Source: Rhodospirillales bacterium 69-11 (GTDB taxonomy: Bacteria > Pseudomonadota > Alphaproteobacteria > Acetobacterales > Acetobacteraceae). From it: a stretch of 64,000 bases of DNA. A model generated the notes under the pieces. It ran no database searches and was not told where the DNA came from. It saw only the letters and a list, made by a program, of their open reading frames with translations. Each line of letters starts with the position of its first letter. Position 1 is the first letter of the stretch. The stretch covers positions 186,029-250,028 of the forward strand of contig MKTV01000005.1 in the NCBI GenBank assembly GCA_001898425.1, read 5' to 3'. A program made the position numbers and the translations under genes. Below are positions 1 through 64,000 of this stretch, piece after piece.

Positions 1-1204
1 CGCCGGTCCCGACCATGATCGCCGTCGGCGTGGCCAGGCCCAGGGCGCAGGGGCAGGCGATGACCAGCACGGCCACGGCGTTCAGCAATGCGGTCGAGGC
101 GGTGTCGCCGGCCGCCAACCAGCCCAGGAAGGTCGCGAGCGCGATCACCAGCACGACCGGCACGAACACGGCGCTGACCCGGTCCGCCAGGCGTTGAATC
201 GGGGCTTTCGAGCTCTGCGCGGCGTCCACCAGCCGGACGATCTGGCCCAGCATCGTTTCCGCACCGATCCGCCGCGTCTCGATCACCAGCCGGCCATCGG
301 TGTCGATGGTGCCGGCGGCGACCTGCGTGCCAGGGGCGGCATCGAGCGGCCGGCTCTCCCCGGTCAGCATGGCGGCGTCGACCGCCGCGGTGCCGTCCTG
401 CACCACGCCGTCGACCGGGATACGCTCGCCGGGCCGGACCACGACCAGGTCGCCGATGCGCACGGCGTCGATCGGCACGTCCGTCTCCGCGCCGTCGCGC
501 AGTACGCGGGCCGTGTCGGGACGCAGCTTCATCAGGGCGCGGATGGCGGAGGCGGTCTGGCGCCGCGCCCGCGCCTCCAGCCACTTGCCGAACAGGACGA
601 AGGTGATCAGCAGCGCCGCGGATTCGAAGTAGAGCGCATGGGTGTGACCGCTGACGAGCCAGGTCCAGGTCGACAGCCCCCAGGCGGCGGAGGTGCCCAG
701 CGCGACCAGCAGGTCCATGTTGCCGGACAGGGCGCGTGCGGCGTGCCAGCCGGCGCGATAGAAACGGGCGCCCAGCCAGAACTGCACCGGCGTCGCCAGC
801 GCGAACTGCGCCCAGGCGGGCAGCATCAGCGCCTGCACCACCATGCCCAGGAGCAGCGGGGCGGCCAGCACCGCCGCCGCGATCAGGTGGATCAGCTCGC
901 GCCGGTCCTCCGGCCGCGTCGCCGGCAGGGGGGCCGCCTCCACGACCGGGGTCGCGCCGTAGCCGGCCTTCTCGACCGCGCGGGCGAGCGCCTCCAGGTC
1001 CGGGTGGGTGCCCACGACATGCGCGCGTTCGGTGGCGAGGTTGACCGCGACCTCGGTGACGCCGGGAACGGCGCCGAGCACCTTCTCCACCCGGCGGACG
1101 CAGGCGGCGCAGGTCATGCCGGTGATGGCGAGGTCGATCGTGTCCGCATCGCCCGGGGTGCGGCTGGCCCCGCGCGGCGCCATCGTGTCTGTCTGGGCGT
1201 CCAT
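1..1204 (-). CDS. copA: Copper-translocating P-type ATPase (CopA-like), N-terminal part, cut by window edge
   Basis: Inner-membrane heavy-metal exporter of the P1B-ATPase family, pumping Cu+ (or a related soft metal) out of the cytoplasm at the cost of ATP. About 401 residues are visible. They include one N-terminal HMA metal-binding domain with GMTCAAC at residues 29-35, several membrane segments, the actuator-domain TGES at about 281-284, and the channel motif CPC at 384-386. The phosphorylation (DKTGT) and nucleotide-binding domains lie beyond the left edge. The ATG at 1204 was chosen because it leaves a short natural lead before the HMA domain. msrA is divergent, 128 bp away, so both may respond to metal or oxidative stress (inference). 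Metal specificity cannot be proven without the C-terminal half. Confidence 0.9.
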   Translation of the reverse strand, partial: MDAQTDTMAPRGASRTPGDADTIDLAITGMTCAACVRRVEKVLGAVPGVTEVAVNLATERAHVVGTHPDLEALARAVEKAGYGATPVVEAAPLPATRPEDRRELIHLIAAAVLAAPLLLGMVVQALMLPAWAQFALATPVQFWLGARFYRAGWHAARALSGNMDLLVALGTSAAWGLSTWTWLVSGHTHALYFESAALLITFVLFGKWLEARARRQTASAIRALMKLRPDTARVLRDGAETDVPIDAVRIGDLVVVRPGERIPVDGVVQDGTAAVDAAMLTGESRPLDAAPGTQVAAGTIDTDGRLVIETRRIGAETMLGQIVRLVDAAQSSKAPIQRLADRVSAVFVPVVLVIALATFLGWLAAGDTASTALLNAVAVLVIACPCALGLATPTAIMVGTG

Positions 1205-1332
1205 GGGGTTAAGAAGGGCGTTTGGCCGCGCCAGGGCAAGAGCCCGGCGTGCAGCCCGGCCGGGTGTGTCTGCGCTTTCGTCCGCGCCGGCGCGCTCCCA
1301 TATGATGGCGCGAACCGAAAGGAGCGAGGAAC

Positions 1333-1875
1333 ATGAGCGAGGAGACGGCAACCCTGGGTGGCGGCTGCTTCTGGTGCCTGGAGGCGGTGTACAAGGAACT
1401 GAACGGGGTGACGTCCGTCATGTCCGGCTATGCCGGCGGCAGCGTGCCGAACCCGACCTACAAGGCGGTATGCAGCGGGCGGACCGGCCATGCCGAGGTG
1501 GTGCAGGTTAAGTTCGACCCCGACCAGCTCTCCTACGCCGACCTGCTGCGGGTCTTCTTCACCATCCACGACCCGACCACGCTCAACCGGCAGGGCAACG
1601 ACGTGGGCACGCAGTATCGCTCGATCATCCTGACCCACTCGGATGCCCAGGCCGAGACGGCACGCGCGGTGATGCAGGAGATCGCCGCGGCGGGCATCTG
1701 GGACGGCAAGCTGGTCACCGAGATCGAGCCGCTGGCCACGTTCTACGAGGCGGAGCCGGAGCATCACGACTACTTCGCGCGCAATCCCTGGACCGGCTAC
1801 TGCCAGGTGGTGGTGGCGCCGAAGGTCGCGAAGTTCCGCAAGTCCTTCTCCGACCGGCTGAAGAAGGCAGCCTGA
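1333..1875 (+). CDS. msrA: Peptide-methionine (S)-S-oxide reductase MsrA
   Basis: Repairs oxidised proteins by reducing methionine-S-sulfoxide to methionine, with electrons from thioredoxin. The 180-residue protein has the family's usual length. The catalytic motif GCFWC lies at residues 11-15, with Cys12 as nucleophile. The conserved YAGG, TGHAEVV and GTQYRS stretches follow, and a Cys near the C-terminus (GYCQVV) is the likely resolving cysteine. An AAAGGAG Shine-Dalgarno precedes the ATG. It stands alone and is divergent from the copper ATPase; no MsrB is fused to it or adjacent. Confidence 0.96.
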   Translation: MSEETATLGGGCFWCLEAVYKELNGVTSVMSGYAGGSVPNPTYKAVCSGRTGHAEVVQVKFDPDQLSYADLLRVFFTIHDPTTLNRQGNDVGTQYRSIILTHSDAQAETARAVMQEIAAAGIWDGKLVTEIEPLATFYEAEPEHHDYFARNPWTGYCQVVVAPKVAKFRKSFSDRLKKAA

Positions 1876-2007
1876 CCCCAAGCCGCCGCGCGCCGAACCG
1901 CTCGGGGCAAGCGGCGAGGCGGTCCGATGGGGCGCGTGGCGGCCTCCGGGGCGGGATCGCGGCGGGGCGCGCGAGACCGATTGACCGCCCGTGCGCCGCC
2001 CGCCTAA

Positions 2008-2021
2008 CTACCAAGCGGTAG
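2008..2021. promoter_or_regulatory. Operator-like inverted repeat upstream of the acyl-CoA dehydrogenase pair
   Basis: CTACC-AAGC-GGTAG is a perfect 5-4-5 inverted repeat lying 19 bases before the ATG at 2040. This form resembles TetR-family operators found in front of fatty-acid degradation genes. No TetR gene is present in this window, so the regulator would have to act in trans (inference). Confidence 0.4.
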
Positions 2022-2039
2022 CGCGGGGGAGAAACGCAC

Positions 2040-3236
2040 ATGGACCTGACCTTCACCGAGGACGAACGCGCCTTCCGCGCAGAGGCGCGGCGCTTCTTCC
2101 GCAGCGAGATCCCGGCGTCCATCCGCGCCAAGGTCGCGGAGGGGGAGGGCCTCACCCGCGACGACATGATCACCTCCCAGCGGATCATGAACCAGCATGG
2201 CTGGGCGGTGCCGAACTGGCCGGTGGCCTGGGGCGGCAAGGAATGGTCGCCGGTGCAGGTCTACCTGTACCAGGACGAGATGCAGCAGGCGAACGCGCCC
2301 ACGCCGATCGCCTTCAACGTGTCGATGGTCGGGCCGGTGATCGCGCAGTTCGGCAATGACGAGCAGAAGCAGCGGTTCCTGCCCGCCACCGCCAATGCCG
2401 ACATCTTCTGGTGCCAGGGCTTCTCGGAACCCGGCGCCGGGTCCGACCTTGCCGGCCTGCGCACCCGCGCCGAACGCAAGGGCGACACATACGTCGTCAA
2501 TGGCCAGAAGATCTGGACGACGCTCGCGCAATACGCCGACTGGATTTTCTGCCTGGTGCGCACCGATCCGGCCGCCAAGAAGCAGGAGGGCATCTCCTTC
2601 CTGCTGATCGACATGAAGACGCCCGGAATCACCGTCCGCCCGATCATCACCATCGACGGCGGGCGCGAGGTGAACGAGGTGTTCTTCGACAACGTCGAGG
2701 TGCCGGCCGAGAACCTGGTGGGGCAGGAGAACAAGGGCTGGGATTATGCCAAGTTCCTGCTGGGCAACGAGCGTACCGGGATCGCGCGGGTCGGCGCCTC
2801 CAAGGCCAAGGTGGCGCGGATCAAGGAACTCGCCGCGCTCGAGCAATCGGGCGGGCGGCCGCTGATCGACGACCCGAAGTTCCAGGAGAAGCTGGCTGCG
2901 GTCGAGGTCGAGCTGAAGGCGCTGGAGATGACGCAGCTTCGCGTCGTCGCGGACGAGCGGAAGCTCGAGAAGGGGCGGCAGAACCCGGCCTCCTCGATCC
3001 TGAAGCTGTCCGGGTCGGTGATCCAGCAGCGGCTGACCGAACTGCTGATGGAAGTGGTGGGGCCGTTCGCGATGCCGTACCAGCGCGAGTTCGACGGCAA
3101 CAACGAGCCGGTGATCGGGCCGGAGTACGCGACCGAGGCGGCGCCGATGTATTTCAACTACCGCAAGGTGTCGATCTACGGCGGCTCGAACGAGATCCAG
3201 CACAACATCATCGCGAAGGCGATCCTGGGGCTGTAG
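2040..3236 (+). CDS. Acyl-CoA dehydrogenase, large-subunit (PimC-like) type
   Basis: FAD-dependent enzyme introducing the alpha-beta double bond into an acyl-CoA, passing electrons to ETF. The 398-residue protein has the three ACAD domains: an N-terminal helical part, a beta part with the GFSEPGAGSDLAGL substrate/FAD motif near residue 130, and a C-terminal helical domain ending in IYGGSNEIQHNIIAKAILGL. A second ACAD follows on the same strand after a repeat-filled gap. Pairs of this large and small type are known for pimeloyl-CoA dehydrogenase (PimC/PimD) and for steroid or branched-chain degradation, and act as heteromers. The substrate is not readable from sequence. The ATG at 2040 follows a GGGGGAG ribosome binding site. 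Confidence 0.9.
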   Translation: MDLTFTEDERAFRAEARRFFRSEIPASIRAKVAEGEGLTRDDMITSQRIMNQHGWAVPNWPVAWGGKEWSPVQVYLYQDEMQQANAPTPIAFNVSMVGPVIAQFGNDEQKQRFLPATANADIFWCQGFSEPGAGSDLAGLRTRAERKGDTYVVNGQKIWTTLAQYADWIFCLVRTDPAAKKQEGISFLLIDMKTPGITVRPIITIDGGREVNEVFFDNVEVPAENLVGQENKGWDYAKFLLGNERTGIARVGASKAKVARIKELAALEQSGGRPLIDDPKFQEKLAAVEVELKALEMTQLRVVADERKLEKGRQNPASSILKLSGSVIQQRLTELLMEVVGPFAMPYQREFDGNNEPVIGPEYATEAAPMYFNYRKVSIYGGSNEIQHNIIAKAILGL

Positions 3237-3592
3237 CGCGGCGGGTGTCTTGTGCCCTGTGTCATGGCCGCGCCCGGTGTCACGGTGTCACGGTGTCACG
3301 GTGGCCGTCCGTCGTGTCGTGGCCGCCGTCCTCCGTGTCATGGCCGCCGCAGGGCGGCCATCCACGACTTCCGGTGCCGCGGGCAGTCGTGGATGGCCGG
3401 CCTTCGCCGGCCATGACACGGGGGGCGCCACGGCGCGCGTGTCGCCACGGACCACGGACCACGACCACGCCACGGCCACGCGTGCCACGCCACGGTCACG
3501 CCACATCGCGCCAGGACGCGCACCGGCCCTGATACGACGAGGCCTCGTTCCGAACGAAACGAAACCAGCCGCTCGCGGCGAAGGGGAAACCG
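3237..3592. repeat. 356-bp gap holding a palindromic REP-like element between the two dehydrogenase genes
   Basis: Positions 3335-3419 form an 85-bp imperfect palindrome that begins GTGTCATGGCC and ends GGCCATGACAC. Each arm folds into its own hairpin (GGCCGCC-GCAG-GGCGGCC and GGCCGGC-CTTC-GCCGGCC). The flanks carry degenerate direct repeats of CGGTGTCACGGTGTCACG (3278-3302) and CCACGGACCACGG (about 3455). This is one member of the window-wide repeat family. I see no gene in the gap. Confidence 0.75.
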
Positions 3593-4741
3593 ATGGACTT
3601 CGACCTGACCGACGACCAGCGCCTGCTCAAGGAAAGCGTCGATCGCCTGATCGCCGACCAGTACCAGTTCGAGCAGCGCAAGAAATACATGGCCGAACCC
3701 GCGGGCTGGAGCACCGCGCTCTGGTCCCAGTTCACCGAACTCGGCCTGCTCGGCTTGCCCTTCGAGGAAACCCTGGGCGGCTTCGGCGGCGGTCCCGTCG
3801 AGACCATGATCGTCATGGAAGCGTTCGGCCGCGGCCTCGTGCTGGAACCGTATTTCCCGACGGTCATCCTGGGCGGCGGCCTGCTCCGCCGCGCCGGCAA
3901 TCCCTCCCTGCTCGGGGCGCTCGTGCCGCAGATCGCCGCAGGTAAGCTCAAGCTCGCCTTCGCGCATGTGGAGCGGCATTCGCGCTACGACCTGAACGAC
4001 GTCACCACCGCGGCGAAGAAGCAGGGCAACGCCTGGGTGCTGGACGGCGCCAAGAGCGTCGTGCTGCACGGCGATTCCGCCGACAAGCTGTTCGTCACCG
4101 CGCGCATCGGCGGCGGCCAGCAGGACCGCAGCGGCATCGGCCTGTTCCTGGTCGACGCGGGCACGCCCGGAGTTTCCCGGCGCGGCTACCCGACCGTAGA
4201 TGGCCTGCGCGCTGCGGAAGTCACGCTCTCCGGCGTGCGCGTCGGGGCCGAGGGCCTGCTCAGCGACGATGCGCTGCCGGCGGTGGAGCACGCGATCGAC
4301 GAAGCGACCGCGGCGCTCTGCGCCGAAGCGGTCGGCGCCATGCAGGTGATGCACGAGACGACGCTGGACTACCTCAAGACCCGCCAGCAATTCGGCCGCG
4401 CGATCGGCCAGTTCCAGGTGCTGCAACACCGCTCGGTCGACATGCTGGTGGCGCTGGAGCAGGCACGCAGCATGGCCATGTTCGCTGCCGTGATGGCGGA
4501 TGAAACCAATGCACGCGAACGCCGCCGCGCCATCTCCGCCGCCAAGGTGCAGATCGGTCGCTCCGGCCGGCATGTCGGGCAGGAAGCGGTGCAGCTCCAT
4601 GGCGGCATCGGCATGACCGCGGAATACAAGGTCGGCGCCTACTTCAAGCGCGTCACCATGATCGACCAGCTCTACGGTGACGCCGACAAGCACCTGTCGA
4701 CCCTCGCCGGGCTGGGCGGCCTGTTCCGCGACGCGGCCTGA
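3593..4741 (+). CDS. Acyl-CoA dehydrogenase, small-subunit (PimD-like) type
   Basis: Second member of an acyl-CoA dehydrogenase pair, 382 residues. The N-terminus (MDFDLTDDQRLLKESVDRL) and the QLHGGIGMT region near the C-terminus are typical of the divergent smaller partner in PimC/PimD-type heteromers. The beta-domain SEPGAGSD signature of the large partner is absent; this stretch reads FAHVERHSRYDLNDV instead. This suggests that FAD or substrate binding relies mainly on the partner (inference). The HAD phosphatase begins 2 bases after its stop, so the two are probably co-transcribed. Confidence 0.87.
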   Translation: MDFDLTDDQRLLKESVDRLIADQYQFEQRKKYMAEPAGWSTALWSQFTELGLLGLPFEETLGGFGGGPVETMIVMEAFGRGLVLEPYFPTVILGGGLLRRAGNPSLLGALVPQIAAGKLKLAFAHVERHSRYDLNDVTTAAKKQGNAWVLDGAKSVVLHGDSADKLFVTARIGGGQQDRSGIGLFLVDAGTPGVSRRGYPTVDGLRAAEVTLSGVRVGAEGLLSDDALPAVEHAIDEATAALCAEAVGAMQVMHETTLDYLKTRQQFGRAIGQFQVLQHRSVDMLVALEQARSMAMFAAVMADETNARERRRAISAAKVQIGRSGRHVGQEAVQLHGGIGMTAEYKVGAYFKRVTMIDQLYGDADKHLSTLAGLGGLFRDAA

Positions 4742-4742
4742 G

Positions 4743-5399
4743 GTGGCCGGCGCCCGCGCGGTCCTGCTCGACCTGGACGGCACGCTGTCGGATTCGCGGC
4801 CCGGCATCGCCGGGTCCTTCCGCTACACGCTGACGGAACTCGGCCACGATCCCTCCACCGCCGGCGACCTGACCTGGGCGGTCGGGCCGCCGATCGCCGA
4901 ATCGATCCGCCGGTTGCTGGCGCAGTACGGCGACGATCGGGTCGAGCGGGCGGTTGCGATCTACCGCGCCCGCTACTCCGAGGTCGGGCTCTACGACTGC
5001 GCGCTCTACCCGAACGTCGTGGCGATGCTGGAGGCGCTGCGCGTCGCGGGCTGGACCCTGTGCCTCGCCACCTCCAAGCGGCGTGACTTCGCCGAACGTG
5101 TCGTCGCCCATCTGGGCATCGGCGGCGCGCTTGCCGGGATCTACGGCGCGGAGCCGGGCGGCGGGCTCGACGACAAGGCGGATCTGCTCGCCCACATCCT
5201 GGCGCGCGAACCTTACGACCCTGCCGCAACCATCATGCTGGGTGACCGGCTCCACGACGTGCACGCGGCGCGGACCAACCGCCTGCGCTGCATCGGCGCG
5301 TTGTGGGGCTATGGCGGGGAGGCGGAGCTGCGCGCCGCGGGGGCGGACCTGCTGGCCGACGCGCCCGCGGTGGTTCCGGCGCTGGCGGCGACGGCCTGA
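4743..5399 (+). CDS. HAD-superfamily hydrolase, phosphoglycolate-phosphatase-like
   Basis: Cytosolic phosphatase of the haloacid dehalogenase superfamily, 218 residues with a GTG start one base after the preceding TGA. Motif I is LDLDGTLSDS, with the nucleophile and acid/base Asp10 and Asp12. Motif II Ser/Thr lies in CLATSKR, the motif III Lys in DDKADLL, and motif IV is MLGDRLHD. The helical cap between motifs I and II matches the phosphoglycolate phosphatase/Gph group. The true substrate is unknown. Its last 91 bases overlap the 3' end of the convergent MFS gene. Confidence 0.85.
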   Translation: MAGARAVLLDLDGTLSDSRPGIAGSFRYTLTELGHDPSTAGDLTWAVGPPIAESIRRLLAQYGDDRVERAVAIYRARYSEVGLYDCALYPNVVAMLEALRVAGWTLCLATSKRRDFAERVVAHLGIGGALAGIYGAEPGGGLDDKADLLAHILAREPYDPAATIMLGDRLHDVHAARTNRLRCIGALWGYGGEAELRAAGADLLADAPAVVPALAATA

Positions 5400-6643
5400 G
5401 CCAGGTCGGTCCCGCCGGCATCGCGTCGCCGCCAGACCAGGCCGATCACCGCGACCAGCACGAATCCGGTCGCGGAGACCGCGTCGATCGCCCGCAGCGG
5501 TCCCAGCAGGCTTCCGAGCGCACCGACCAGCAGGATGCCGAGGGGGCCCATGCCGATGCAGACGGTCAGCAGCCCCATCAGGCGTGAGCGGATGGCCGGC
5601 GGCGCATGCAGCACGATCAGCGCGGTCTGCATGTTGGCGAAGGCCGCCGATCCGAATCCCCCCGCCACCAGCAGCAGTGATGCGATCCCGAATGCGGGCG
5701 CCAGCGGCATCATGAACACGCAGCCCAGGAAGAACAGGGAGCCGCCCACCATCAGGACGCGGCCTGACCAGCGCGGCTCCCGCGTGGTCAGCCAGAGCCC
5801 GCCCAGGAACGCGCCGAACGCCTCGGAGGCGGCCAGGACGCCGACCAGCGTGTCGGAGACGTGGAACACCTGCTTGCCGATCGGGGCGACCAGGGCGCTG
5901 TAGGGGAAGCCCAGCAGGTTCATCGCGATCGTCACGGCGAGCACGCCCGCGATGGTCAGGTGCCCGCGGGCGAAGCGCATGCCTTCGGCGAGGTCGCGCG
6001 GCACGTGGCTCAAGACCAGGCGGCGGACGTCCTGCCGATAGGGCAGGCCGGCGACCAGCGTGGCCGAGACGGCATAGACCACGGTCGAGGCGACGAACGC
6101 GCCGGCGACGCCCCAGCGCTGATACAGCGCACCAGCCGCGATCGGGCCGATGAGCCGCGTCAGCGAGTTGGTCATCGCATCGAGCGCAAGCGCGCGGGCG
6201 ACCAGCGGGGCCGCCACGCATTCCCCCACCATGCGGCGACGGGTCGCCATCTCGGTCGACCACACGAGGCCGGCGACGAGCGCCGCGGCGGCGAGATGCC
6301 ATGGCAGCAGCCAACCGGCCCAGGCGAGCAGCGCGACGCTGGCCGAGGCCAGGCCGGTCAGGACCTGTCCCGCGAACAGCACGTGCTTGCGGTTCACCGC
6401 CTCCGACGCCACGCCGGCGAAGGCGCCCAGCAGCAACATCGGCAGCGTGCGCGCGGCCGAGACCACGGCGACCGCGAAGCCCGATCCCGTGACGTCGAAG
6501 GTGAACAGCGCGGCGGCCAGCACCTCGAACCAGCGCATCGTGTTCGCGCATCCGCCGATCGCCCAGAGCCGCAGGTATCCGGGCGAGGACGCGAGCGCGC
6601 GCAGCCCCCGTTCGGCAGGTGCATCCGAGTCCGGCATTGCCAT
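5309..6643 (-). CDS. MFS transporter, EntS/MFS_3-like exporter
   Basis: Inner-membrane major facilitator, 444 residues, with about 12 hydrophobic segments and an AEGMRFARGHLTIAGVL-type central loop characteristic of the enterobactin-exporter-like MFS_3 group. It probably exports a small molecule by proton antiport; the substrate is unknown. The C-terminal 45 residues or so are low-complexity Ala/Ser/Arg and overlap the convergent HAD gene, so the original stop was probably upstream of the present one (inference). The amidase gene ends 9 bases upstream of this start, so the two likely form one transcript. Confidence 0.87.
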   Translation of the reverse strand: MAMPDSDAPAERGLRALASSPGYLRLWAIGGCANTMRWFEVLAAALFTFDVTGSGFAVAVVSAARTLPMLLLGAFAGVASEAVNRKHVLFAGQVLTGLASASVALLAWAGWLLPWHLAAAALVAGLVWSTEMATRRRMVGECVAAPLVARALALDAMTNSLTRLIGPIAAGALYQRWGVAGAFVASTVVYAVSATLVAGLPYRQDVRRLVLSHVPRDLAEGMRFARGHLTIAGVLAVTIAMNLLGFPYSALVAPIGKQVFHVSDTLVGVLAASEAFGAFLGGLWLTTREPRWSGRVLMVGGSLFFLGCVFMMPLAPAFGIASLLLVAGGFGSAAFANMQTALIVLHAPPAIRSRLMGLLTVCIGMGPLGILLVGALGSLLGPLRAIDAVSATGFVLVAVIGLVWRRRDAGGTDLAQAVAASAGTTAGASASRSAPAARSSASPP

Positions 6644-6652
6644 CGGGTGCGG

Positions 6653-8140
6653 TCAGTCCTCCCGCGTCACATGGACCGGCGGAATCGCCCCGAACCAGCC
6701 GGGCCGCGCCTGCTCGACCTGTGTCGCGAGCTGCAGCAGCCGCGCCTCCCCGCCGAACGCCGCGTGGAGCTGCACGCCGATCGGCAGGTCGTCCGTGTCG
6801 AACCCTGCGGGCAGGCTGATCGCCGGATGGCCGGTCTCGTTGCCGGGCATGGTGTAGCGGCACGCATCGGCGAGGCGGCCCACCCAGGGATCGAGTTCCT
6901 CGTCCCGCAACAGCGAGTAGGGGCCGTTCGCGAGCGGCACGCGGATCGCGAGCGTCGGTGTCAGCAGCGCGTCGTAGCGGTCGAAGAACGCGCCCCATTG
7001 CCGCGTGACGGTGTTGTTGGCGTTCATCATGCGCAGCAGGTCGAACTTGTCGTAGCGCTCGCTGGCCAGGTAGTGCCGCCAGGTCATCGGGTTCAGCAGC
7101 GTCTGCAGCTGCTGGCGGCCGATGCCCTTCTCCTCCGCCATCAGCGTGAACATCGCGCGGCTGCCGACCCATTGCGTGACGTAGGCCGACCACAGCGTCG
7201 GCCAGTCGCAGATCGTCGCATCGTCGACCTCCTCGACCGCGTGGCCGAGGCTTTCGAGCAGGCGCGCGACCTCGTGGACGCGGGCGGCGACCTGCTTGTC
7301 GGTGTCGCCCTCGCGTCCCCAGCGCCCGGTCGACAGCGCGATGCGCAGGCGCCCCGGGGGCCGGGCGATGGCGTCGCGGTAAGACCCTTGCGGCGGCCCC
7401 ATGCGGATGAAGGAGCCGCCGGTGGGCACGTGCGTCAGGTAGTCGTAGACCGCGGCGGTGTCGCGCACGCTGCGGCTCACCACGCCGTCGATGCTGATGC
7501 GCGTGACGTATTCGTTGCGACCCAGCGGCTGGGGGACGCGGCCGCGGGAGGCCTTGAGGCCGACGAGGCCGCAGAAGGAGGCGGGGATGCGGGTCGAGCC
7601 GCCGCCATCCGAGGACATCGACAGCGGCACCGCGCCCGCGGCGACCATCGCGGCGGACCCGCCGGAGGAGCCGCCGGGCGTGCGCTCCAGGTTCCATGGG
7701 CTGCGGGTGACGGTCACGTCGCCCTCGTACTCGGTGACCGTGTCGAAGGTCATGCCGAACTCGGGCGTGGCCGAGCGGCCCAGCGGCACCAGGCCCGCGC
7801 GCAGGAAATTGGCGATGGAGGGATCGGTGGCCGCGATCCGCGTGCCGCGGGTGAAGGCGGAGCCGGAGTCCTGGGTCTGTCCCGCAAGGCCCGAGCCGAG
7901 GTCCTTCAGGAACATCGGCACGCCGTACAACGCGCCGTCGCGAGCCGGCCGATCCGTGTCGGGCGCTTCGGCCGCGTGGGCAAACAGCTCGATCACGCCT
8001 TGCAGTTTCGGGTTCAGCCGCGTGACGGCCTCGCTTGCCTGCTGCGCGAGCTCCGCGGCCGTGAGCTCTCCCTTGCACACCCGTTCGGCCAGCGCGGTCG
8101 CGTCGTGGCGCGCCCACGCATCCCAGCTCATTGCCGGCAT
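6653..8140 (-). CDS. Amidase (amidase-signature family)
   Basis: Hydrolyses an amide bond; 495 residues. The amidase signature is complete. The catalytic Lys lies in GVPMFLKDLGSG, the bridging Ser in the glycine/serine-rich TPGGSSGGSAAMVAAG, and the nucleophilic Ser in DGGGSTRIPAS. This is the Lys-cisSer-Ser triad known from glutamyl-tRNA amidotransferase A and aryl-acylamidases. No gatB/gatC genes are adjacent, so a catabolic role is more likely. The ATG at 8140 is preceded by GGGGGAG at good spacing. The product of hydrolysis may be exported by the MFS gene just downstream (inference). Confidence 0.92.
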   Translation of the reverse strand: MPAMSWDAWARHDATALAERVCKGELTAAELAQQASEAVTRLNPKLQGVIELFAHAAEAPDTDRPARDGALYGVPMFLKDLGSGLAGQTQDSGSAFTRGTRIAATDPSIANFLRAGLVPLGRSATPEFGMTFDTVTEYEGDVTVTRSPWNLERTPGGSSGGSAAMVAAGAVPLSMSSDGGGSTRIPASFCGLVGLKASRGRVPQPLGRNEYVTRISIDGVVSRSVRDTAAVYDYLTHVPTGGSFIRMGPPQGSYRDAIARPPGRLRIALSTGRWGREGDTDKQVAARVHEVARLLESLGHAVEEVDDATICDWPTLWSAYVTQWVGSRAMFTLMAEEKGIGRQQLQTLLNPMTWRHYLASERYDKFDLLRMMNANNTVTRQWGAFFDRYDALLTPTLAIRVPLANGPYSLLRDEELDPWVGRLADACRYTMPGNETGHPAISLPAGFDTDDLPIGVQLHAAFGGEARLLQLATQVEQARPGWFGAIPPVHVTRED

Positions 8141-8272
8141 GGTCGTCTCCCCCTTTTCGGCGGGCATGGACCGGACCCGCCGCTGGCCGCTATCATGCGC
8201 CTTCGAGGCAAATCCCCAAAGGGGAACCCCGAGACGGATGATCCGGGGCTTGGGGCCGGAGGAGGGCCAGGG

Positions 8273-9169
8273 ATGAACGACAGCGTCACCGCCACGCCGC
8301 AGTTCGACCGCACCGCGGAGGACCTGGGCAACATCGTCGAGCTGGGCCACGTCAACGTGACGGTTCCGGACCAGACCAAGGCGACTGCCTTCTACATCAT
8401 GGGCCTCGGGCTCACGCGCGACCCGTATCTGATGGCCGGCATCGAGAACATGTGGGTCAATGTCGGGCGCGGGCAGTTCCACCTGCCGACGCGCGCGACG
8501 CCGCAGGTGGTGCGCGGGACGACGGCGCTGGTGGTGCCCGATCTCGAGGCCGCGATGAAGCGGCTGCACGGCGTCCAGAAATACCTTGAAGGCACCGCGT
8601 TCGGCTTCCAGCAGGCCGGCGACGTGATCGAGACCACCTGCCCCTGGGGCAACCGCATCCGCCTGCACGCGCCCGACACCGCGCGGTTCGGGCCGATGCG
8701 GGTCGGCATGCCCTATGTCGAGTTCGACATCCCGCCCGGCACGGATCTCGGCGCGATCGCGAAGTTCTACACCGACATCATGGGGGCGATCGCCGGCGTC
8801 GAGAGCGACGCGCGCGGCCCCTATGCCTGGGCGCGCACCTCTGCCGAGAGCCGCGTGATCTACCGCGAGTCGAGCCGGACGCAGCCCGACTACGACGGGC
8901 ACCACATCCAGATCACCCTCGTCGATTTCTCCGGCCCGCACCGCAGGCTGCTGGAGCGTGGACTGATCAGCGAGGAGAGCGACCAGCACCAGTACCGCTT
9001 CCTCGACATCGTTGACATCGACAGCAACAAGCCGCTGTTCCGCATCGAGCACGAGACCCGCAGCATGCGGCATCCGATGTTCAACCGGGTGTTCGTCAAC
9101 CGCAATCCGGACATGAACAACCGCAACTTCGTGCCGGGCTACGAGGTCGGTCTCTGGGCGCTGTCCTGA
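8273..9169 (+). CDS. VOC (glyoxalase/dioxygenase) superfamily protein
   Basis: 298 residues with two vicinal-oxygen-chelate modules. The first starts at IVELGHVNVTVPDQTKATAFYIMGLGLTRD and the second near MPYVEFDIPPGTDLGAIAKFYTDIMG. Such proteins bind a divalent metal and act as lyases, isomerases or extradiol dioxygenases. Candidate ligands include His25 of the first module and the His pair in YDGHHIQI of the second. The exact reaction cannot be assigned. A GGAGG-like stretch precedes the ATG at 8273. The 3' end overlaps the convergent pentapeptide-repeat gene by 74 bp. Confidence 0.82.
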   Translation: MNDSVTATPQFDRTAEDLGNIVELGHVNVTVPDQTKATAFYIMGLGLTRDPYLMAGIENMWVNVGRGQFHLPTRATPQVVRGTTALVVPDLEAAMKRLHGVQKYLEGTAFGFQQAGDVIETTCPWGNRIRLHAPDTARFGPMRVGMPYVEFDIPPGTDLGAIAKFYTDIMGAIAGVESDARGPYAWARTSAESRVIYRESSRTQPDYDGHHIQITLVDFSGPHRRLLERGLISEESDQHQYRFLDIVDIDSNKPLFRIEHETRSMRHPMFNRVFVNRNPDMNNRNFVPGYEVGLWALS

Positions 9170-9719
9170 CCGCAGCGCCCGTCGCCGGCATGCGCTCAGG
9201 GTCGACGTCGACCCCGAGCGCCGAGAGCAGGGCATATTGCTGGTCGGCGGTGATGCGCAGGCGGGAGAAGCTGGCCAGCCGCAGCAGGTTGAGTCCGCTG
9301 ACCTCGGCTCCGCTCAGGTCCGCACGATCGAGTTTCGCGCCGTCGAGCTCCATGTCGATGGAGAACAGGTCCGATCGCTCGAAAGCTGCGAACGACAGGT
9401 CGCAGCGCAGGAAGCGGACCGCTTGCAGGTCCGAGAACGCAAAGCCGCAACCGGTCGGGGCCTCGCCGCGGTCGACGAAGACGCAATCCTCGAACGACGC
9501 TTCCCGCAGCTCCGCATGCGAGAAGCGGCAGCGCAGGAAGCGGCACCCGGCAAAGCGCGCGCCCGGCAGCCGCGTGTTGCTGAACCCAACGTCGGTGAAC
9601 CGGCAGTCGCGGAACGCAGCATCCTCATGGGCGCGATCCTGCCAATCCAGGTCGCCGAGATCGGCGTCTTCGATCGCCTCGCCCCTGGCCAGGCGCTCCT
9701 CCAGGATTGCCGCGTCCAC
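9096..9719 (-). CDS. Pentapeptide-repeat protein
   Basis: 207 residues carrying A(D/N)LXX-type pentapeptide repeats from about residue 20 to 155, for example DADLG, ADLSG and AKLDR. These predict a right-handed quadrilateral beta-helix. Family members include DNA-mimic gyrase protectors and many proteins of unknown role, so no function is assigned. The GTG at 9719 was chosen over the TTG at 9734 because GGAGG sits six bases before it. The last 30 or so residues, rich in Arg, Cys and Pro, run into the convergent VOC gene and look like an extension past a lost stop. Confidence 0.75.
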   Translation of the reverse strand: MDAAILEERLARGEAIEDADLGDLDWQDRAHEDAAFRDCRFTDVGFSNTRLPGARFAGCRFLRCRFSHAELREASFEDCVFVDRGEAPTGCGFAFSDLQAVRFLRCDLSFAAFERSDLFSIDMELDGAKLDRADLSGAEVSGLNLLRLASFSRLRITADQQYALLSALGVDVDPERMPATGAAVRTAPRDRPRSPARSCGCSCPDCG

Positions 9720-9795
9720 GTCATGCCTCCGCAAGGATCTTTCACAGGCTGATGCACCCGACGGGGATCGGCCGCGACAAGAAGAGGAACCGCCA

Positions 9796-10596
9796 ATGTC
9801 CGCACTGCCGACCTACCGCGTCTCAGCGTACAACACGGCCAAGGCCTCGGAGAACAAGATCCACGACGATGCCACCGCCCAGAAGTTCGGGTTCAAGGGC
9901 GGCTTCGTGGGCGGCGTCAACGTCTATGGCTACATGACCCACCTGCCGGTGCAGCGTTGGGGCCGCACCTGGCTCGAGCGCGGCACCGGGGAGGCGCGCT
10001 TCGCCAAGCCGGTCTACGAGAATGCGATCGCTGAGGTGACCGCGACCGAGGACGGCGATGCCTTGATCCTGCAGGTGGACAGCGAGGGCGTGCGATGCGC
10101 GGCCGGCCGTGCCGCGCTGCCCGCCGCGGCGGCGTCGATCTCGCTGGACGATTACCGCGCGGTGGCGCCCCGGACGGAGCGCGCGCCGGCGGACGAGCGC
10201 TCCCTCGCCGTGGGCGACTGGATTGGCATGACGCCGCTGCACGTCACCCCGGAGATGCACGCCCAGGATCTCGCGGACCTGCGGGAGACGGATCCGCTCT
10301 ACCGCACCGAGGGGCTCGTGCATCCTGGCGTGATCCTGCGCACCTGCAACTGGGCGCTGACGCACAACGTCATCCTGCCGGCCTGGATCCACATGGGAAG
10401 CGTCGTGCAGAACCTCGGCCTGGCGCGGGTCGGCGACACGCTGACGGTGCGCGCGCGGGTGACGAAGAACTACGAGCACAAGGGCCACAAATGGGTGGAG
10501 CTCGATGCGCTCGTGGTTGCAAACGAGACCACACCGGTCGCGCAGGTGGTGCACGGCGCGATCTACCGTCCCCGGCAGCTCGCAGAGGGCGGCTGA
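9796..10596 (+). CDS. MaoC-like hotdog-fold protein
   Basis: 266 residues. The N-terminal half has NKIHDDATAQKFGFKGGFVGG, which matches the hydratase-2/MaoC active-site region (Asp and His on the hot-dog helix). The C-terminal half, with VGDTLTVRARVTKNYEHKGHKWVELD, resembles a second hotdog with the usual closing strands. Related double-hotdog proteins hydrate enoyl-CoA or dehydrate hydroxyacyl groups. Acyl-CoA processing is likely here, but the substrate is unknown. AGAGGA precedes the ATG. It is divergent from the pentapeptide gene and convergent with the histidine kinase. Confidence 0.75.
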   Translation: MSALPTYRVSAYNTAKASENKIHDDATAQKFGFKGGFVGGVNVYGYMTHLPVQRWGRTWLERGTGEARFAKPVYENAIAEVTATEDGDALILQVDSEGVRCAAGRAALPAAAASISLDDYRAVAPRTERAPADERSLAVGDWIGMTPLHVTPEMHAQDLADLRETDPLYRTEGLVHPGVILRTCNWALTHNVILPAWIHMGSVVQNLGLARVGDTLTVRARVTKNYEHKGHKWVELDALVVANETTPVAQVVHGAIYRPRQLAEGG

Positions 10597-10666
10597 GGCG
10601 GGCGGCTGAGGCGGGCGACGCCACCGCGCCGGTCGGCCCTTCCGCGCCAGTCGCCAGGCAGGCGGA

Positions 10667-12913
10667 TCAAGCGGGCGGCGTGTCGCCCCGCATCGCCTGC
10701 CGGATGGCGGCCGCGAGCTGGTCGCGCGTGAACGGCTTGCGCAGCAATGGGAAGCCTTCCGTGCCGGGGGAGCGCGCATCGGCGTAGCCGGACATGAGCA
10801 GGACCGGGAGGTGCGGATAGGCACTGGCGACGCCCTGCGCGAGTTCGACACCGCTCATGCCGTCCGGCATCATCACGTCGCTCACCACGAGGTCGATCTG
10901 CCCCTGCAGTTCCAGCAGATGCTGCAGCGCCTCCCGCCCGCGGCCGCTCGGAAGTACGTGCCAGCCCATGCTTCCCAGCATTTCGGTCACCATGGTGGCG
11001 ACATCCGGATCGTCCTCCACCAGCAAAACCCGGCGGAGCCTCGCGCCGGTCCAGTCCGCCTGCGCCGGTGCGGGATCCGGCGACGGGGCCAGGTCGGTGC
11101 GCGGAAGATACAGCGTCACGCGCGTCCCGCTGTTCGGGGCGCTGTCGATCACCGCGGCACCGCCGGCCTGGCGGGCGAAGCCGTAGACCTGGCTCAGCCC
11201 CAGGCCGGTGCCGCGGCCCACGTCCTTAGTCGTGTAGAATGGCTCGAAGGCGCGGGCCCGCACCTCGGGCGGCATCCCGGTGCCGGTGTCGGTCAACGCG
11301 ATCGCGACGAACGCGCCGGCGAGGTCCGGCGCCATGGGCAGCTGGCCGGCCTCCACGCCGCGGTTCTCGGCAATGATGGCGAAGCGGCCGCCGGCCGGCA
11401 TCGCGTCCCGCGCATTCACCGCGACGTTCAGCAGGGCGATCTCGAACTCTCCGGGATCGACCGCGATGGGCCACACGTCGGGCGGAACGTCGAGGCTCGC
11501 CTCCACGTCCCCGCGCAGGGAGGGGCGCAGCAGCGCCATCATGCGTGGCAGCTCCACCGACAGGTCCAGGACGCGGGGTGCCAGGTTCTGGCTGCGGGAG
11601 AAGGACAGCAGCTGCCGCGTCAGCGCCGCGGCACGCTGGCCGGCATGGATGATGTTGTCGAGCAGGCGCGGCAGGCGTTCGGGTGGGCGGGTCAGGGCCA
11701 GTTCGGCGCTGCCCAGGATGATCGCAAGCAGGTTGTTGAAGTCGTGCGCGACGCCGCCGGTGAGCTTGCCCAGGGCTTCCATCTTCTGGCCCTGGCGCAC
11801 CGCCTCCTCGGCCTGCTCGCGCCGTGCCATCTCGGCCGACGCGCGCGCCTGCGCCATCGCGGCCTGCCGCGTCCGCCGCATCGCCAGCAGCGTGATCACG
11901 ATTAGCGCGAGCGTGGAGGGGACCCCGACATAGAGCGGTGGCAGCAGCCCGTCGAGCCAGTCGCGCACCACGAGGTGCCGCGAGGTGGTGGTGAACACGA
12001 CGAGGTCGATGTTCGGCAGGCGCCGCCAGGTGGCGAGGCGCACCGCGCCGTCCTTCCCGGCCAGCCGCATCCGTCCTGCTTCCTGCGTCCGGTCCGCGCG
12101 GAGCGTCGCCTCGATCGCCTCGGTCGTGGCGGCACTCGGTCCGCCGCCGGAGAACACGTGGACGAGCGGCAGCCCGTCGCCGCGCCGGAGGGAGAACGTC
12201 CGGTCCTGCGCTTCGCCGTAGGCCTCGGCCGCATGGCGGAAGAACTCGGAGAAGTATTCCGGGCGCATCGACGCGGCGATGACACCGGAGGAGACGCCGC
12301 GGTGAAGCCGGACGATGGCCACGGCGAAGAAGGGCAGCCCGTCGACCCGGCGGAACCCCGGCGCGCCGACGAACAGGCCGCGCCCGCCGGTGGCGAAGTG
12401 GCGCACGTAGTCCCGGTCGTTCAGGTCCGTGTCATGCGGCGCGGGCAGCACCGTGCCGGAGACCAGCGCCCTTCCGTCCTTTCCCACCACGAAGAGATCA
12501 CGCAGCTGGGGCAGCCGGACCAGCATCCTGGCGAGCCTGGCGTGCAGTTCGGGTGCGCGCGCGAGGATCGCCGCATCGTCGAGGTCTTCCGTGAGTTCCT
12601 GCACCTGCTCGACGGCGAGCAGCTGCGCATCGAACAGCTTGGAGACACTCTCGTAGACGAGGTCGTTGAGGCGGGCCGTGCGGTCCCAGGCCTCCTGCAG
12701 CCGCGCGTCCCAGGAGAGCCGGGCGGTGATGGCCAGCACGGCGAGGGGAAGCACGATCGCAGCCCCGAGGAGGAGGCGGAGGAGGCCGAGGGCGGCGGAA
12801 GCCTCGCGCGGCGCGCTGCCACTGTCCGACCGCCCGTCCGACGATCGCGGGTGGGAGCAAGGCTTCTGGAACACGCAACTCGATCCTGGCCCGGAAACCG
12901 CCCTGATATGCAT
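10667..12913 (-). CDS. Hybrid sensor histidine kinase with extracytoplasmic sensor and C-terminal receiver
   Basis: 748-residue membrane kinase. A first membrane segment (about residues 45-65) and a second (about 330-350) flank a periplasmic region resembling a dCache sensor. Then come a HisKA-type phosphoacceptor region (GGVAHDFNNLLAIILG), an ATPase domain with N box NARDAM, G1 DTGTGM, F box FEPFYTTK and G2 GTGLGLSQVYG, and a receiver domain with acceptor Asp in VVSDVMMPDG. No separate response regulator is adjacent, so output must pass to a distant phosphotransfer protein or regulator. It is divergent from the gluconate operon. The start at 12913 gives a short cytoplasmic lead. Confidence 0.88.
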   Translation of the reverse strand: MHIRAVSGPGSSCVFQKPCSHPRSSDGRSDSGSAPREASAALGLLRLLLGAAIVLPLAVLAITARLSWDARLQEAWDRTARLNDLVYESVSKLFDAQLLAVEQVQELTEDLDDAAILARAPELHARLARMLVRLPQLRDLFVVGKDGRALVSGTVLPAPHDTDLNDRDYVRHFATGGRGLFVGAPGFRRVDGLPFFAVAIVRLHRGVSSGVIAASMRPEYFSEFFRHAAEAYGEAQDRTFSLRRGDGLPLVHVFSGGGPSAATTEAIEATLRADRTQEAGRMRLAGKDGAVRLATWRRLPNIDLVVFTTTSRHLVVRDWLDGLLPPLYVGVPSTLALIVITLLAMRRTRQAAMAQARASAEMARREQAEEAVRQGQKMEALGKLTGGVAHDFNNLLAIILGSAELALTRPPERLPRLLDNIIHAGQRAAALTRQLLSFSRSQNLAPRVLDLSVELPRMMALLRPSLRGDVEASLDVPPDVWPIAVDPGEFEIALLNVAVNARDAMPAGGRFAIIAENRGVEAGQLPMAPDLAGAFVAIALTDTGTGMPPEVRARAFEPFYTTKDVGRGTGLGLSQVYGFARQAGGAAVIDSAPNSGTRVTLYLPRTDLAPSPDPAPAQADWTGARLRRVLLVEDDPDVATMVTEMLGSMGWHVLPSGRGREALQHLLELQGQIDLVVSDVMMPDGMSGVELAQGVASAYPHLPVLLMSGYADARSPGTEGFPLLRKPFTRDQLAAAIRQAMRGDTPPA

Positions 12914-13008
12914 GATAACGCAATGACCGGCCAGACTCGTTCTGCTTGCCTTGAGGCCGGGGCCGTGCTGAACCGACAGCGAGCGTGTCAGCCAAGAGGG
13001 AGCGGACG

Positions 13009-13992
13009 ATGCAGATCGGCGTGATCGGACTGGGCCGGATGGGCGGGAACATTTCCCGCCGGCTGATGCGGGCGGGGCATACGCCCGTCGTATGGGACGC
13101 CAACAAGGCGACGGTGACGGAGCTGGGCGGGGAGGGTGCGGTTGCCGCGTCCGGCCTGCAGGACGTGGTGTCCAAGCTGACCGAGACGCCGCGCGCAATC
13201 TGGGTGATGCTGCCGCACGGCAAGATCACCGAGGACACGATCAACACGCTGGCCGGGATGCTGTCGAAGGGCGACATCATCATCGACGGCGGCAACACCT
13301 ACTACAAGGACGACGTCCGGCGCGGGAAGGCGTTGGCCGAGAAGGGCATCCGCTACATCGACGTGGGCACGTCGGGCGGCGTCTGGGGGCTCGAGCGCGG
13401 ATACTGCCTGATGATCGGCGGCGACACCGATGCGGTGAAGCATCTCGACCCGATCTTCGCGACGCTGGCGCCGGGCATCGGCTCGATCGAGCGTACGCCC
13501 GGCCGGGAGGGCCGCGATGCGCGCGCCGAGCAGGGCTACATCCATGCAGGGCCGGTGGGCGCGGGCCATTTCGTCAAGATGGTCCACAACGGCATCGAGT
13601 ACGGAATGATGCAGGCCTTCGCGGAAGGCTTCGACATCCTGCGCAACCGCAACTCCGACAAGCTGCCGGAGGGTGAGCGGTACGACCTGAACATGGGCGA
13701 CATCGCCGAGGTGTGGCGCCGTGGGTCGGTCATCAGCTCCTGGCTGCTCGACCTCGCGGCCCAGGCGATGGCGCGGGACGAGAAGCTGGACGCCTTCACC
13801 GGCGACGTCGAAGATTCCGGCGAGGGCCGCTGGACGATCGAAGCGGCGATCGAAGAGGCGGTGCCGGCCGACGTGCTGTCCGCGGCGCTGTTCGTGCGCT
13901 TCCGCTCGCGCCAGGACCACACCTTCGCCGAGAAGGTGCTGTCGGCGATGCGCTTCGGCTTCGGCGGGCACGTGGAGCCGCCGAAGAAGTGA
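13009..13992 (+). CDS. gnd: 6-phosphogluconate dehydrogenase, decarboxylating (short form)
   Basis: Oxidises 6-phosphogluconate to ribulose 5-phosphate and CO2 with NAD(P)+. The 327-residue protein belongs to the shorter 6PGDH class (GntZ/YqeC type, about 300-330 residues rather than 470). It shows the Rossmann GLGRMGGN, the GGNTYY stretch, and the catalytic KMVHNGIEY motif near residue 185. GAGGGAGC precedes the ATG. The gluconokinase start codon overlaps its stop, so the pair forms a gluconate-to-pentose route in one transcript. Confidence 0.93.
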
Positions 13993-14495
13993 CCGTCCTG
14001 GTGATGATGGGGGTCTCCGGCAGCGGCAAGACCACCATCGCCGCCGGCGTCGCCCGGCAGCTCGGCTGGACTTTGCTGGAGGGGGACCAGTTCCACCCTC
14101 CGGCCAACGTGGCGAAGATGGCGGCCGGCCATCCGCTGACCGACGAGGATCGCTGGCCGTGGCTGCGGGCGATCGCCGCCGCGATCGACGGGCTGCGAGC
14201 GGACGGCACGTCCGGCGTGGTCGCCTGTTCGGCGCTGAAGCGCGCCTATCGCGACATCCTGGTCGGCGACCGGCCGGACGTGCGGCTGGTCTACCTGCAA
14301 GGCTCGCACGCGCTGATCGCGGCGCGGATGGCGGCGCGGAAGAACCACTTCATGCCGCCCGCCTTGCTCGACAGCCAGTTCGCCACGCTCGAGCCGCCGG
14401 GCGCGGACGAGCGGCCGATCGTCGTCTCGATCGACGCGTCGCCCGACGAGATCGTCGCCGCGGTGCTGCGGGCGCTGAGGGAGGAACGGACATGA
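13989..14495 (+). CDS. gntK: Gluconokinase
   Basis: Phosphorylates gluconate to 6-phosphogluconate, supplying the enzyme encoded just upstream. 168 residues of the GntK type. The Walker A motif GVSGSGKTT lies near the start, followed by the diagnostic [20 protein letters not shown] region and [10 protein letters not shown]. The GTG start overlaps the gnd stop (GTGA), and its own TGA overlaps the ATG of the following SDR. All three genes are therefore translationally coupled. A start at the internal ATG 14004 would remove five residues without affecting the domain. Confidence 0.93.
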
Positions 14496-15262
14496 GCGAC
14501 GAGTTTGCCAGCTACCCCAGCCTGCGGGACAAGGTGGTGTTCGTGACGGGCGGCGGCAGCGGGATCGGCGCCGAGGAGGTCACTCAGTTCGCCCGCCAGG
14601 GTGCGCGGGTCGCCTTCGTCGACATCGCGGACGACCCCTCTCACGCGCTGGTCGAGCGGCTGCGGGGCGAGGGGCTGGAGGCGCCGCTCTACCGTCGCTG
14701 CGACCTCAAGGACGTCGCCGCGCTGCAGGCGGTGATCGCCGAGGTGGGGCAGGCGCTGGGGCCCATCACCGCGCTGGTGAACAACGCGGCGAACGACCAA
14801 CGGCATTCCTGGGAGGAGGTCACGGTCGAGTACTGGGACGAGCGGCAGGCGACCAACCTGCGGCACCAGTTCTTCGCGATCCAGGCCGTGGCGCCGATGA
14901 TGAAGGCGGCGGGTGGCGGGTCGATCGTGAATTTCGGCTCGATCAGCTGGCACACCAACAGCGGCGGCATGCCGGCCTACACGACGGCGAAGGCGGGCGT
15001 GGAGGGACTGACCAAGGGCATGGCGCGCGACCTCGGTCCGTTCGGGATCCGGGTGAACACGGTGATCCCCGGCTGGATCATGACGCAGCGGCAGATCGAT
15101 TTGTGGCTGACGCCCGAGGGCGAGGAGCAGTTGCTGAAGCTGCAATGCCTGAAGGAGAAGGTGTATCCGCCGGACGTCGCGCGGATGGTGCTGTGGCTCG
15201 CGAGCGACGACAGCCGCATGTGCACGAGCCAGCTCTGGGTGGTCGACGGCGGCCGGATGTAG
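14492..15262 (+). CDS. SDR-family oxidoreductase of the gluconate operon
   Basis: 256-residue short-chain dehydrogenase with a complete signature: cofactor motif GGGSGIG, NNAAN, the catalytic Ser in FGSIS, and Tyr/Lys in YTTAK. A C-terminal DGGRM ends the fold. Its position as third gene of a coupled gnd-gntK operon suggests an aldose 1-dehydrogenase or a gluconate/ketogluconate-interconverting enzyme feeding the kinase (inference from context). The ATG overlaps the gntK stop (ATGA). Confidence 0.85.
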   Translation: MSDEFASYPSLRDKVVFVTGGGSGIGAEEVTQFARQGARVAFVDIADDPSHALVERLRGEGLEAPLYRRCDLKDVAALQAVIAEVGQALGPITALVNNAANDQRHSWEEVTVEYWDERQATNLRHQFFAIQAVAPMMKAAGGGSIVNFGSISWHTNSGGMPAYTTAKAGVEGLTKGMARDLGPFGIRVNTVIPGWIMTQRQIDLWLTPEGEEQLLKLQCLKEKVYPPDVARMVLWLASDDSRMCTSQLWVVDGGRM

Positions 15263-15636
15263 GGCGCGGCCGGCCGGCGTGGGCCCGGGTGGCCGCGTGG
15301 CCGTCGCGGGCTCTCGCCGCTCTCTCTCGTCATGGCCGGGCTCGACCCGGCGGCGGCGGTTGCGCCCGCTCTCCGTCATGGCCGGGCTTGACCCGGCCAC
15401 CCCCACCGGCACGCTGCTATGGAGGGGGCCGTCACGCGGCGTCTTGCGGCAGGGATGGCCGGCTCGACGGCCGGCCATGACGGTTGTGCGCTGGGCGGCG
15501 CTTGGGGCGGGGCGGCGCTTGGGGCGGGGCGGCGCTTGGGCGGGGCCTCGACGGACGCGCGGCCGCCCGACGAACGCTCGGCCCTGACGAACCCGTAGCC
15601 GCCCAACGACCGCGTGGCCGCCCGACGAACGGGCGG
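15263..15636. repeat. 374-bp convergent gap with REP-like palindromes and tandem repeats
   Basis: Positions 15329-15481 carry two forward copies of the GTCATGGCCGGGCT(C/T)GACC core and end in an inverted copy, GGCCGGCCATGAC. Next come three tandem 17-bp units, GGCGGCGCTTGGGGCGG (15494-15544, the last unit one base short), then two copies of GGCCGCCCGACGAACG (15561 and 15617). The gap lies between the convergent SDR and rsfS genes. I see no gene in it. Confidence 0.75.
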
Positions 15637-16110
15637 CTATCCCGCCTCGGCCGCGTCCAGGTCGCTGCCCCACATCTTCTCGAGCGCATACATCGCCCGC
15701 GCCTCGCGCTTGAACAGGTGTACGACGATGTCGCCGGCATCCAGCAGCACCCAGTCCGACCCGGCGCCCTCGATCGGCACGCGTTTCTGCCCGGCCTGGT
15801 GTAGCTTCTCCACGATGTGCTGCGCCATGGCGGTGATCTGCCGGTCGGCGAGGCCGGTCGCGATCACCATGCGGTCGCAGAACATCGCCTTGCCGGCGAG
15901 GTCGAGGACGACGATCTCCTCGGCCTTGTCGTCCTCCAGGCTCGTGACGATCAGGCTCTGGAGCTGATCCAGCACGGACGGTTCCGGCTTCGGCGTGCGC
16001 GGCTTCCGCACGGCCGGGGGCTTCGCGGCAGGCTTCGGCCCGGCGGCGATCGTCTTCTTGCGGGGCGTGCCCTGGGTCTTGGCGGCCTCGGGCAGCGCCG
16101 GCTTGGCCAC
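15637..16110 (-). CDS. rsfS: Ribosome silencing factor RsfS (start uncertain)
   Basis: Binds ribosomal protein uL14 and blocks subunit joining under starvation. The conserved RsfS/DUF143 domain covers the C-terminal 110 or so residues (SLEDDKAEEIVVLDL, CDRMVIATGLADRQI, EGAGSDWVLLDAGDIVVHLF). It is preceded by a Lys/Pro/Ala-rich tail. The nearest GTG that keeps part of the tail is at 16110, and another at 15975 gives a 112-residue core protein. The reading frame continues to an ATA at 16173 that overlaps the nadD stop and has AAAGGA eight bases before it, so a rare ATA start is possible. It is the last gene of the proA-nadD-rsfS run. Confidence 0.85.
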   Translation of the reverse strand: MAKPALPEAAKTQGTPRKKTIAAGPKPAAKPPAVRKPRTPKPEPSVLDQLQSLIVTSLEDDKAEEIVVLDLAGKAMFCDRMVIATGLADRQITAMAQHIVEKLHQAGQKRVPIEGAGSDWVLLDAGDIVVHLFKREARAMYALEKMWGSDLDAAEAG

Positions 16111-16169
16111 GCGCTTGCGCGGCGCGGGCTTGTGCCGCGCGGGCGAGGAGGGCGGGGCGGGCGTCTTGG

Positions 16170-16742
16170 CTATGGGTCGGTTCCTTTGCCGGCGGCGCGG
16201 ATCGCAGTGGCGGATATGGGGTTCTGCCGCGCCGGCAGGAACACCCAGGCAGGCGCTCGACCGGCGAGGACGGGTGCTTCCCGCGCCGGCCGCCGCCGAT
16301 GTCGCAGCCGCCGCGCGGCCTGTCCGGCCAGTGCCGGGAATGTGTAGCCGGGCCGGGGCAGCACCGCAAAGCCCATGTCGCGCACGATCGTCTCCCAGCA
16401 GCGCCAACGCGGCAGTTGCGCCAGGATGTCCGCGCCCATGATCCAGACGAAGCGCACGCGCGGGAAGCGGCGGCGCAGCAGGCGAAGCGTGTCCACGGTG
16501 TAGCGGGTGCCGAATGCGGCCTCGATCGCGCTCGCCAGCACGCGCCGCCCGTCGCCGATCGCGCGGGCCCCGGCCAGCCGGTCGGCGAGCGGCGCCATGC
16601 CGGCCCGCGGCTTCAGCGGGTTGCCGGGGGAGACGAGCAGCCAGATCTGGTCCAGCCGCAGCCGCCGGCGGGCGAGCGTCGCGACCTGACGGTGCCCCGC
16701 ATGCGCGGGGTTGAACGACCCGCCCAGCAGCCCGACCCGCAT
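16170..16742 (-). CDS. nadD: Nicotinate-nucleotide adenylyltransferase NadD
   Basis: Transfers AMP from ATP to nicotinate mononucleotide in NAD synthesis. The 190-residue protein has the nucleotidyltransferase signature GGSFNPAHAGH near its start, the LLVSPGNPLK stretch, MGADILAQLPRW, and the ISATAIR (ISSTxIR-type) motif near the C-terminus. These are the two hallmark regions of the family. It lies between proA and rsfS on the minus strand, the standard alphaproteobacterial order. Its TAG stop at 16170-16172 overlaps the possible ATA start of rsfS. Confidence 0.93.
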   Translation of the reverse strand: MRVGLLGGSFNPAHAGHRQVATLARRRLRLDQIWLLVSPGNPLKPRAGMAPLADRLAGARAIGDGRRVLASAIEAAFGTRYTVDTLRLLRRRFPRVRFVWIMGADILAQLPRWRCWETIVRDMGFAVLPRPGYTFPALAGQAARRLRHRRRPAREAPVLAGRAPAWVFLPARQNPISATAIRAAGKGTDP

Positions 16743-16813
16743 CCGGCGCCGGTCGCCGAAGCGCGGCAGCGGATCCGGCGGCAAGGCCGTGACGCGGCGG
16801 AGGGGGACGTGAC

Positions 16814-18073
16814 TCAGGGCCGGACCTGGCCGGCGCCGAAGACCTGGTAGCGATAGGTCGTGAGCTGTTCCAGCCCGACCGGGCCCCGCGCGTGGATGTG
16901 GCCCGTGGCGATGCCGATCTCGGCACCGAAGCCGAACTCGCCCCCGTCGCAGAACTGGGTCGAGGCGTTCCACAGCGACACGGCGCTGTCGACCGAGGCG
17001 AGGAAGTGTTCGGCGACCGCCGCATCCTCGGTGATGATGGCGTCGGTGTGCTCGCTGCCGTGCCGCGCGATATGGGCGAGCGCGGCGTCGACCCCGTCCA
17101 CCACGGCGACGGAGATCACCGCGTCCAGCCATTCGGTGTCGAAATCCGCGGCGGCGGCGGCGGGCAGTTCGGGCATGACCGCGCGCGCCGCCGCGTCGGC
17201 GCGGAACGTGCAGCCGAGGGCGGCGAGATCGGCGACGATCGAGGGCAGCAGCGTGGGGGCGATGGCGCGGTCGATCAGCAGCGTCTCGGTCGCGCCACAG
17301 ACCCCGGTCCGCCGCATCTTGGCGTTGGCCACCACGCGCCGCGCCATGTCGGGATCGGCGGCGGCATGGACGTAGGTGTGGTTGAGCCCTTCCGCGTGGG
17401 CGAGCACGGGAACGCGCGCTTCGCGCTGCACCCGTTCCACCAGGGACTTGCCGCCGCGGGGGATGATGAGGTCGATCAGCCCCGCGGCGCCCAGCATCGC
17501 CGCCACGTAGGCGCGATCGGTCGTGGGCGCGACCTGGATGGCGGCCTCCGGCAGGCCGGTCGCGCGCAGGGCGCCGACCAGGGCGGCATTGATCGCGCGG
17601 GCGCTGTGCGCGCTCTCGGAGCCGCCGCGCAGCAGGACGGCGTTGCCGGACTTCAGGCAGAGCGCGGAGGCGTCGGCGCCGACATTGGGCCGGCTTTCGT
17701 AGATCATGCCGATCACGCCGATCGGGGTGGCGACGCGGCGGATGCGCAGTCCGTTGGGACGCGTCCATTCGGCGAGCACACGGCCGACCGGGTCGGGCAG
17801 GGCGGCGACCTCTTCCAGTCCCTTTGCCATCGCCTCGACCCGCGCCGGGTTCAGCATCAGCCGGTCGCGGAAGGCGGGCGTCGCGTTGGAGCCGGCCAGA
17901 TCGGCGGCGTTGGCGGCCAGGATCGCCGGCGCCTCCTGCCGCAGCGCCGCGGCCATCGCCTGCAATGCGGCGTTCCGCCGCTCCGTCGGCGTGCGCGCCA
18001 GAACGTGCGCGGCGCGGCGGGCGGCCTCGGCGGCCTGCTGCAGGTGCTGGGTGGCGTCGCTGTCCATGTGCAT
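16814..18073 (-). CDS. proA: Gamma-glutamyl phosphate reductase (glutamate-5-semialdehyde dehydrogenase)
   Basis: Second step of proline synthesis: reduces glutamyl 5-phosphate to the semialdehyde with NADPH. 419 residues of the aldehyde dehydrogenase fold. [27 protein letters not shown] marks the cofactor region, [13 protein letters not shown] contains the catalytic Cys, and [17 protein letters not shown] is the C-terminal signature. Two ATGs (18073, 18067) are possible. Normally proB lies directly upstream; here proB is 3.5 kb away beyond a P450-SDR-LysR insert, so proA needs its own promoter. Confidence 0.94.
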
Positions 18074-18304
18074 GAAACGAGTGTGCCGTGCGGCGCCGCC
18101 GGTTTCCAGTGGTCCGTCCTGCGGCGGCGGCGGAACTGGGCTGCGTTTTGACTTGATACCCGTGAGTAGCGCACGGCAAGCTGCGACGCGTCGGGACTTG
18201 CGGCGGTGTCCTCGGCCAAGGACCGCGCCAGTTCCCCCAATGGGCCTCGACGAGCCCCGGTCCGGACACCGTGCCGAACCACAACACGCAACGGGAGTGA
18301 CGCC

Positions 18305-19552
18305 ATGAACGCGCCGGTGCATGCCGACCCGTCCTCGCCCGCCTGGACGTTGCCGCTCGATCGCTTCGACATGAGCGATCCCAGCTACTACCAGAACGAC
18401 ACGTGGCACCCGTATTTCGAGCGGCTGCGGCGCGAGGCGCCCGTCCACTTCACCGCCGAAAGCGCCTACGGCCCGTACTGGTCGGTCTCGCGCTACGCCG
18501 ACATCATGCAGTGCGAGGTCGACCACCAGGTCTTCTCCAACGAGATCGGCGGCATCCAGGTGGAGGACCAGCCCAAGGAGCTGGCGCGGCCCAGCTTCAT
18601 CCGCATGGACCCGCCGAAGCACGACGAGCAGCGCAAGGTCGTGAGCCCGATCGTCGCGCCGGCCAATCTGCAGAACATGGAGCCGTTGATCCGGCAGCGC
18701 ACGCGGACGGTGCTCGACGCGCTGCCGCGCAACGAGACGTTCGACTGGGTGCAGCACGTTTCGATCAACCTGACCACGATGATGCTGGCGACGCTGTTCG
18801 ACTTCCCCTTCGAGGAGCGGGCCAAGCTGACCTACTGGTCGGACGTGGCGATCGCGAACGTCCGAGCGCCGGACGCGCCGGTGAAATCGGAGGAGGAGCG
18901 GTTCGCGGTGCTGAAGGAGATGGCGGAGACGATGTCCCGCCTGTTCGAGGAGCGCCGGGGCGCGCCGCCGAAGTTCGACCTGCTGTCGATGCTGGCGCAT
19001 GGCGCGGCCACGCGGGAGATGCCGCTGCGCGAGTTCATGGGCAACCTCGCGCTGCTGATCGTGGGCGGCAACGACACGACGCGGAACTCGATGACCGGCG
19101 GGTTGATGGCGCTGAACGCCTTCCCCGACGAGTACCGCAAGCTGCGGGAGAATCCGGCGCTGGTGGAGAGCCTGGTGCCGGAGATCATCCGCTACGTCAC
19201 CCCGGTGATCCACATGCGCCGCACCACGACGCGCGAGACCGAGGTGGCGGGAACCCGCATCCCGGAAGCGGCGAAGGTGGTCATGTGGTACATCTCCGGC
19301 AATCGCGACCCGGATGCGATCGAGGCGCCGGACCGCTTCATCATCGACCGCCGCCGTCCCCGCCAGCATCTGTCCTTCGGCTTCGGCATCCATCGCTGCG
19401 TCGGCAACCGGCTCGCGGAGCTGCAGTTGCGGATCCTGTGGGAGGAGATCCTGACGCGTTTCCCGCGAATCGAGGTCGTGGGCGAGGCGACGCGGATCTA
19501 CTCGAACTTCATCCACGGGATCGCGTCCTTGCCGGTCCGGATCCCGGGCTAG
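18305..19552 (+). CDS. Cytochrome P450, CYP153-like (alkane/fatty-acid terminal hydroxylase type)
   Basis: Soluble haem monooxygenase, 415 residues. The I-helix reads [13 protein letters not shown] at about residue 253, the K-helix ExxR is E293-R296, and the haem loop [11 protein letters not shown] puts the thiolate ligand at Cys365. The flanking [16 protein letters not shown] and [15 protein letters not shown] match what I recall of CYP153 enzymes, which hydroxylate alkane or alkyl chain ends. No ferredoxin or ferredoxin reductase gene is beside it, so redox partners must be encoded elsewhere. GGGAG precedes the ATG. It is part of an insert that separates proA from proB. Confidence 0.9.
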
Positions 19553-19621
19553 GGCGGCGCCCCTCGGCGGTGACGGTGCTGCCGCCCCCGCGGATCGGTC
19601 GTCCCCCGCCCCCCTGCACCG

Positions 19622-19652
19622 TGCGGGTCCGGCAGCCATTGCCGGACCCGCA
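19622..19652. terminator. Bidirectional hairpin between the convergent P450 and SDR genes
   Basis: TGCGGGTCCGGCA-gccat-TGCCGGACCCGCA is a perfect 13-bp stem with a 5-base loop, placed between the stop codons of the two convergent genes. There is no T-tract on either side. It fits a Rho-assisted or GC-rich bidirectional terminator. Confidence 0.65.
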
Positions 19653-19657
19653 GCCGG

Positions 19658-20413
19658 TCAGACCTGCGCCATGCCGCCGTCCGCGAACAGCTCGCTCCCG
19701 GCGACGAAGCTCGACTCGTCGGAGGCGAGGAAGGTGACGACCCGCGCGATCTCGTCCGGATCGGCGACACGGCCCAGCGGGATCTGCGCCGCGAGCGCAT
19801 CCAGCAGGCCCTGCTGCGCCGCCGCGTCCGGGCCGGCCAGGTCGACCAGTCCCGGGGTCTTCACCGGTCCCGGGCTGACGACGTTGACGCGGATCCGGCG
19901 CGCCTTGAGGTCCAGCGTCCAGCTCCGCGCGAGGTTGCGGATCGCTGCCTTCGACGCGCTGTACAGGCTGAACGCGGCGGTCCCCATCGTGCCGGCGGTC
20001 GATCCGGTCAGGATCACCGAAGCGCCGTCCACCAGCAGCGGCAAGGCCTGCTGCACGGTGAACACGGTCGCCTTCACGTTGCGGTCGAACGAATCGGCAT
20101 AGTGCTCCTCGGTCAGGGCGCCGAGGGGAAGCATGCTGCCGCCGCCGGCATTGGCGAACAGGACGTCGATGCGCCCCGCTTCCGCCTTCACGCGCTCATA
20201 CAGGCGGGTCAGGTCGGCGGGCCTGGTGGCGTCACCCTGCACCCCGACCGCGGCCGGACCGACCGCGGCCACCGCCGCGTCCAGCTCCGCCTGGCGGCGG
20301 CCGGTCAGGAACACGCGGGCGCCTTCGGCGGCGAAGCGCTTGGCGGTGGCAAGGCCGATGCCGGAGGTTCCCCCGGTGACGACGGCGATCTTTCCTTCGA
20401 GCTTGCGGCTCAT
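19658..20413 (-). CDS. SDR-family oxidoreductase
   Basis: 251-residue short-chain dehydrogenase. The cofactor motif is TGGTSGIG, with an Arg after the second strand (TGRRQAEL) favouring NADP(H). NAG motif (FANAGGGS), Ser in LTGSTAG, and the YSASK catalytic pair are all present. A C-terminal [11 protein letters not shown] closes the fold. The ATG at 20413 was preferred to the TTG at 20422, which abuts the ribosome binding site. It is divergent from a LysR regulator across a 95-bp gap containing a perfect operator palindrome, the usual layout of a LysR-controlled target gene. Substrate unknown. Confidence 0.88.
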
Positions 20414-20464
20414 GGTCGGCAACTCCGAACTGGTGATGCGTCGTAGATGTCGTCCCGCATGGCC

Positions 20465-20487
20465 TTTCAGAATAGAAAAGTCTGAAA
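20465..20487. promoter_or_regulatory. LysR-type operator between SDR and lysR
   Basis: TTTCAGA-N9-TCTGAAA is a perfect 7-9-7 inverted repeat centred between the divergent SDR (ATG at 20413) and LysR (ATG at 20509) genes. Position and dyad fit a LysR-family recognition site. The N9 stretch is AT-rich. Confidence 0.7.
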
Positions 20488-20508
20488 CCTATCTTTGCAG
20501 GATTGTCC

Positions 20509-21441
20509 ATGTCGACGCTGCCGGATTTGGAGGGCCTGGCCATGGTCGCGAAGCTCGCGGAGCACCGTTCCTACTCGGGCGCCGCCCGCGCTCTGGGCCT
20601 GTCCGTGGCGACGGTGTCCCGCAGCATCTCGCGGCTGGAGTCGCGCCTGGGTGGCCGGCTGTTCAACCGCACCTCCCGCCAGCTTGCGCTGACGGATCTC
20701 GGCCGCGGTGTCGCCGAACGGGCCGCAAGGGTGGTGTGGGAGGCGGAGGAGGCCGAACGGGCCGCGCGGGAGCTTTCCAGCCGGCCGCGCGGATCGGTGC
20801 GGCTCGCGGTCCCGATGTCGTTCGGCCTGCGCTGGGTGGCGCCGCTGCTGCCGGACTTCTTCCGCCTCTATCCGGAGATCACCATCGACCTGCATCTGAG
20901 CGACGCGCATGTCGATCTGGTGGGGGAGGGCTTCGACGCCGCCTTGCGCATCGCGGTGCTGGAGGATTCGTCGCTGGTCGCCCGCCGCCTCTGCCGCATG
21001 GGCCGGCAGGTCGTCGCATCACCCGGCTATCTCGGCCGCTATGGACGTCCCCAGCATCCCGGCGAACTCGCGGCGCATCACTGCCTGGGATACGCGTATC
21101 GCGCGCGCGGCGACGTCTGGCGCTTCACCGGTCCGGCCGGTGAGACGGTCGGCGTGACCCCGTCCGGGCCGCTGCGGGTCACCAATGTCGACGCGCTGCT
21201 CCCGACGCTGCTGGAGGGAATGGGGATCGCGGAGCTGCCGGACTTCATTGCCGCCGACCATCTGGCGGCCGGTCGGCTCGAGGCGATCCTGCCGGGATGG
21301 ACGATCGCGCCGGGCGGGCTCTATTTCGTCACCCCGACGGCGCGCAACCGGCCGGCGAAGGTGGAGGCGCTTGGCGAGTTCCTGGCGGCGCGGTTGTCGC
21401 GGCTGCGCTGGGCCGCGGACGAATCCGCGGCGGACGCATGA
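20509..21441 (+). CDS. LysR-family transcriptional regulator
   Basis: 310 residues. The N-terminal winged helix-turn-helix (residues about 1-60, with SYSGAARALGLSVATVSRSISRLESRLGGRLFNRTSR) is followed by a periplasmic-binding-protein-like effector domain (PMSFGLRWVAPLLPDFFRLYPEI, CrgA/YhaJ-like group). The start at 20509 has AGGA six bases before it; a TTG at 20503 is less likely. It probably controls the divergent SDR gene and itself through the palindrome at 20465-20487. The second LysR in this window (30643) belongs to the same subgroup. Confidence 0.92.
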   Translation: MSTLPDLEGLAMVAKLAEHRSYSGAARALGLSVATVSRSISRLESRLGGRLFNRTSRQLALTDLGRGVAERAARVVWEAEEAERAARELSSRPRGSVRLAVPMSFGLRWVAPLLPDFFRLYPEITIDLHLSDAHVDLVGEGFDAALRIAVLEDSSLVARRLCRMGRQVVASPGYLGRYGRPQHPGELAAHHCLGYAYRARGDVWRFTGPAGETVGVTPSGPLRVTNVDALLPTLLEGMGIAELPDFIAADHLAAGRLEAILPGWTIAPGGLYFVTPTARNRPAKVEALGEFLAARLSRLRWAADESAADA

Positions 21442-21558
21442 TCCGCGCCCGAGGGCATTTCCGGCTCACTCTCGCTCGCAACCCCACGCCAGATACCGGC
21501 GAGCCAAGAGGCTCATCGGTATCACGGCTTCGGCAAGTTCGCCTCCGCCGATCACGCC

Positions 21559-24046
<2,488 letters not shown>

Positions 24047-24052
24047 GGCGGG

Positions 24053-24499
24053 TTACTCCTGGGTGGGGGCGTTTTCGACGTTCTCGGGCGCCTCGCCGGA
24101 CACGATGCCGTAGGATTCGGCGGCGTCCAGGGCGGCCGCGGGCACCGTCTCGGACGCGGTGTGCGGGTGGGTGTGGGTCTCTCCGGCGGCATCGGTGATG
24201 CCGGCGACGCGCAGCACGGTCACGTGCTGGCGGTGGCCGTTGCGGCGGCGGCTGTTCTGCCGGCGACGCTTCTTGAAGATGATGACCTTCTCGAGCCGGT
24301 CCTGGGCGATCACGGTCGCGGTCACGGAGGCGCCGGCCACGGTCGGGCCACCCAGCGTCAGCGTGCCGGGGCCGCCCACGGCCAGGACATCGGTGAAGGT
24401 CACGGTGGCGCCGGGTTCGGCGGTCAGCTTCTCCACCTTCAGTACCGCGTTCGGAGTCACGCGGTACTGCTTTCCGCCGGTGCGGATGACAGCAAACAT
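24053..24499 (-). CDS. rplU: 50S ribosomal protein bL21 with C-terminal extension
   Basis: 148 residues. The conserved bL21 core ([14 protein letters not shown] at the start, [19 protein letters not shown] near residue 85) ends near residue 103. It is followed by about 45 extra residues rich in Ala, His, Thr and Glu. Such acidic or Ala-rich tails occur in alphaproteobacterial bL21 and their role is unknown. First gene of the rplU-rpmA-obgE-proB transcript, served by the promoter at 24577-24604. Confidence 0.96.
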
Positions 24500-24540
24500 G
24501 GCGCTACATTCTTCCCAGGCTACTCGGCCATAAACATGCG

Positions 24541-24565
24541 GGCCGCGGGTTTGGGACCCGCGGCC
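24541..24565 (-). promoter_or_regulatory. Leader hairpin in the rplU 5' untranslated region
   Basis: GGCCGCGGGT-cccaa-ACCCGCGGCC (minus strand) is a perfect 10-bp stem with a 5-base loop, beginning about 5 bases after the expected transcription start and ending about 41 bases before the rplU ATG. It could be an attenuator or a ribosomal-protein autoregulatory leader. There is no T-tract after it. Confidence 0.5.
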
Positions 24566-24576
24566 GGAGAGCGGGG

Positions 24577-24604
24577 GTTATAGCCGCCGCACCCGCAGAG
24601 TCAA
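24577..24604 (-). promoter_or_regulatory. Sigma-70-type promoter of rplU-rpmA-obgE-proB
   Basis: On the minus strand TTGACT is followed after 16 bases by TATAAC, a near-consensus housekeeping promoter about 80-100 bases upstream of the rplU start. Confidence 0.75.
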
Positions 24605-24912
24605 CGCGAATGAGCCACGCGCGCCCGGGGAACGGCCCGGGGAACGGCCCGGGGAAGGGGACGGCGCATGCGCCCCGCCGGCCTTGCGCCTGCGCGCTTT
24701 TCGGCAAGACCGCCCGCCCGCGCAGCCGGTAGGGGGAACGCTTCGGACGGCGGCGGACGAAGGGGGCCGACACCCTCGCCGGGGAGCCCGCCGCGGCCGA
24801 AGCAGGTCCGGTCACGCCATGTTGACGCGAGCGCCGCCCGATTTCCCGCCACGGTCCGCGGGTGTGCTCGGTGTTCGCCGCCGCGGCGGTGGCGCCCAGC
24901 GCGGAGCAGAGC
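24605..24912. repeat. 308-bp divergent gap with a 12-bp tandem repeat
   Basis: Between the rplU promoter and the AraC gene. Positions 24621-24656 are three tandem 12-bp units, CG(C/G)CCCGGGGAA. The remainder is GC-rich without a convincing gene or promoter. An in-frame GTG at 24862 could lengthen the AraC protein. Confidence 0.6.
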
Positions 24913-26154
24913 ATGGCTTCCATCCTTCGACCGGCATCGCCGCCGCCCTATGCGCGCCGCACCCGCGGCCATTCCCCTTTCGACGGCCTCGCACCCGGCC
25001 GGTCCGAACACGGCGACCCGGTCTCGAACGCTGCACTGGTTGCCGTGGAACCGCGGACCCGCCGTGCCGCCGGACCCTGGGCGGAGCAGGTCGACACCTC
25101 CCGGACGGTCCTGTCCATCGCGCTCGAGGAAGTCGGCGGACAGACCGAACTGCGCCTGGGCCCGTCCCGGTCCGGACCGGCCGCGGCGGGTGCTCGTCCC
25201 GGGACCGTCCCCGTCCAGCACGTCAGCCTCCTCCCGGCAGGGACCGCGGTCTGGGAATATTGTGCGGGGATCCGGCGGTTCCGCGGCATCCGGTTCCATT
25301 TCGACTTCGCCCGCGCCTGGCACCGCTGGGGACCGGACAGCGGGATCGTGCAGGAGCTGCCGCCGAACTGGCGTGAGGGCACGACGGAGGCATACGGCCT
25401 GCCGCCGACGGCCGGTCCCGCCACCGGCGGGCGATACACCTCGGCCGCCGCGCTGTTGCCGGCGGCGCTCGTGGTCCCGCCTGCATCTCCGGTCGAGCGG
25501 TCCCACGTGCCGGGAGCCTCCCCCGCACGCCGGCCCATGGCGGCCGAAATCCTGGCCCCGATCCCGCGTCTCATGTTCTGCGATGACCGCATCTGGCGGT
25601 GCGCGGACCTGATCAGCCGCGAATGCGAGATCCGCGATGGCCCGGACGGCCGTTTCACCGACAGTCTGATCGCCGCGATGATGGTCGCGCTGTTCGAGCA
25701 TCTCGCACGGCGCGGCGAGCCGCCGGCGACCGCCGGCCTCGCCCCGTGGCAACTCCGCCGCGTGCTGGAGCACCTGGAGCAGCACGCGTTCCAGGTCATC
25801 CGGCTGGCCGACCTGGCCACGCTCGCCGGCCTGTCCGTCTCCTACTTCACCCGCGCCTTCAAGGCCTCCACCGGGCTGCCGCCGCATCGTTGGCAGACGC
25901 GGCTGCGGATCACCCATGCCCAGCGCATGCTGATGGAGGGCGATCGCCCCCTGACCGACGTCGCGCTGGCGGTGGGCTTTGCCGACCAGAGCCACTTCAC
26001 CCGCGTCTTCCGCGCCCAGGTGGGCGTCACCCCTGGCCAGTGGCGGCGCGAGCAGGCGAGCTGCCCGTCGACACGTCCGGACCGCGCCGACGGGACGCAT
26101 CCGACCGAGGCCGCGCACGATCGTGCAAGCGCAATTCGCGTTTGCCGGGTCTGA
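24913..26154 (+). CDS. AraC-family transcriptional regulator
   Basis: 413 residues. The N-terminal 280 or so residues are weakly conserved, with WREGTTEAYGLPP-type segments seen in AraC regulators sensing small molecules. The C-terminal 100 residues hold the two helix-turn-helix motifs: LADLATLAGLSVSYFTRAFKASTGLPPHRW and ADQSHFTRVFRAQVGVTPGQWRR. The ATG at 24913 is preceded by GGAG six bases upstream; the GTG at 24862 lacks one. The efflux operon starts 33 bases after its stop, so this is the likely local regulator of that operon. Confidence 0.87.
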   Translation: MASILRPASPPPYARRTRGHSPFDGLAPGRSEHGDPVSNAALVAVEPRTRRAAGPWAEQVDTSRTVLSIALEEVGGQTELRLGPSRSGPAAAGARPGTVPVQHVSLLPAGTAVWEYCAGIRRFRGIRFHFDFARAWHRWGPDSGIVQELPPNWREGTTEAYGLPPTAGPATGGRYTSAAALLPAALVVPPASPVERSHVPGASPARRPMAAEILAPIPRLMFCDDRIWRCADLISRECEIRDGPDGRFTDSLIAAMMVALFEHLARRGEPPATAGLAPWQLRRVLEHLEQHAFQVIRLADLATLAGLSVSYFTRAFKASTGLPPHRWQTRLRITHAQRMLMEGDRPLTDVALAVGFADQSHFTRVFRAQVGVTPGQWRREQASCPSTRPDRADGTHPTEAAHDRASAIRVCRV

Positions 26155-26187
26155 TCGGCTGGGTCGGCGACGGAGGGGAGCGAAACC

Positions 26188-27447
26188 ATGGATGCGCTGG
26201 GACGATCGCCGCCCACATTGGTCATGGCACCCGATCGGGAATCGTCGAACGCCGCCCTGCCTCGCGCAGCGTTCGACCCGCAGACCCGCGTCCCGCCGCC
26301 CGCCGCTCCCGCCCCGCCAGTCGCTCCTCCCGCGCCAGCGCCGCCAGTCGCGCCGGCGCCGCCGACCGCTCCTCCGCCGGGTTGGGAGCGGCTGCTGCGC
26401 GCGGCGCCGAACCTGCTCGCGCTGGTCCTCGCCGTCGCGCTCTGCGTCGGCATCGGCGTGCGCTGGCAACGCTGGATCGGCGCCGCCACGGACCAGTGGA
26501 CCGACGATGCGACGGTGCAGAGCGACGTGACGCCGCTTGCCGCGCTCGTCGCGGCCCCGGTGCAGCGCGTGCTGGTGACCGACTACCAGGCGGTGAGGGC
26601 GGGGCAGGAACTCGTCACGCTCGATCCGCGAATCTACGCGGCCGAACTCGCCCAGGCCGAGGCGCGGGTGACCGCCGCCCACGCCGCGCTGACCAACCTC
26701 CAGGCACAGGAGGAGCTGCAGCGCGCCAACATCGACGCGGCGACCGCGGCCACCGGCGCCGCGGAGGCGACCAACTGGCTGAACGCGCTCGAGGCCACGC
26801 GGCAGAGCCAGCTGCTCGCGACCGGCATTGCGGGCACCCAGCAGCGTGCCCAGCAGGCGGACGCCGCCCATCGCGTTTCCGAAGCCCAGCTCCGCCAGTC
26901 CGAAGCCGCGCTCGGGGCCGCCCAGCGCCAGCTCGACGTGCTGCGCAGCCAGGAGGCGCAGCTGCGCGCCGCCCTCGCCGGCGACGAGGCGCAGCGCGAC
27001 CTCGCGCGGATCAATCTCGGCTATACCCACATCGTCGCACCGACGGACGGCATGGTGGGCCGCCGCCTCGTGTTCCCCGGCCAGTTCGTGGGGGTGGGCA
27101 CGCAGGCGATCTCCGTCGTGCCGCTCGACCGGCTCTACGTCATCGCCAACTACAAGGAGACGCAGCTCGAGCGGCTGCGCCCGAGCCAGCCCGCCAGCGT
27201 GCGGGTGGACAGCTTCTCCAACCTCAGCCTGTCCGGCCGCGTCGTCGCCTGGTCGCCGGCCACCGGGGCGCAGTTCGCCCTGCTGCCGCCGGACAATGCG
27301 ACCGGCAACTTCACCAAGGTCGTGCAACGCATTCCGGTCAAGATCGCGCTCGATCCCGATCCGGCACTGGCGCGGCTGCGCCCCGGCATGTCGGTCGAGG
27401 TCACGATCCATACCGAGGATCCCCCGCCGCACCCGAACCGGCCGTGA
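26188..27447 (+). CDS. HlyD/EmrA-family membrane-fusion protein
   Basis: Periplasmic adaptor of a multidrug efflux pump, 419 residues. A Pro/Ala-rich cytoplasmic tail (about residues 35-65) precedes one membrane anchor (about 72-92). Then come a barrel-sandwich segment (TPLAALVAAPVQRVLV, VRAGQELVTLDP), a long alpha-helical hairpin rich in Ala/Gln/Glu (about 150-270), and the closing lipoyl half (INLGYTHIVAPTDGMVGRRLVFPGQFVGVG). The following MFS gene starts inside its stop codon (GTGA). The arrangement is that of EmrA-EmrB. Confidence 0.92.
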   Translation: MDALGRSPPTLVMAPDRESSNAALPRAAFDPQTRVPPPAAPAPPVAPPAPAPPVAPAPPTAPPPGWERLLRAAPNLLALVLAVALCVGIGVRWQRWIGAATDQWTDDATVQSDVTPLAALVAAPVQRVLVTDYQAVRAGQELVTLDPRIYAAELAQAEARVTAAHAALTNLQAQEELQRANIDAATAATGAAEATNWLNALEATRQSQLLATGIAGTQQRAQQADAAHRVSEAQLRQSEAALGAAQRQLDVLRSQEAQLRAALAGDEAQRDLARINLGYTHIVAPTDGMVGRRLVFPGQFVGVGTQAISVVPLDRLYVIANYKETQLERLRPSQPASVRVDSFSNLSLSGRVVAWSPATGAQFALLPPDNATGNFTKVVQRIPVKIALDPDPALARLRPGMSVEVTIHTEDPPPHPNRP

Positions 27448-29018
27448 GGGGCGGTCTCTGCCCGGCGGGACATGTCGGCACGCCCCCGCCGCGCGCCGTC
27501 CGGCCGCTGGTCGGCATCGCCGCGGTGCTGCTGGGATCGGTGATCTCCACCCTGTATGGACGAGTGACCGCCTTCGGCCTGGCCGATATCCGGGGCGCCG
27601 TGCATGCCGGGTTCGACGAGGCCGCCTGGATCCCGACCGCGGCCACCGTGGCGCAGATGGCGGTCGGACCGGTCGCGGCCTGGCTGGGTGCCGCGTTCGG
27701 CATCCGTCGCGTGCTGCTCGTCTCGGCCACGCTGTTCGGCACCGCCTCCGCGCTGATCCCGTTCGCCCCGAACCTGCATTGGCTGCTGGTCGGACAGGCG
27801 GTGGCAGGGCTGGGATCCGGTACCTTCATCCCGCTCACCATCGGCTTCGTGCTGCAGAGCCTGCCGCCGCGCTGGTGGCCGATCGGCATCGCCGCCTATG
27901 GGCTGAACCTGGAACTCTCGCTCAACGTGCCGGCCTCGCTCGAGGGGTTCTACCTGGACCATCTGAGCTGGCAGTGGATCTTCTGGCAGGGGGCGATCCT
28001 GTCCGTGCCGATGGTCGCCTGCATCGCGGCCGGCATGCCGCGCCAGCCGGTCAACCGGGACGTGCTGCGCAACGCCGACGGGTGGGGAATGGTCTATGCC
28101 TCCGGCGGGTTCTCGATGCTGTATGCCGCGCTCGACCAGGGGAACCGGCTGGACTGGCTGAACAATGGGCTGATCTGGGGGCTGCTCGCCGGCAGCGCCC
28201 TGCTGCTCGCGGCCTTCCTGCTGCGCGAGGCCACCACGCCCCGGCCCTGGATCAACCTGCGCTTCCTGCTCGGCCGCAACATCCTGCTGCTGCTTGCCAT
28301 CCTCGTGCTGTTCCGCTTCGTGCTCCTCGGCACCTCCTACATCATCCCGCAATACCTCACCGTGGTGCAGGGCTTCCGAAGCCTGGAAGTCGGCGGCGTG
28401 CTGATCTGGATCGCGCTCCCGCAGATCGTGATCGCGCCGCTGGTCGCGCTTGCCCTGGGCTACGTCGATCCCCGCCTGGTGCTGGCGGCGGGAACCGCCA
28501 TGATCGGCGCGGCCTGCCTGATGGCGGCCCAGATCACGCCCGCCTGGCAGTCGCCCGAGTTCCTGCCGTCCCAGATCCTCCAGGCGCTGGGCCAGTCCGC
28601 CGCGCTGATCGCGCTGATCCTGTTCCTGGTACGGCACCTCCGGCCGGCCGATGCCCTCACCTTCGGCGCCGTGGTGCAGACCACCCGGCTGCTGGGGGCG
28701 GAACTCGGCAGCGGGCTGATGCAGACCTTCGTCCGCGTCTCGGAGCAGGCCAACTCCTACCTGCTCGGCCTGCACGTCCAGTCCGGCGCGGTCGATGTCA
28801 CCACCCGGATCGCCGCCACCGCCGCCGACCTGGCGGCGGACTCGGTCGGCCCGGTGCAGGCGGCCGGCCGCTCCGTCGCGCTGCTCGCCCGCGCGGTCGC
28901 GCAGCAGGCGAACCTGCTTGCCTTCGTGGATGGATTCCAGCTTCTCGCCGCAGCCGTCGTGATCATGCTGGTCATGATCGGCCTGTTGCGCGCCCCCAAC
29001 CCTTCGGAGACCGGATGA
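27444..29018 (+). CDS. DHA2-type MFS efflux permease (EmrB-like)
   Basis: Inner-membrane drug:H+ antiporter, 524 residues with about 14 hydrophobic segments as in the DHA2 family. Motif-like segments include LVGQAVAGLGSGTFIPLTIGFVLQ (equivalent of the family's G-rich motif C area). The GTG start overlaps the HlyD stop, and its own TGA overlaps the ATG of the antiporter gene. Cytoplasm-to-medium export through the HlyD partner and an outer-membrane channel encoded elsewhere is the expected mode. Substrates are unknown. Confidence 0.9.
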   Translation: MRGGLCPAGHVGTPPPRAVRPLVGIAAVLLGSVISTLYGRVTAFGLADIRGAVHAGFDEAAWIPTAATVAQMAVGPVAAWLGAAFGIRRVLLVSATLFGTASALIPFAPNLHWLLVGQAVAGLGSGTFIPLTIGFVLQSLPPRWWPIGIAAYGLNLELSLNVPASLEGFYLDHLSWQWIFWQGAILSVPMVACIAAGMPRQPVNRDVLRNADGWGMVYASGGFSMLYAALDQGNRLDWLNNGLIWGLLAGSALLLAAFLLREATTPRPWINLRFLLGRNILLLLAILVLFRFVLLGTSYIIPQYLTVVQGFRSLEVGGVLIWIALPQIVIAPLVALALGYVDPRLVLAAGTAMIGAACLMAAQITPAWQSPEFLPSQILQALGQSAALIALILFLVRHLRPADALTFGAVVQTTRLLGAELGSGLMQTFVRVSEQANSYLLGLHVQSGAVDVTTRIAATAADLAADSVGPVQAAGRSVALLARAVAQQANLLAFVDGFQLLAAAVVIMLVMIGLLRAPNPSETG

Positions 29019-30616
29019 CCCCCGTCGACCAATTCGAACTCGTCCTCGGCCTCATGGTCGCCGTGGTGGCGCTGGAACTCGCCGCGCGATGGGTGCGCCT
29101 GCCGCCCTCGGCCGTGCTGGTGCTGGGCGGCATCGGTCTCGCGCTGGTGCCGAACGCGCCGGAGATCACGCTGGATCCGGAGCTGACGCTGCTGCTGTTC
29201 CTGCCGCCGCTGCTGTTCGCCAGCGCCTACTTCACGGTCTGGCGCGACTTCCGCGCCAACCTGCGCATCATCCTGCAGCTCGCGGTGGGTGCCGTCGCCT
29301 TCACCACGCTGGTGGTGGGCGTGGTCGCCCATTGGGTCATGCCCAGCCTGCCCTGGGCCGCCTGCTTCGCCCTGGGTGCCATCGTCTCGCCACCCGACGC
29401 CGTGGCCGCCAAGGCCGTGCTGAAGGGGCTGACGCTGCCAGCCCGCCTCACCACGCTGCTGGAGGGCGAGAGCCTGGTGAACGACGCGACCGGCCTCGTG
29501 CTGTTCCGCGTCGCGATCGCGGCCGGCCTCACCGGGGCGTTCAACGTCTGGGACGCGGGTGCCTCCTTCGTGGTGGTCGGGATCGGCGGCGTGATCGTGG
29601 GCGTCGCCCTCGGCTATGCCGCGTCCCTGGCCCTGGCGCATCTTCGCGAGGCCCATCTCAACATCGTCGCCGGCCTGCTCGGCGCCTGGGCCGCCTATGT
29701 CTGCGGCGAGGCGCTGCACGTCTCGGGCGTGCTGTCCACCGTCGCGGCCGGCCTGGTAATGGGCTGGCGGCAGCACGACGTGTTCTCGGCCTCCATCCGC
29801 ATCCAGGCGAATGCGGTCTGGAGCGTCGTGGTGTTCCTGCTGGAATCGCTGGTGTTCATCCTGATCGGCCTGGCCTTGCGCGGCGTGCTGGTGCGCCTCT
29901 CCGCGGCCGGGATGGACCCGCTCGCGCTGCTGCCCGAGATCGGCGCGATCACGCTCGCGATGGTGCTGGCGCGCTTCGCCTGGATCCTGCCCGCCACCTA
30001 CGTGCCGCGCTTCCTGTTCCCCGCCCTGCGTGCCCACGACCCGTATCCGCCGGTGACCGTGCCGGTGGTGCTGAGCTGGGCCGGAATGCGGGGGGTGGTC
30101 AGCCTGGCCGTCGCATTGTCGGTCCCGGTCGAGTTCCCCGGCCGCGACTTCATCCTGGCGACGTCCTTCGGGGTGATCCTGATCTCGATCCTCGTGCAGG
30201 GCACCACCCTCGCACCGCTGATCCGCTGGCTGGGGGTCGACCAGCTCAAGCAGGACCGCCGGCCCACGCTGTCGGAATCCGAAGCGCGCATCCATCTCGC
30301 CCGCGCTTCGCTCGAGGCGGTGCGGCGCAGGTCCCGCAAGTCCGACGGGTCGGAGCAGCATCCGCGGCTCGTGGAGCAGTACACCCATCGCGCGCAGATC
30401 GCCGTCCGCTACGTGGAAGCCGGGGGCGGACTTGCGGCCGACCGGCTCGCCCATTTCGACGCGGTGCTGGACGCCATCCGGGCTGCGCGGGTGGAGGTGC
30501 TGCACCTGCATCGGGTGGGCCGCATCCATGACGGGGTGCTGCACGCGCTGGAAGCCGAACTCGACCTGGAGGAGCTGACCGCGCGCCGCCGGATGGCGGA
30601 CATGCCCGAACACTGA
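29015..30616 (+). CDS. Na+/H+ antiporter, CPA1/NhaP type
   Basis: 533 residues. About 12 membrane segments occupy residues 1-410. The CPA1 hallmarks are ALGAIVSPPDAVAAKAVLKG and LLEGESLVNDATGLVLF (the ND pair central to cation binding). WAGMRGVVSLAVALSVP, typical of the sodium/hydrogen exchanger family, is also present. A hydrophilic C-terminal tail of about 120 residues follows. Its ATG overlaps the MFS stop (ATGA). Coupling of an antiporter to an EmrAB-like pump suggests the pair copes with pH or ion effects of the exported compound (inference). Confidence 0.92.
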   Translation: MTPVDQFELVLGLMVAVVALELAARWVRLPPSAVLVLGGIGLALVPNAPEITLDPELTLLLFLPPLLFASAYFTVWRDFRANLRIILQLAVGAVAFTTLVVGVVAHWVMPSLPWAACFALGAIVSPPDAVAAKAVLKGLTLPARLTTLLEGESLVNDATGLVLFRVAIAAGLTGAFNVWDAGASFVVVGIGGVIVGVALGYAASLALAHLREAHLNIVAGLLGAWAAYVCGEALHVSGVLSTVAAGLVMGWRQHDVFSASIRIQANAVWSVVVFLLESLVFILIGLALRGVLVRLSAAGMDPLALLPEIGAITLAMVLARFAWILPATYVPRFLFPALRAHDPYPPVTVPVVLSWAGMRGVVSLAVALSVPVEFPGRDFILATSFGVILISILVQGTTLAPLIRWLGVDQLKQDRRPTLSESEARIHLARASLEAVRRRSRKSDGSEQHPRLVEQYTHRAQIAVRYVEAGGGLAADRLAHFDAVLDAIRAARVEVLHLHRVGRIHDGVLHALEAELDLEELTARRRMADMPEH

Positions 30617-30642
30617 CCGGACGCGTCACCGGCAACTGTTTC

Positions 30643-31563
30643 TCACGCTGCCCGCGTCCAGGGCGCGGCGCCGCTCGAGAAGCGACGTACCAGGAACTCC
30701 GCCAGCACCCGCACCCGGATCGGCCGAGGGCCACCAGCCGGCGTCACCATGTGCAGCCCGAGCGGCGCCGGCGCCCAGTCGGTCATGGCGGCGACCAGGC
30801 GGCCCGCGGCGAGCGCCTCCCAGCAGATGAAGTCGGGCTGCAGGGCAACCCCCGCCCCGGCTTCCAGCGCATCGCTCAGCGCGTCGGCGCTGTTCGCGGT
30901 GAGCCGTCCCTTGACCGCCACGCTCTCCTCCGCGCCGTCGCGGTGGCGGAAGCGCCAGAGATCGGCGCGCGGGCTGTTGCTGTAGAGCAGGCACGCATGC
31001 TCGCCGAGGTCGCGCGGCCGCACCGGCATGCCGTGCGCGGCGAAATAGGCGGGTGAGCCCACGAGGAAGAGCTGCACCGCACAGAGCCGGCGGGCGATCA
31101 GGCTGGAATCCGGCAGGCTTGCGATGCGCAGCGCCAGGTCAATGCCGCCGGCCACCAGGTCGATCATCTGGTCGTCGAGCCGCAGGTCCACCGCGACCTC
31201 CGGATAGGTCGCCAGGAACTCCGGCAGGGCCGGCGCGACGTGGCGCAGGCCGAAGGACATCGGCGCCGCCACGCGGATGCGCCCCCGCGGCGCGGCGGAC
31301 TTCGCCTGCGCCTCGGCCTCCACCGCCTCGCCCTCGGCCAGGATCTGTGCCGCCCGCACCGCCAGGATGCGGCCCGTTTCGGTCAGCGCAAAGCGGCGGG
31401 AGGTGCGGTGGATCAGCCGTTCCCCGAACCGCGCCTCCAGCCGGCTCAGCGCCTTGGAGACAGTCGGTCCGGAGAGGCCGAGCTCCGCGGCGGCGGCGGC
31501 GAAGGAGCCGGTTTCGGCGATCTTGGCGAAGATCGCCCAGGCTTCGAGGTCGGGCAGGGGCAT
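30643..31563 (-). CDS. LysR-family transcriptional regulator
   Basis: 306 residues from the ATG at 31563, which has AGGA five bases upstream; an ATG at 31569 abuts that site. The N-terminal winged helix (FAAAAAELGLSGPTVSKALSRLEARFGERLIHRTSR) and effector domain (PMSFGLRHVAPALPEFLATYPEV) place it in the same subgroup as the LysR at 20509. It is divergent from the pirin gene across a gap containing TGGAA-N9-TTCCA. Pirin/LysR divergence is a frequent arrangement, so pirin-araC is the likely target. Confidence 0.92.
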   Translation of the reverse strand: MPLPDLEAWAIFAKIAETGSFAAAAAELGLSGPTVSKALSRLEARFGERLIHRTSRRFALTETGRILAVRAAQILAEGEAVEAEAQAKSAAPRGRIRVAAPMSFGLRHVAPALPEFLATYPEVAVDLRLDDQMIDLVAGGIDLALRIASLPDSSLIARRLCAVQLFLVGSPAYFAAHGMPVRPRDLGEHACLLYSNSPRADLWRFRHRDGAEESVAVKGRLTANSADALSDALEAGAGVALQPDFICWEALAAGRLVAAMTDWAPAPLGLHMVTPAGGPRPIRVRVLAEFLVRRFSSGAAPWTRAA

Positions 31564-31580
31564 GTCCATCCTGCTGTTTT

Positions 31581-31599
31581 TGGAACCGATGGTCTTCCA
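31581..31599. promoter_or_regulatory. LysR-type operator between lysR and pirin
   Basis: TGGAA-N9-TTCCA is a perfect 5-9-5 inverted repeat in the 122-bp divergent gap. It has the same 9-base spacing as the operator at 20465-20487. A direct repeat of CTGTTTTTG (31573 and 31606) flanks it. Confidence 0.6.
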
Positions 31600-31685
31600 T
31601 TCTTTCTGTTTTTGTCGGATCGGTCGAGGCCCATCTTCCGGCTCGAACGACGGGCGATCCCGCCCGCCGATGGGAGTTCAGGACG

Positions 31686-32381
31686 ATGATCGAACGCCGC
31701 CCCTTCGCCTCGCTGGGCCATGCCGACCACGGCTGGCTGAATGCGCGGCACCATTTCTCCTTCGCCAACTACTACGATCCGTCCCGCATGGGGTGGGGCG
31801 CGCTGCGCGTGTGGAACGACGACGAGATCGCAGCCGAGGCCGGGTTTCCGCCGCACCCGCATGCCGACATGGAGATCATCACCTATGTCCGCGACGGCGC
31901 GATCACGCACCGGGATTCGCTGGGCAATGTCGGCCGCACCGAGGCGGGCGACGTGCAGGTGATGTCGGCCGGCAGCGGCGTGCGCCACTCGGAATACAAC
32001 CTGGAGCGCGAGACGACGCGCATCTTCCAGATCTGGATCCAACCGACCACGCACGGCGGCACGCCGTCCTGGGGCAGCAAGCCTTTCCCGAAGGACGCGC
32101 GCTCCGGCCAGTTCGTGACCCTGGCGAGCGGACGCGGCGACGAGGGAGCGCTGCCCATCCGCGCGGACGCCCGCGTGCTGGGGACGACGATCGGGGCGGG
32201 TGAACGCGTCACCCTCCCGCTCGACCCGGACCGCCATGCCTACCTCGTGCCGGCCACGGGTGCGGTGACGGTGGATGGCGTGCGGATCGAGGCGCGGGAT
32301 GGCGCGGCGATCACCGGCCAGGGGTCGGTCGAGATCGTCGCCCTGGAGGACGCGGAGATCGTGCTGGTCGACGCCGCATGA
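31686..32381 (+). CDS. Pirin-family protein
   Basis: 231-residue bicupin of the pirin family; members include quercetin 2,3-dioxygenases (YhhW) and redox-sensing transcription co-regulators. The metal site is recognisable: PHPHADMEIITYV supplies two His, and GSGVRHSEYN supplies the third His and the Glu. GFPPHPHAD and FQIWIQPTTHG are family signatures. The ATG follows AGGACG. The AraC gene overlaps its stop (ATGA), so both are made together under probable control of the divergent LysR. Confidence 0.93.
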   Translation: MIERRPFASLGHADHGWLNARHHFSFANYYDPSRMGWGALRVWNDDEIAAEAGFPPHPHADMEIITYVRDGAITHRDSLGNVGRTEAGDVQVMSAGSGVRHSEYNLERETTRIFQIWIQPTTHGGTPSWGSKPFPKDARSGQFVTLASGRGDEGALPIRADARVLGTTIGAGERVTLPLDPDRHAYLVPATGAVTVDGVRIEARDGAAITGQGSVEIVALEDAEIVLVDAA

Positions 32382-32773
32382 CGGAAGCGGCGCGCCGTTG
32401 CCCCGCGCAACGGCGTGCCGCGACGGGGCAGGGGCTGTCGCCGAGGCAAGCGGCGGAGGTGCGTTCGTTCCTCCTGGCCGCCCCACCCGACAGGCTTTCC
32501 GTCGCGGCGGCGGCGACGCGCTGCCGCCTCTCCCGCAGTCACTTCATCCGGGCGTTCCGGGTCACGTTCGGGCGCACGCCGCACCAGTGGCTGCTGGCGT
32601 GCCGGGTGCAGCGGGCCAAGGCGCTGTTGCTGGGTCCGCTGCCGATCGCGGACATCGCGTTGGAACTCGGCTTCGCGGACCAGAGCCACTTCACGCGGGT
32701 GTTCACGCGGCATGCCGGCGTGCCGCCTGGCCTGTGGCGCCGCCAGCAGGCGGGGCGCAGCCGAGGGTCCTGA
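32378..32773 (+). CDS. Small AraC-family regulator (DNA-binding domain only)
   Basis: 131 residues, little more than the double helix-turn-helix domain of AraC proteins (SVAAAATRCRLSRSHFIRAFRVTFGRTPHQW and IALELGFADQSHFTRVFTRHAGVPPGLWRR). There is no effector-binding domain, unlike the 413-residue AraC at 24913. Stand-alone AraC domains include MarA/SoxS-type stress regulators controlled by their own level. Translation is coupled to pirin through an ATGA overlap. Confidence 0.9.
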   Translation: MTEAARRCPAQRRAATGQGLSPRQAAEVRSFLLAAPPDRLSVAAAATRCRLSRSHFIRAFRVTFGRTPHQWLLACRVQRAKALLLGPLPIADIALELGFADQSHFTRVFTRHAGVPPGLWRRQQAGRSRGS

Positions 32774-32948
32774 CCCCGGGGCGCGCCCGGTGGCCAATGG
32801 AGCCAGGGCCAGGGCCGGATGGCCGTGTGGCCCTGGCGTCCGGCGGCGACGGAACATTCGAAGCCGATTTCGGCGAACACTCCGTTCGGTTCCCGCCTGT
32901 CGGGACACAAAGGGGCGAGTAATGGTGCACGGCCGCGACTTGTTCTCC

Positions 32949-32970
32949 GGTCGATCGATATGCTTCGACC
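32949..32970. promoter_or_regulatory. Inverted repeat upstream of the methyltransferase gene
   Basis: GGTCGA-N10-TCGACC, a perfect 6-10-6 dyad ending 19 bases before the ATG at 32990. Possible operator; no regulator can be named. Confidence 0.35.
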
Positions 32971-32989
32971 AAAGAACGGAGAGGGGACG

Positions 32990-33970
32990 ATGCTCAAATA
33001 TTACAGTTGGGCGGTCGCCGAGAAGACTTTGTCCGTCGTTCCATTTGGCGATCGTGTTTATCACGCCGCCTCCCTGGTCGCGAATGCAGGAACCCGTTCC
33101 GAGCGGCGGCTGGCCGGATGCATGAGCGCTTACGAGCTGGTTCGGAAGGCCTACGAGATGACGCCGCGCGGCGGCACCGTGCTCGACGTCGGGACCGGCT
33201 GGCACCATCACGACGTGATCCTGCTGTTCCTGCTGGGCGATTACCGGTTCCACCTGTTCGACGTGGAGGACAAGGCGCGCCTGCCATACCTCCGCACCTA
33301 TTTCCGCTACCTGCTGCGCATCGTGGACGAACTCGAACGCGAGATCGGCGTGGATCGGAAGATCGCGACGGAGAAACTCTCCTTCCTGCTGAGCCTGCCG
33401 TCGCGCGAGGCGATCTACCGCGCCTGCAACTTCACGCTGCACATCACCACCGATACCGATCGCCCGTTCCTGCCGGAGGGATCGGTCGACTTCATGGTTT
33501 CCAACTGCGTGCTGTCGCACATCCCGCCGCACATCGTGGAACCCGAACTCGTCGCGCTGCGCCGCATGCTGCGGCCCGGCGGTGCGATGTACGTGATGGT
33601 CGGGCACGACGACCATTGGGCGTTCCACGACCCGCGCGCCAACCGGTTCAACTACTACCGCTATTCCGAGGAATTCTACCGGCTGCTGTTCCATACCCGG
33701 TTCGAATACCAGAACCGGCTGGTCCGCTCGGAATGGGAGCCGATCTTCCGCCGCGCCGGCCTTCGGGTGTCGCACTACCTGGGCGACTGGAACGAGGCGA
33801 GCATCCGCGAGGTGCGGGCCTTGCCGCACATCGATCCGCATTTCCGGCAGTTCCCGATCGAGGAACTGGCGACCGCGCACAGCTTCTTCCTGCTGACCCA
33901 TGCGGACGCCGTGCCCGATCAGCCGCCGCCGCGGGAGGCGCGCGAGATGGCGGAGCTGCCGGTCGCCTGA
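32990..33970 (+). CDS. Class I SAM-dependent methyltransferase-like protein
   Basis: 326 residues. GGTVLDVGTGWHHHDVILLF (about residue 58) is a motif I-type SAM loop. FLPEGSVDFMVSNCVLSHIPPHIVEPELVALRRMLRPGGAMYVMV matches the post-II to III region of Methyltransf_11 proteins. The long insert with YLRTYFRYLLRIVDELEREIG between motifs is unusual. The acceptor substrate is unknown. The GAGAGGGGACG leader gives a strong ribosome binding site. The first 60 bases or so of the gene are less GC-rich than its neighbours. It stands alone between the pirin-araC pair and the flavin reductase. Confidence 0.8.
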   Translation: MLKYYSWAVAEKTLSVVPFGDRVYHAASLVANAGTRSERRLAGCMSAYELVRKAYEMTPRGGTVLDVGTGWHHHDVILLFLLGDYRFHLFDVEDKARLPYLRTYFRYLLRIVDELEREIGVDRKIATEKLSFLLSLPSREAIYRACNFTLHITTDTDRPFLPEGSVDFMVSNCVLSHIPPHIVEPELVALRRMLRPGGAMYVMVGHDDHWAFHDPRANRFNYYRYSEEFYRLLFHTRFEYQNRLVRSEWEPIFRRAGLRVSHYLGDWNEASIREVRALPHIDPHFRQFPIEELATAHSFFLLTHADAVPDQPPPREAREMAELPVA

Positions 33971-34125
33971 ACCGGCTCTCCGCCCGGCTGGCGCCCCGTC
34001 CGGCGCGGCCGGTGTCCTGTGCAGCGGCCGTTCGACCCGCGCGGCATCACCGTCCAGGGCCGGCCAACTGGCCAGTCCGGCGGTGGTGGGCCATACTTTG
34101 CGCAGACGGGGAATGGAGTGCGACC

Positions 34126-34617
34126 GTGCCGGTGGAAAAGCAAGCCTATCGCGAGGCCATGGCGCGCCTGGGCGCCGCGGTGAACGTGATCACCACGGAC
34201 GGGCCGGGCGGCAAGGCGGGCTTCACGGCGTCCGCGGTGACCAGCGTGACCGACAACCCGCCCACGCTGCTGGTCTGCGCCAATCGCACGAACGATTCCT
34301 ATCCGGCGATGAAGCAGAACGGGGTGTTGTGCGTGAACACGCTGACCCCGGCGCAGGAAGGATTGTCACCGGTGTTCGCCGGCATGACCGAACACACGAT
34401 GGACCAGCGCTTCGACGGCTATGTCTGGCACACGCTGGCGACAGGGGCGCCGGTGCTCGACGAGGCGGTGGTGGTGTTCGACTGCCGCATCACCCAGATC
34501 GTCGAGGTCGGCACGCACGACGTGTTCTTCTGCTCGGTCGAGGCGGTGCGCACCGGCCAGGCGCATGAGGGGTTGATCTACTACGGCCGCGGGTATCATC
34601 GGGTCGCGGTGCCGTAA
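34126..34617 (+). CDS. Flavin reductase family protein (HpaC/RutF-like)
   Basis: 163 residues of the FMN-binding split-barrel fold. AAVNVITTDGPGGKAGFTASAVTSVTDNPPTLLVC is the N-terminal signature, and GVLCVNTL the second strand block. GLIYYGRGYHRV closes the domain with the usual His. Such proteins supply FMNH2/FADH2 to two-component monooxygenases. No oxygenase is directly adjacent, so its partner is unknown. The GTG at 34126 has GGAG seven bases upstream. Confidence 0.87.
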   Translation: MPVEKQAYREAMARLGAAVNVITTDGPGGKAGFTASAVTSVTDNPPTLLVCANRTNDSYPAMKQNGVLCVNTLTPAQEGLSPVFAGMTEHTMDQRFDGYVWHTLATGAPVLDEAVVVFDCRITQIVEVGTHDVFFCSVEAVRTGQAHEGLIYYGRGYHRVAVP

Positions 34618-34836
34618 GGACGTCGCCGCAGCCGAATCGCGGAGAGGCGGCCCCGGTTGGTCGGGCGGTCGGAGACCGGTCGGTGGGAGGCCGGCACCCA
34701 CTCCTCTCCGTCATGGCCGGGCTCGACCCGGCCACCCCCATCGGCACTGTGCTGCGAGGATGGCCGGATCGCGCTCGCCCATGACGGGAAGGGCCTAGCC
34801 GCGCGCCACGCGACCGCACGGGCCCCTCCGTCCCGG
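34618..34836. repeat. Convergent gap with a REP-like palindrome
   Basis: Positions 34710-34786 carry the GTCATGGCCGGGCTCGACC core, a spacer with CCCCCATCGGCACTGTGC, and an inverted end (GGATGGCCGG, then CGCCCATGACG). Same family as at 15329, 38929 and 43877. It lies between the convergent flavin reductase and Lrp genes. Confidence 0.7.
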
Positions 34837-35304
34837 TCATCCGCCGCGGAGCGGTAAAGCCGTCCGGTATACGATGCGCTTCAGCGCCATCGCCGACTCG
34901 AACGACTGCACACCGGGGATCTTCGTCAGCGTGCCGCGCAGGAACGCCTCGTAGGCCGCGACGTCGGCCGCGACCACGCGCAGCAGGTAGTCCCGCGCGC
35001 CGGTCATCTCGTACATCTCCATCACCTCGGGACACGCGGCGACCGCCCGCTCGAACCCGTGCAAGGTTTCGTCGGTGTGGTTCGCGAGCTTCACCGTGAC
35101 GAACACGTTCACCGGCAGCCCGACCTTGTCCTGGTCCAGCACCGCCACGTAGCGCTGGATGACGCCCTGCTCCTCCAGCATCTTCTGCCGCCGGTGCGTC
35201 GGCGAGGGCGAGAGGTTCACCGCTTCGCTCAACTCCGCCGCCGTCGCGCGTCCGTTTGCCTGCAGATACTCCAGGATCGCGCGATCCACCCGGTCCAGCG
35301 GCAT
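34837..35304 (-). CDS. Lrp/AsnC-family transcriptional regulator
   Basis: 155 residues. The N-terminal helix-turn-helix (DRAILEYLQANGRATAAELSEAVNLSPSPTHRRQKMLEEQGVI) is followed by the RAM/AsnC ligand-binding domain (MYEMTGARDYLLRVV). It senses amino acids or their keto acids. It is divergent from the indolepyruvate oxidoreductase gene across 156 bp and very probably regulates that gene in response to aromatic or branched-chain amino acids. The ATG at 35304 is the natural start for the family. Confidence 0.92.
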   Translation of the reverse strand: MPLDRVDRAILEYLQANGRATAAELSEAVNLSPSPTHRRQKMLEEQGVIQRYVAVLDQDKVGLPVNVFVTVKLANHTDETLHGFERAVAACPEVMEMYEMTGARDYLLRVVAADVAAYEAFLRGTLTKIPGVQSFESAMALKRIVYRTALPLRGG

Positions 35305-35460
35305 TGATCTTCCTCGTGTTGCGCCGCAGCAATTTGGCGGATCCTGCCAAGATGGGGAGCGGGCCTCCCGCACTATGGCAACCTTTCCCACGGCGACCTA
35401 CCTAGTATGCAGGGCGGGGAGCAGGCGTCACGCACGCCGGCGAGAGAGGGGACGCAGCTC

Positions 35461-38400
35461 ATGGACATTGGCCTCGGCACGACCACGACGCTCGAGTCTC
35501 GCTTCCAGGATTTCGATCGGCCCGTGCTGCTCAGCGGCATCCAGGCACTGGTGCGCCTGCTGCTCGAGCAGCGGCGGCTCGACGCGCTCGCCGGGCTGAA
35601 CACCGCCGGCTTCGTCTCCGGCTATCGCGGTTCGCCGCTCGGCATGCTCGACAAGGAACTGTGGTCGCGGAAGAAACTGCTCGCGGAGCAGGCGGTGCGG
35701 TTCGAGCCCGGCATCAACGAGGATCTCGCCGCCACGATGCTGCTGGGCACGCAGGAACTCGGCGCGTTCCCCGGCCCCAAGGTCGATGGCGTCTACGGCA
35801 TGTGGTACGGCAAGGGGCCCGGCGTCGACCGCACCGGCGACGCGTTCCACTGCGGCAACATGGCCGGCACCCACAAGCATGGCGGCGTGCTCGCTGTCGC
35901 GGGCGACGACCATGGCGCGCACTCCTCCACCTACCCGCACCAGACCGAATACGTCTTCCAGAACTGCTTCATGCCGGTGCTCAACCCGGCCTCCGTGCAG
36001 GACGTGCTCGACCTCGGCCTCGCCGGCTGGGCGATGTCGCGCTATTCCGGCCTGTGGGTCGCGATGAAGACCACGGCCGAGACGATGGAGCAGGCCTCCA
36101 CCGCCATCGTCCCCAGCCGGCCCGTCTTCGTCACCCCCGACTTTGCGCTGCCCCCGCACGGGCTCAACCTCGATCACACGCTGCGCTTTCCGGCCGAACG
36201 CGCCGAACTCGAGCGGCGCATGATCGAGGAGCGGCTGCCCGCGCTGATGGCCTGGGCCCGCGCCAACCGGATCGACCGGCTGGTTTCCGGCACCGCCGAC
36301 GCCACGATCGGCATCGTCACCGTGGGCAAGGTGCACGAGGACACGCTGCACGCGCTGCGCCGCCTCGGCATCGAGGACCACGCGCAGCTCGCCGTCTACA
36401 AGGTCGCGATGACCTGGCCGCTGGAGACCGAAGGCCTGCGCGCCTTCGCCCGCGGCAAGCGCGCGATCCTGGTGGTCGAGGAGAAGCGCAGCTTCGTCGA
36501 AAGCCAGATCCGCGACGCGCTGTACCACCTGCCCGCCGACCAGCGCCCCGAGATCAGCGGCAAGACGCTGCCGAACGGGGAGCCGCTGCTCTCCGCGCTG
36601 ATGGAGCTCTCGCCCGAGATCGTCGCGGGCGGCCTCGCCAAGGTGCTGGGCGGGGCGGGGCTCAACCTGCCGAACCTGCCGCCCCCGGTCGCCGCCGACC
36701 GCCCGGATGGGCTGCTGAAGCGCGTCCCCGCCTTCTGCGCGGGCTGCCCGCATGCCACCAGCACAAAGCTGCCCGAGGGCAGCTTCGCCTCGGCCGGCAT
36801 CGGCTGCCACTTCATGGCGCTGGACGAGGGTCCGCAGACCCGCACCTTCACCCACATGGGCGGGGAGGGCGTGCCCTTCGTCGGCCTCTCCGGCTTCACC
36901 GAGGTGAAGCACATGTTCGCCAACCTGGGCGACGGCACCTACCAGCATTCCGGCAGCCTCGCGATCCGCCAGGCGGTCGCGGCCAAGACCCGCATCACCT
37001 ACAAGCTGCTGTTCAACGACGCCGTCGCCATGACCGGCGGCCAGCCCGCGGAGGGCGCGCCCACCGTGCCCGCCATCGCCGCCCAGCTCGCCGCCGAGGG
37101 CGTGAAGCGCATCGCCGTCGTGGTGGACGAAGCGGACCGCATGCCGTCGCCCTCCGCCCTGCCGCCCGGCGTGACGCGGCATACCCGCGCCGAACTCGAC
37201 GCGGTGCAGCGGGAGCTGCGCGACTACGACGGCCCCTCGGTGCTGATCTACGACCAGGTCTGCGCGACCGAGAAGCGCCGCCGCCGCAAGCGCGGCTCCA
37301 TGCCGCAGGCGACGCGCCACGTGGTGATCAACGAGAGCGTCTGCGAGAATTGCGGCGACTGCTCCACCCAGTCCGGCTGCATCGCGATCGATCCGGTCGA
37401 GACCCCGCTGGGCCGCAAGCGGCGCATCAACCCGACCGCCTGCAACGTCGACCTCTCCTGCCTGAAAGGCTTCTGCCCCAGCTTCGTGACGCTGGACGGA
37501 CCGCCCGCCGCCCCCGACGCCGACACCACCTGGGAAGCGCGCGAAGCGGAGCTCGGACGCGACCTGCCGCAGCCCGCCCTGCCGCAGGGCACGGTCTGGC
37601 GCGGCCTGTTCGCCGGCATCGGCGGCGGCGGGATCGTCACCTCGGGCGCGATCCTGGCGATGGCGGCGCATCTCGAAGGCCGCGCGGTGAAGACGCTCGA
37701 TTTCACCGGCCTCGCGCAGAAGAACGGCGCGGTGGTCGCGCATGTGCAGATCGCCACGGACGAAAGCGCGCTCGACGTGGTGCGCATCCCGCTCGCCAGC
37801 GCGGACCTGATGCTTGCGGCCGATCTGGCGGTCGGCTGCCAGCCCGGCGTGCTGGAGCGGGCGGCGAAATCCGCCGTGGTGATCGGCAATCTCGACCTCG
37901 CCGCGACGGCGGAGTTCAAGCGCAACGGGCTGCTGTCGATGGACGCGGCACTGCACAAGCGCACGCTCGAGAAGGCGACGGACGCGACGCGTTCGATCTG
38001 GCTGCATGGCGTGCGCATCGCCGAAAAACTCTTCGGCAACGCCCAGGCCATGAACACCGTCATGCTCGGCATCGCCTGGCAGCGCGGCCTGCTGCCGGTG
38101 AGCGAGTCCGCGATCCTGCGCGCCATAGAGCTGAACGGCGCCGCCGTGAAGCTGAACCGCCGCGCCTTCATGTGGGGCCGCATCCTGGCCGAGAAGCCGG
38201 CGCTGATGCACGAGATCCTGGGCGAGCTGGTCGAGGGTCCCCAGGCCGCACTGGAGGACGTGATCGCGACCCGCGTCGCGGCGCTTACCGCCTACCAGTC
38301 CCGCCGCTACGCGGAGCGTTACCGCACGCTGGTGAAGGAGGTCGAGGCGCGCGAGACCGCAGTGTTCGGCAAGCCGGGCCGCCTGACCCGCGCCGCCGCC

Positions 38401-38880
38401 GAGGGGCTGTTCCGCGCGATGGGCTACAAGGACGAGTACGAGGTCGCGCGGCTGCACGCGGGCGCGACTTATGGACCCGGCGCGGTGTTCCATCTGTCGC
38501 CGCCGCTGCTGCACCGGCACGATCCGGCGACCGGGCGGCGCGGCAAGATTGCGGTGTCGGGTCGTATCGCCATGCCGCTGTTCCGCATGATGCGCCATGG
38601 CAAGATCCTGCGCGGCACTCCGCTCGATCCGTTCGGTTGGCAGGCGGAGCGCAAGGCGGAGCGGGCATTGATCGGGCAGTACGTCGCGGACCTGCGCGCT
38701 GCGTTGGCTGCCCTGCGCCCCGAGACGCTGGACGCGGCGGTTGGGTTGGCGGAGCTGCCGGACACGATCCGCGGCTTCGGTCCCGTGAAGGAGGCCAACA
38801 TGGCGAAGGCCGCCACGCGGCGGGAGACGCTGCTGCAACGCCTGAACGCGCCCGCTGAGGTGAAGCTGGCGGCGGAATAG
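35461..38880 (+). CDS. Indolepyruvate ferredoxin oxidoreductase, fused alpha-beta/gamma form
   Basis: 1139-residue TPP enzyme oxidatively decarboxylating aryl or branched-chain 2-keto acids to acyl-CoA, reducing ferredoxin. Regions in order are: a pyrimidine-binding domain (residues about 30-250, GYRGSPLGMLDKELW), and a PP/TPP domain (about 420-600, GIGCHFMAL, NLGDGTYQHSG). A ferredoxin-like Cys cluster follows at about 635-690 (CENCGDCSTQSGC, then CNVDLSCLKGFCPSF). The gamma domain comes last (about 715 onward, GIGGGGIVTSGAILAMAA). Fused IorA-IorB proteins of about 1150 residues are typical of aerobic proteobacteria. The ATG at 35461 follows GAGAGGGG; an upstream ATG at 35407 lacks a site. 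Lrp is divergent. Confidence 0.93.
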   Translation: MDIGLGTTTTLESRFQDFDRPVLLSGIQALVRLLLEQRRLDALAGLNTAGFVSGYRGSPLGMLDKELWSRKKLLAEQAVRFEPGINEDLAATMLLGTQELGAFPGPKVDGVYGMWYGKGPGVDRTGDAFHCGNMAGTHKHGGVLAVAGDDHGAHSSTYPHQTEYVFQNCFMPVLNPASVQDVLDLGLAGWAMSRYSGLWVAMKTTAETMEQASTAIVPSRPVFVTPDFALPPHGLNLDHTLRFPAERAELERRMIEERLPALMAWARANRIDRLVSGTADATIGIVTVGKVHEDTLHALRRLGIEDHAQLAVYKVAMTWPLETEGLRAFARGKRAILVVEEKRSFVESQIRDALYHLPADQRPEISGKTLPNGEPLLSALMELSPEIVAGGLAKVLGGAGLNLPNLPPPVAADRPDGLLKRVPAFCAGCPHATSTKLPEGSFASAGIGCHFMALDEGPQTRTFTHMGGEGVPFVGLSGFTEVKHMFANLGDGTYQHSGSLAIRQAVAAKTRITYKLLFNDAVAMTGGQPAEGAPTVPAIAAQLAAEGVKRIAVVVDEADRMPSPSALPPGVTRHTRAELDAVQRELRDYDGPSVLIYDQVCATEKRRRRKRGSMPQATRHVVINESVCENCGDCSTQSGCIAIDPVETPLGRKRRINPTACNVDLSCLKGFCPSFVTLDGPPAAPDADTTWEAREAELGRDLPQPALPQGTVWRGLFAGIGGGGIVTSGAILAMAAHLEGRAVKTLDFTGLAQKNGAVVAHVQIATDESALDVVRIPLASADLMLAADLAVGCQPGVLERAAKSAVVIGNLDLAATAEFKRNGLLSMDAALHKRTLEKATDATRSIWLHGVRIAEKLFGNAQAMNTVMLGIAWQRGLLPVSESAILRAIELNGAAVKLNRRAFMWGRILAEKPALMHEILGELVEGPQAALEDVIATRVAALTAYQSRRYAERYRTLVKEVEARETAVFGKPGRLTRAAAEGLFRAMGYKDEYEVARLHAGATYGPGAVFHLSPPLLHRHDPATGRRGKIAVSGRIAMPLFRMMRHGKILRGTPLDPFGWQAERKAERALIGQYVADLRAALAALRPETLDAAVGLAELPDTIRGFGPVKEANMAKAATRRETLLQRLNAPAEVKLAAE

Positions 38881-39298
38881 CGGCGGGCCGAGGCCCCGGT
38901 TCCGCGCGGAGGGCTCTCACCCACCCACGTCATGGCCGAGCTTGACCCGGCCATGCCCACCGGCACCGTGCCGCGTGGGATGGCCGGCTCGACGGCCGGC
39001 CATGACGGCGTGCGCACTGGCGGGGCCATCCGTTCTCTCACCCACGTCACGGCCGAGCTTGTCCTGGCCATCCGCACTGCCTGCGTCCAATCGTCATGGC
39101 CGGGCTCGACCCGGCCATCCCCACGCCGCGAAGCTGCGGTCGGAATCCGCGGGTCGAGGCCCGCGGATGACGGCAAGGGCGAGCCCGGCGTTCGCAGGAG
39201 ACCGGAACACACCCGCTCCCTCCCTCCCGCCTCCCTTGCGCCCAAGCGGGTTTCATGCACGAGTTCCGGCAGCATTTCGCACGCGGCGGAGGATCGCC
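38881..39298. repeat. 418-bp gap filled with REP-like palindromes
   Basis: Three elements are visible. One spans 38929-39008 (GTCATGGCCGAGCTTGACC core, inverted end GGCCGGCCATGACGG). A degraded copy starts near 39047 (GTCACGGCCGAGCTTGTCC). Another spans 39092-39171 (exact core, ending with CCGCGGGTCGAGGCCCGCGG and ATGACGG). No gene is seen. The last 60 bases hold the ribosome binding site (GCGGAGGA) of the next gene. Confidence 0.75.
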
Positions 39299-40240
39299 AT
39301 GGAAGACCCCACGACCGACATCGACGCGCTTCTCGGCTTCGCGCCGGATTACGACGCGCCGATCCCCTACATGCAGCGCACCCGCGAGTACTACAAGGCG
39401 ATCGGCTACACCACGCCCTATCGCTGGGCGCACTACCTGCAGGCGCCGTTCACGCCGTTTCAGAAGAAACTGAACGCCGCGCGGATCGCCATCATCACCA
39501 CCGCCGCCCCGTTCCAGCCCGACAAGGGCGACCAGGGTCCCGGTGCGCCGTACAACGGCAGCGCCAAGTTCTACCAGCCGTATTCGAAGGACGTGACGCA
39601 GCCCTACGACCTGCGCATCTCGCACATCGGCTACGACCGCACGCACACCACGGCCACCGACGCGAACACCTGGTTCCCGCTGCCGGCGCTGCAGCGCGCC
39701 GTCGCCGCCGGCCGCGTGGGCGCGATCGCGCCGCGCTTCCACGGCGCGCCCACCAACCGCAGCCATCGCGTCACGGTGCAGACCGACGCGCCGGAACTGC
39801 TGAAGCGCGTGCAGGAGGATGGCGCCGACGCCGTGCTGCTGGTGCCGAACTGCCCGGTCTGCCACCAGACGGTCAGCCTGGTCGCGCGCCACATCGAAGC
39901 GGCGGGCATCCCGACCGTGGTGATGGGCTGCGCCAAGGACATCGTGGAGCACGCCGCCGTGCCGCGCTTCCTGTTCAGCGACTTCCCGCTGGGCAACAGC
40001 GCCGGTAAGCCGCACGACGTCGCCTCGCAGGACGAGACGCTGGAACTGGCGCTGCGCCTGCTCGAGGGCGCGGTCGGCGCGCGCACCACGATGCAGTCGC
40101 CGATCCGTTGGTCGGAAAGCGGCGATTGGAAGAACGACTACCTGAACCTCGAGCGGATCGGGCCCGAGGAACTCGCGCGCCGCCGCGCGGAGTTCGACCG
40201 GCAGAAGGAACTGGCGCGCCCGAACCGCGTCGCCGCCTGA
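39299..40240 (+). CDS. GrdB-like (glycine/sarcosine/betaine reductase selenoprotein B family) protein, cysteine form
   Basis: 313 residues. The C-terminal half resembles GrdB: VGAIAPRFHGAPTNRSHRVT, then ADAVLLVPNCPVCHQTVSLVARHIEAAGIPTVVMG. In clostridial GrdB the corresponding position carries selenocysteine in a U-x-x-C context. Here it is Cys185-x-x-Cys188, with no in-frame TGA. Known GrdB cleaves C-N bonds in a multisubunit reductase, but the other Grd subunits are missing here. The protein is therefore an orphan of unknown reaction, possibly a thiol-dependent reductase or lyase. It lies between the keto-acid oxidoreductase and a CoA-transferase. Confidence 0.75.
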   Translation: MEDPTTDIDALLGFAPDYDAPIPYMQRTREYYKAIGYTTPYRWAHYLQAPFTPFQKKLNAARIAIITTAAPFQPDKGDQGPGAPYNGSAKFYQPYSKDVTQPYDLRISHIGYDRTHTTATDANTWFPLPALQRAVAAGRVGAIAPRFHGAPTNRSHRVTVQTDAPELLKRVQEDGADAVLLVPNCPVCHQTVSLVARHIEAAGIPTVVMGCAKDIVEHAAVPRFLFSDFPLGNSAGKPHDVASQDETLELALRLLEGAVGARTTMQSPIRWSESGDWKNDYLNLERIGPEELARRRAEFDRQKELARPNRVAA

Positions 40241-40255
40241 AGTTTCGGATGAAAC

Positions 40256-40296
40256 CATGCCGAACGGCATGAACGATCCTCAGGCCGTTCGGCATG
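40256..40296. terminator. Long perfect hairpin after the GrdB-like gene
   Basis: CATGCCGAACGGC and GCCGTTCGGCATG form a perfect 13-bp stem with a 15-base loop, starting 15 bases after the stop codon. No T-tract follows. Probably an intrinsic-like or Rho-assisted terminator, or an RNA-stabilising structure. Confidence 0.55.
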
Positions 40297-40397
40297 AGCG
40301 AACGCCGTGCCGTCAGGAATGGGGCCTGCAACCGCGATGAACGCGGATGGCATACGCCGGGCAGCCGGCGCGTGCGCATGAACCGGAGGAACGTGCC

Positions 40398-41600
40398 GTG
40401 ACGGAAGCCAAGCGCCCGTTCGAGGGTGTCCGCATCCTCGACTTCACCCAGGTCCTGGCCGGGCCGTACGGGTCCTACCAGCTCGCGCTGCTGGGGGCCG
40501 ACGTGATCAAGGTGGAGCGGCGCGAGGGCGAGGACATGCGGCGCACGCCGCTGTCGCGCGAATGGGCGGAGCGCGGCATGGCGCCGTCCTGGCTCGCGAT
40601 CAACGGCAACAAGCGAAGCCTGACGCTCGACCTGCAGAAGCCGGCCGCGGTGGAGATCGTCAAGAAGCTCGCCGCCGAGGCCGACGTGGTCATAGAGAAC
40701 TTCCGCGGCGGCGTGATGGACCGGCTGGGCATCGGCTACAAGGCGCTGTCCGAGGTGAATCCGCGGCTGATCTATTGCTGCATCTCGGGCTTCGGCCAGA
40801 CCGGCCCGTCGAGCAACGAGGCCGGTTATGACGGCAAGATCCAGGCGATGTCCGGGATCATGGCGATCACCGGCCACAAGGAGATGGGTCCGACCCGTGC
40901 GGGCTTCGCGGTCTGCGACGTGCTGTCGGGGATGACGGCCGCTTTCGCGGTGTCCTCCGCGCTGTTCCAGCGCACGCACACGGGGAAGGGGCAGTTCATC
41001 GACGTCTCGATGCTGGAGGCGAGCCTCGCCTTCCTCTCGACCCAGGTCGCCGATTTCACCGTGGCCGGCCACCACCAGGAGCAGTTCGGCAATCAGGCGA
41101 TCAGCCGCAAGGTGACGGCGAACCTGTTCAAGGCGAAGGACAGCCACCTGCTGCTCGCGGTGAATGACGAGAAGCAGTTCCGCGCGCTGATCACCACGAT
41201 CGGCTGCACGGAGGTGTTCGACGATCCGCGCTTCGCCGACTGGTTCAGCCGCAAGGAGCATGAGGCGGCGCTGCGGGAGATCATCGAGCGCGCGCTGTCG
41301 GCGGCGGATGCCAAGACCTGGGAACGCCGTCTGAACGACGCGGGTGCGCCGGCGGCCAGCATCTGGAAGGTGGAGGAGATCATCGACCACCCGCAGATCG
41401 CCGCGCGCGACGTGCTGCAGACGGTGGACAGTCCCTACGGGCCGATGCGGCTGATGGGATCGGGGTTCAAGCTGGCCCATGGCGGCGGCAAGCTCGACAC
41501 GATCGCCCCGCCGCTCGGGGCCCACACGGACGCGATCCTGGCCGACCTGGGCTACGACGACCGCGCGATCGCGGCGCTGCGGTCGGACGGGGTGGTGTAG
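40398..41600 (+). CDS. CaiB/BaiF family CoA-transferase (class III)
   Basis: 400 residues. Transfers CoA between carboxylic acids through aspartyl-CoA intermediates. RILDFTQVLAGPYGSYQLALLGADVIKVERREGEDMRR is the N-terminal family signature. ENFRGGVMDRLGIGYKAL and CISGFGQTGP follow. The Asp in the GYDGKIQAMSG segment (about residue 148) matches the catalytic Asp of formyl-CoA transferase. The GTG at 40398 has GGAGGA seven bases upstream. Its acids are unknown; the acyl-CoA dehydrogenases and keto-acid oxidoreductase of the window make CoA-thioester substrates plausible. Confidence 0.92.
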   Translation: MTEAKRPFEGVRILDFTQVLAGPYGSYQLALLGADVIKVERREGEDMRRTPLSREWAERGMAPSWLAINGNKRSLTLDLQKPAAVEIVKKLAAEADVVIENFRGGVMDRLGIGYKALSEVNPRLIYCCISGFGQTGPSSNEAGYDGKIQAMSGIMAITGHKEMGPTRAGFAVCDVLSGMTAAFAVSSALFQRTHTGKGQFIDVSMLEASLAFLSTQVADFTVAGHHQEQFGNQAISRKVTANLFKAKDSHLLLAVNDEKQFRALITTIGCTEVFDDPRFADWFSRKEHEAALREIIERALSAADAKTWERRLNDAGAPAASIWKVEEIIDHPQIAARDVLQTVDSPYGPMRLMGSGFKLAHGGGKLDTIAPPLGAHTDAILADLGYDDRAIAALRSDGVV

Positions 41601-41819
41601 CGCCGCGACCGGTGGTGTTGGGCTCGCGACAGGGTGGTGTCGGGCCTGCGGTAGTCATGTGCCCCGTGTCATGGCCGGGCTCGTCCCGGCCATCCATGAT
41701 TTTCCCCCGGCACCGTAAGTCGTGGATGGCCGCCCTTCGGCGGCCATGACACGTACGCACGCCCTTCGGCGGCCATGACACGTACGCACGCCCTTCGGCG
41801 GCCATGACACGAGCGGCGG
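41601..41819. repeat. Convergent gap with REP-like palindrome and 29-bp tandem repeat
   Basis: A GTGTCATGGCCGGGCTCGTCC core at about 41665 is followed by an inverted end at about 41720-41750. From 41732 a 29-bp unit (GCCCTTCGGCGGCCATGACA plus CGTACGCAC) is repeated: 41732-41760, 41761-41789 and a partial copy to 41810. The gap lies between the convergent CoA-transferase and amidohydrolase genes. Confidence 0.8.
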
Positions 41820-42965
41820 CTAGCCCCCCAGTGCGCGCTTCGCGACCCCGGCCAGGAAACCGCTCGCGGCGGGCAGGATCGCGTCGTTGAAGTCGTAGTT
41901 GGAGTTGTGCAGCTCGCGCCCGCCCTCGGCCGGCCCGTTGCCGATCCACACGAACGCGCCCGGCCGGTGCTCGAGGAACCAGGCGAAGTCCTCCCCGGTC
42001 ATCGCCGCCTGCATGTCGCGGCGCAGCGGCAGGCCGGCCGCCTGCACCGCCTCCGCGGCCATGTCGCGCTCCGCGGGCGTGTTCGTCGTCACCGGGTTGC
42101 CGCGGCGCAGTGTGGGCTGGATCTCCACCCCGAAGGTCTGGCCGACGCCTGCCGCGACGCGTTCGATCGCCGCCTCCACCTCGTCCCGCACCGCGTTGCG
42201 CAGCGTGCGCATGGTGCCGCGCATCACCGCCTCGCCGGGAATCTGGTTCGCCGCCGTGCCGGCCTGGATCGTCGCCATGGAGATCACGGCGCTGTCCAGG
42301 GGATCGACGTTGCGCGAGACGATCGTCTGCAGCGCGAGCAGCAGATGGGCCGAGGCGATCATCGGATCGCGCGTCATGTGCGGCAGCGCGGCATGCCCGG
42401 AATGGCCCTTCACCACGAACTCGACCCGCGAGCCGGACGCCATGACCGGCCCGTCATGCACGGCGACCGTGCCGGCCTCCAGGCCGGGCCAATTGTGGTA
42501 TCCGAAGATCGCCTCCATCGGGAAGCGGTCGAACAGCCCGTCCGCGATCATCGACTTGGCCCCGCCGCCGCCTTCCTCGGCGGGCTGGAAGACGAACTGG
42601 ACCGTGCCGCTCCAGGACGGGTCGCCTGCGAGCAGCGCGGCCGCCCCGAGCAGGGAGGTGGTATGTCCGTCATGGCCGCAGGCATGCATGACGCCGGGGT
42701 TGGTGGAGGCGTGGGCGACGCCCGAGGTCTCCTCGATCGGCAGCGCGTCCATATCGGCGCGCAGGCCGACGCTGCGGTTGGAGGCGCCGCGGGTGAGCGT
42801 CGCCACGACGCCGTGGCCGCCCACCCCGGCGACGAAGGGGATGCCGAGTTCCTGCAACCGCGCCTGCACGAAGCGCGAGGTCTCGGCCTCGTGCAGCGTG
42901 ACTTCGGGATGGGCGTGCAGATGGCGTCGCCACTGCGTCAGGGTGTCGGCCAGGGTTTGGTCCAT
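41820..42965 (-). CDS. M20-family amidohydrolase (hippurate hydrolase-like)
   Basis: 381 residues. Metal-dependent hydrolase of N-acyl amino acids. Metal ligands are recognisable in VMHACGHDGHTTSLLGAA (Cys/His/Asp-type site of the M20D group), FQPAEEGGGGAKSMI (catalytic and ligand Glu) and the distant His in GYHNWPG and GRELHNSNYDFND. RADMDALPIEE is the family's substrate-side signature. The ATG at 42965 has GGAG five bases upstream; an ATG at 42983 is less well placed. The exact acyl group is not predictable. Confidence 0.92.
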   Translation of the reverse strand: MDQTLADTLTQWRRHLHAHPEVTLHEAETSRFVQARLQELGIPFVAGVGGHGVVATLTRGASNRSVGLRADMDALPIEETSGVAHASTNPGVMHACGHDGHTTSLLGAAALLAGDPSWSGTVQFVFQPAEEGGGGAKSMIADGLFDRFPMEAIFGYHNWPGLEAGTVAVHDGPVMASGSRVEFVVKGHSGHAALPHMTRDPMIASAHLLLALQTIVSRNVDPLDSAVISMATIQAGTAANQIPGEAVMRGTMRTLRNAVRDEVEAAIERVAAGVGQTFGVEIQPTLRRGNPVTTNTPAERDMAAEAVQAAGLPLRRDMQAAMTGEDFAWFLEHRPGAFVWIGNGPAEGGRELHNSNYDFNDAILPAASGFLAGVAKRALGG

Positions 42966-43139
42966 GTTCGCTCCGATCGGCATGACTTCCGGGATGCTGC
43001 ACCTGCCGGCGGGATTGGGGAAGCGGCCCCGGCTGCATCTGGGACGGACGGGCGTTCGGCGCGCGCAGTGCCGCTCCGCTCGGAAGCGAGACCATGATAT
43101 CCGCGTGACATCCGCCGCATTGCGCGCCAGGATCGGAGC

Positions 43140-43811
43140 GTGAACGTCCTGGCACCGCCGAAGGCACGGCTGGCGATCGAGATCGTGCATGATCTCGTCT
43201 GCCCCTGGTGCTACCTGGGTGTCCGCCGGCTGATGCGCACGCTGCGCCGCCGCCCGGACTTGCTCTACGAGCTGACGTGGCGTCCGTTCCTGCTCAATCC
43301 CGACATGCCCCGCAGTGGGATGTCCAGGCCGGAATACGTCGTCCGCAAGTTCGGCGGCGAAGATCGCGCGCGCCGCCTCTACACCTCCATCTCCGAGATC
43401 GGCCGCGCCGAGGGCGTGCTGTTCCGCTTCGACCGGATTCGGCGGACCCCGTCCTCGGTCGACGCGCATCGGCTGGTGCGGTTCGCCGCGCGGGTGGGGC
43501 GGGCGGATGCGATGGTGGAGGCGCTGTTCGCGGCCCATTTCACCGACGGGCACGACATCGGCGACCACGCCGTGCTGGCGGCGATCGCGGCGGCCTGCGG
43601 GCTGGAGCCGCAGCCGGTGCGCCGCTTCCTCGCCTCGGAGGAGGAGGCGGATTCGGTGCATGCCGACAATCTCCGCGCGCACCGGCTGGGGATCAACGGC
43701 GTGCCGTGTTTCGTGGTGTCCGGCCGGCACGCGATTGCCGGCGCGCAGGAACCCGAGGTGATCGAGCGCCTGCTCGACGTCGCGGCCGTCGAGGCGTCTG
43801 ACCTGATCTGA
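43140..43811 (+). CDS. DsbA-family oxidoreductase, FrnE-like
   Basis: 223 residues of the thioredoxin fold with a helical insert. The active-site motif is CPWC at residues 21-24, preceded by IEIVHDLVC. The cis-Pro loop reads GINGVPCFVVSG, and AIAGAQEPEV is the C-terminal signature of the FrnE/2-hydroxychromene-carboxylate-isomerase-like group. No signal peptide, so it acts in the cytoplasm, as FrnE does. The GTG start has AGGA seven bases upstream. It is divergent from the M20 hydrolase. Confidence 0.88.
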   Translation: MNVLAPPKARLAIEIVHDLVCPWCYLGVRRLMRTLRRRPDLLYELTWRPFLLNPDMPRSGMSRPEYVVRKFGGEDRARRLYTSISEIGRAEGVLFRFDRIRRTPSSVDAHRLVRFAARVGRADAMVEALFAAHFTDGHDIGDHAVLAAIAAACGLEPQPVRRFLASEEEADSVHADNLRAHRLGINGVPCFVVSGRHAIAGAQEPEVIERLLDVAAVEASDLI

Positions 43812-44042
43812 GCTGTCGGGCCAGACCGGCTCGTCGGGTGTCGAGGTCGGTCGGCGACCCCTCCTTTCCCTGCAGCGTCATGGCCGGGCTCGACCCGGCC
43901 GCCCCGTCTCCGTCATGGCCGGGCTCGACCCGGCCGCCCCCGTCCCCGTCATGGCCGGGCTCGACCCGGCCATCCCAGCCTCTCGCAATCGCGTGGTCGG
44001 GATCCGCGGGTCAAGCCCGCGGATGACGGAGGGGGCGCGCTC
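43812..44042. repeat. Convergent gap with three tandem REP-like cores
   Basis: The core GTCATGGCCGGGCTCGACC plus CGGCC occurs at 43877, 43912 and 43948, a 35-36-bp period with GCCCCGTCTCC-type spacers. The array ends with GATCCGCGGG-TCAAG-CCCGCGGATGACGG (to 44029). It lies between the convergent DsbA-like and hppA genes. Confidence 0.85.
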
Positions 44043-46151
44043 TCAGTGCAGCCAGCCGGCCAGAATCGCCAGCAGCAGCAGCGCCACGATGTTGGTGATC
44101 TTGATCATCGGGTTCACCGCCGGGCCCGCCGTGTCCTTGTACGGATCGCCCACCGTGTCCCCGGTCACCGCCGCCTTGTGGGCGTCGGAGCCCTTGCCGC
44201 CGTGATTGCCTTCCTCGATGTACTTCTTGGCATTGTCCCAGGCCCCGCCGCCCGAGGTCATCGAGATCGCGACGAACAGTCCCGTCACGATCGTGCCCAG
44301 CAGCATGGCGCCTAGGGCGGCGAAGGCGGCGGCCTGGCCCGCGATGATGTCGATCACGATCCACAGCACGATCGGTGCCAGCACCGGCAGCAGCGACGGG
44401 AGGATCATCTCCTTGATCGCGGCCTTGGTCAGCAGGTCCACGGCCGTGCCGTATTCCGGCTTCGCCGTCCCCTCCATGATCCCGCGGATCTCGCGGAACT
44501 GGCGGCGCACCTCCACCACCACGGCGCCGGCGGCCCGGCCGACCGCGGTCATTCCCATCGCCCCGAACAGGTAGGGCAGCAGGCCGCCGATGAAGAGCCC
44601 GACCACAACGAACGGGTTCTGCAGCGCGAAGTCGACCTTCAGGGTCGGGAAGTAGTGCGTCAGGTCCTGCGTGTACGCGGCGAACAGCACCAGCGAGGCG
44701 AGGCCTGCCGATCCGATCGCGTAGCCCTTGGTCACCGCCTTCGTGGTGTTGCCCACCGCGTCCAGCGCGTCGGTGGTGACGCGCACGTCCTTGGGCAGGT
44801 CCGCCATTTCGGCGATGCCGCCGGCGTTGTCGGTGACCGGGCCGTAGGCGTCGAGCGCCACGATCATGCCGGCGAGCGACAGCATGGTGGTGGCGGCGAC
44901 CGCGATGCCGAACAGGCCCGCCACCATGTAGGTGACGATGATGCCGATCGAGATGACGATCACCGGCAGCGCCGTCGCTTCCATCGAGACGGCGAGGCCC
45001 TGGATCACGTTGGTGCCGTGGCCGGTCGTGGAGCTCTGCGCGATCGAGCGCACGGGCCGGTATTCGGTCGCCGTGTAGTATTCGGTGATCCAGACGATCG
45101 CGCCGGTGACCACGAGCCCCACCAGGGCGCAGACGAACAGCGCGAAGCCGGTCGTCGAGCCGCCGCCCGTCATGGCGAGCGGGGTGCCGAAGCCGATGAA
45201 CCAGGCGATGATGATCGCCACGCCCACGATCGACAGCAGGCCGGTGACGATCAGCCCCTTGTAGAGCGCCTTCATGATCCCGTTGTCGGGACCCAGCTTC
45301 ACGAAATACGTGCCGATGATGGAGGTCAGGATGCAGATCCCGCCAATCCCGAGCGGCAACATCAGCAGGGCGTCGCGGACCGGGCCGGTGAAGAAGATGC
45401 CGGCCAGCAGCATCGTGGCGACGATCGTCACGGCGTAGGTCTCGAACAGGTCGGCGGCCATGCCGGCGCAGTCGCCCACGTTGTCGCCCACGTTGTCGGC
45501 GATCACGGCCGGGTTGCGTGGGTCGTCCTCGGGGATGCCGGCCTCGACCTTGCCCACCAGGTCGGCGCCCACGTCGGCGCCCTTGGTGAAGATGCCGCCG
45601 CCGAGGCGCGCGAAGATGGAGATCAGCGAGCCGCCGAAGCCGAGGGCGACCATGGCCTCCAGCACGTGGCGGAGCTGATCGTCGGTGATGTCGGGGCCGT
45701 AGTTCGCGCGCAGGATGAAGTAGTAGCCGGCCACGCCCAGCAGTCCGAGGCCGACCACCAGCATGCCGGTGATGGCCCCTGCCTTGAACGCGACGTCGAG
45801 CCCGGCGGCGAGCCCGTTACGGGCGGCCTGGGCGGTGCGCACGTTGGAGCGCACCGAGACGTTCATGCCGACATAGCCCGCGGCGGCCGAGAGCACGGCG
45901 CCGATGACGAAGCCAATGGCCGTGTGGATCCCGAGAATCAGGCCCAGGATGATCAGGATGACCACGCCGACCAGGCCGATCGTGGTGTATTGCCGGTTGA
46001 GATACGCCCGTGCGCCTTCCTGCACGGCGCCGGAGATTTCCTGCATGCGGGCCGAACCGGCATCCGCGGCGAGAACTTGACGGCTGGTGATCAGGCCGTA
46101 GACCAACGCCAGCAAGCCGCAGGCGATGACCACCCAGTGGGCCATTTGCAT
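44043..46151 (-). CDS. hppA: Membrane-bound proton-translocating pyrophosphatase, K+-independent
   Basis: 702-residue integral membrane enzyme with about 16 membrane segments, pumping H+ outward using pyrophosphate. The PPi-site motifs are present: [39 protein letters not shown], and the C-terminal [17 protein letters not shown]. The GNTTKA segment (467-472) has Lys471, the known determinant of K+-independent H+-PPases; K+-dependent forms have Ala. The start is ATG at 46151 with AGAGGAA upstream; a TTG at 46175 is less likely. It recycles biosynthetic PPi and energises the membrane. Confidence 0.95.
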
Positions 46152-46231
46152 CCGAGGTGTTCCTCTGTGAAGCAATCGCCGTTCGTGGCACGCCGAATCG
46201 CCTTGAACGGCTTCGGTTGGACGTCATTGCT

Positions 46232-46260
46232 GCTATGCCAGAAGGCTCCCGGGTAGGCAA
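46232..46260 (-). promoter_or_regulatory. Possible promoter of hppA
   Basis: On the minus strand TTGCCT is followed after 17 bases by CATAGC, about 80-110 bases upstream of the hppA ATG. The -10 box is weak. Confidence 0.35.
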
Positions 46261-46384
46261 TTCGTGCGGAGCCGGTCACATGCCTCGCGATCGCGTGCCG
46301 TTCGGGATCCTCCTGCCTGGCGGCAGGTTCGTGCGGGACCGGGTTGACGCGGCAGGGGCTTCTGAGGCGTTCTCCGCCCATTCC

Positions 46385-46461
46385 GCGCCCGTAGCTCAAT
46401 TGGTCAGAGCTGGCGGCTCATAACCGCTTGGTTGCAGGTTCGAGTCCTGCCGGGCGCACCA
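46385..46461 (+). tRNA. tRNA with CAU anticodon (tRNA-Met, possibly tRNA-Ile2)
   Basis: A 77-base cloverleaf. The acceptor arm is GCGCCCG/CGGGCGC with A discriminator and encoded CCA. The D arm is GCTC/GAGC, the anticodon loop is CTCATAA (CAT), and the T arm is GCAGG-TTCGAGT-CCTGC. CAU is read either as elongator methionine or, after lysidine modification, as isoleucine. The anticodon arm (GGCGG...CCGCTTGG) looks much like bacterial tRNA-Ile2, so the identity is open. It is not the initiator: the three G-C pairs of the initiator anticodon stem are absent. Confidence 0.93.
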
Positions 46462-46889
46462 AGGTTCCGCTACCTTTCCGCCACTCGGGGACCAGCGGAT
46501 CGCCTCCGTTCCGACCATGGCGCCAATCGGTCCGCGGCCGCCCCGGCACGTGAAATCATTCCGGATAAGATTTTTTCTGCCATCGTCTGCCAATTCTCTC
46601 ATCATCCATTGGAGCGATGCAATGATCGGAATTCGAGGTGGAAAATGATGGGGCCTGTCGCGGCCGTACATCATTCATTCCGTCCCGCAAAGTCGTCACG
46701 CATTCCTGATGGAACGCGATAGTCCGAGAACTTTCCGATCGTGGCTGAAGCAGTTCTGCCCCGTTAAAGTCTTTCCGTTACTTGTTTTGGCTTGTGGTCG
46801 CGAAGCGGCATGACGGTCCATGCCCCTTGCGCGCAAATGAGAACGCGAACCGGGCAGACACGTCGCACGAGAAAACAGGGGGGTGCCTG
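46462..46889. other. 428-bp lower-GC gap between the tRNA and ArsR
   Basis: The stretch is clearly richer in A/T than its surroundings (for example around 46550-46780). No promoter stands out. One small frame, 46645-46722 (25 codons), has a good ribosome binding site. Low GC next to a tRNA 3' end is a common integration scar, but I find no direct repeat of the tRNA end nearby. Confidence 0.5.
46645..46722 (+). CDS. Possible 25-residue small ORF
   Basis: ATG at 46645 with GAGG six bases upstream; it encodes MMGPVAAVHHSFRPAKSSRI and five further residues. No recognised family or membrane segment. It lies in an A/T-richer gap, and the only support is the ribosome binding site. Confidence 0.2.
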   Translation: MMGPVAAVHHSFRPAKSSRIPDGTR

Positions 46890-47294
46890 ATGGCGTTCAA
46901 CAGCAATCCGGGCGGGCCTCGCCACGAGGCGCCCGACAGGCGAGGCATGCTTGCCGTTCCGCCTCCACCCCCGACGGACCTGATGCCCCATGCGGGCACG
47001 GCGGTGGACGAGGGGCGCGTCGTTGCCATGCTCAGCGCCCTCGGTCAGGAAATCCGCCTCGACCTCTGGCGCCTGCTTGCGGAACACGGGTCGGAGGGGC
47101 TGGCGGCCGGGGTGATCGCCGCACGCTTGTCGCTCGCCCCGTCCTCGCTGTCCTTTCACCTGCAACAGCTCACGCAGGCGGGGTTGCTGGTCCATCGCAG
47201 GTCGAGCCGGCGGATCATCTACGCCGCGAACCGGGCCATGATGCACGAACTGCTCGGGTTCCTGTCCCAGACGGCCGACGCGGCGGGCGACTAG
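46890..47294 (+). CDS. ArsR-family winged-helix regulator
   Basis: 134 residues with a 45-residue Pro/Gly-rich lead, then the ArsR-type DNA-binding domain: AMLSALGQEIRLDLWRLLAEHG, VIAARLSLAPSSLSFHLQQLTQAGLLVHRRSSRRIIYAANRAMM. The ELCVCDL metal-binding motif of ArsR/SmtB is absent (the position reads GSEGLAAGV), so it does not sense arsenic in the classical way. The ATG has AGGGGGG upstream. Its target is unknown; the secreted-protein cluster lies about 0.8 kb downstream. Confidence 0.85.
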   Translation: MAFNSNPGGPRHEAPDRRGMLAVPPPPPTDLMPHAGTAVDEGRVVAMLSALGQEIRLDLWRLLAEHGSEGLAAGVIAARLSLAPSSLSFHLQQLTQAGLLVHRRSSRRIIYAANRAMMHELLGFLSQTADAAGD

Positions 47295-47412
47295 AACCCC
47301 GCCCGGCCGCCCCGGGCAGCGGGCAGCCGCCCCGTACTGCGATGCGGCCTGCCACTATCGCCAGGCCGCGCGACGGCCCGCCGCCCCACGCCGACACGCG
47401 CCGAATTTCCCG

Positions 47413-47778
47413 TCAGTGCGGCGGGAGGTCCCCGGGTGTCGGCGAAGGAGATCCGGCAAGGAGATCGTCGAGCGCGGAGCCGGCGAGGGCGAGCAGCGGC
47501 GCGACGTCCTCGGCCGGCATCTCGGCATGCCGCTGCAGCAACCGGCGCGCGATCGCGGCCTTCATGCGCACGGCACCGGGCTCCGTGGCGGGCGTGGCCG
47601 TCAGCGCCTCCAGGCAGCCCTGACGTTCGGCCAATGCGTCTTCCAGCTTCAGCCAGAGGGTGTTGCGCCGCTCGTCCGCCGGGGCGAGCGCAGCGATCTC
47701 CTGATCGAGCGTGGCGCACCGCGCCTCCGCTGCTTCGAAACGCCTCGCCAGTGTCGCAACGCAAGCCGGTTCCGTCAT
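47413..47778 (-). CDS. Hypothetical protein, helical
   Basis: 121 residues, no recognised family. The sequence from residue 5 to about 60 (LARRFEAAEARCATLDQEIAAL and onward) has the heptad-like Leu/Ala/Glu pattern of a short coiled coil, followed by a second helical segment and a Pro-rich end. No signal peptide. The ATG at 47778 has only a weak ribosome binding site; upstream in-frame starts lead into low-complexity sequence. Convergent with ArsR. Confidence 0.5.
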   Translation of the reverse strand: MTEPACVATLARRFEAAEARCATLDQEIAALAPADERRNTLWLKLEDALAERQGCLEALTATPATEPGAVRMKAAIARRLLQRHAEMPAEDVAPLLALAGSALDDLLAGSPSPTPGDLPPH

Positions 47779-47942
47779 CGCCGCCGTCAGCCCCTTTGTT
47801 CCGGCCTGGTGTCCAAGCCGTCCGCCCCACCGCGGGAGAGCGGTGGTGTGAACGCACTCGATACCACACTGCGGAGGTGGGGCGGGCCAGCGATCACGCC
47901 AGTCGTGATGCACGCGCTCGTGAGCGCGTCCCGGGTGGTCCG

Positions 47943-47974
47943 TTCGACTCTTCGATTATGGTCGAAACGTCGAA
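47943..47974. promoter_or_regulatory. Nested double inverted repeat upstream of the secreted-protein cluster
   Basis: TTCGA-CTC-TTCGA-TTATGG-TCGAA-ACG-TCGAA: two TTCGA half-sites on the left mirrored by two TCGAA half-sites on the right, with symmetric 3-6-3 spacing over 32 bp. Such order suggests cooperative binding of two protein dimers. It lies about 75 bases upstream of the candidate transcription start, a normal activator position. Confidence 0.6.
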
Positions 47975-48014
47975 ATATTCAACGGCATGTGCGGAGAACA
48001 GAAAGATTTTGTTT

Positions 48015-48043
48015 TTGACTCGTATGTGGTTTCCTGAAGAAAT
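48015..48043 (+). promoter_or_regulatory. Candidate promoter of the secreted-protein cluster
   Basis: TTGACT, 17 bases, then AGAAAT. The -35 box is near consensus and the -10 box is weak, which fits an activator-dependent promoter. The first gene starts 80 bases further on. Confidence 0.45.
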
Positions 48044-48122
48044 GTAGGGGCTCGCCGGCTGGGCGGGCCGATCATCCAGATCAATACTGGGTGGCTTTGC
48101 CTCATTACTTGGGAGTGGAAAC

Positions 48123-48491
48123 ATGCGTAAACTGCTTCTTGCAGCCGCCGGTGCCCTGTGCCTCGCGTCGGCTCCGGCTTTCGCGGGCGGTCTGTTCGTG
48201 GCGGGCGGCACGGGCGCCAGCGTCGGCGGCGGCTCCAGCGCGTCTGGCGGCAGCTCGGTCGGCGGCGTCGGCCCCTCTGCGGCGCTCGCCGGCTCGTCCG
48301 GTTCTGCCTACAGCACGACCAGCCTTTCGACCGGGCTGACTGGTGGGTCCATCTCGACCTACTCCACGCAGCACGGGACCGTGGGCGGGATCTCGAGCGG
48401 CTTCGCGGGCTTCGCGGCCGGCGGCAGCCAGGGCGCGCAGACGAGCGGCCATGGCTTCACCGGGATCGTCGGCGGCGTGTCGCTGCCCTGA
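48123..48491 (+). CDS. Small secreted Gly/Ser-rich protein 1
   Basis: 122 residues. A clear signal peptide (MRKLLLAAAGALCLASAPAFA, cleavage after AFA) is followed by about 100 residues composed largely of Gly, Ser, Ala and Thr (GGGSSASGGSSVGGVGPS and similar). No Cys and almost no charged residues. The low-complexity, beta-prone character recalls extracellular fibre or matrix proteins, but no family is recognised. The ATG has GGAG seven bases upstream. First of four closely spaced secreted-protein genes. Confidence 0.75.
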   Translation: MRKLLLAAAGALCLASAPAFAGGLFVAGGTGASVGGGSSASGGSSVGGVGPSAALAGSSGSAYSTTSLSTGLTGGSISTYSTQHGTVGGISSGFAGFAAGGSQGAQTSGHGFTGIVGGVSLP

Positions 48492-48569
48492 TATCCGGTC
48501 GGGCGGCGGCGATCTCGGTCGCCGCCGCCCGCTCGACCGTCCCTTCATCGTCCGACCGTGGAGATCGCC

Positions 48570-48899
48570 ATGCGCCGGTTCCTCGCCTCTACCGCCATCC
48601 TCGCCGCCTTCTTCGCGGCCGTCGCGTTCACTCCCGCCTACGCCGGCAGCTACAGCAGCGTCGGCGCCAGCGCCGGAGCTACGTCCTCCGCGACCGCCAA
48701 CAGCAGCAATGGTGGCGCCGCGATCGTCGGCGCGCAGAGCTTCGGCGGCACCATGATCGGCGTCACGCCGAACAGCATCGCCACTGGGTCCACCATCAGC
48801 ACGCGAACCATGGGTGCCTCCACCGGCACGGCCTCGTTCACCGGTTCCAGCAGTGCGACGGCACACAGCTTTGGTTACGGCGGCTGGTCCATGCATTGA
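48570..48899 (+). CDS. Small secreted Ser/Thr/Gly-rich protein 2
   Basis: 109 residues. Signal peptide MRRFLASTAILAAFFAAVAF through AYA, then a Ser/Thr/Ala/Gly-rich mature chain (SSVGASAGATSSATANSS) ending in aromatic GYGGWSMH. The segment GSTISTRTMGAS resembles GSISTYSTQHG of protein 1, so the two may be paralogues. The ATG at 48570 follows GGAG at six bases; an in-frame GTG at 48558 is less likely. 78 bp after protein 1. Function unknown. Confidence 0.72.
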   Translation: MRRFLASTAILAAFFAAVAFTPAYAGSYSSVGASAGATSSATANSSNGGAAIVGAQSFGGTMIGVTPNSIATGSTISTRTMGASTGTASFTGSSSATAHSFGYGGWSMH

Positions 48900-48949
48900 C
48901 CGCCGCAACACTTCGATCGCCTCGCACGGATTTCGACAGGAGACATTCC

Positions 48950-49267
48950 ATGCGGACCATCCGACCCGGACTCTGGCTCGCCGCCGGATTGCTTGCGCCG
49001 GCAGCGGCCTTCGCCCAGGCCCATAGCGGCACGACGACCGGCGTCACCATCACCGGCCCAGGCAGCGGCGCCGTCGCCTATGCCGGCAACGGCTCCTACG
49101 GCGTCAGCATCAACGGCAACGGTTTCAGCAGCAATTCGTATTTCAGCGGCGGGATCAACACTGGCCCGAACGGCGGCACCAGCTTCGGCGGTGGCGGGGG
49201 CTCGTTCACCAGCACGATCAACGGGCACACCTATTCATGGTCGGGTTCCTGGGGATCGCAATTCTGA
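48950..49267 (+). CDS. Small secreted Gly/Asn/Ser-rich protein 3
   Basis: 105 residues. Signal peptide MRTIRPGLWLAAGLLAPAAA through FAQA. The mature chain alternates small polar and hydrophobic residues (GVTITGPGSGAVAYAGNGSY, then SINGNGFSSNSYFSGG) and ends in TINGHTYSWSGSWGSQF. The alternation and Asn/Gly turns fit a beta-solenoid or amyloid-like repeat (inference). AGGAG lies seven bases before the ATG. 50 bp after protein 2. Confidence 0.72.
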   Translation: MRTIRPGLWLAAGLLAPAAAFAQAHSGTTTGVTITGPGSGAVAYAGNGSYGVSINGNGFSSNSYFSGGINTGPNGGTSFGGGGGSFTSTINGHTYSWSGSWGSQF

Positions 49268-49307
49268 CAAGAAGGCCGCCCGCAGGCAGCCAAAAGAGGG
49301 AAGCGTC

Positions 49308-50249
49308 ATGCGTATCACCATCATCCTGGCGGCCTGCGTCGCCGCCGTCGCGCTCGCCCCGCATCGGGGCATGGCGCAGGCCACCATCACAGAGAACATC
49401 AACAACACCGGGCTTCCGAGCATCCCGAGAAACGCGCCGGCGCTCGGCCTGTCCAACATCTACGGGCTCAATCCCTGCGCGACCGGTTCGTCGGTCGGCG
49501 TCACCACGCCGCTGTTCGGCCTGGGCGGCGCGATCAGCGACATCGATCGGGAGTGCGAGACCCGCAACAACGCCGCGGTGGTGATCACCGGCCTGAAGGA
49601 CGAGGCCCTGGCGCGCGAGATCCTGTGCGAGATCAAGGACGTCCGCCAGGCCGCGATCCGCGTCGGGCGCCCCTGCCTGCAGGATCAACGCACCGCAGCC
49701 GCCGGCGGGCCGCCAGTCGCCTCCGCCGCGCCCGCTCCGGGACCGGTCCTGGCCGCCTCCGCCGCTCCGACACCCGTCATCGCGACGCCGCTGCCGCCGC
49801 CCGCCGCGACGCCCGTCCTCCAGCCTGGCGCGCCCGTCCGGGTTGCCCCGCCACCCGCGACGCAGGAGGCTGACGCGGCGCCGGCCACGACGGTGGTCGC
49901 GGGTGCGCCTGCCTTCTGCCGGACGCCCTGGCTGCAGGTGTCGCTCTATCCGGAATGCACGACCGCCCCGAGTGCGGCGCCCGCACCGAAGCCCGTGGCG
50001 CAGAGCAGGCCGGCGCCCCGTTCGGTGACCCGCGCGGCGCCTCCCGCCGTGGAGCCCGCGAGCGCCCCCGCGCCGCATCCGCCGGTGCCGCCGGCCGCGA
50101 CGACCGTCACCGCCGCCATCCCCGGCTGCAACATCCCGAGCGCGCTGCTGGCGATGTATCCGGAGTGCCGCGCGGGCGCTTCATCCACCCATGTCGCCGC
50201 GGCGAGCACGCCGCACCAGCGACTGGCGCTCGCCACGCCCGCCCGCTGA
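49308..50249 (+). CDS. Secreted Pro/Ala-rich protein 4 with cysteine-bearing N-domain and duplicated C-terminal motif
   Basis: 313 residues. A signal peptide ends at AMA. Residues about 25-125 form a compact domain with cysteines in GLNPCATG, DRECETRNN, ILCEIKDV and GRPCLQD, the only well-structured part. A long Pro/Ala-rich region follows, in which a motif C-x2-P-x6-Y-P-E-C appears twice, at residues 204-217 and 274-287. This is the only member of the four with Cys, so it may anchor, cap or cross-link the Gly/Ser-rich partners (inference). AGAGGGAAG precedes the ATG. 40 bp after protein 3. Confidence 0.75.
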   Translation: MRITIILAACVAAVALAPHRGMAQATITENINNTGLPSIPRNAPALGLSNIYGLNPCATGSSVGVTTPLFGLGGAISDIDRECETRNNAAVVITGLKDEALAREILCEIKDVRQAAIRVGRPCLQDQRTAAAGGPPVASAAPAPGPVLAASAAPTPVIATPLPPPAATPVLQPGAPVRVAPPPATQEADAAPATTVVAGAPAFCRTPWLQVSLYPECTTAPSAAPAPKPVAQSRPAPRSVTRAAPPAVEPASAPAPHPPVPPAATTVTAAIPGCNIPSALLAMYPECRAGASSTHVAAASTPHQRLALATPAR

Positions 50250-50691
50250 TTGGACCGGGTTACGACGCCGGCCGGGACTCCCGGCCGGCGTTCGTGCGCG
50301 TCCGGCGTCGGGCGACAGGGTTCGTCCGCGCAGTGCAGCCGAACGCACGTGCGGCCGTTGGGAGGGCAGCCGATCGCCCTTCGGCCGATCGCCGTCCAGC
50401 CGATCGCCACTCAGCCGATTGCCGCCCAGTGGCTGGCGGCGTAGCCGTGGCCTGTGCGGCAGATGGTTCGCTCCGTAACAGATCGCACGCAAATCAGCGA
50501 TGCGAGTGTCGGATAAAGACGGCACCGCGCGCAGGAACGTCGTCGAAGTCGATCGATCACACGTTCCCAACTCTATTTGACGCTTTTGTGTTGCAATCTA
50601 CGAACTGTTTTGTCGTCGTTTGCGTTGCACTTGGGTCTCGTTCTCCCGGCGGCAGCATCGGCCGTCGCATCGGGAACGGGGATACGCCCAC
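50250..50691. repeat. 442-bp gap with four 15-bp tandem repeats, a promoter and an inverted repeat
   Basis: 50367-50426 holds four 15-bp units, C(A/G)GCCGAT(C/T)GCC plus three variable bases. In the frame continuing past the stop of protein 4 they read QPIAL-RPIAV-QPIAT-QPIAA. 50534-50567 has GGAACGT-N20-ACGTTCC. A promoter candidate lies at 50577-50604. The second half of the gap is A/T-richer than the first. Confidence 0.65.
50577..50604 (+). promoter_or_regulatory. Candidate promoter of the hypothetical gene at 50692
   Basis: TTGACG, 16 bases, TACGAA, in an A/T-rich stretch about 90 bases before the ATG. The inverted repeat GGAACGT/ACGTTCC ends ten bases upstream of the -35 box and could be its operator. 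Confidence 0.5.
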
Positions 50692-51522
50692 ATGCACATT
50701 TCAAAGCCCGACCATCTCAAGCCACGCTTTGCCTGGGACGACTGGCACCATCCGACACCCCTCGCGCTGAACGAAATCGACCTGGGCACCTGGCGCGATG
50801 GCGCCTACCTGCACGCGGGCCGCGGGTTCGCCCCACATGCGGTGGCGATCGACGGGACCGCGCAGGCCAGCGTCGATATCGGCCTCACCGCACTGGTGCC
50901 GAACGACTATGCCGCGATCCACATCTCCCTCGGCAACGTCATCGATTTCGACGCGTTCGGCCGCGGCGGCGCCGTGGGCAGCATCACCACGGCCGCCGTC
51001 GGCAGCGCCCAGCTGACCATCGAGGACGGCAAGCTCGTGGGCGGCTACGCGGCGACGCTCAGCATGGAGCTCACGGCCGAACTGCCGTCGAGCCATACCC
51101 TGATCCACATGCGCGTCACCGACAGCTTCACCTTCACGCTGAGCGGCAACGGATGGAGCGATGCGACGCTCGCCACCACGGCGGCCAGCGAGGGGACGGT
51201 GCAGACCGATCCTGCCGGCAACGGACCGGCCGCCTGCGGCGGGTTCGATCTCGCTCGCTTCGCCGCCTCCGTCCTCGGGACCGGCGACTGGTCGATGAAG
51301 TTCGTCGCATCGCAGGCCGGGACGACGCTGCAGGGGAAGGGGGTCTCCACCCTGTCGATCGACGCGACCGCCGATCTGCCCGGCGGGTGGGGCGGCCAGC
51401 ATCTGTCGTACCACGACGTCCAGCGGAGCGCCTTCGCCTTCGATGCGGGCGCTCCCGCCGGCGGACCGGGATGCTGGATCCCGGAGGCGAAGCCGGCGAT
51501 GCCGCCCCTGTTCCACCACTGA
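50692..51522 (+). CDS. Hypothetical protein, beta-rich
   Basis: 276 residues, no recognised family. No signal peptide: the N-terminus is MHISKPDHLKPRFAWDDWHH. From residue 60 on, the chain is a run of alternating Thr/Ala/Ile/Val segments with Gly/Asp turns (ASVDIGLTALVPNDYAAIHI), suggesting an all-beta fold. Two Cys near residues 182 and 264. It follows the secreted-protein cluster but has its own promoter candidate. GGGGA lies upstream of the ATG at 50692. Confidence 0.65.
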   Translation: MHISKPDHLKPRFAWDDWHHPTPLALNEIDLGTWRDGAYLHAGRGFAPHAVAIDGTAQASVDIGLTALVPNDYAAIHISLGNVIDFDAFGRGGAVGSITTAAVGSAQLTIEDGKLVGGYAATLSMELTAELPSSHTLIHMRVTDSFTFTLSGNGWSDATLATTAASEGTVQTDPAGNGPAACGGFDLARFAASVLGTGDWSMKFVASQAGTTLQGKGVSTLSIDATADLPGGWGGQHLSYHDVQRSAFAFDAGAPAGGPGCWIPEAKPAMPPLFHH

Positions 51523-51758
51523 CCGGGCGGCCACGATCGGCCCCCGTCGCTCGACGCGCCCCGAGGAACGCGCCCCGAGGAACGCACGCCGCGCGCCTCG
51601 AGCGACACGTGTGGAGCAAGGTACCGGGAGCCTCACGCTTCGAGCGCTTCGAGCCCCGCACGTCGGCCGGTCGGAGGGGTGGCGGACGGCACTGGCCGCC
51701 ACCCTGGCCCGCTCGACCCTGCTGCGCTACGCCCGTGGCAGCATTGGGGAGGCGCATC

Positions 51759-52541
51759 ATGGACCTGGGTCTCACGGGCAAGACAGCCATCGTCTGCGCG
51801 GCCAGCAAGGGGCTCGGCCGCGCCTGCGCGCTGTCGCTGGCGCGCGAAGGGGTCGAACTGGTCATCACGGCCCGCACCGCGAGCGAGCTCGAGAAGACGG
51901 CGGCCGAGATCAGCAAGGAAACCGGCGTGAAGGTCACGCCCGTCGCCGGCGACATCTCCACCGAAGAAGGGCGTGCCGCGGCGCTCGCCGCCTGCCCGGC
52001 GCCGGACATCCTGGTGAACAACGCCGGCGGACCGCCGCCCGGCGATTTCCGCGACTGGGACCGCGAGGACTGGATCAAGGCGATCGACGCCAACATGCTG
52101 GCGCCCATCTTCCTCATCAAGTCGGTCGTCGATGGCATGTGCGACCGCAAGTTCGGCCGCATCGTCAACATCACCTCGGCCTCGGTGAAGTCGCCGATCC
52201 CGGTGCTGGGCATGAGCAACGGCGCACGCGCCGGGCTGACCGGGTTCGTCGCTGGCCTCGCCCGCCAGGTCGCGCGGCACAACGTGGTCATCAACAACCT
52301 GCTGCCGGGTCCGTTCCTGACCGACCGGCTGCGCAGCGGCGCGGCGCACGAAGCCGGCAAGCGCAACGTGGCGGTGGACGACGTGATCGCCGAACGCGCC
52401 AAGGCGACACCCACCGGGCGGGTCGGCGATCCGGCGGAGTTCGGCGATGCCTGCGCCTTCCTCTGCTCCGCGAAGATCGGCTTCATCGTCGGGCACAACC
52501 TGCTGCTCGACGGCGGCGGGTTCAACTCCTCCATCGCCTGA
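51759..52541 (+). CDS. Divergent SDR-family protein lacking the Tyr-Lys catalytic pair
   Basis: 260 residues. A Rossmann fold with CAASKGLGRACALSLAREG (cofactor loop), NNAGGPPPGDF and a C-terminal LLLDGGG. At the usual YxxxK position the sequence is Ser153-Asn-Gly-Ala-Arg157 (SNGARAGL). Tyr and Lys are therefore both replaced, while the Ser of NITSAS remains. A subfamily of proteobacterial SDRs with SNxxR here is known, usually annotated as oxoacyl reductases without proof. Its function may be altered. GGGAGG precedes the ATG. The NRDE gene starts 3 bases after its stop. Confidence 0.87.
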   Translation: MDLGLTGKTAIVCAASKGLGRACALSLAREGVELVITARTASELEKTAAEISKETGVKVTPVAGDISTEEGRAAALAACPAPDILVNNAGGPPPGDFRDWDREDWIKAIDANMLAPIFLIKSVVDGMCDRKFGRIVNITSASVKSPIPVLGMSNGARAGLTGFVAGLARQVARHNVVINNLLPGPFLTDRLRSGAAHEAGKRNVAVDDVIAERAKATPTGRVGDPAEFGDACAFLCSAKIGFIVGHNLLLDGGGFNSSIA

Positions 52542-52544
52542 CGC

Positions 52545-53261
52545 GTGTGCACCGTCGTCGTCCTGGTCCGGCCGGGCCACGCCTGGCCGGTGACGATCGC
52601 GGCCAACCGTGACGAGCAGCTCGCCCGGTCCTGGGATCCGCCGGCCGCGTGGTGGCCCGACCAGCCGGAGGTGATCGGCGGGCGGGACCGCAGCGCCGGC
52701 GGCACCTGGATGGCGCTGCACCGGACGGATGGCGTGGTGGCGGCGGTGCTGAACCGCCCGGGCACGCTGGGACCGCTCGCCGGCAAGCGCAGCCGCGGCG
52801 ACCTGCCGCTGCTGGCGGTGAGCCGGGGTGACGCCGCGGCGGGGGCGGCGGCGGTCGGCGCGCTCGACTCGGCGGAGTGGCGCGGCTTCAACCTGGTGGT
52901 GGCCGACCGGAGCGGCGCGTTCTTCCTGCGCGGCACCGGCCTGGGCCGGCCGACGGTGGACCGGCTGCCGGAGGGCGTCTCCGTGGTGACGGCACACGAC
53001 CCGAACGACCTCGACAGTCCGCGGATCGCCCGCCACCTGCCGCGCTTCGCGGCGGCGGCAGCGCCGGAGCCGAACGACTGGAAGGACTGGCCGCGCCTGC
53101 TGGGCGACCGCGCGGGCGGCCCGCAGGAGCAGCTCGACATCGCGCCGCGCGGCGGGTTCGGCACGGTCTGCAGCAGCCTGGTCGCCTTGCCGGAAGAGGG
53201 ACCGCCCCAGTGGCTGTTCGCGCCCGGCCGGCCCGGGGAGACGCCGTTCGCGGCCGTGTAG
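52545..53261 (+). CDS. NRDE-family (TANGO2-like) protein
   Basis: 238 residues. The sequence begins [24 protein letters not shown]. The Cys2 and NRDE motif define this family, which has an Ntn-hydrolase-like layout and is linked in eukaryotes to TANGO2 and haem or acyl-CoA handling; bacterial roles are unproven. [20 protein letters not shown] and the late SSLVAL strand follow. The GTG start lies 3 bases after the SDR stop, so the two share a transcript. Confidence 0.87.
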
Positions 53262-53293
53262 CGGGCGGGAGGCTCCCCTGTTCCGGGTTTGCT

Positions 53294-53321
53294 TTGCCAG
53301 GGGGGGGACCGCTGCTATACC
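53294..53321 (+). promoter_or_regulatory. Promoter candidate of purC
   Basis: TTGCCA, a G-rich 16-base spacer, TATACC. About 145-170 bases before the purC ATG. The same TTGCCAGGGGG start occurs at the tRNA-Arg promoter at 63815. Confidence 0.6.
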
Positions 53322-53464
53322 CCCCGCGGCCGTTCCATGCGGTCGGCCGGTGGGTGGTGGTGCGGTTCGCGTTGGGCCGGCGCCGCCCTTGGGCTTGGTT
53401 TGATCGCGTGATCTCGGCCTTGGCGGCGCTCGCCTGCGCCGGTTCACGCTCTAGGGGAATCGCG

Positions 53465-54229
53465 ATGGCCCGCCGCCGTCAGTTGTACGAAGGCAAAGCC
53501 AAGATCCTGTTCGAGGGGCCGGAGCCCGGCACGCTCGTGCAGTATTTCAAGGACGACGCCACCGCGTTCAACGCCCAGAAGAAGGGCGTCATCACCGGCA
53601 AGGGGGTGCTGAACAACCGCATCAGCGAGTACCTGATGATGCGGCTTGCCGAGATCGGCATCCCGACCCACTTCGTCCGGCGCCTGAACATGCGCGAGCA
53701 GCTCATCCGGGAGGTGGAGATCATCCCGCTCGAGGTCGTGGTGCGCAACGTCGCCGCCGGCAGCCTGTCGCAGCGGCTGGGCATCCCGGAGGGGACGCGG
53801 CTGCCGCGCTCGATCATCGAATACTACTACAAGAATGACGCGCTGAACGATCCGCTGGTGTCGGAGGAGCACATCACCTGCTTCGGCTGGGCCAGCACCG
53901 CCGATATCGACGACGTCGTCGCGCTGACCCTGCGGATCAACGACTTCCTGACCGGCCTGTTCCTGGGGGTCGGCATCTCGCTGGTCGACTTCAAGCTGGA
54001 ATTCGGCCGGCTCTGGGAAAACGACGAGATGCGGATCGTGCTGGCCGACGAGATCAGCCCGGACAATTGCCGGCTGTGGGACAGCAAGACGAACGAGAAG
54101 ATGGACAAGGACCGCTTCCGCCGCGACCTGGGCAAGGTCGAGGAGGCGTATCAGGAGGTGGCGAAGCGGCTGGGCATCCTGCCCGAGGCCGGCATGCGCG
54201 ACCTCAAGGGTCCGGAGACGATGCAGTAG
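53465..54229 (+). CDS. purC: Phosphoribosylaminoimidazole-succinocarboxamide synthase
   Basis: Joins CAIR and aspartate with ATP in purine synthesis. 254 residues. [47 protein letters not shown] and [12 protein letters not shown] are the family signatures, including the ATP and magnesium-binding residues. AGGGGA lies before the ATG. Other purine genes (purS, purQ, purL) usually follow in alphaproteobacteria but not here; the next gene is convergent. Confidence 0.97.
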
Positions 54230-54340
54230 GCCGGCGGCGCCGGGACCGCGACGGCCCGCGCCACCGGCGTCGCCGCCAAGCCGGGGCGCGCGACGCGGCA
54301 CCGGTCGACCGGCACCGCGTCGCCCCGCCCAGGCGCCGTC

Positions 54341-55183
54341 TTACAGCTTGCGCATCATCTCCGCCCAGCGGTCGAGGATCGGCAGCACCGTCTCCCCCTT
54401 CTCCGCCGGCACGCTGGTCGACACGCGCGCGATCCCGGCGTCGCGGTAGCGCTTCAGCGTGTCGAGATCCTCGGGCGCATTGAAGATGGTGATCGGCATG
54501 CTCGCCGGATCCTTTCCGTCCTCCGCCGGCATCGCGCGGAACTTGGCGACCGAGTCGAGGATGTCGCCGCCCCGTCCCGCCAGAGGAATCCAGCCGTCGC
54601 CGTAGCGCAGCGCGCGCCGAGCCGCCTGCGGGAAGGCGCCGCCCACGATGATCGGCGGATGCGGCTTCTGCACCGGCTTCGGCCAGGTCATGATCGGGTC
54701 GAAGTTCACGAACTCGCCGTGATACTCGGCCTTCGACTTCGTCCAGATCTCCTTCATCGCTTCGATCCGCTCACGCACCAGCTTGGCGCGGGTGGAGAAG
54801 GTGGTGCCGTGGTTCTCCATCTCCTCCGCGTTCCAGCCGACGCCGATGCCGAACAGGAACCGCCCGCCCGAGACCTGATCGATCGAGGCGACGAGCTTCG
54901 CGAGCTGGATCGGGTCGCGCTGGTTCACCAGGCACACGCCGGTGCCGACCTTCAGCGACTTGGTCGCCATCGCCGCCGCGGTCAGCGTCACGAACGGATC
55001 CATCACGTCGTAGTACTGCTTGGGCAGGTCCCCGCCGCCCGGCCAGGGCGAGCGCCGCGACGCCGGGATGTGCGAGTGTTCGGGTGCCCAGACGGATTCG
55101 AACCCGCGCTGCTCCAGCGCCTGCGCGAGGTCAGGCGCGGTCATCGAATAGTCGGTGAAGAACATCGAGGCGCCGAAATGCAT
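54341..55183 (-). CDS. LLM-class flavin-dependent oxidoreductase (F420-type family, Rv2161c-like)
   Basis: 280 residues of the bacterial-luciferase-like TIM barrel. MHFGASMFFTDYSM, WAPEHSHIPASRRSPWPGG and VSGGRFLFGIGVGWNAEEM match the group of probable F420-dependent enzymes named after Rv2161c. Whether this organism makes F420 cannot be told from the window; FMN use is possible. GGGGGAG precedes the ATG at 55183. It is convergent with purC and stands alone. Substrate unknown. Confidence 0.87.
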   Translation of the reverse strand: MHFGASMFFTDYSMTAPDLAQALEQRGFESVWAPEHSHIPASRRSPWPGGGDLPKQYYDVMDPFVTLTAAAMATKSLKVGTGVCLVNQRDPIQLAKLVASIDQVSGGRFLFGIGVGWNAEEMENHGTTFSTRAKLVRERIEAMKEIWTKSKAEYHGEFVNFDPIMTWPKPVQKPHPPIIVGGAFPQAARRALRYGDGWIPLAGRGGDILDSVAKFRAMPAEDGKDPASMPITIFNAPEDLDTLKRYRDAGIARVSTSVPAEKGETVLPILDRWAEMMRKL

Positions 55184-55333
55184 GTGCGTCACTCCCCCTT
55201 GTCTGAGGACGGTGATGCTAGATCGCGTTCGGCGCGGCGACAAAGCCGGTGATCAAAAGCCGGGTGCGCCGACGGGCTGACCCATGATCCGCTCGTGGCC
55301 GACGGGGCCAGGTCCCGCTCATCGCGGGCGGAG

Positions 55334-56284
55334 CTAGGTTCCGCTCGTGGCCGAAGGGGCGAGGCAGGCCCGCAGCGCCTGCAACGTGCCGGCGGGGTTG
55401 TCGAGCAGCACCGCATGACCCGAGTCCGGGACGCGCGGCGGCAGCAGCAGGGCGGGGTGGACGGCCTTCATCTCCGCGACGTCGTCCTCCGTCACCGCCG
55501 ATCCCGCACCCGACCGGGTCGCGTCGCCGCCGAGGAGATGGGCGCAGGCGAAGGGCAGGGCGCGCAGGAGGTGGAACGGGCGATGCGTGGCGAGCGTCGT
55601 GTCGTCCGCCGGGTCGAAGCCCATGATCTCCCGGCAGATGGCGCGGATGCCGGGTCGCTTCCCGCCGGCGTGCCAGCTCCGCGTGATCCAGGCGGCGAGG
55701 GCGGGGCGCGTCAGGTGGAACGGCGTGTCGAGCAGCACGACCGACCGCACGCGTTCGGGGCGGCTGCGGGCGAGGGCGAGCGCGACCAGGCCCCCCAGGG
55801 ATTCACCGAAGACGGCGAGGGGGCCGGTGGTGGCGTGGTCGATCAGCGCCGCGTACTCGGCGGCGAAGGACGCGAGCGAGACCTCGGGCGGCATGCCGGT
55901 CGCGCCATGGTTCGGCAATTCGCAGACGATCAGGTCCGCGAGATCCACGAAGACGGCGGCGCGCGTGGCGGCAAGCAGCAGGCTGGACTGAAGGCCCGGC
56001 AGGAACAACGCGACGGGCATGCCGGTCCGCGGCGTGGCCGGGATGCGGCACAGGCTGATCGGCACGTGGCGGCCGGGGAGCAGCATCCCACGGCAGGTCA
56101 GGTCGGGTCGCAGGGTTCGCACCGCCTGCTCCGGCAGGGCGTGAAACGCCGTGATGGCGGCATCGCGCGCGCCGGCCGCGAGCAGGGTGTTGATCCGCCG
56201 CATCTCCGCTTCCAATGCGGGCATCGCGGCTTCCAGCGCTCCCCAGGCCGAGGGGGCGTGAGGCGGTGGGGCGGCGGGCTGCAT
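55334..56284 (-). CDS. Alpha/beta-hydrolase fold protein
   Basis: 316 residues. The nucleophile elbow FGESLGG (GxSxG) lies near residue 165, LLDTPFHL follows, and the catalytic His is likely that in PDSGHAVLLDNP. An Ala-rich leading segment of about 60 residues precedes the hydrolase core. The cap between strands 6 and 7 is helical, as in esterases and haloperoxidase-like enzymes. Substrate unknown. It is divergent from the methyltransferase at 56386. Confidence 0.83.
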   Translation of the reverse strand: MQPAAPPPHAPSAWGALEAAMPALEAEMRRINTLLAAGARDAAITAFHALPEQAVRTLRPDLTCRGMLLPGRHVPISLCRIPATPRTGMPVALFLPGLQSSLLLAATRAAVFVDLADLIVCELPNHGATGMPPEVSLASFAAEYAALIDHATTGPLAVFGESLGGLVALALARSRPERVRSVVLLDTPFHLTRPALAAWITRSWHAGGKRPGIRAICREIMGFDPADDTTLATHRPFHLLRALPFACAHLLGGDATRSGAGSAVTEDDVAEMKAVHPALLLPPRVPDSGHAVLLDNPAGTLQALRACLAPSATSGT

Positions 56285-56385
56285 GGGCGCGGTTCGGCTC
56301 CTGCGTCCAGGCGAACCTCGCGCCGCGCGGTTAACCCCTGGTGAACTTGGGTGGGTTGAGGAGTCGTTCATCTTTGGAGGGCAGC

Positions 56386-57210
56386 ATGGGCGGCATGGAC
56401 GGACCGCCTCCACCGCACCCTGCTGCTTCGCAGGACGATCCCGCGCCGGCCATCGGCCTGCGGGTCGCGCCACTGTTCTACCGGCTCGACCTGGTGCCCG
56501 CGACGGTGCCGGCGCTGCAGCAGTTCGTGGCCGCGGCGGGCGACGTGAGCGATCCGCGCACGCCGTGGTTCGTCGGCGACAACCTGATCACCTATGGCCG
56601 GAACTGCGGCTTCCTCACCGACCAGCGCTTCGTCGCCGCCGTGCTCGCCGCCGATCCGCGCGACAGTGAGCGCGCGATGGCGTGGCGGACCCACACGCTA
56701 TGCTGGGCGGCCGAGAGCTGTCGCGGCATCGAAGGCGATTACGTCGAGTGCGGCACGTATGAGGGCTACTCGATGGCGGTCGTGCTCCACTACCTGGAGG
56801 GCCTGCCCGAACGGCGCTGCTGGTTCTACGACCTGTTCGACCCGACGCCGGGCCCCGGAATCGGCAAGCGGCTGGGCGCCCATGCCCCCGACCTCTACGA
56901 CCGGGTGTGCCGCCGGTTTGCGCCCTGGCCGAACGTCACGGTGACCCGGGGCAAGGTGCCCGAGGTGCTTGCCGCCGGCGCCCCCGACCGGATCGCTTTC
57001 CTGCATGTCGACCTGAACGACGCGGCCGCGGAACTGGGCGCGCTGGATGCGCTGTTCGACCGCGTCTCGCCGGGCGGCATGATCGTGTTCGACGATTATG
57101 GCTGGACGGGATATCGCGCGCAGAAGGCGGCGGAGGATGCGTTCCTCCGCCGCCATGGCCTCCCGGTGCTCGAGCTGCCCACCGGCCAGGGGCTGGTGAT
57201 CAAGCGATAG
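56386..57210 (+). CDS. Class I SAM-dependent methyltransferase (TylF/macrocin-type)
   Basis: 274 residues. GIEGDYVECGTYEGYSM is the motif I loop of the TylF/MycF group, followed by CWFYDLFDPTPG (acidic residue of motif II), IAFLHVDLNDAAAELGALDALFDRVSPGGMIVFDDYGW (metal and catalytic Asp region). Such enzymes O-methylate sugars or similar hydroxyls with Mg2+. The ATG at 56386 has GGAGG five bases upstream; a GTG at 56341 lacks one. No sugar-biosynthesis genes are near, so the acceptor is unknown. Confidence 0.83.
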   Translation: MGGMDGPPPPHPAASQDDPAPAIGLRVAPLFYRLDLVPATVPALQQFVAAAGDVSDPRTPWFVGDNLITYGRNCGFLTDQRFVAAVLAADPRDSERAMAWRTHTLCWAAESCRGIEGDYVECGTYEGYSMAVVLHYLEGLPERRCWFYDLFDPTPGPGIGKRLGAHAPDLYDRVCRRFAPWPNVTVTRGKVPEVLAAGAPDRIAFLHVDLNDAAAELGALDALFDRVSPGGMIVFDDYGWTGYRAQKAAEDAFLRRHGLPVLELPTGQGLVIKR

Positions 57211-57292
57211 GCGCGCACCCTTGAGCAGTAGGCGCGCCCCCTCCGGCGGACGGCGCGCCCTCTTTGGCGGATGGCGCGCCGAACTCGCCCGC
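57209..57292. repeat. Four imperfect 21-bp tandem repeats between methyltransferase and hmp
   Basis: Units starting at 57209, 57230, 57251 and 57272 share the core GGCGCGC(C/A)C followed by a variable 12-13 bases. On the minus strand one frame reads GAPSAKE-GAPSAGG-GAPTAQG. The array fills the space between the convergent stop codons. Confidence 0.65.
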
Positions 57293-57294
57293 CG

Positions 57295-58542
57295 TCAGGC
57301 CGCGAGGCACGCCGGCCCGGCCTCGTCCAGCAACTCGTCCGCCGGTCCGAAGAACTCGTAGCGGATGCGCTCCGCCTCCACACCCTGCCGGAGAAGCCCG
57401 CCGACCATCGCCCGCAGGAACGGCTTCGGACCACACAGGAAGAACACCGCCCCGTCCGGTGCCTGGGTCGCGAGCCATGCGGCCGAGATCAACCCGGCAA
57501 CGTCATGGTCCTGGCCGACCCGATCCTCCGCCCGCGGCGCGGCATAGAACACCTGGGACCGCAAATTCGGCATACGCGCCGACAGCGCGCGGACCTGCTT
57601 GCCCATCGCGTGCGTGCTGCCGTCCAGCGTGCCATGCGCCCAAAGCACCGGGTGCTGCGGCGCGGCGACCGACAGCGTCTCCAGCATGCTCATCAGCGGG
57701 GTCAGTCCGACGCCGCCGCTCGCCAGCACCAGCGGCCGCGCCTCCGCCGGGTCCAGGAAGAAGTCGCCCGCCGGCGCCGCGACCGACAGCACCGTCCCCG
57801 GCACGCCATGGTCGTGCAGCCAGGTCGACGCCTGCCCCGCCGGCACGCCGGGGCTCGCCTCGCGTTTCACCGTGATGCGGTAGGCGCGGTCGTCCGGCGC
57901 GCTGGAGATCGAGTAGTTGCGCCGCAGCTTGCCGATCCCCGGCAGGTCGAGCGCGAAGCCGAGGTATTGGCCCGGCTTGTGCCGCAGCACCGGCCCGCCA
58001 TCCACCGGCACCAGCGTGAAGGAGCGAATGATCGTGCTCTCGTCCTGCACGCGCTCGATGCGGAAGTCGCGCCAGCCGTTCCACCCGCCCCGCTGCGCCG
58101 CGAGCTCGCGGTAGATCGCCGCCTCCCGCCCGATCAGCAACTCGGCGAGGAACCAGTAGGCCTCGCCCCAGGCGGCCAGGATTTCCTCCGTCGCGGCGTC
58201 ACCCAGCACGTCCCCGATGGCGCCCAGCAGCGCCTCGGCCACGAACGGGTAATGTTCGGGCAGGATGTTGAGCGCGACATGCTTCTGCGCGATGCGCTCG
58301 ACCGCGCCGCCCAGCACGCCGAGATTGTCGATGTTGCGGGCATAGGCGAGCACCGCGCCGGCCAGCGCCTTGGGCTGCGAGCCCGTCTCGCCGTGATGCG
58401 ACTGGTTGAACAGGTCGCGGATCGCCTCGTTCTGGAACATGCGTTCGTACATGCGGCGGGTGATGGCGAGCCCGTGCGTCTCGAGCGCAGGGACGGTGGC
58501 CTTGATCAGGGCGATCGTGGACGCGGACAACGGCTTCGGCAC
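57295..58542 (-). CDS. hmp: Flavohaemoprotein (nitric oxide dioxygenase)
   Basis: Converts NO and O2 to nitrate with NAD(P)H. 415 residues. The globin domain (about 1-140) has the proximal His in IAQKHVALNI and the distal YERMFQNEAIRDLFNQ region. The FAD domain (about 150-260) has RRNYSISSAP, and the NAD domain has ASGGVGLTPLMSMLE and FLCGPKPFLRAM. The GTG at 58542 follows AAGGAG at seven bases. It lies downstream of ric/ytfE on the same strand (87 bp) with the nitric-oxide-type Rrf2 regulator divergent, a classical nitrosative-stress module. Confidence 0.95.
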   Translation of the reverse strand: MPKPLSASTIALIKATVPALETHGLAITRRMYERMFQNEAIRDLFNQSHHGETGSQPKALAGAVLAYARNIDNLGVLGGAVERIAQKHVALNILPEHYPFVAEALLGAIGDVLGDAATEEILAAWGEAYWFLAELLIGREAAIYRELAAQRGGWNGWRDFRIERVQDESTIIRSFTLVPVDGGPVLRHKPGQYLGFALDLPGIGKLRRNYSISSAPDDRAYRITVKREASPGVPAGQASTWLHDHGVPGTVLSVAAPAGDFFLDPAEARPLVLASGGVGLTPLMSMLETLSVAAPQHPVLWAHGTLDGSTHAMGKQVRALSARMPNLRSQVFYAAPRAEDRVGQDHDVAGLISAAWLATQAPDGAVFFLCGPKPFLRAMVGGLLRQGVEAERIRYEFFGPADELLDEAGPACLAA

Positions 58543-58629
58543 GGCCGAGCTCCTTGGGTTGGGAGAGAGGGGACCGCGGGTGGGGGAGGTGGCCGGCGAC
58601 GCGCGGTCGGAGACGCCGGCCACGCCGGT

Positions 58630-59304
58630 TCAGCCGGTAAAGCGCGGGAAGAGGACCGCATTCTCCAGGTGGATGTGCGCCATCAGCGCGTCGGTGAACT
58701 GCGCCAGCCCGGCATACAGCGCCCGCCACGTGGTGCAGGCGCCCTCGGGCGGCGTGAAGTCCTGCGTCAACGCCTCGAGCGCGCGCAGATGGGCGCCGTG
58801 ATCGTCATGCTCCGCCAGCATCATCGCGATCGGGTGGCCGATCATGGGATGCCCGCCGGCACGCATCAGGGGGAACAGCACCTGCTCCTCCTTCCGCATA
58901 TGGGCTTCGAGATCCTCGCCCATCGCCGCGAGCAGGTCGGCGAGCCCGGCCGGCACCGCCGGGTTGGCCTTGTGCACCGCCTCCACCCGCCGCGCGAGGC
59001 GCTGCAGTTCGGGCAGCGCGGCACGGTGGCCGGCATGGTACGTGGTCTCGATCAGCCCGATCAGCGCGTCCGTGTCGGCGGGCGTTGCGACCGGCGTCGC
59101 GCGCGCGGCAACCTCGTCCAACGCGGCTTCCAGCGCCGGCACGTCCAGTGCCCGGACGGCCGCGGCCTCGCGCAGCGGGACGTTGCCGCCGCAGCAGAAA
59201 TCGAGCTTGTGCTGCCGGAACAGCGCCGTCGCGCCCGGCAGGGCGGTGGCGATATCGGCCAGCGTGCGATCGGCGAAACCCCGAACGGGGGCATCTGCAC
59301 CCAT
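58630..59304 (-). CDS. ric: Iron-sulfur cluster repair di-iron protein (Ric/YtfE/ScdA)
   Basis: Repairs Fe-S clusters damaged by NO or oxidants. 224 residues. An N-terminal ScdA_N domain carries the paired cysteines FCCGGN near residue 37. A hemerythrin-like four-helix domain has di-iron ligands in TTYHAGH, EAHMRKEEQVLF, HPI with AEHDDHGAHL, and MAHIHLENAVLF. It is divergent from nsrR over 126 bp with two operator-like palindromes, and is followed by hmp. Confidence 0.94.
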   Translation of the reverse strand: MGADAPVRGFADRTLADIATALPGATALFRQHKLDFCCGGNVPLREAAAVRALDVPALEAALDEVAARATPVATPADTDALIGLIETTYHAGHRAALPELQRLARRVEAVHKANPAVPAGLADLLAAMGEDLEAHMRKEEQVLFPLMRAGGHPMIGHPIAMMLAEHDDHGAHLRALEALTQDFTPPEGACTTWRALYAGLAQFTDALMAHIHLENAVLFPRFTG

Positions 59305-59350
59305 GGGAGCGGTCTCCGGTGAGCCCGCCGGACGCGGCGGGCGGGGCGAT

Positions 59351-59369
59351 CGTCAAACATGCATTGACG
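59351..59369. promoter_or_regulatory. Inverted repeat near the ric start
   Basis: CGTCAA-N7-TTGACG, a perfect 6-7-6 dyad 47 bases upstream of the ric ATG. Likely operator or paired -35 elements of the divergent promoters. Confidence 0.5.
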
Positions 59370-59396
59370 ATGCCTCTTTCGTGCCTCCGTCAAAGT

Positions 59397-59411
59397 GGTA
59401 TTGTCAATACC
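59397..59411. promoter_or_regulatory. NsrR-type operator
   Basis: GGTATTG-T-CAATACC, a perfect 7-1-7 palindrome just upstream of the Rrf2-family gene. Rrf2 regulators bind such short A/T-rich dyads. Loss of repression on NO exposure would induce ric and hmp (established for NsrR; inference here). Confidence 0.65.
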
Positions 59412-59430
59412 TATTTCGGAGATCGTCCCG

Positions 59431-59844
59431 ATGCGCCTCCTCGCGTCCACCGACCTCGCGCTGCGGGTGCTCATCCTCCTGGGCGCCGAGGCGCCCGATC
59501 GGCACGTCAGCGTCGAGCAGCTCGCGCGCCGGCTGGGCGACGTCTCGCGCCACCACCTGCACAAGATCGTCCAGGACCTCGCCGCCCTCGACGCCGTGCG
59601 CACGCTCCGCGGCGCGGCGGGTGGGGTACGCCTCGCGCAGCCTCCGGCGGGTATCCGCCTCGGCACCCTGGTCCGCGCGTTGGAAGCCGACCAGGCGATC
59701 GTCGCGTGCTTCCGGCTGGACGGCGGCGATTGCACGCTTGCCCCCACCTGCCGGCTACGCGGCATGCTCGGCCGCGCCCGGGAGAGCTTCTTCCAGAGCC
59801 TCGACGCACAGACCCTGGCGGACTGCCTCCCGGTTCCCGGCTGA
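59431..59844 (+). CDS. nsrR: Rrf2-family regulator, NsrR-like
   Basis: 137 residues. The winged helix (VSVEQLARRLGDVSRHHLHKIVQDL) and recognition wing (LRGAAGGVRLAQPP) are typical of Rrf2. Three cysteines, Cys-x7-Cys-x5-Cys in ACFRLDGGDCTLAPTCRL, match the Fe-S ligands of NsrR, which lose DNA binding on nitrosylation. The ATG at 59431 was chosen over the GTG at 59395, which lies inside the operator region. It is divergent from ric-hmp. Confidence 0.93.
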   Translation: MRLLASTDLALRVLILLGAEAPDRHVSVEQLARRLGDVSRHHLHKIVQDLAALDAVRTLRGAAGGVRLAQPPAGIRLGTLVRALEADQAIVACFRLDGGDCTLAPTCRLRGMLGRARESFFQSLDAQTLADCLPVPG

Positions 59845-59942
59845 TCTCGGGCGCGGGACGCATGTCCGGCGCTGCCGGCGACGGAGGTTGACCCGCGTCG
59901 CCGCCCCCCGTCAGATCGGGACATGAGGAGCGGGGACAGGGC

Positions 59943-62030
59943 ATGCGCATCGGGTTCGACGTCGGCGGCACCTTCACCGACTTCACGCTGCACGACACGG
60001 ATGCCGGCGCGCTGCACCATTTCAAGCTGCCGACCACGCCCGCCGACCCGTCCGAAGCGATCGCCGCCGGCGTGACCGCGCTCCTGCGTCGCCACGGGTT
60101 CGAGGCCGACGCGCTCCGCTTCATCGGCCATGGCACGACGATCGCGACCAACATGGTGATCGAGCGGCGCGGCGTGCCCACCGGCCTGATCACCACGCAG
60201 GGGTTCCGCGACGTGCTCGAGATCGGCCGCCAGGTGCGGCCGCACCTCTACGACTACACGGTGCGCACGCCGGAGCCGCTGATCCCGCGCGAACGTCGCC
60301 TGGAAGTGCCGGAACGCATCGACGCAACCGGCGCGATCCTGCGTCCGCTCGACGAGGCGGCGGTCGCCGCCGCCGCCGAGACGCTGGCGAGCCAGAACGT
60401 GCAGGCGGTCGCGATCTGTTTCCTGCACGCCTACCTGAACGACGCGCATGAGCGGCGCGCCGCGGAGATCGTGCGTGCGCGGCTGCCCGAGGCATTCGTC
60501 TGCACCTCCTCGGAAGTGCTGCCCGAGTTCCGGGAATACGAGCGCTTCTCCACCGCCGCGATCAACGCCACGATCGGCCCGCGCATGGAGCGCTACCTGG
60601 ATCGGCTGCTGGGCCGCCTCGCCGGACTCGGGGCCGCGGTGGCTCCCTACACGATCCACTCCAATGGCGGGCTGATGTCGGTGGAGACGGTGCGGCGCTT
60701 CCCGGTGCGCACCTGCCTGTCCGGTCCCGCGGCCGGCGTCGTCGGTGCGGCCGAGGTGGCCCGTCAGGCCGGGATCCCGGACGTCGTGACGTTCGATGCC
60801 GGCGGCACCAGCACCGACGTCTCGCTGATCCAGGAGGGCACGCCCGCCTTCGCCACCGCGCGGCTGGTTGCCGACTACCCGGTGCGAACGCCGATGGTGG
60901 ACGTGCATGTGATCGGCGCGGGTGGCGGCTCCATCGCGTGGCTCGACGATGCGGGTGCGCTGAAGGTCGGGCCGCACAGTGCCGGCGCCGATCCCGGACC
61001 GGTCGCCTATGGCCGCGGTGGCACCGCGCCCACGCTGACCGACGCCAACATCGTGCTGCACCGGCTCGACCCCATGGCGCTGCTGGGCGGCCGCATGGCC
61101 GTGGACGAGGCAGCGGCCCGGCGTGCGATCGACACCGCGATCGCACGCCCCCTCGGCCTGTCCGTCGAGGCCGCGGCGCTGGGCATGATCCACATCGCGG
61201 TGGCGAACATGAGCCGCGCGATCCGCTCCGTCTCCACCGAGAAGGGGCACGACGTCGGTGCCTTCGCGCTGTTCCCCTATGGCGGCGCCGGCCCCCTGCA
61301 CGCCGTGCCGGTGGCGATGGAGTGCGGCATCACCCGCGTGCTGGTCCCGGTCGAGCCCGGCACGCTGTGCGCCCGCGGCATCCTGCTGTCGGACGTGAGC
61401 CTGGACCTCGTCCGCAGCGAGATCATGCCGGCGACGGAGGCGGCCTGGCCCCGCGCCGCCGCCTATCTCGCCGCGATGGAGGAGACCGGGCGCGCCTGGC
61501 TCGACACGGAGCGGATCCCGGCGGAGCGGCGCCGCTTCGACCGGGTGATCGACGCCCGCTACAAGGGGCAGAACCACGAGGTGCAGGTGCGGCTGCCGGA
61601 CGGCCCGCCGGACCGCGCTGCGTTCCTGGACGGGTTCGCCGCCGCGCATCGCCGCGAATACGGCTACGCGATCGACGGCCACGCGGTCGAGATCGTGAAC
61701 TGCCGGCTGAAAGCCGTCGGCCTCGTGGACCGTCCGTCCCCCCGCTTCACCGGCGGTTCGGGCGCGCCCCAGCCCAGGTCCCGTCGGCAGGTGCATTTCG
61801 ACGACGGCTGGCACGATACGCCGATCTACGACCGCGCCACGCTCGCGGTGGGCGCAAGCCTCGCCGGCCCGGCGGTGATCGACGAGATGAGCGCGACCAC
61901 GGTGCTGCCGGCCGGCTGGACGCTGCGCGTGGACGCCGCCGGCAACCTGATCCTGGAGACCGCCGCCCGCAGCTCCGCCTCCGGGGACGCCGCGCACCGG
62001 GAGACCGTGTCCAGGGAGACCGCCGCATGA
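59943..62030 (+). CDS. hyuA: Hydantoinase/oxoprolinase A-subunit family protein
   Basis: 695 residues. ATP-dependent ring-opening or carboxylating subunit. The N-terminal MRIGFDVGGTFTDFTL and GHGTTIATNMVIERRG are the ASKHA-type phosphate-binding signatures of HyuA. VVTFDAGGTSTDVSLI and GPHSAGADPGP follow. The partner HyuB is coupled by an ATGA overlap. The pair may act on N-methylhydantoin, 5-oxoproline or a ketone (acetophenone-carboxylase-like); the sequence alone does not decide. ATG at 59943 with GGGGACAGG upstream. Confidence 0.92.
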   Translation: MRIGFDVGGTFTDFTLHDTDAGALHHFKLPTTPADPSEAIAAGVTALLRRHGFEADALRFIGHGTTIATNMVIERRGVPTGLITTQGFRDVLEIGRQVRPHLYDYTVRTPEPLIPRERRLEVPERIDATGAILRPLDEAAVAAAAETLASQNVQAVAICFLHAYLNDAHERRAAEIVRARLPEAFVCTSSEVLPEFREYERFSTAAINATIGPRMERYLDRLLGRLAGLGAAVAPYTIHSNGGLMSVETVRRFPVRTCLSGPAAGVVGAAEVARQAGIPDVVTFDAGGTSTDVSLIQEGTPAFATARLVADYPVRTPMVDVHVIGAGGGSIAWLDDAGALKVGPHSAGADPGPVAYGRGGTAPTLTDANIVLHRLDPMALLGGRMAVDEAAARRAIDTAIARPLGLSVEAAALGMIHIAVANMSRAIRSVSTEKGHDVGAFALFPYGGAGPLHAVPVAMECGITRVLVPVEPGTLCARGILLSDVSLDLVRSEIMPATEAAWPRAAAYLAAMEETGRAWLDTERIPAERRRFDRVIDARYKGQNHEVQVRLPDGPPDRAAFLDGFAAAHRREYGYAIDGHAVEIVNCRLKAVGLVDRPSPRFTGGSGAPQPRSRRQVHFDDGWHDTPIYDRATLAVGASLAGPAVIDEMSATTVLPAGWTLRVDAAGNLILETAARSSASGDAAHRETVSRETAA

Positions 62031-63742
62031 CCGCGCTCACCGACCCGATCGCGATGGAGGTGTTCTCCAATCGCCTGCTCTCGATCACCGAGGACATGGG
62101 GAACACGCTGATCCGGTCCTCCTTCTCCACCAACATCAAGGAGCGGAAGGATTGTTCGGTCGGCCTGTTCGACGCGGCCGGCCGGTTGGTGGCCCAGGCC
62201 TCCCACATCCCGCTGCACCTCGGCTCCCTGCTGGGCAGCGTGCAGGCGGTGCTGGCGCACACGCCGGTCGAGCGGATGCGGGACGGGGATTGTTTCATCT
62301 GCAACGACCCGTATCTCGCGAATGGCACGCACATGCCGGATATCTCGGCGGTGACGCCGGTGTTCATCGACGGCGCGGTGCGCTTCTTCGCCGCCAATGT
62401 CGGGCATCACTCGGATGTCGGCGGGCCGGTGCCCGGCTCCATCTCCGGCCGCGCACGGTCGGTGTTCGAGGAAGGGTTGCGCCTGCCGGTGATCCGGCTC
62501 GTGCGCGCGGGTGAGCTCGACGAGGACCTGCTCGCGATGATCGCGCACAACACGCGCGATCCGTCCGAACGCAGCCTCGATCTCAAGGTGCAGATCGCGG
62601 CCAACGCACGCGGCGCGCGGCTGGCGACCGATCTGGTGCGCCGCATGGGCCTGTCGTCGGTGCAGGCTGCGATCGAGGACCTGCTCGCCTACACCGCCCG
62701 CCGCCTGCGCAATCGCGTGCGGGCCATGGCGGACGGGGAGGCGTCGTTCACCGCCTTCCTCGACGATGACGGGCTGGGCGGCGACCCCGTGCCGATCCGC
62801 GCCACCGTGCGCGTGCAGGGCGAGACGCTGGCCATCGACTTCGCCGGCAGCGGCCCCGAGACCCGCGGCGCGCTCAACGTGCCCGAGAGCGCGCTGCGCG
62901 CCTCGGTCTACTACGCGGTCAAGGCGCTGCTCGATCCGGAACTGCTCCCCAATAGCGGGCTGTTCGAGGCCGTCGCGGTCACGGCGCCGCCCGGCACCCT
63001 GACCAACCCGCGCTTCCCCGCGGCGGTCGGCGCGCGCTCCATCACCTGCAACAAGATCGCCCGCGCCCTGTTCGGCGCCTTCGCCGCCCTGCTGCCGCCG
63101 GAGCGGGCGCAGGCGGCCTCCCACGACGTGGTGCCCGCCATCATCTTCTCCGGCCCGCGGCGGGAGGGGGACGGACCGTTCGTCTACCTCGAGACGATGG
63201 GCGGCGGGATGGGCGCGCGCACCGATGCCGACGGGATGGAGGCGATCCACGTCCACCTGACCAACACCTCCAACCTGCCGGCCGAGGCGCTGGAGAACGA
63301 GTATTCGCTGCTGGTCGACGAATACGCCCTCGTCCCCGATTCCGGCGGGGCCGGGCGTCATCGCGGCGGGCTCGGCATCGCGCGGCAGATCCGCGCGACC
63401 GTGGACGGCATCGTGTTCTCCGTGCGCTCCGACGGGCACGTGCTGGGCGCACCCGGTCTGTTCGGCGGGCATGAGGGCGGCACCGCGCGCCTGATCCGCA
63501 ACCACGGCACCGACCGCGCGGAGGAACTGTCCTCCAAGACCGCGAGCATCGTGCTGGCGGCCGGGGAGACCACGCGGCTGGAAACCCCGGGCGGCGGTGG
63601 TCTCGGTGATCCCGCGGGGCGGAATCCCGCGGCGCTGGCCCGCGACCTGCGCGATGGCAAGATCTCCCGCGCGGCGGCCGAACGCGAGTACGGGCCGGGG
63701 CTCGTCGCCCGCGCCTTGGGGGAAGCGTCCGCGGCGGGGTGA
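62027..63742 (+). CDS. hyuB: Hydantoinase B-subunit family protein
   Basis: 571 residues, the usual length for HyuB. MEVFSNRLLSITEDMGNTLIRSSFSTNIKERKDCSVGLFDAAGRLVAQASHIPLHLG at the N-terminus, CNDPYLANGTHMPDI, FAANVGHHSDVGGPVPGS and GAGRHRGGLGIARQIR are family blocks, with a conserved His/Asp cluster that binds metal. Coupled to hyuA by a four-base overlap; together they form the A2B2-type ATP-dependent enzyme. The tRNA-Arg gene follows. Confidence 0.93.
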   Translation: MTALTDPIAMEVFSNRLLSITEDMGNTLIRSSFSTNIKERKDCSVGLFDAAGRLVAQASHIPLHLGSLLGSVQAVLAHTPVERMRDGDCFICNDPYLANGTHMPDISAVTPVFIDGAVRFFAANVGHHSDVGGPVPGSISGRARSVFEEGLRLPVIRLVRAGELDEDLLAMIAHNTRDPSERSLDLKVQIAANARGARLATDLVRRMGLSSVQAAIEDLLAYTARRLRNRVRAMADGEASFTAFLDDDGLGGDPVPIRATVRVQGETLAIDFAGSGPETRGALNVPESALRASVYYAVKALLDPELLPNSGLFEAVAVTAPPGTLTNPRFPAAVGARSITCNKIARALFGAFAALLPPERAQAASHDVVPAIIFSGPRREGDGPFVYLETMGGGMGARTDADGMEAIHVHLTNTSNLPAEALENEYSLLVDEYALVPDSGGAGRHRGGLGIARQIRATVDGIVFSVRSDGHVLGAPGLFGGHEGGTARLIRNHGTDRAEELSSKTASIVLAAGETTRLETPGGGGLGDPAGRNPAALARDLRDGKISRAAAEREYGPGLVARALGEASAAG

Positions 63743-63814
63743 CCCGCGCTGCGCGTCGCATGGCCGCGGGCGTACCCGCTGCGCGTCGCATGGGGCCGAG
63801 TGCACCAAAGGGGG

Positions 63815-63843
63815 TTGCCAGGGGGAGGGGGCTGGGCTACACC
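63815..63843 (+). promoter_or_regulatory. Promoter of tRNA-Arg
   Basis: TTGCCA, 17-base G-rich spacer, TACACC, ending 14 bases before the tRNA. The TTGCCAGGGGG start matches the purC promoter. Confidence 0.6.
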
Positions 63844-63857
63844 CCGCGCCCTGGCCG

Positions 63858-63934
63858 GCGCCCGTAGCTCAATTGGATAGAGCACCAGACTACGGATCTG
63901 GGGGTTAGGAGTTCGAATCTTCTCGGGCGCGCCA
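63858..63934 (+). tRNA. tRNA-Arg(ACG)
   Basis: A 77-base cloverleaf: acceptor GCGCCCG/CGGGCGC with G discriminator and encoded CCA, D arm GCTC/GAGC, anticodon stem CCAGA/TCTGG around the loop CTACGGA (ACG, A34 to be read as inosine), and T arm AGGAG/CTTCT around TTCGAAT. It reads CGN arginine codons. Confidence 0.96.
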
Positions 63935-64000
63935 GTCTCCTCGCCAGCCCCATGTGGCCTGGTCCGTGAGGCGGCCCCTGCCGCGTTCAACGCTCTTCCC

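Follow-up and report, generated by a model that had tools for sequence, protein, structure and literature searches.

The window analysed here is a stretch of 64,000 nucleotides from contig MKTV01000005.1 of Rhodospirillales bacterium 69-11, and within it the gene for a PrdB-like protein is followed by that of a class III CoA-transferase (Table 1). The PrdB-like gene is real and of the Cys form: its reading frame is open from the ATG to the stop codon with no in-frame TGA, a GGAGGA lies immediately 5' of the start, and the motif NCPVCHQT holds the two cysteines that an initial annotation had placed where clostridial GrdB carries selenocysteine (Sec), a reading confirmed here. The remaining cysteine, Cys211, is not conserved in the alignment of relatives. 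Upstream lies a gene of the indolepyruvate:ferredoxin oxidoreductase family (35407-38880).

Table 1. Features at the PrdB-like locus (positions are those of the window)
Feature	Position	Strand	Remarks
Dispersed palindromic repeat (two copies)	38930..39119		Separating the oxidoreductase and PrdB-like genes
PrdB-like protein, 313 aa, Cys form of a Sec/Cys family	39299..40240	+	Cys185-Pro-Val-Cys188 redox motif
Codons of Cys185-Pro-Val-Cys188	39851..39862	+	First codon, TGC, at the TGA position of Sec relatives
17-nt inverted repeat	40256..40296		94% complementary, 7 nt between arms; between the PrdB-like and CoA-transferase genes
Class III (CaiB/BaiF) CoA-transferase	40398..41600	+	PF02515; start taken as GTG 40398 after GGAGG; listed ORF start 40347
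Copy of the dispersed palindromic repeat	41669..41694		After the CoA-transferase gene; terminator-like score

The spaces between these genes carry repeats of two kinds. The dispersed palindromic repeat, near TCATGGCCGGGCTCGACCCGGCCATC with up to 3 mismatches, is present in eight copies on one strand (starting at 15376, 34711, 38930, 39094, 41669, 43878, 43913, and 43949) and in none of the shuffles, and it is intergenic at the seven positions inspected (15376 aside). The inverted repeat in the gap before the CoA-transferase gene was not called as a terminator and could be a regulatory hairpin. The window has 1 terminator-like match where shuffles lead one to expect 1.3, so that such matches are no commoner in it.

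At the thresholds applied, relatives of the protein occur in 16 of 398 genomes in the draw from the phylum and in 50 of 385 in that from the class, the genome of the window being in both counts, while viral contigs gave one pattern match and no relative. By eye, the relatives were grouped into subfamily I (from about 51% identity upwards), subfamily II (about 45%), subfamily III (about 33%), and a set of 410-440 aa frames, scripted ORF calls being crude for such GC-rich genomes. Of 126 distinct relatives, a set consisting mostly of close ones and excluding a frame broken by TAG (L130) and the window's own copy (L082), 124 retain the motif, as C-P-x-C in 102 and as U-P-x-C in 22, and it is therefore not a product of chance; the other two have Asp in place of the second Cys. 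Large stretches outside the CxxC motif are conserved among the relatives as well.

Exchange of Sec and Cys at catalytic redox residues is established knowledge, and position 185 is subject to it. In Sec relatives from other Alphaproteobacteria, a TGA stands exactly at the position of Cys185, and a tree of 68 rows, thinned from 129 at 90% identity, with four PrdB rows counted as Sec and with L130, L082, L119 (an overlong frame), and L137 dropped, requires the label to switch between Sec and Cys seven times; branches with good support impose no fewer than five of these switches. A warning of long branches meeting (L145:7074-7886, and L135, L136, and L138 with the rest) applies to this tree, and its deep placements are unsure. 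It follows from the TGA in relatives and from the seven switches that Cys185 is probably the reactive residue. The thiol role proposed in the initial annotation is a probable one. In its accessible parts, a 2006 survey describes Sec/Cys exchange as usual at catalytic redox residues and, unlike the present tree, has neither proline reductase nor GrdB among the families listed with a Sec/Cys conversion (PMC1794560).

The Sec relatives also show a pattern at the RNA level. Of 21 Sec rows, 19 have GTGAGT after the TGA, in or beside a hairpin loop; none of 17 Cys rows has it, these being hand-picked and including the window, with rows lacking the motif and L119 omitted. This fits real selenocysteine insertion in these relatives, although the hairpin energy of the Sec forms is not striking (weak, with a mean z of -0.89 vs 0.17). 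A fossil SECIS in the window gene was considered and rejected: the hairpin layout resembles that of the Sec forms, but the diagnostic GTGAGT is missing, and the shared residues His-Gln-Thr-Val-Ser-Leu-Val, written in common codons, explain six of the seven pairs in the stem. We make no claim on the direction of the Sec/Cys change at the window gene.

In the third group, at about 33% identity, the matches L145:7074-7886 and L158 12483-13307 each lie close to a subfamily I copy, and the former has Sec but Asp for the second Cys (UPLDH), which may allow a different redox cycle. Eight alphaproteobacterial loci (L167-L174), mostly with frames of 410-440 aa, contain a PrdB-like region with [U/C]-P-x-C-T, and six of the eight have Sec. 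No match to the pyruvoyl family PF09338 was present in four genomes of this group (G481, G466, G647, and G718), and a TauD-like gene adjoins the frame at L172 and L173; TauD-like, LLM-type, MoxR, and VWA are names for neighbours that were assigned by eye.

The initial annotation had called the protein GrdB-like, and this stands in so far as it is a Cys-form member of the GrdB family: it matches PF07355 (GRDB) with 27.1 bits, above the gathering cut-off of 22, over profile positions 202-345 of 347. Its nearest relation is another. The best NCBIfam match is TIGR04483 (PrdB) with 88.4 bits against an equivalog cut-off of 300, while the models of the GrdB group score 37.8-43.1 bits, all below cut-off (TIGR01917, 37.8 of 602.2 bits; TIGR01918, 41.7 of 65.45 bits). 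Judged by these profile scores, the protein is nearer to PrdB than to GrdB and passes no curated cut-off for either. An hhalign comparison with PrdB gave a probability of 99.7% and an E-value of 3.7e-26 over 210 columns, with Cys185 placed on Sec and Cys188 on Cys; the two alignments compared, 50 close sequences and four annotated PrdB proteins, are both shallow. The former consists of 49 of 51 thinned rows and the window, two rows with doubtful starts (L009 and L022) having been omitted and three starts trimmed.

The AlphaFold2 model (mean pLDDT 75, pTM 0.79) has a generic alpha/beta fold of middling confidence, in which Cys185 lies just ahead of helix 186-201 and behind strand 178-182; in alpha/beta folds, a reactive residue would commonly sit at such a point. 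A Foldseek search with the model returned no match at an E-value of 1e-3. The best match of a second-look fold search was a LacI-type chain (Z of 8.4), which may reflect a common arrangement only, and the listing of that search contained no GrdB or PrdB chain, by which a difference in fold is not shown. Searching the PDB, by sequence as well as by profile, yielded no relative.

The initial annotation held that the protein stands without the other glycine reductase subunits, and for the pyruvoyl subunit this holds. The family of GrdE and PrdA (PF09338) was found in 0 of 9 gene-holding genomes, that of the window (97.77% complete) included, and in 0 of 7 of a second set, together 0 of 14 different genomes, while the controls gave a match in 3 of 3 plasmids, all of proline reductase (PrdA) type. 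GrdA (PF04723) was matched in 0 of 7 genomes, and its positive control gave no match either. A SelB system acting with the protein had been named as evidence that would speak against a separate role. Indeed, selA and selB stand side by side in the genome (L110:4597-6462 and L111), but they cannot act on the PrdB-like gene, because it has no TGA. The organism thus probably makes selenoproteins, but the product of this gene is not one of them. The aerobic character that the initial annotation had ascribed to the organism is supported by genes of the haem-copper (terminal) oxidase family (PF00115), which gave eight matching stretches at six places, two of them split in two.

The second gene of the pair is a class III CoA-transferase, with a score of 380.8 bits against PF02515 (cut-off 23.3). 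Its D191 is invariant in 15 of 15 chosen rows and occupies the position of the Asp that we take to be catalytic in these enzymes. The best NCBIfam match is succinate--glutarate CoA-transferase (NF052585), with 279.7 bits against a cut-off of 750.

Conservation of this neighbourhood can be followed across the relatives. Among the best 80 of 574 loci found, 79 have a class III CoA-transferase as the next gene downstream, in the same orientation, and the 80th (L017) stops at a contig edge; these loci come mostly from Acetobacteraceae and other Rhodospirillales, Siccirubricoccus, and Bradyrhizobium, and the kinship of the species leaves the counts far from independent. The better test of the pairing is offered by 24 more distant loci of subfamily I, at 51-72% identity, which lie among 28 stretches hand-chosen from the phylum and class genome draws. 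Eight of these have the transferase (52-75% identity) directly downstream, and two more have a distant one (33%). Nine of the ten are Sec forms, so that the gene pair spans the Sec/Cys switch.

The pairing is not a rule for the family. A CoA-transferase directly downstream is missing at the other 14 of the 24 loci (one, L150, has a convergent one of 32%) and at four subfamily II loci, and none lies within 10 kb of the annotated loci of Roseomonas haemaphysalidis and Haematobacter. Small genomes from another class (L101 and L102; genomes of about 2 Mb, family f66) have one Cys-form copy and no CoA-transferase directly downstream. In the co-occurrence check that had been suggested at the outset, counted by genome, a transferase of at least 52% identity is present in 11 of 23 genomes holding the gene (adjacent in 10, elsewhere in G725) and in 0 of 17 non-holders, which were hand-picked from the phylum and class draws and of which one had an above-threshold match of 42%. 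From these counts, it seems that the transferase accompanies the PrdB-like protein and not the reverse. As 12 of the 23 holders have no such transferase anywhere, and as it is absent downstream at the 14 subfamily I loci and the subfamily II loci, the CoA-transferase is not indispensable to the family.

Both neighbours named in the initial annotation are present, but only the CoA-transferase is conserved. The 2-oxoacid oxidoreductase was rejected as a functional partner: it was seen close to the PrdB-like gene in no genome but that of the window (the window and L001), not even in a 96% relative (L002), and it was found at none of the best 80 of 574 loci, some of the upstream flanks being short. 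Other neighbours recall the chemistry of the CoA-transferase in its absence or are of other kinds. Among loci without the CoA-transferase, an AMP-dependent acyl-CoA ligase stands next door at L103, and a divergent one adjoins the subfamily II locus L156; enoyl-CoA hydratase and a glyoxalase-fold protein adjoin L146, a gene of the fumarylacetoacetate hydrolase family adjoins L101, and one of a sulfur-transport family adjoins L151. CoA chemistry thus recurs around the gene and is not universal there; enzymes of CoA metabolism are frequent in these genomes, and the rest of the neighbourhood varies.

Taken together, homology to PrdB with a CxxC motif, a first Cys exchanged with Sec in relatives, a genome in which PF09338 was not found, and a transferase gene that follows in most near relatives lead to our preferred reading, to which we give a probability of roughly 0.4: the protein may belong to a branch of the PrdB/GrdB family that does without pyruvoyl and is compatible with air, and may act as a thiol reductase on a CoA-linked substrate. 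From this evidence we infer the substrate, the CoA ester as its true form, and the reductant. The CoA-transferase would make or use the CoA thioester of an organic acid, and Cys185 would attack the activated carbon or its heteroatom substituent, with cleavage or reduction as the outcome. Cys188 would then pair with Cys185 as a disulfide, which thioredoxin or a similar cellular thiol system could reset. In the anaerobic reductases, PrdA or GrdE provides a Schiff base, and it is conceivable that CoA activation takes its place here.

The strongest rival to a CoA-ester reductase is a plain thiol-redox role, in which the protein would be a general thiol:disulfide, peroxide, or electrophile reductase for protection against stress, linked to the CoA-transferase by regulation or common inheritance only. 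Thiol redox proteins typically have a CxxC or UxxC motif in which Sec and Cys are exchanged, according to the accessible parts of two earlier studies (PMC1794560, PMC1088965), and many holder genomes do without the CoA-transferase. Yet the transferase stays beside the gene in lineages of both forms, Cys and Sec, where other neighbours come and go, and the extent of conservation outside the motif suggests a specific substrate; we regard the general role as unlikely while taking it seriously. A stronger form of the preferred reading can also be put forward. There, an aerobic branch of the glycine and proline reductases would use a CoA thioester from a dedicated class III CoA-transferase in place of the pyruvoyl Schiff base, with Sec and Cys interchangeable, and would constitute a new kind of reductive C-X enzyme, which we consider doubtful as a whole.

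A third possibility would bring the protein closer to its nearest family. A step like that of D-proline reductase or another amine reductase could feed a glutarate-type route, with ring opening to an omega-amino acid, transamination, and CoA transfer by a transferase of succinate-glutarate type. PrdB being the nearest family, the transferase having its best, below-cut-off NCBIfam match to that type, and a class III aminotransferase lying just upstream at the transferase-bearing Siccirubricoccus locus L020 (with a similar frame in L036 and an annotated aminotransferase upstream in Haematobacter) all agree with such a route. The transferase scores are non-discriminating, however, a CoA:oxalate type model reaching 252.8, and at other loci no aminotransferase emerged as a conserved neighbour. 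In known D-proline reductase, PrdA binds the amine, and no PrdA homologue was found. On the whole, the route is rather improbable.

Two further alternatives fare worse. The pairing with a CoA-transferase would also suit Cys185 as an acyl acceptor, making the protein a thioesterase or acyl-transfer partner and not a redox protein, but the repeated Sec at 185 and the second Cys kept in 124 of 126 relatives point to redox and not to hydrolysis, and this is very improbable. That the protein works in a genuine GrdB or PrdB complex, whose other subunits would be encoded elsewhere in the genome and have diverged beyond recognition, is hardly to be expected, for all its family homology and a partner search that spanned PF09338 and GrdA (the latter without a working control), given the PF09338 result with its working controls, the unreached family cut-offs, and the terminal oxidase genes.

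Known already are marine Sec and Cys proteins of PrdB type. The accessible parts of two metagenomic studies describe UxxC-bearing homologues of PrdB in the Sargasso Sea and GOS samples, together with homologues that have Cys (PMC1088965, PMC2398784). They give 42 Sec PrdB genes in 2005 (PMC1088965) and 235 Sec and 110 Cys genes in 2008, the later survey placing PrdB-type proteins with the most common selenoprotein families in GOS (PMC2398784). Recent reviews, as far as their text is accessible, list a PrdB-like family (PMC13188914, PMC9312934). In the open-access literature, we found no link of a CoA-transferase to PrdB-like proteins, which does not prove its absence from print, and in the accessible parts of that literature no function for PrdB-type proteins outside anaerobes. 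The gene pair offers a testable handle, as the Cys form occurs in Bradyrhizobium, Siccirubricoccus, and Rhodopila and the function can there be sought without selenium. The context hints at the same chemistry being used in air.

The marine PrdB selenoproteins are likewise PrdB homologues with Sec and Cys forms and may correspond to subfamily I; their reports give neither gene neighbours nor function in the parts accessible (PMC1088965, PMC2398784). Relatives from Roseomonas (66% identity) and Haematobacter (56%) bear the NCBI product name 'glycine/sarcosine/betaine reductase selenoprotein B family protein', which implies glycine reductase and selenium, whereas the window protein has Cys and a function in glycine reduction is unsupported; a functional assignment would correct this misleading annotation. 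With GrdB, GrdF, and GrdH (PF07355, TIGR01917/8), the protein shares a Pfam family above cut-off and the UxxC/CxxC motif, and it differs in covering the last part of the profile only, in scoring below the NCBIfam cut-offs, and in belonging to a genome where the GrdE family was not found. The closest likeness is to D-proline reductase PrdB (TIGR04483), with which it has in common the homologous region of about 210 columns, Sec and the second Cys of PrdB aligning with Cys185 and Cys188, as well as a His after the motif and an SHxGYD stretch. The ends outside the aligned part are longer than those of PrdB (50 residues before and 44 after, vs 22 and 6), and the protein described here carries Cys instead of Sec, belongs to a genome without a match to the PrdA family, and has a CoA-transferase as its neighbour.

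Follow-up and report, generated by a model that had tools for sequence, protein, structure and literature searches.

Small, nearly charge-free secretory proteins recur beside a four-cysteine domain protein in bacteria and prophage-like viral contigs

A run of four small genes in the genome of Rhodospirillales bacterium 69-11, each predicted to encode a secreted protein, raises the question of whether these genes form a unit and what such a unit might build. They lie in the 64,000-nucleotide stretch of contig MKTV01000005.1 that was analysed here in full, hereafter called the window. An initial annotation had suggested subunits of an extracellular fibre, coat or adhesin with a fourth protein anchoring or capping it. 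The features relevant to the question are as follows.

46782..47294, + strand: ArsR/HTH_20-type winged-helix regulator (HTH_20 E 4.6e-10, 39.7 bits against a cut-off of 27)
47416..47778, − strand: P7, divergent small soluble protein, with 33% identical homologues in the same place in genomes G020 and G005
47943..47966, + strand: operator-like motif TTCGACTCTTCGATTATGGTCGAA, a TTCGA-N6-TCGAA inverted repeat plus an extra half-site
48123..48491, + strand: P1, 122 aa, predicted secreted, Gly/Ser/Thr-rich, 0 charged residues in the mature chain
48570..48899, + strand: P2, 109 aa, predicted secreted, Gly/Ser/Thr-rich, 1 charged residue in the mature chain
48950..49267, + strand: P3, 105 aa, predicted secreted, Gly/Ser/Thr/Asn-rich, 0 charged residues in the mature chain
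49308..50249, + strand: P4, 313 aa, predicted secreted, four-Cys domain and Pro/Ala-rich tail
49455..49685, + strand: four-Cys domain of P4, residues 50–126, with invariant C57, C83, C107 and C123
50265..50291, strand not applicable: perfect 13-bp inverted repeat with a 1-nt spacer, 15 bp past the P4 stop
50692..51522, + strand: P5, 276 aa, without signal peptide, last conserved cluster gene in the genus

The four ORFs are consecutive on the + strand, with gaps of 78, 50 and 40 bp between P1 and P2, P2 and P3, and P3 and P4, just as initially described; the boundaries drawn around them, however, were too narrow. The unit spans 46.8–51.5 kb, and the regulator, P7, P5 and the connection to phages had been overlooked. 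Its whole order (regulator, divergent small gene, P1, P2, P3, P4, P5) is the same in G020 and G005, two Acetobacteraceae MAGs that represent other species of the same genus as the window genome. The syntenic regulators are 48–53% identical, and the P5 homologues, at the equivalent position, are 38% identical. P5 was not found in 298 other genomes sampled across the order, and P7 had no match in a Pfam search. Only a few P4 relatives were detected among the 59 related genomes searched, 32 of them from the same genus, and the cluster is accessory by this measure. We discounted weak P4 matches in G011 and at G000:C56 that lay entirely or in part within the query's Pro/Ala-rich tail. Around the cluster, reading of the ORFs by eye revealed genes of the H+-pyrophosphatase, short-chain dehydrogenase and SAICAR synthetase types, and no phage genes among the neighbouring ORFs.

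The inverted repeat at 50265..50291 could be a hairpin for transcript ending or processing; it has no T-run, and a terminator scan made no call there. Between P4 and P5, at 50352–50411, a 30-bp imperfect direct repeat (CGGCCGATCGCC-like) occurs in two adjacent copies. Elsewhere in the window, a short stretch at 43838–44026 translates as repeated MAGLDPA / WPGSTRP and resembles interspersed intergenic repeats found in other places; locus L010 (5794–6416) translates similarly.

The leaders of all four proteins appear by eye as positively charged, hydrophobic and A-X-A-ended, and those of P1–P3 also satisfy a scripted signal-peptide rule, in agreement with the signal peptides first predicted. The mature chains of P1–P3 contain no Cys and, as had been noted, are of low complexity and nearly free of charge, with 0, 1 and 0 charged residues. 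To express this as a fixed rule, we asked for a signal-peptide-like start, a GSTAN fraction of at least 0.62, a charge of at most 6% and a length of 75–280 aa. P1–P3 are the sole three ORFs in the 64-kb window with these properties, and none was found in 400 kb of control DNA made up of twenty 20-kb stretches from six module-bearing genomes, the window's own included. The similarity claimed between P1 and P2 is weak but exceeds that of shuffled sequences, with a score of 98 against a shuffle mean of 69 that was reached by 2 of 500 composition-matched shuffles; the same comparison gave no similarity between P1 and P3 or between P2 and P3. Against the two syntenic genomes, pN is lower than pS for all cluster genes, with the widest margin in the P4 domain (pN 0.11–0.16, pS 0.66–0.74), which argues that the genes are real. 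Conservation between species is poor for P2 and P3 and better for P1 and P2 in the pair formed by the window and G020, where z against shuffles is 12.1 for P1, 10.6 for P2 and 2.6 for P3. These comparisons establish P1–P3 as short, nearly charge-free, predicted secretory proteins under purifying selection.

P4 does combine a cysteine-bearing domain with a Pro/Ala-rich tail. In alignments of 12–20 homologues, the domain displays four invariant Cys together with conserved Gly and Asp in fixed order; the linker between leader and domain is short in the window protein and long in the homologues. Profile searches, proposed earlier as a check, bore fruit for this domain but not for P1–P3, which have no Pfam match at E ≤ 1. 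Pfam and NCBIfam models do not match the P4 domain, and residues 51–133 match PHROG 20531, a phage family of unknown function, with an E of 3e-8. For finding further relatives, a broad profile that included low-complexity columns (A9) was insensitive, and a trimmed domain profile worked. Two P4-like proteins, one from Novosphingobium and one from an IMG/VR contig, have a C-terminal OmpA domain (E about 1e-17), a domain that binds peptidoglycan in known proteins; the tails of other P4-like proteins are Pro/Ala-rich.

Structure prediction added little. The AlphaFold models of P4 and P5 are of low confidence (mean pLDDT 56.6 and 53.1), and therefore the β-solenoid or amyloid fold that prediction had been expected to look for is not shown. 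Four helices were modelled with moderate confidence in the latter half of the P4 domain; the P5 model, of low confidence, is all-beta. A fold search with this P5 model retrieved pore-forming proteins at a TM of about 0.17, which we reject as noise from a model of low confidence. No credible homology with solved structures was found. The P4 model retrieved only weak matches. Most of these were uncharacterised proteins of phages, and one came from a phage with a member of the P4 family.

Searches with tblastn and profiles located the P4 domain in Pelagibacter, Achromobacter and Agrobacterium phages, in Novosphingobium and in Burkholderia. Among 397 other genomes sampled from the phylum, 6 carry it, and it also occurs in Burkholderiales and one alphaproteobacterial order, a patchy distribution. 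Viral scans yielded at least 591 relatives on marine viral contigs in one case and 17 in IMG/VR in another; the domain is also present in at least 10 named phages.

An ORF satisfying the strict rule adjoins the P4-like gene in 16 of 19 bacterial loci, which amount to roughly eleven independent lineages because several share a genus; among the rest, L010 and L042 have a partner just outside the rule, and L041 has none. In IMG/VR, with the rule slightly loosened to a GSTAN fraction of 0.55 or more and a charge of 8% or less, 14 of 17 loci have a partner, with the limits that six of the 14 are near-identical and that one of those missed, L158, starts too near the contig end to judge. Partners mostly lie upstream of the P4-like gene, and downstream in L040, L170 and L171. 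Genome G739 has the domain alone, and at seven named phage loci a separate low-complexity partner is missing; most P4-like proteins of these phages hold a Ser/Thr/Asn/Gly-rich stretch of their own. The resemblance among partners is true sequence similarity in some lineages and one of composition only in others: P1 scored above all 500 composition-matched shuffles against a Burkholderia partner (z 4.5). A tblastn search with one low-complexity partner protein returned no matches, probably because of the low-complexity filter. It is well supported that P1–P3 and P4 form a conserved neighbourhood whose pairing spans two classes of Pseudomonadota and prophage-like contigs; the question of whether the genes recur together, raised at the outset, is answered by P4-like genes and small secreted low-complexity genes lying side by side in unrelated bacteria and viral contigs.

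This bears on the notion that the cluster consists of unrelated small low-complexity genes that are neighbours by chance and share no function. Low-complexity composition can mimic similarity, and P3 is barely like its syntenic counterpart (z 2.6); nevertheless, recurrent adjacency against none in the 400 kb of control DNA, together with synteny and purifying selection, refutes chance for the pairing itself and makes the notion as a whole highly improbable.

Several loci have features of their own. In L054 (5398–8043), L055 (6754–8167) and L056 (1967–4607), from three genomes of one alphaproteobacterial genus, genes for several secreted NGNGN-repeat proteins lie in a row between a LuxR-type regulator gene and the P4-like gene; this is the sole lineage in which the partners are regular repeats, and they look like candidate β-solenoid or amyloid repeats. 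A small secreted protein 3′ of the P4-like gene is seen in viral and Burkholderiales loci (L157 4344–4772, L160 4251–4679, L163 2586–3008, L167 4433–4765 and L038 5409–5741); it carries the motif APQYLPGYPTAATIWPRV.V.C with variations and was Pfam-negative in the two cases tested. A YkuD-like ORF just under the cut-off is present in L163 as well. Pelagiphages of different families keep a constant order of P4-like protein, a protein of 430–610 aa that is sometimes annotated as carbohydrate-binding, and a short protein (L017 4755–7349, L019 658–3170, L021 4725–7063, L022 4773–6955, L025 5797–8376, L177 1250–4313 and L178 4887–7237). In L167, an integrase-like ORF (5498–6748) directly adjoins the gene pair, and therefore some IMG/VR matches may be edges of genomic islands rather than phage genomes.

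The viral matches raise the possibility of an origin outside the host. The P4 domain could have arisen or spread in phages as part of an envelope-modification (moron) module, with secreted proteins altering the host surface or periplasm in superinfection exclusion, lysis timing or adsorption control, and with the bacterial clusters as domesticated copies. More than 590 marine viral contigs and the named phages carry the domain, the pair is found at most of the IMG/VR loci, PHROG 20531 is a phage family, and some viral loci add the downstream secreted protein and the sub-threshold YkuD-like protein. We nevertheless regard this origin as rather unlikely. The window cluster lies among housekeeping-type genes with no phage genes near it, by the same reading of ORFs; regulators differ between lineages, as in host operons, and the possible island edges weaken the IMG/VR count.

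Regulation offers a second handle on the module. The regulator probably starts inside its ORF, as its homologues begin near 46990. Upstream of P1, three species have in common the pattern TTCGAYTNTTCGAYTATNNTCGAA (47943–47966 in the window), and the regulator gene lies about 0.7 kb upstream. Shuffles of the window give an expectation of 0 for the motif, and each of the three whole genomes has exactly one match, at the cluster; as it was derived from these same loci, the independent part of this result is its uniqueness and not its conservation. The dedicated control region proposed earlier is thus borne out by a composite TTCGA motif that is conserved and unique to the locus in three genomes. 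From its position and the uniqueness of the motif, we infer that the ArsR-type protein binds the TTCGA motif upstream of P1. The regulator genes nearby vary: an ArsR-type gene in the window, and LuxR-type response regulators or LuxR-type proteins at several other loci. Next after the Burkholderia cluster comes a gene for a sigma-54 activator; its VpsR domain is known from biofilm regulators. A search for defence systems with PADLOC matched nothing but the generic HTH of the regulator.

An ArsR/HTH_20 regulator would suit a stress or wall-packing module of the periplasm, in which metal or redox signals induce chains that pack the periplasm or cover the wall and no external fibre is made. The OmpA-domain fusion and the four-Cys domain are consistent with this alternative, as is the failure of the CsgG search to find an outer-membrane pore; the LuxR or sigma-54 type regulators of other lineages argue against it, and we consider it improbable, a little more so than a phage origin.

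The reading we prefer, tentatively, is that of an accessory, separately regulated module that builds a material of low-complexity proteins at the envelope or surface of the cell. As the pairing recurs in distant bacteria and prophage-like viral contigs, the module is probably a previously undescribed envelope or surface-building kit. Sec would take P1–P4 across the inner membrane; the Gly/Ser/Thr-rich chains, without charge repulsion, would associate into a β-rich or gel-like polymer; the Cys domain of P4, disulfide-closed in the oxidising periplasm, might nucleate or hold the chains; and its Pro/Ala tail, or the OmpA domain in Novosphingobium, might attach the assembly to the wall. Through the TTCGA motif, the ArsR-type protein would repress the operon. 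Of the original proposal of fibre or coat subunits with P4 as anchor, the anchor fits the OmpA domain of the Novosphingobium homologue, but an outer-membrane export pore was not found; with CsgG absent and no such pore known, the material could be purely periplasmic.

A broader conjecture, which we think somewhat unlikely, is that the four-Cys domain defines a class of envelope assembly, unnamed so far, that soil bacteria share with very abundant marine phages. In such a system a conserved organiser would act with fast-evolving, charge-free, low-complexity polymers, akin to functional amyloids or condensates and with no known secretion pore. The domain of more than 590 marine viral contigs in any case gains a bacterial gene context of small secreted low-complexity neighbours, and an organiser of envelope or surface polymers would be a testable idea for a large class of phage dark-matter proteins. 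The module may exemplify a bacterial matrix or envelope operon of a kind not yet recognised.

Among known systems, curli (type VIII secretion, csg) is the closest in layout, being likewise an operon in which small Gly/Ser/Asn-rich subunits exported by Sec are encoded together with accessory secreted proteins, and pelagiphages have been reported to carry curli genes (PMC9599517). A curli-type amyloid system without recognisable parts is nonetheless largely refuted and hardly credible. CsgG (PF03783) is absent from 12 of 15 module-bearing genomes, the window's own included, in searches whose controls matched, and the three matches lie on different contigs or at a great distance from the module; none was found in the window genome or three relatives, and therefore the window cluster is not curli. 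P1–P4 have no Pfam match, with no recognised curlin in P1–P3, and the P4-like gene of HTVC023P has no annotated csg neighbour. The four-Cys domain protein also sets the module apart from curli systems as described (PMC9599517). By the tests made, the module is not a member of curli, in line with the first impression that no recognised fibre system is present. We found no published description of such a module in the open-access papers searched, although absence there is no proof.

The Fap functional amyloid of Pseudomonas comprises several secreted low-complexity proteins in one operon. The window shares this arrangement and differs in that P1–P4 have no credible Pfam or NCBIfam match, a comparison made by family search only. 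PHROG 20531 shares with P4 the region of residues 51–133, whereas its named phage members carry the Ser/Thr/Asn-rich stretch within the protein itself rather than in a separate partner.
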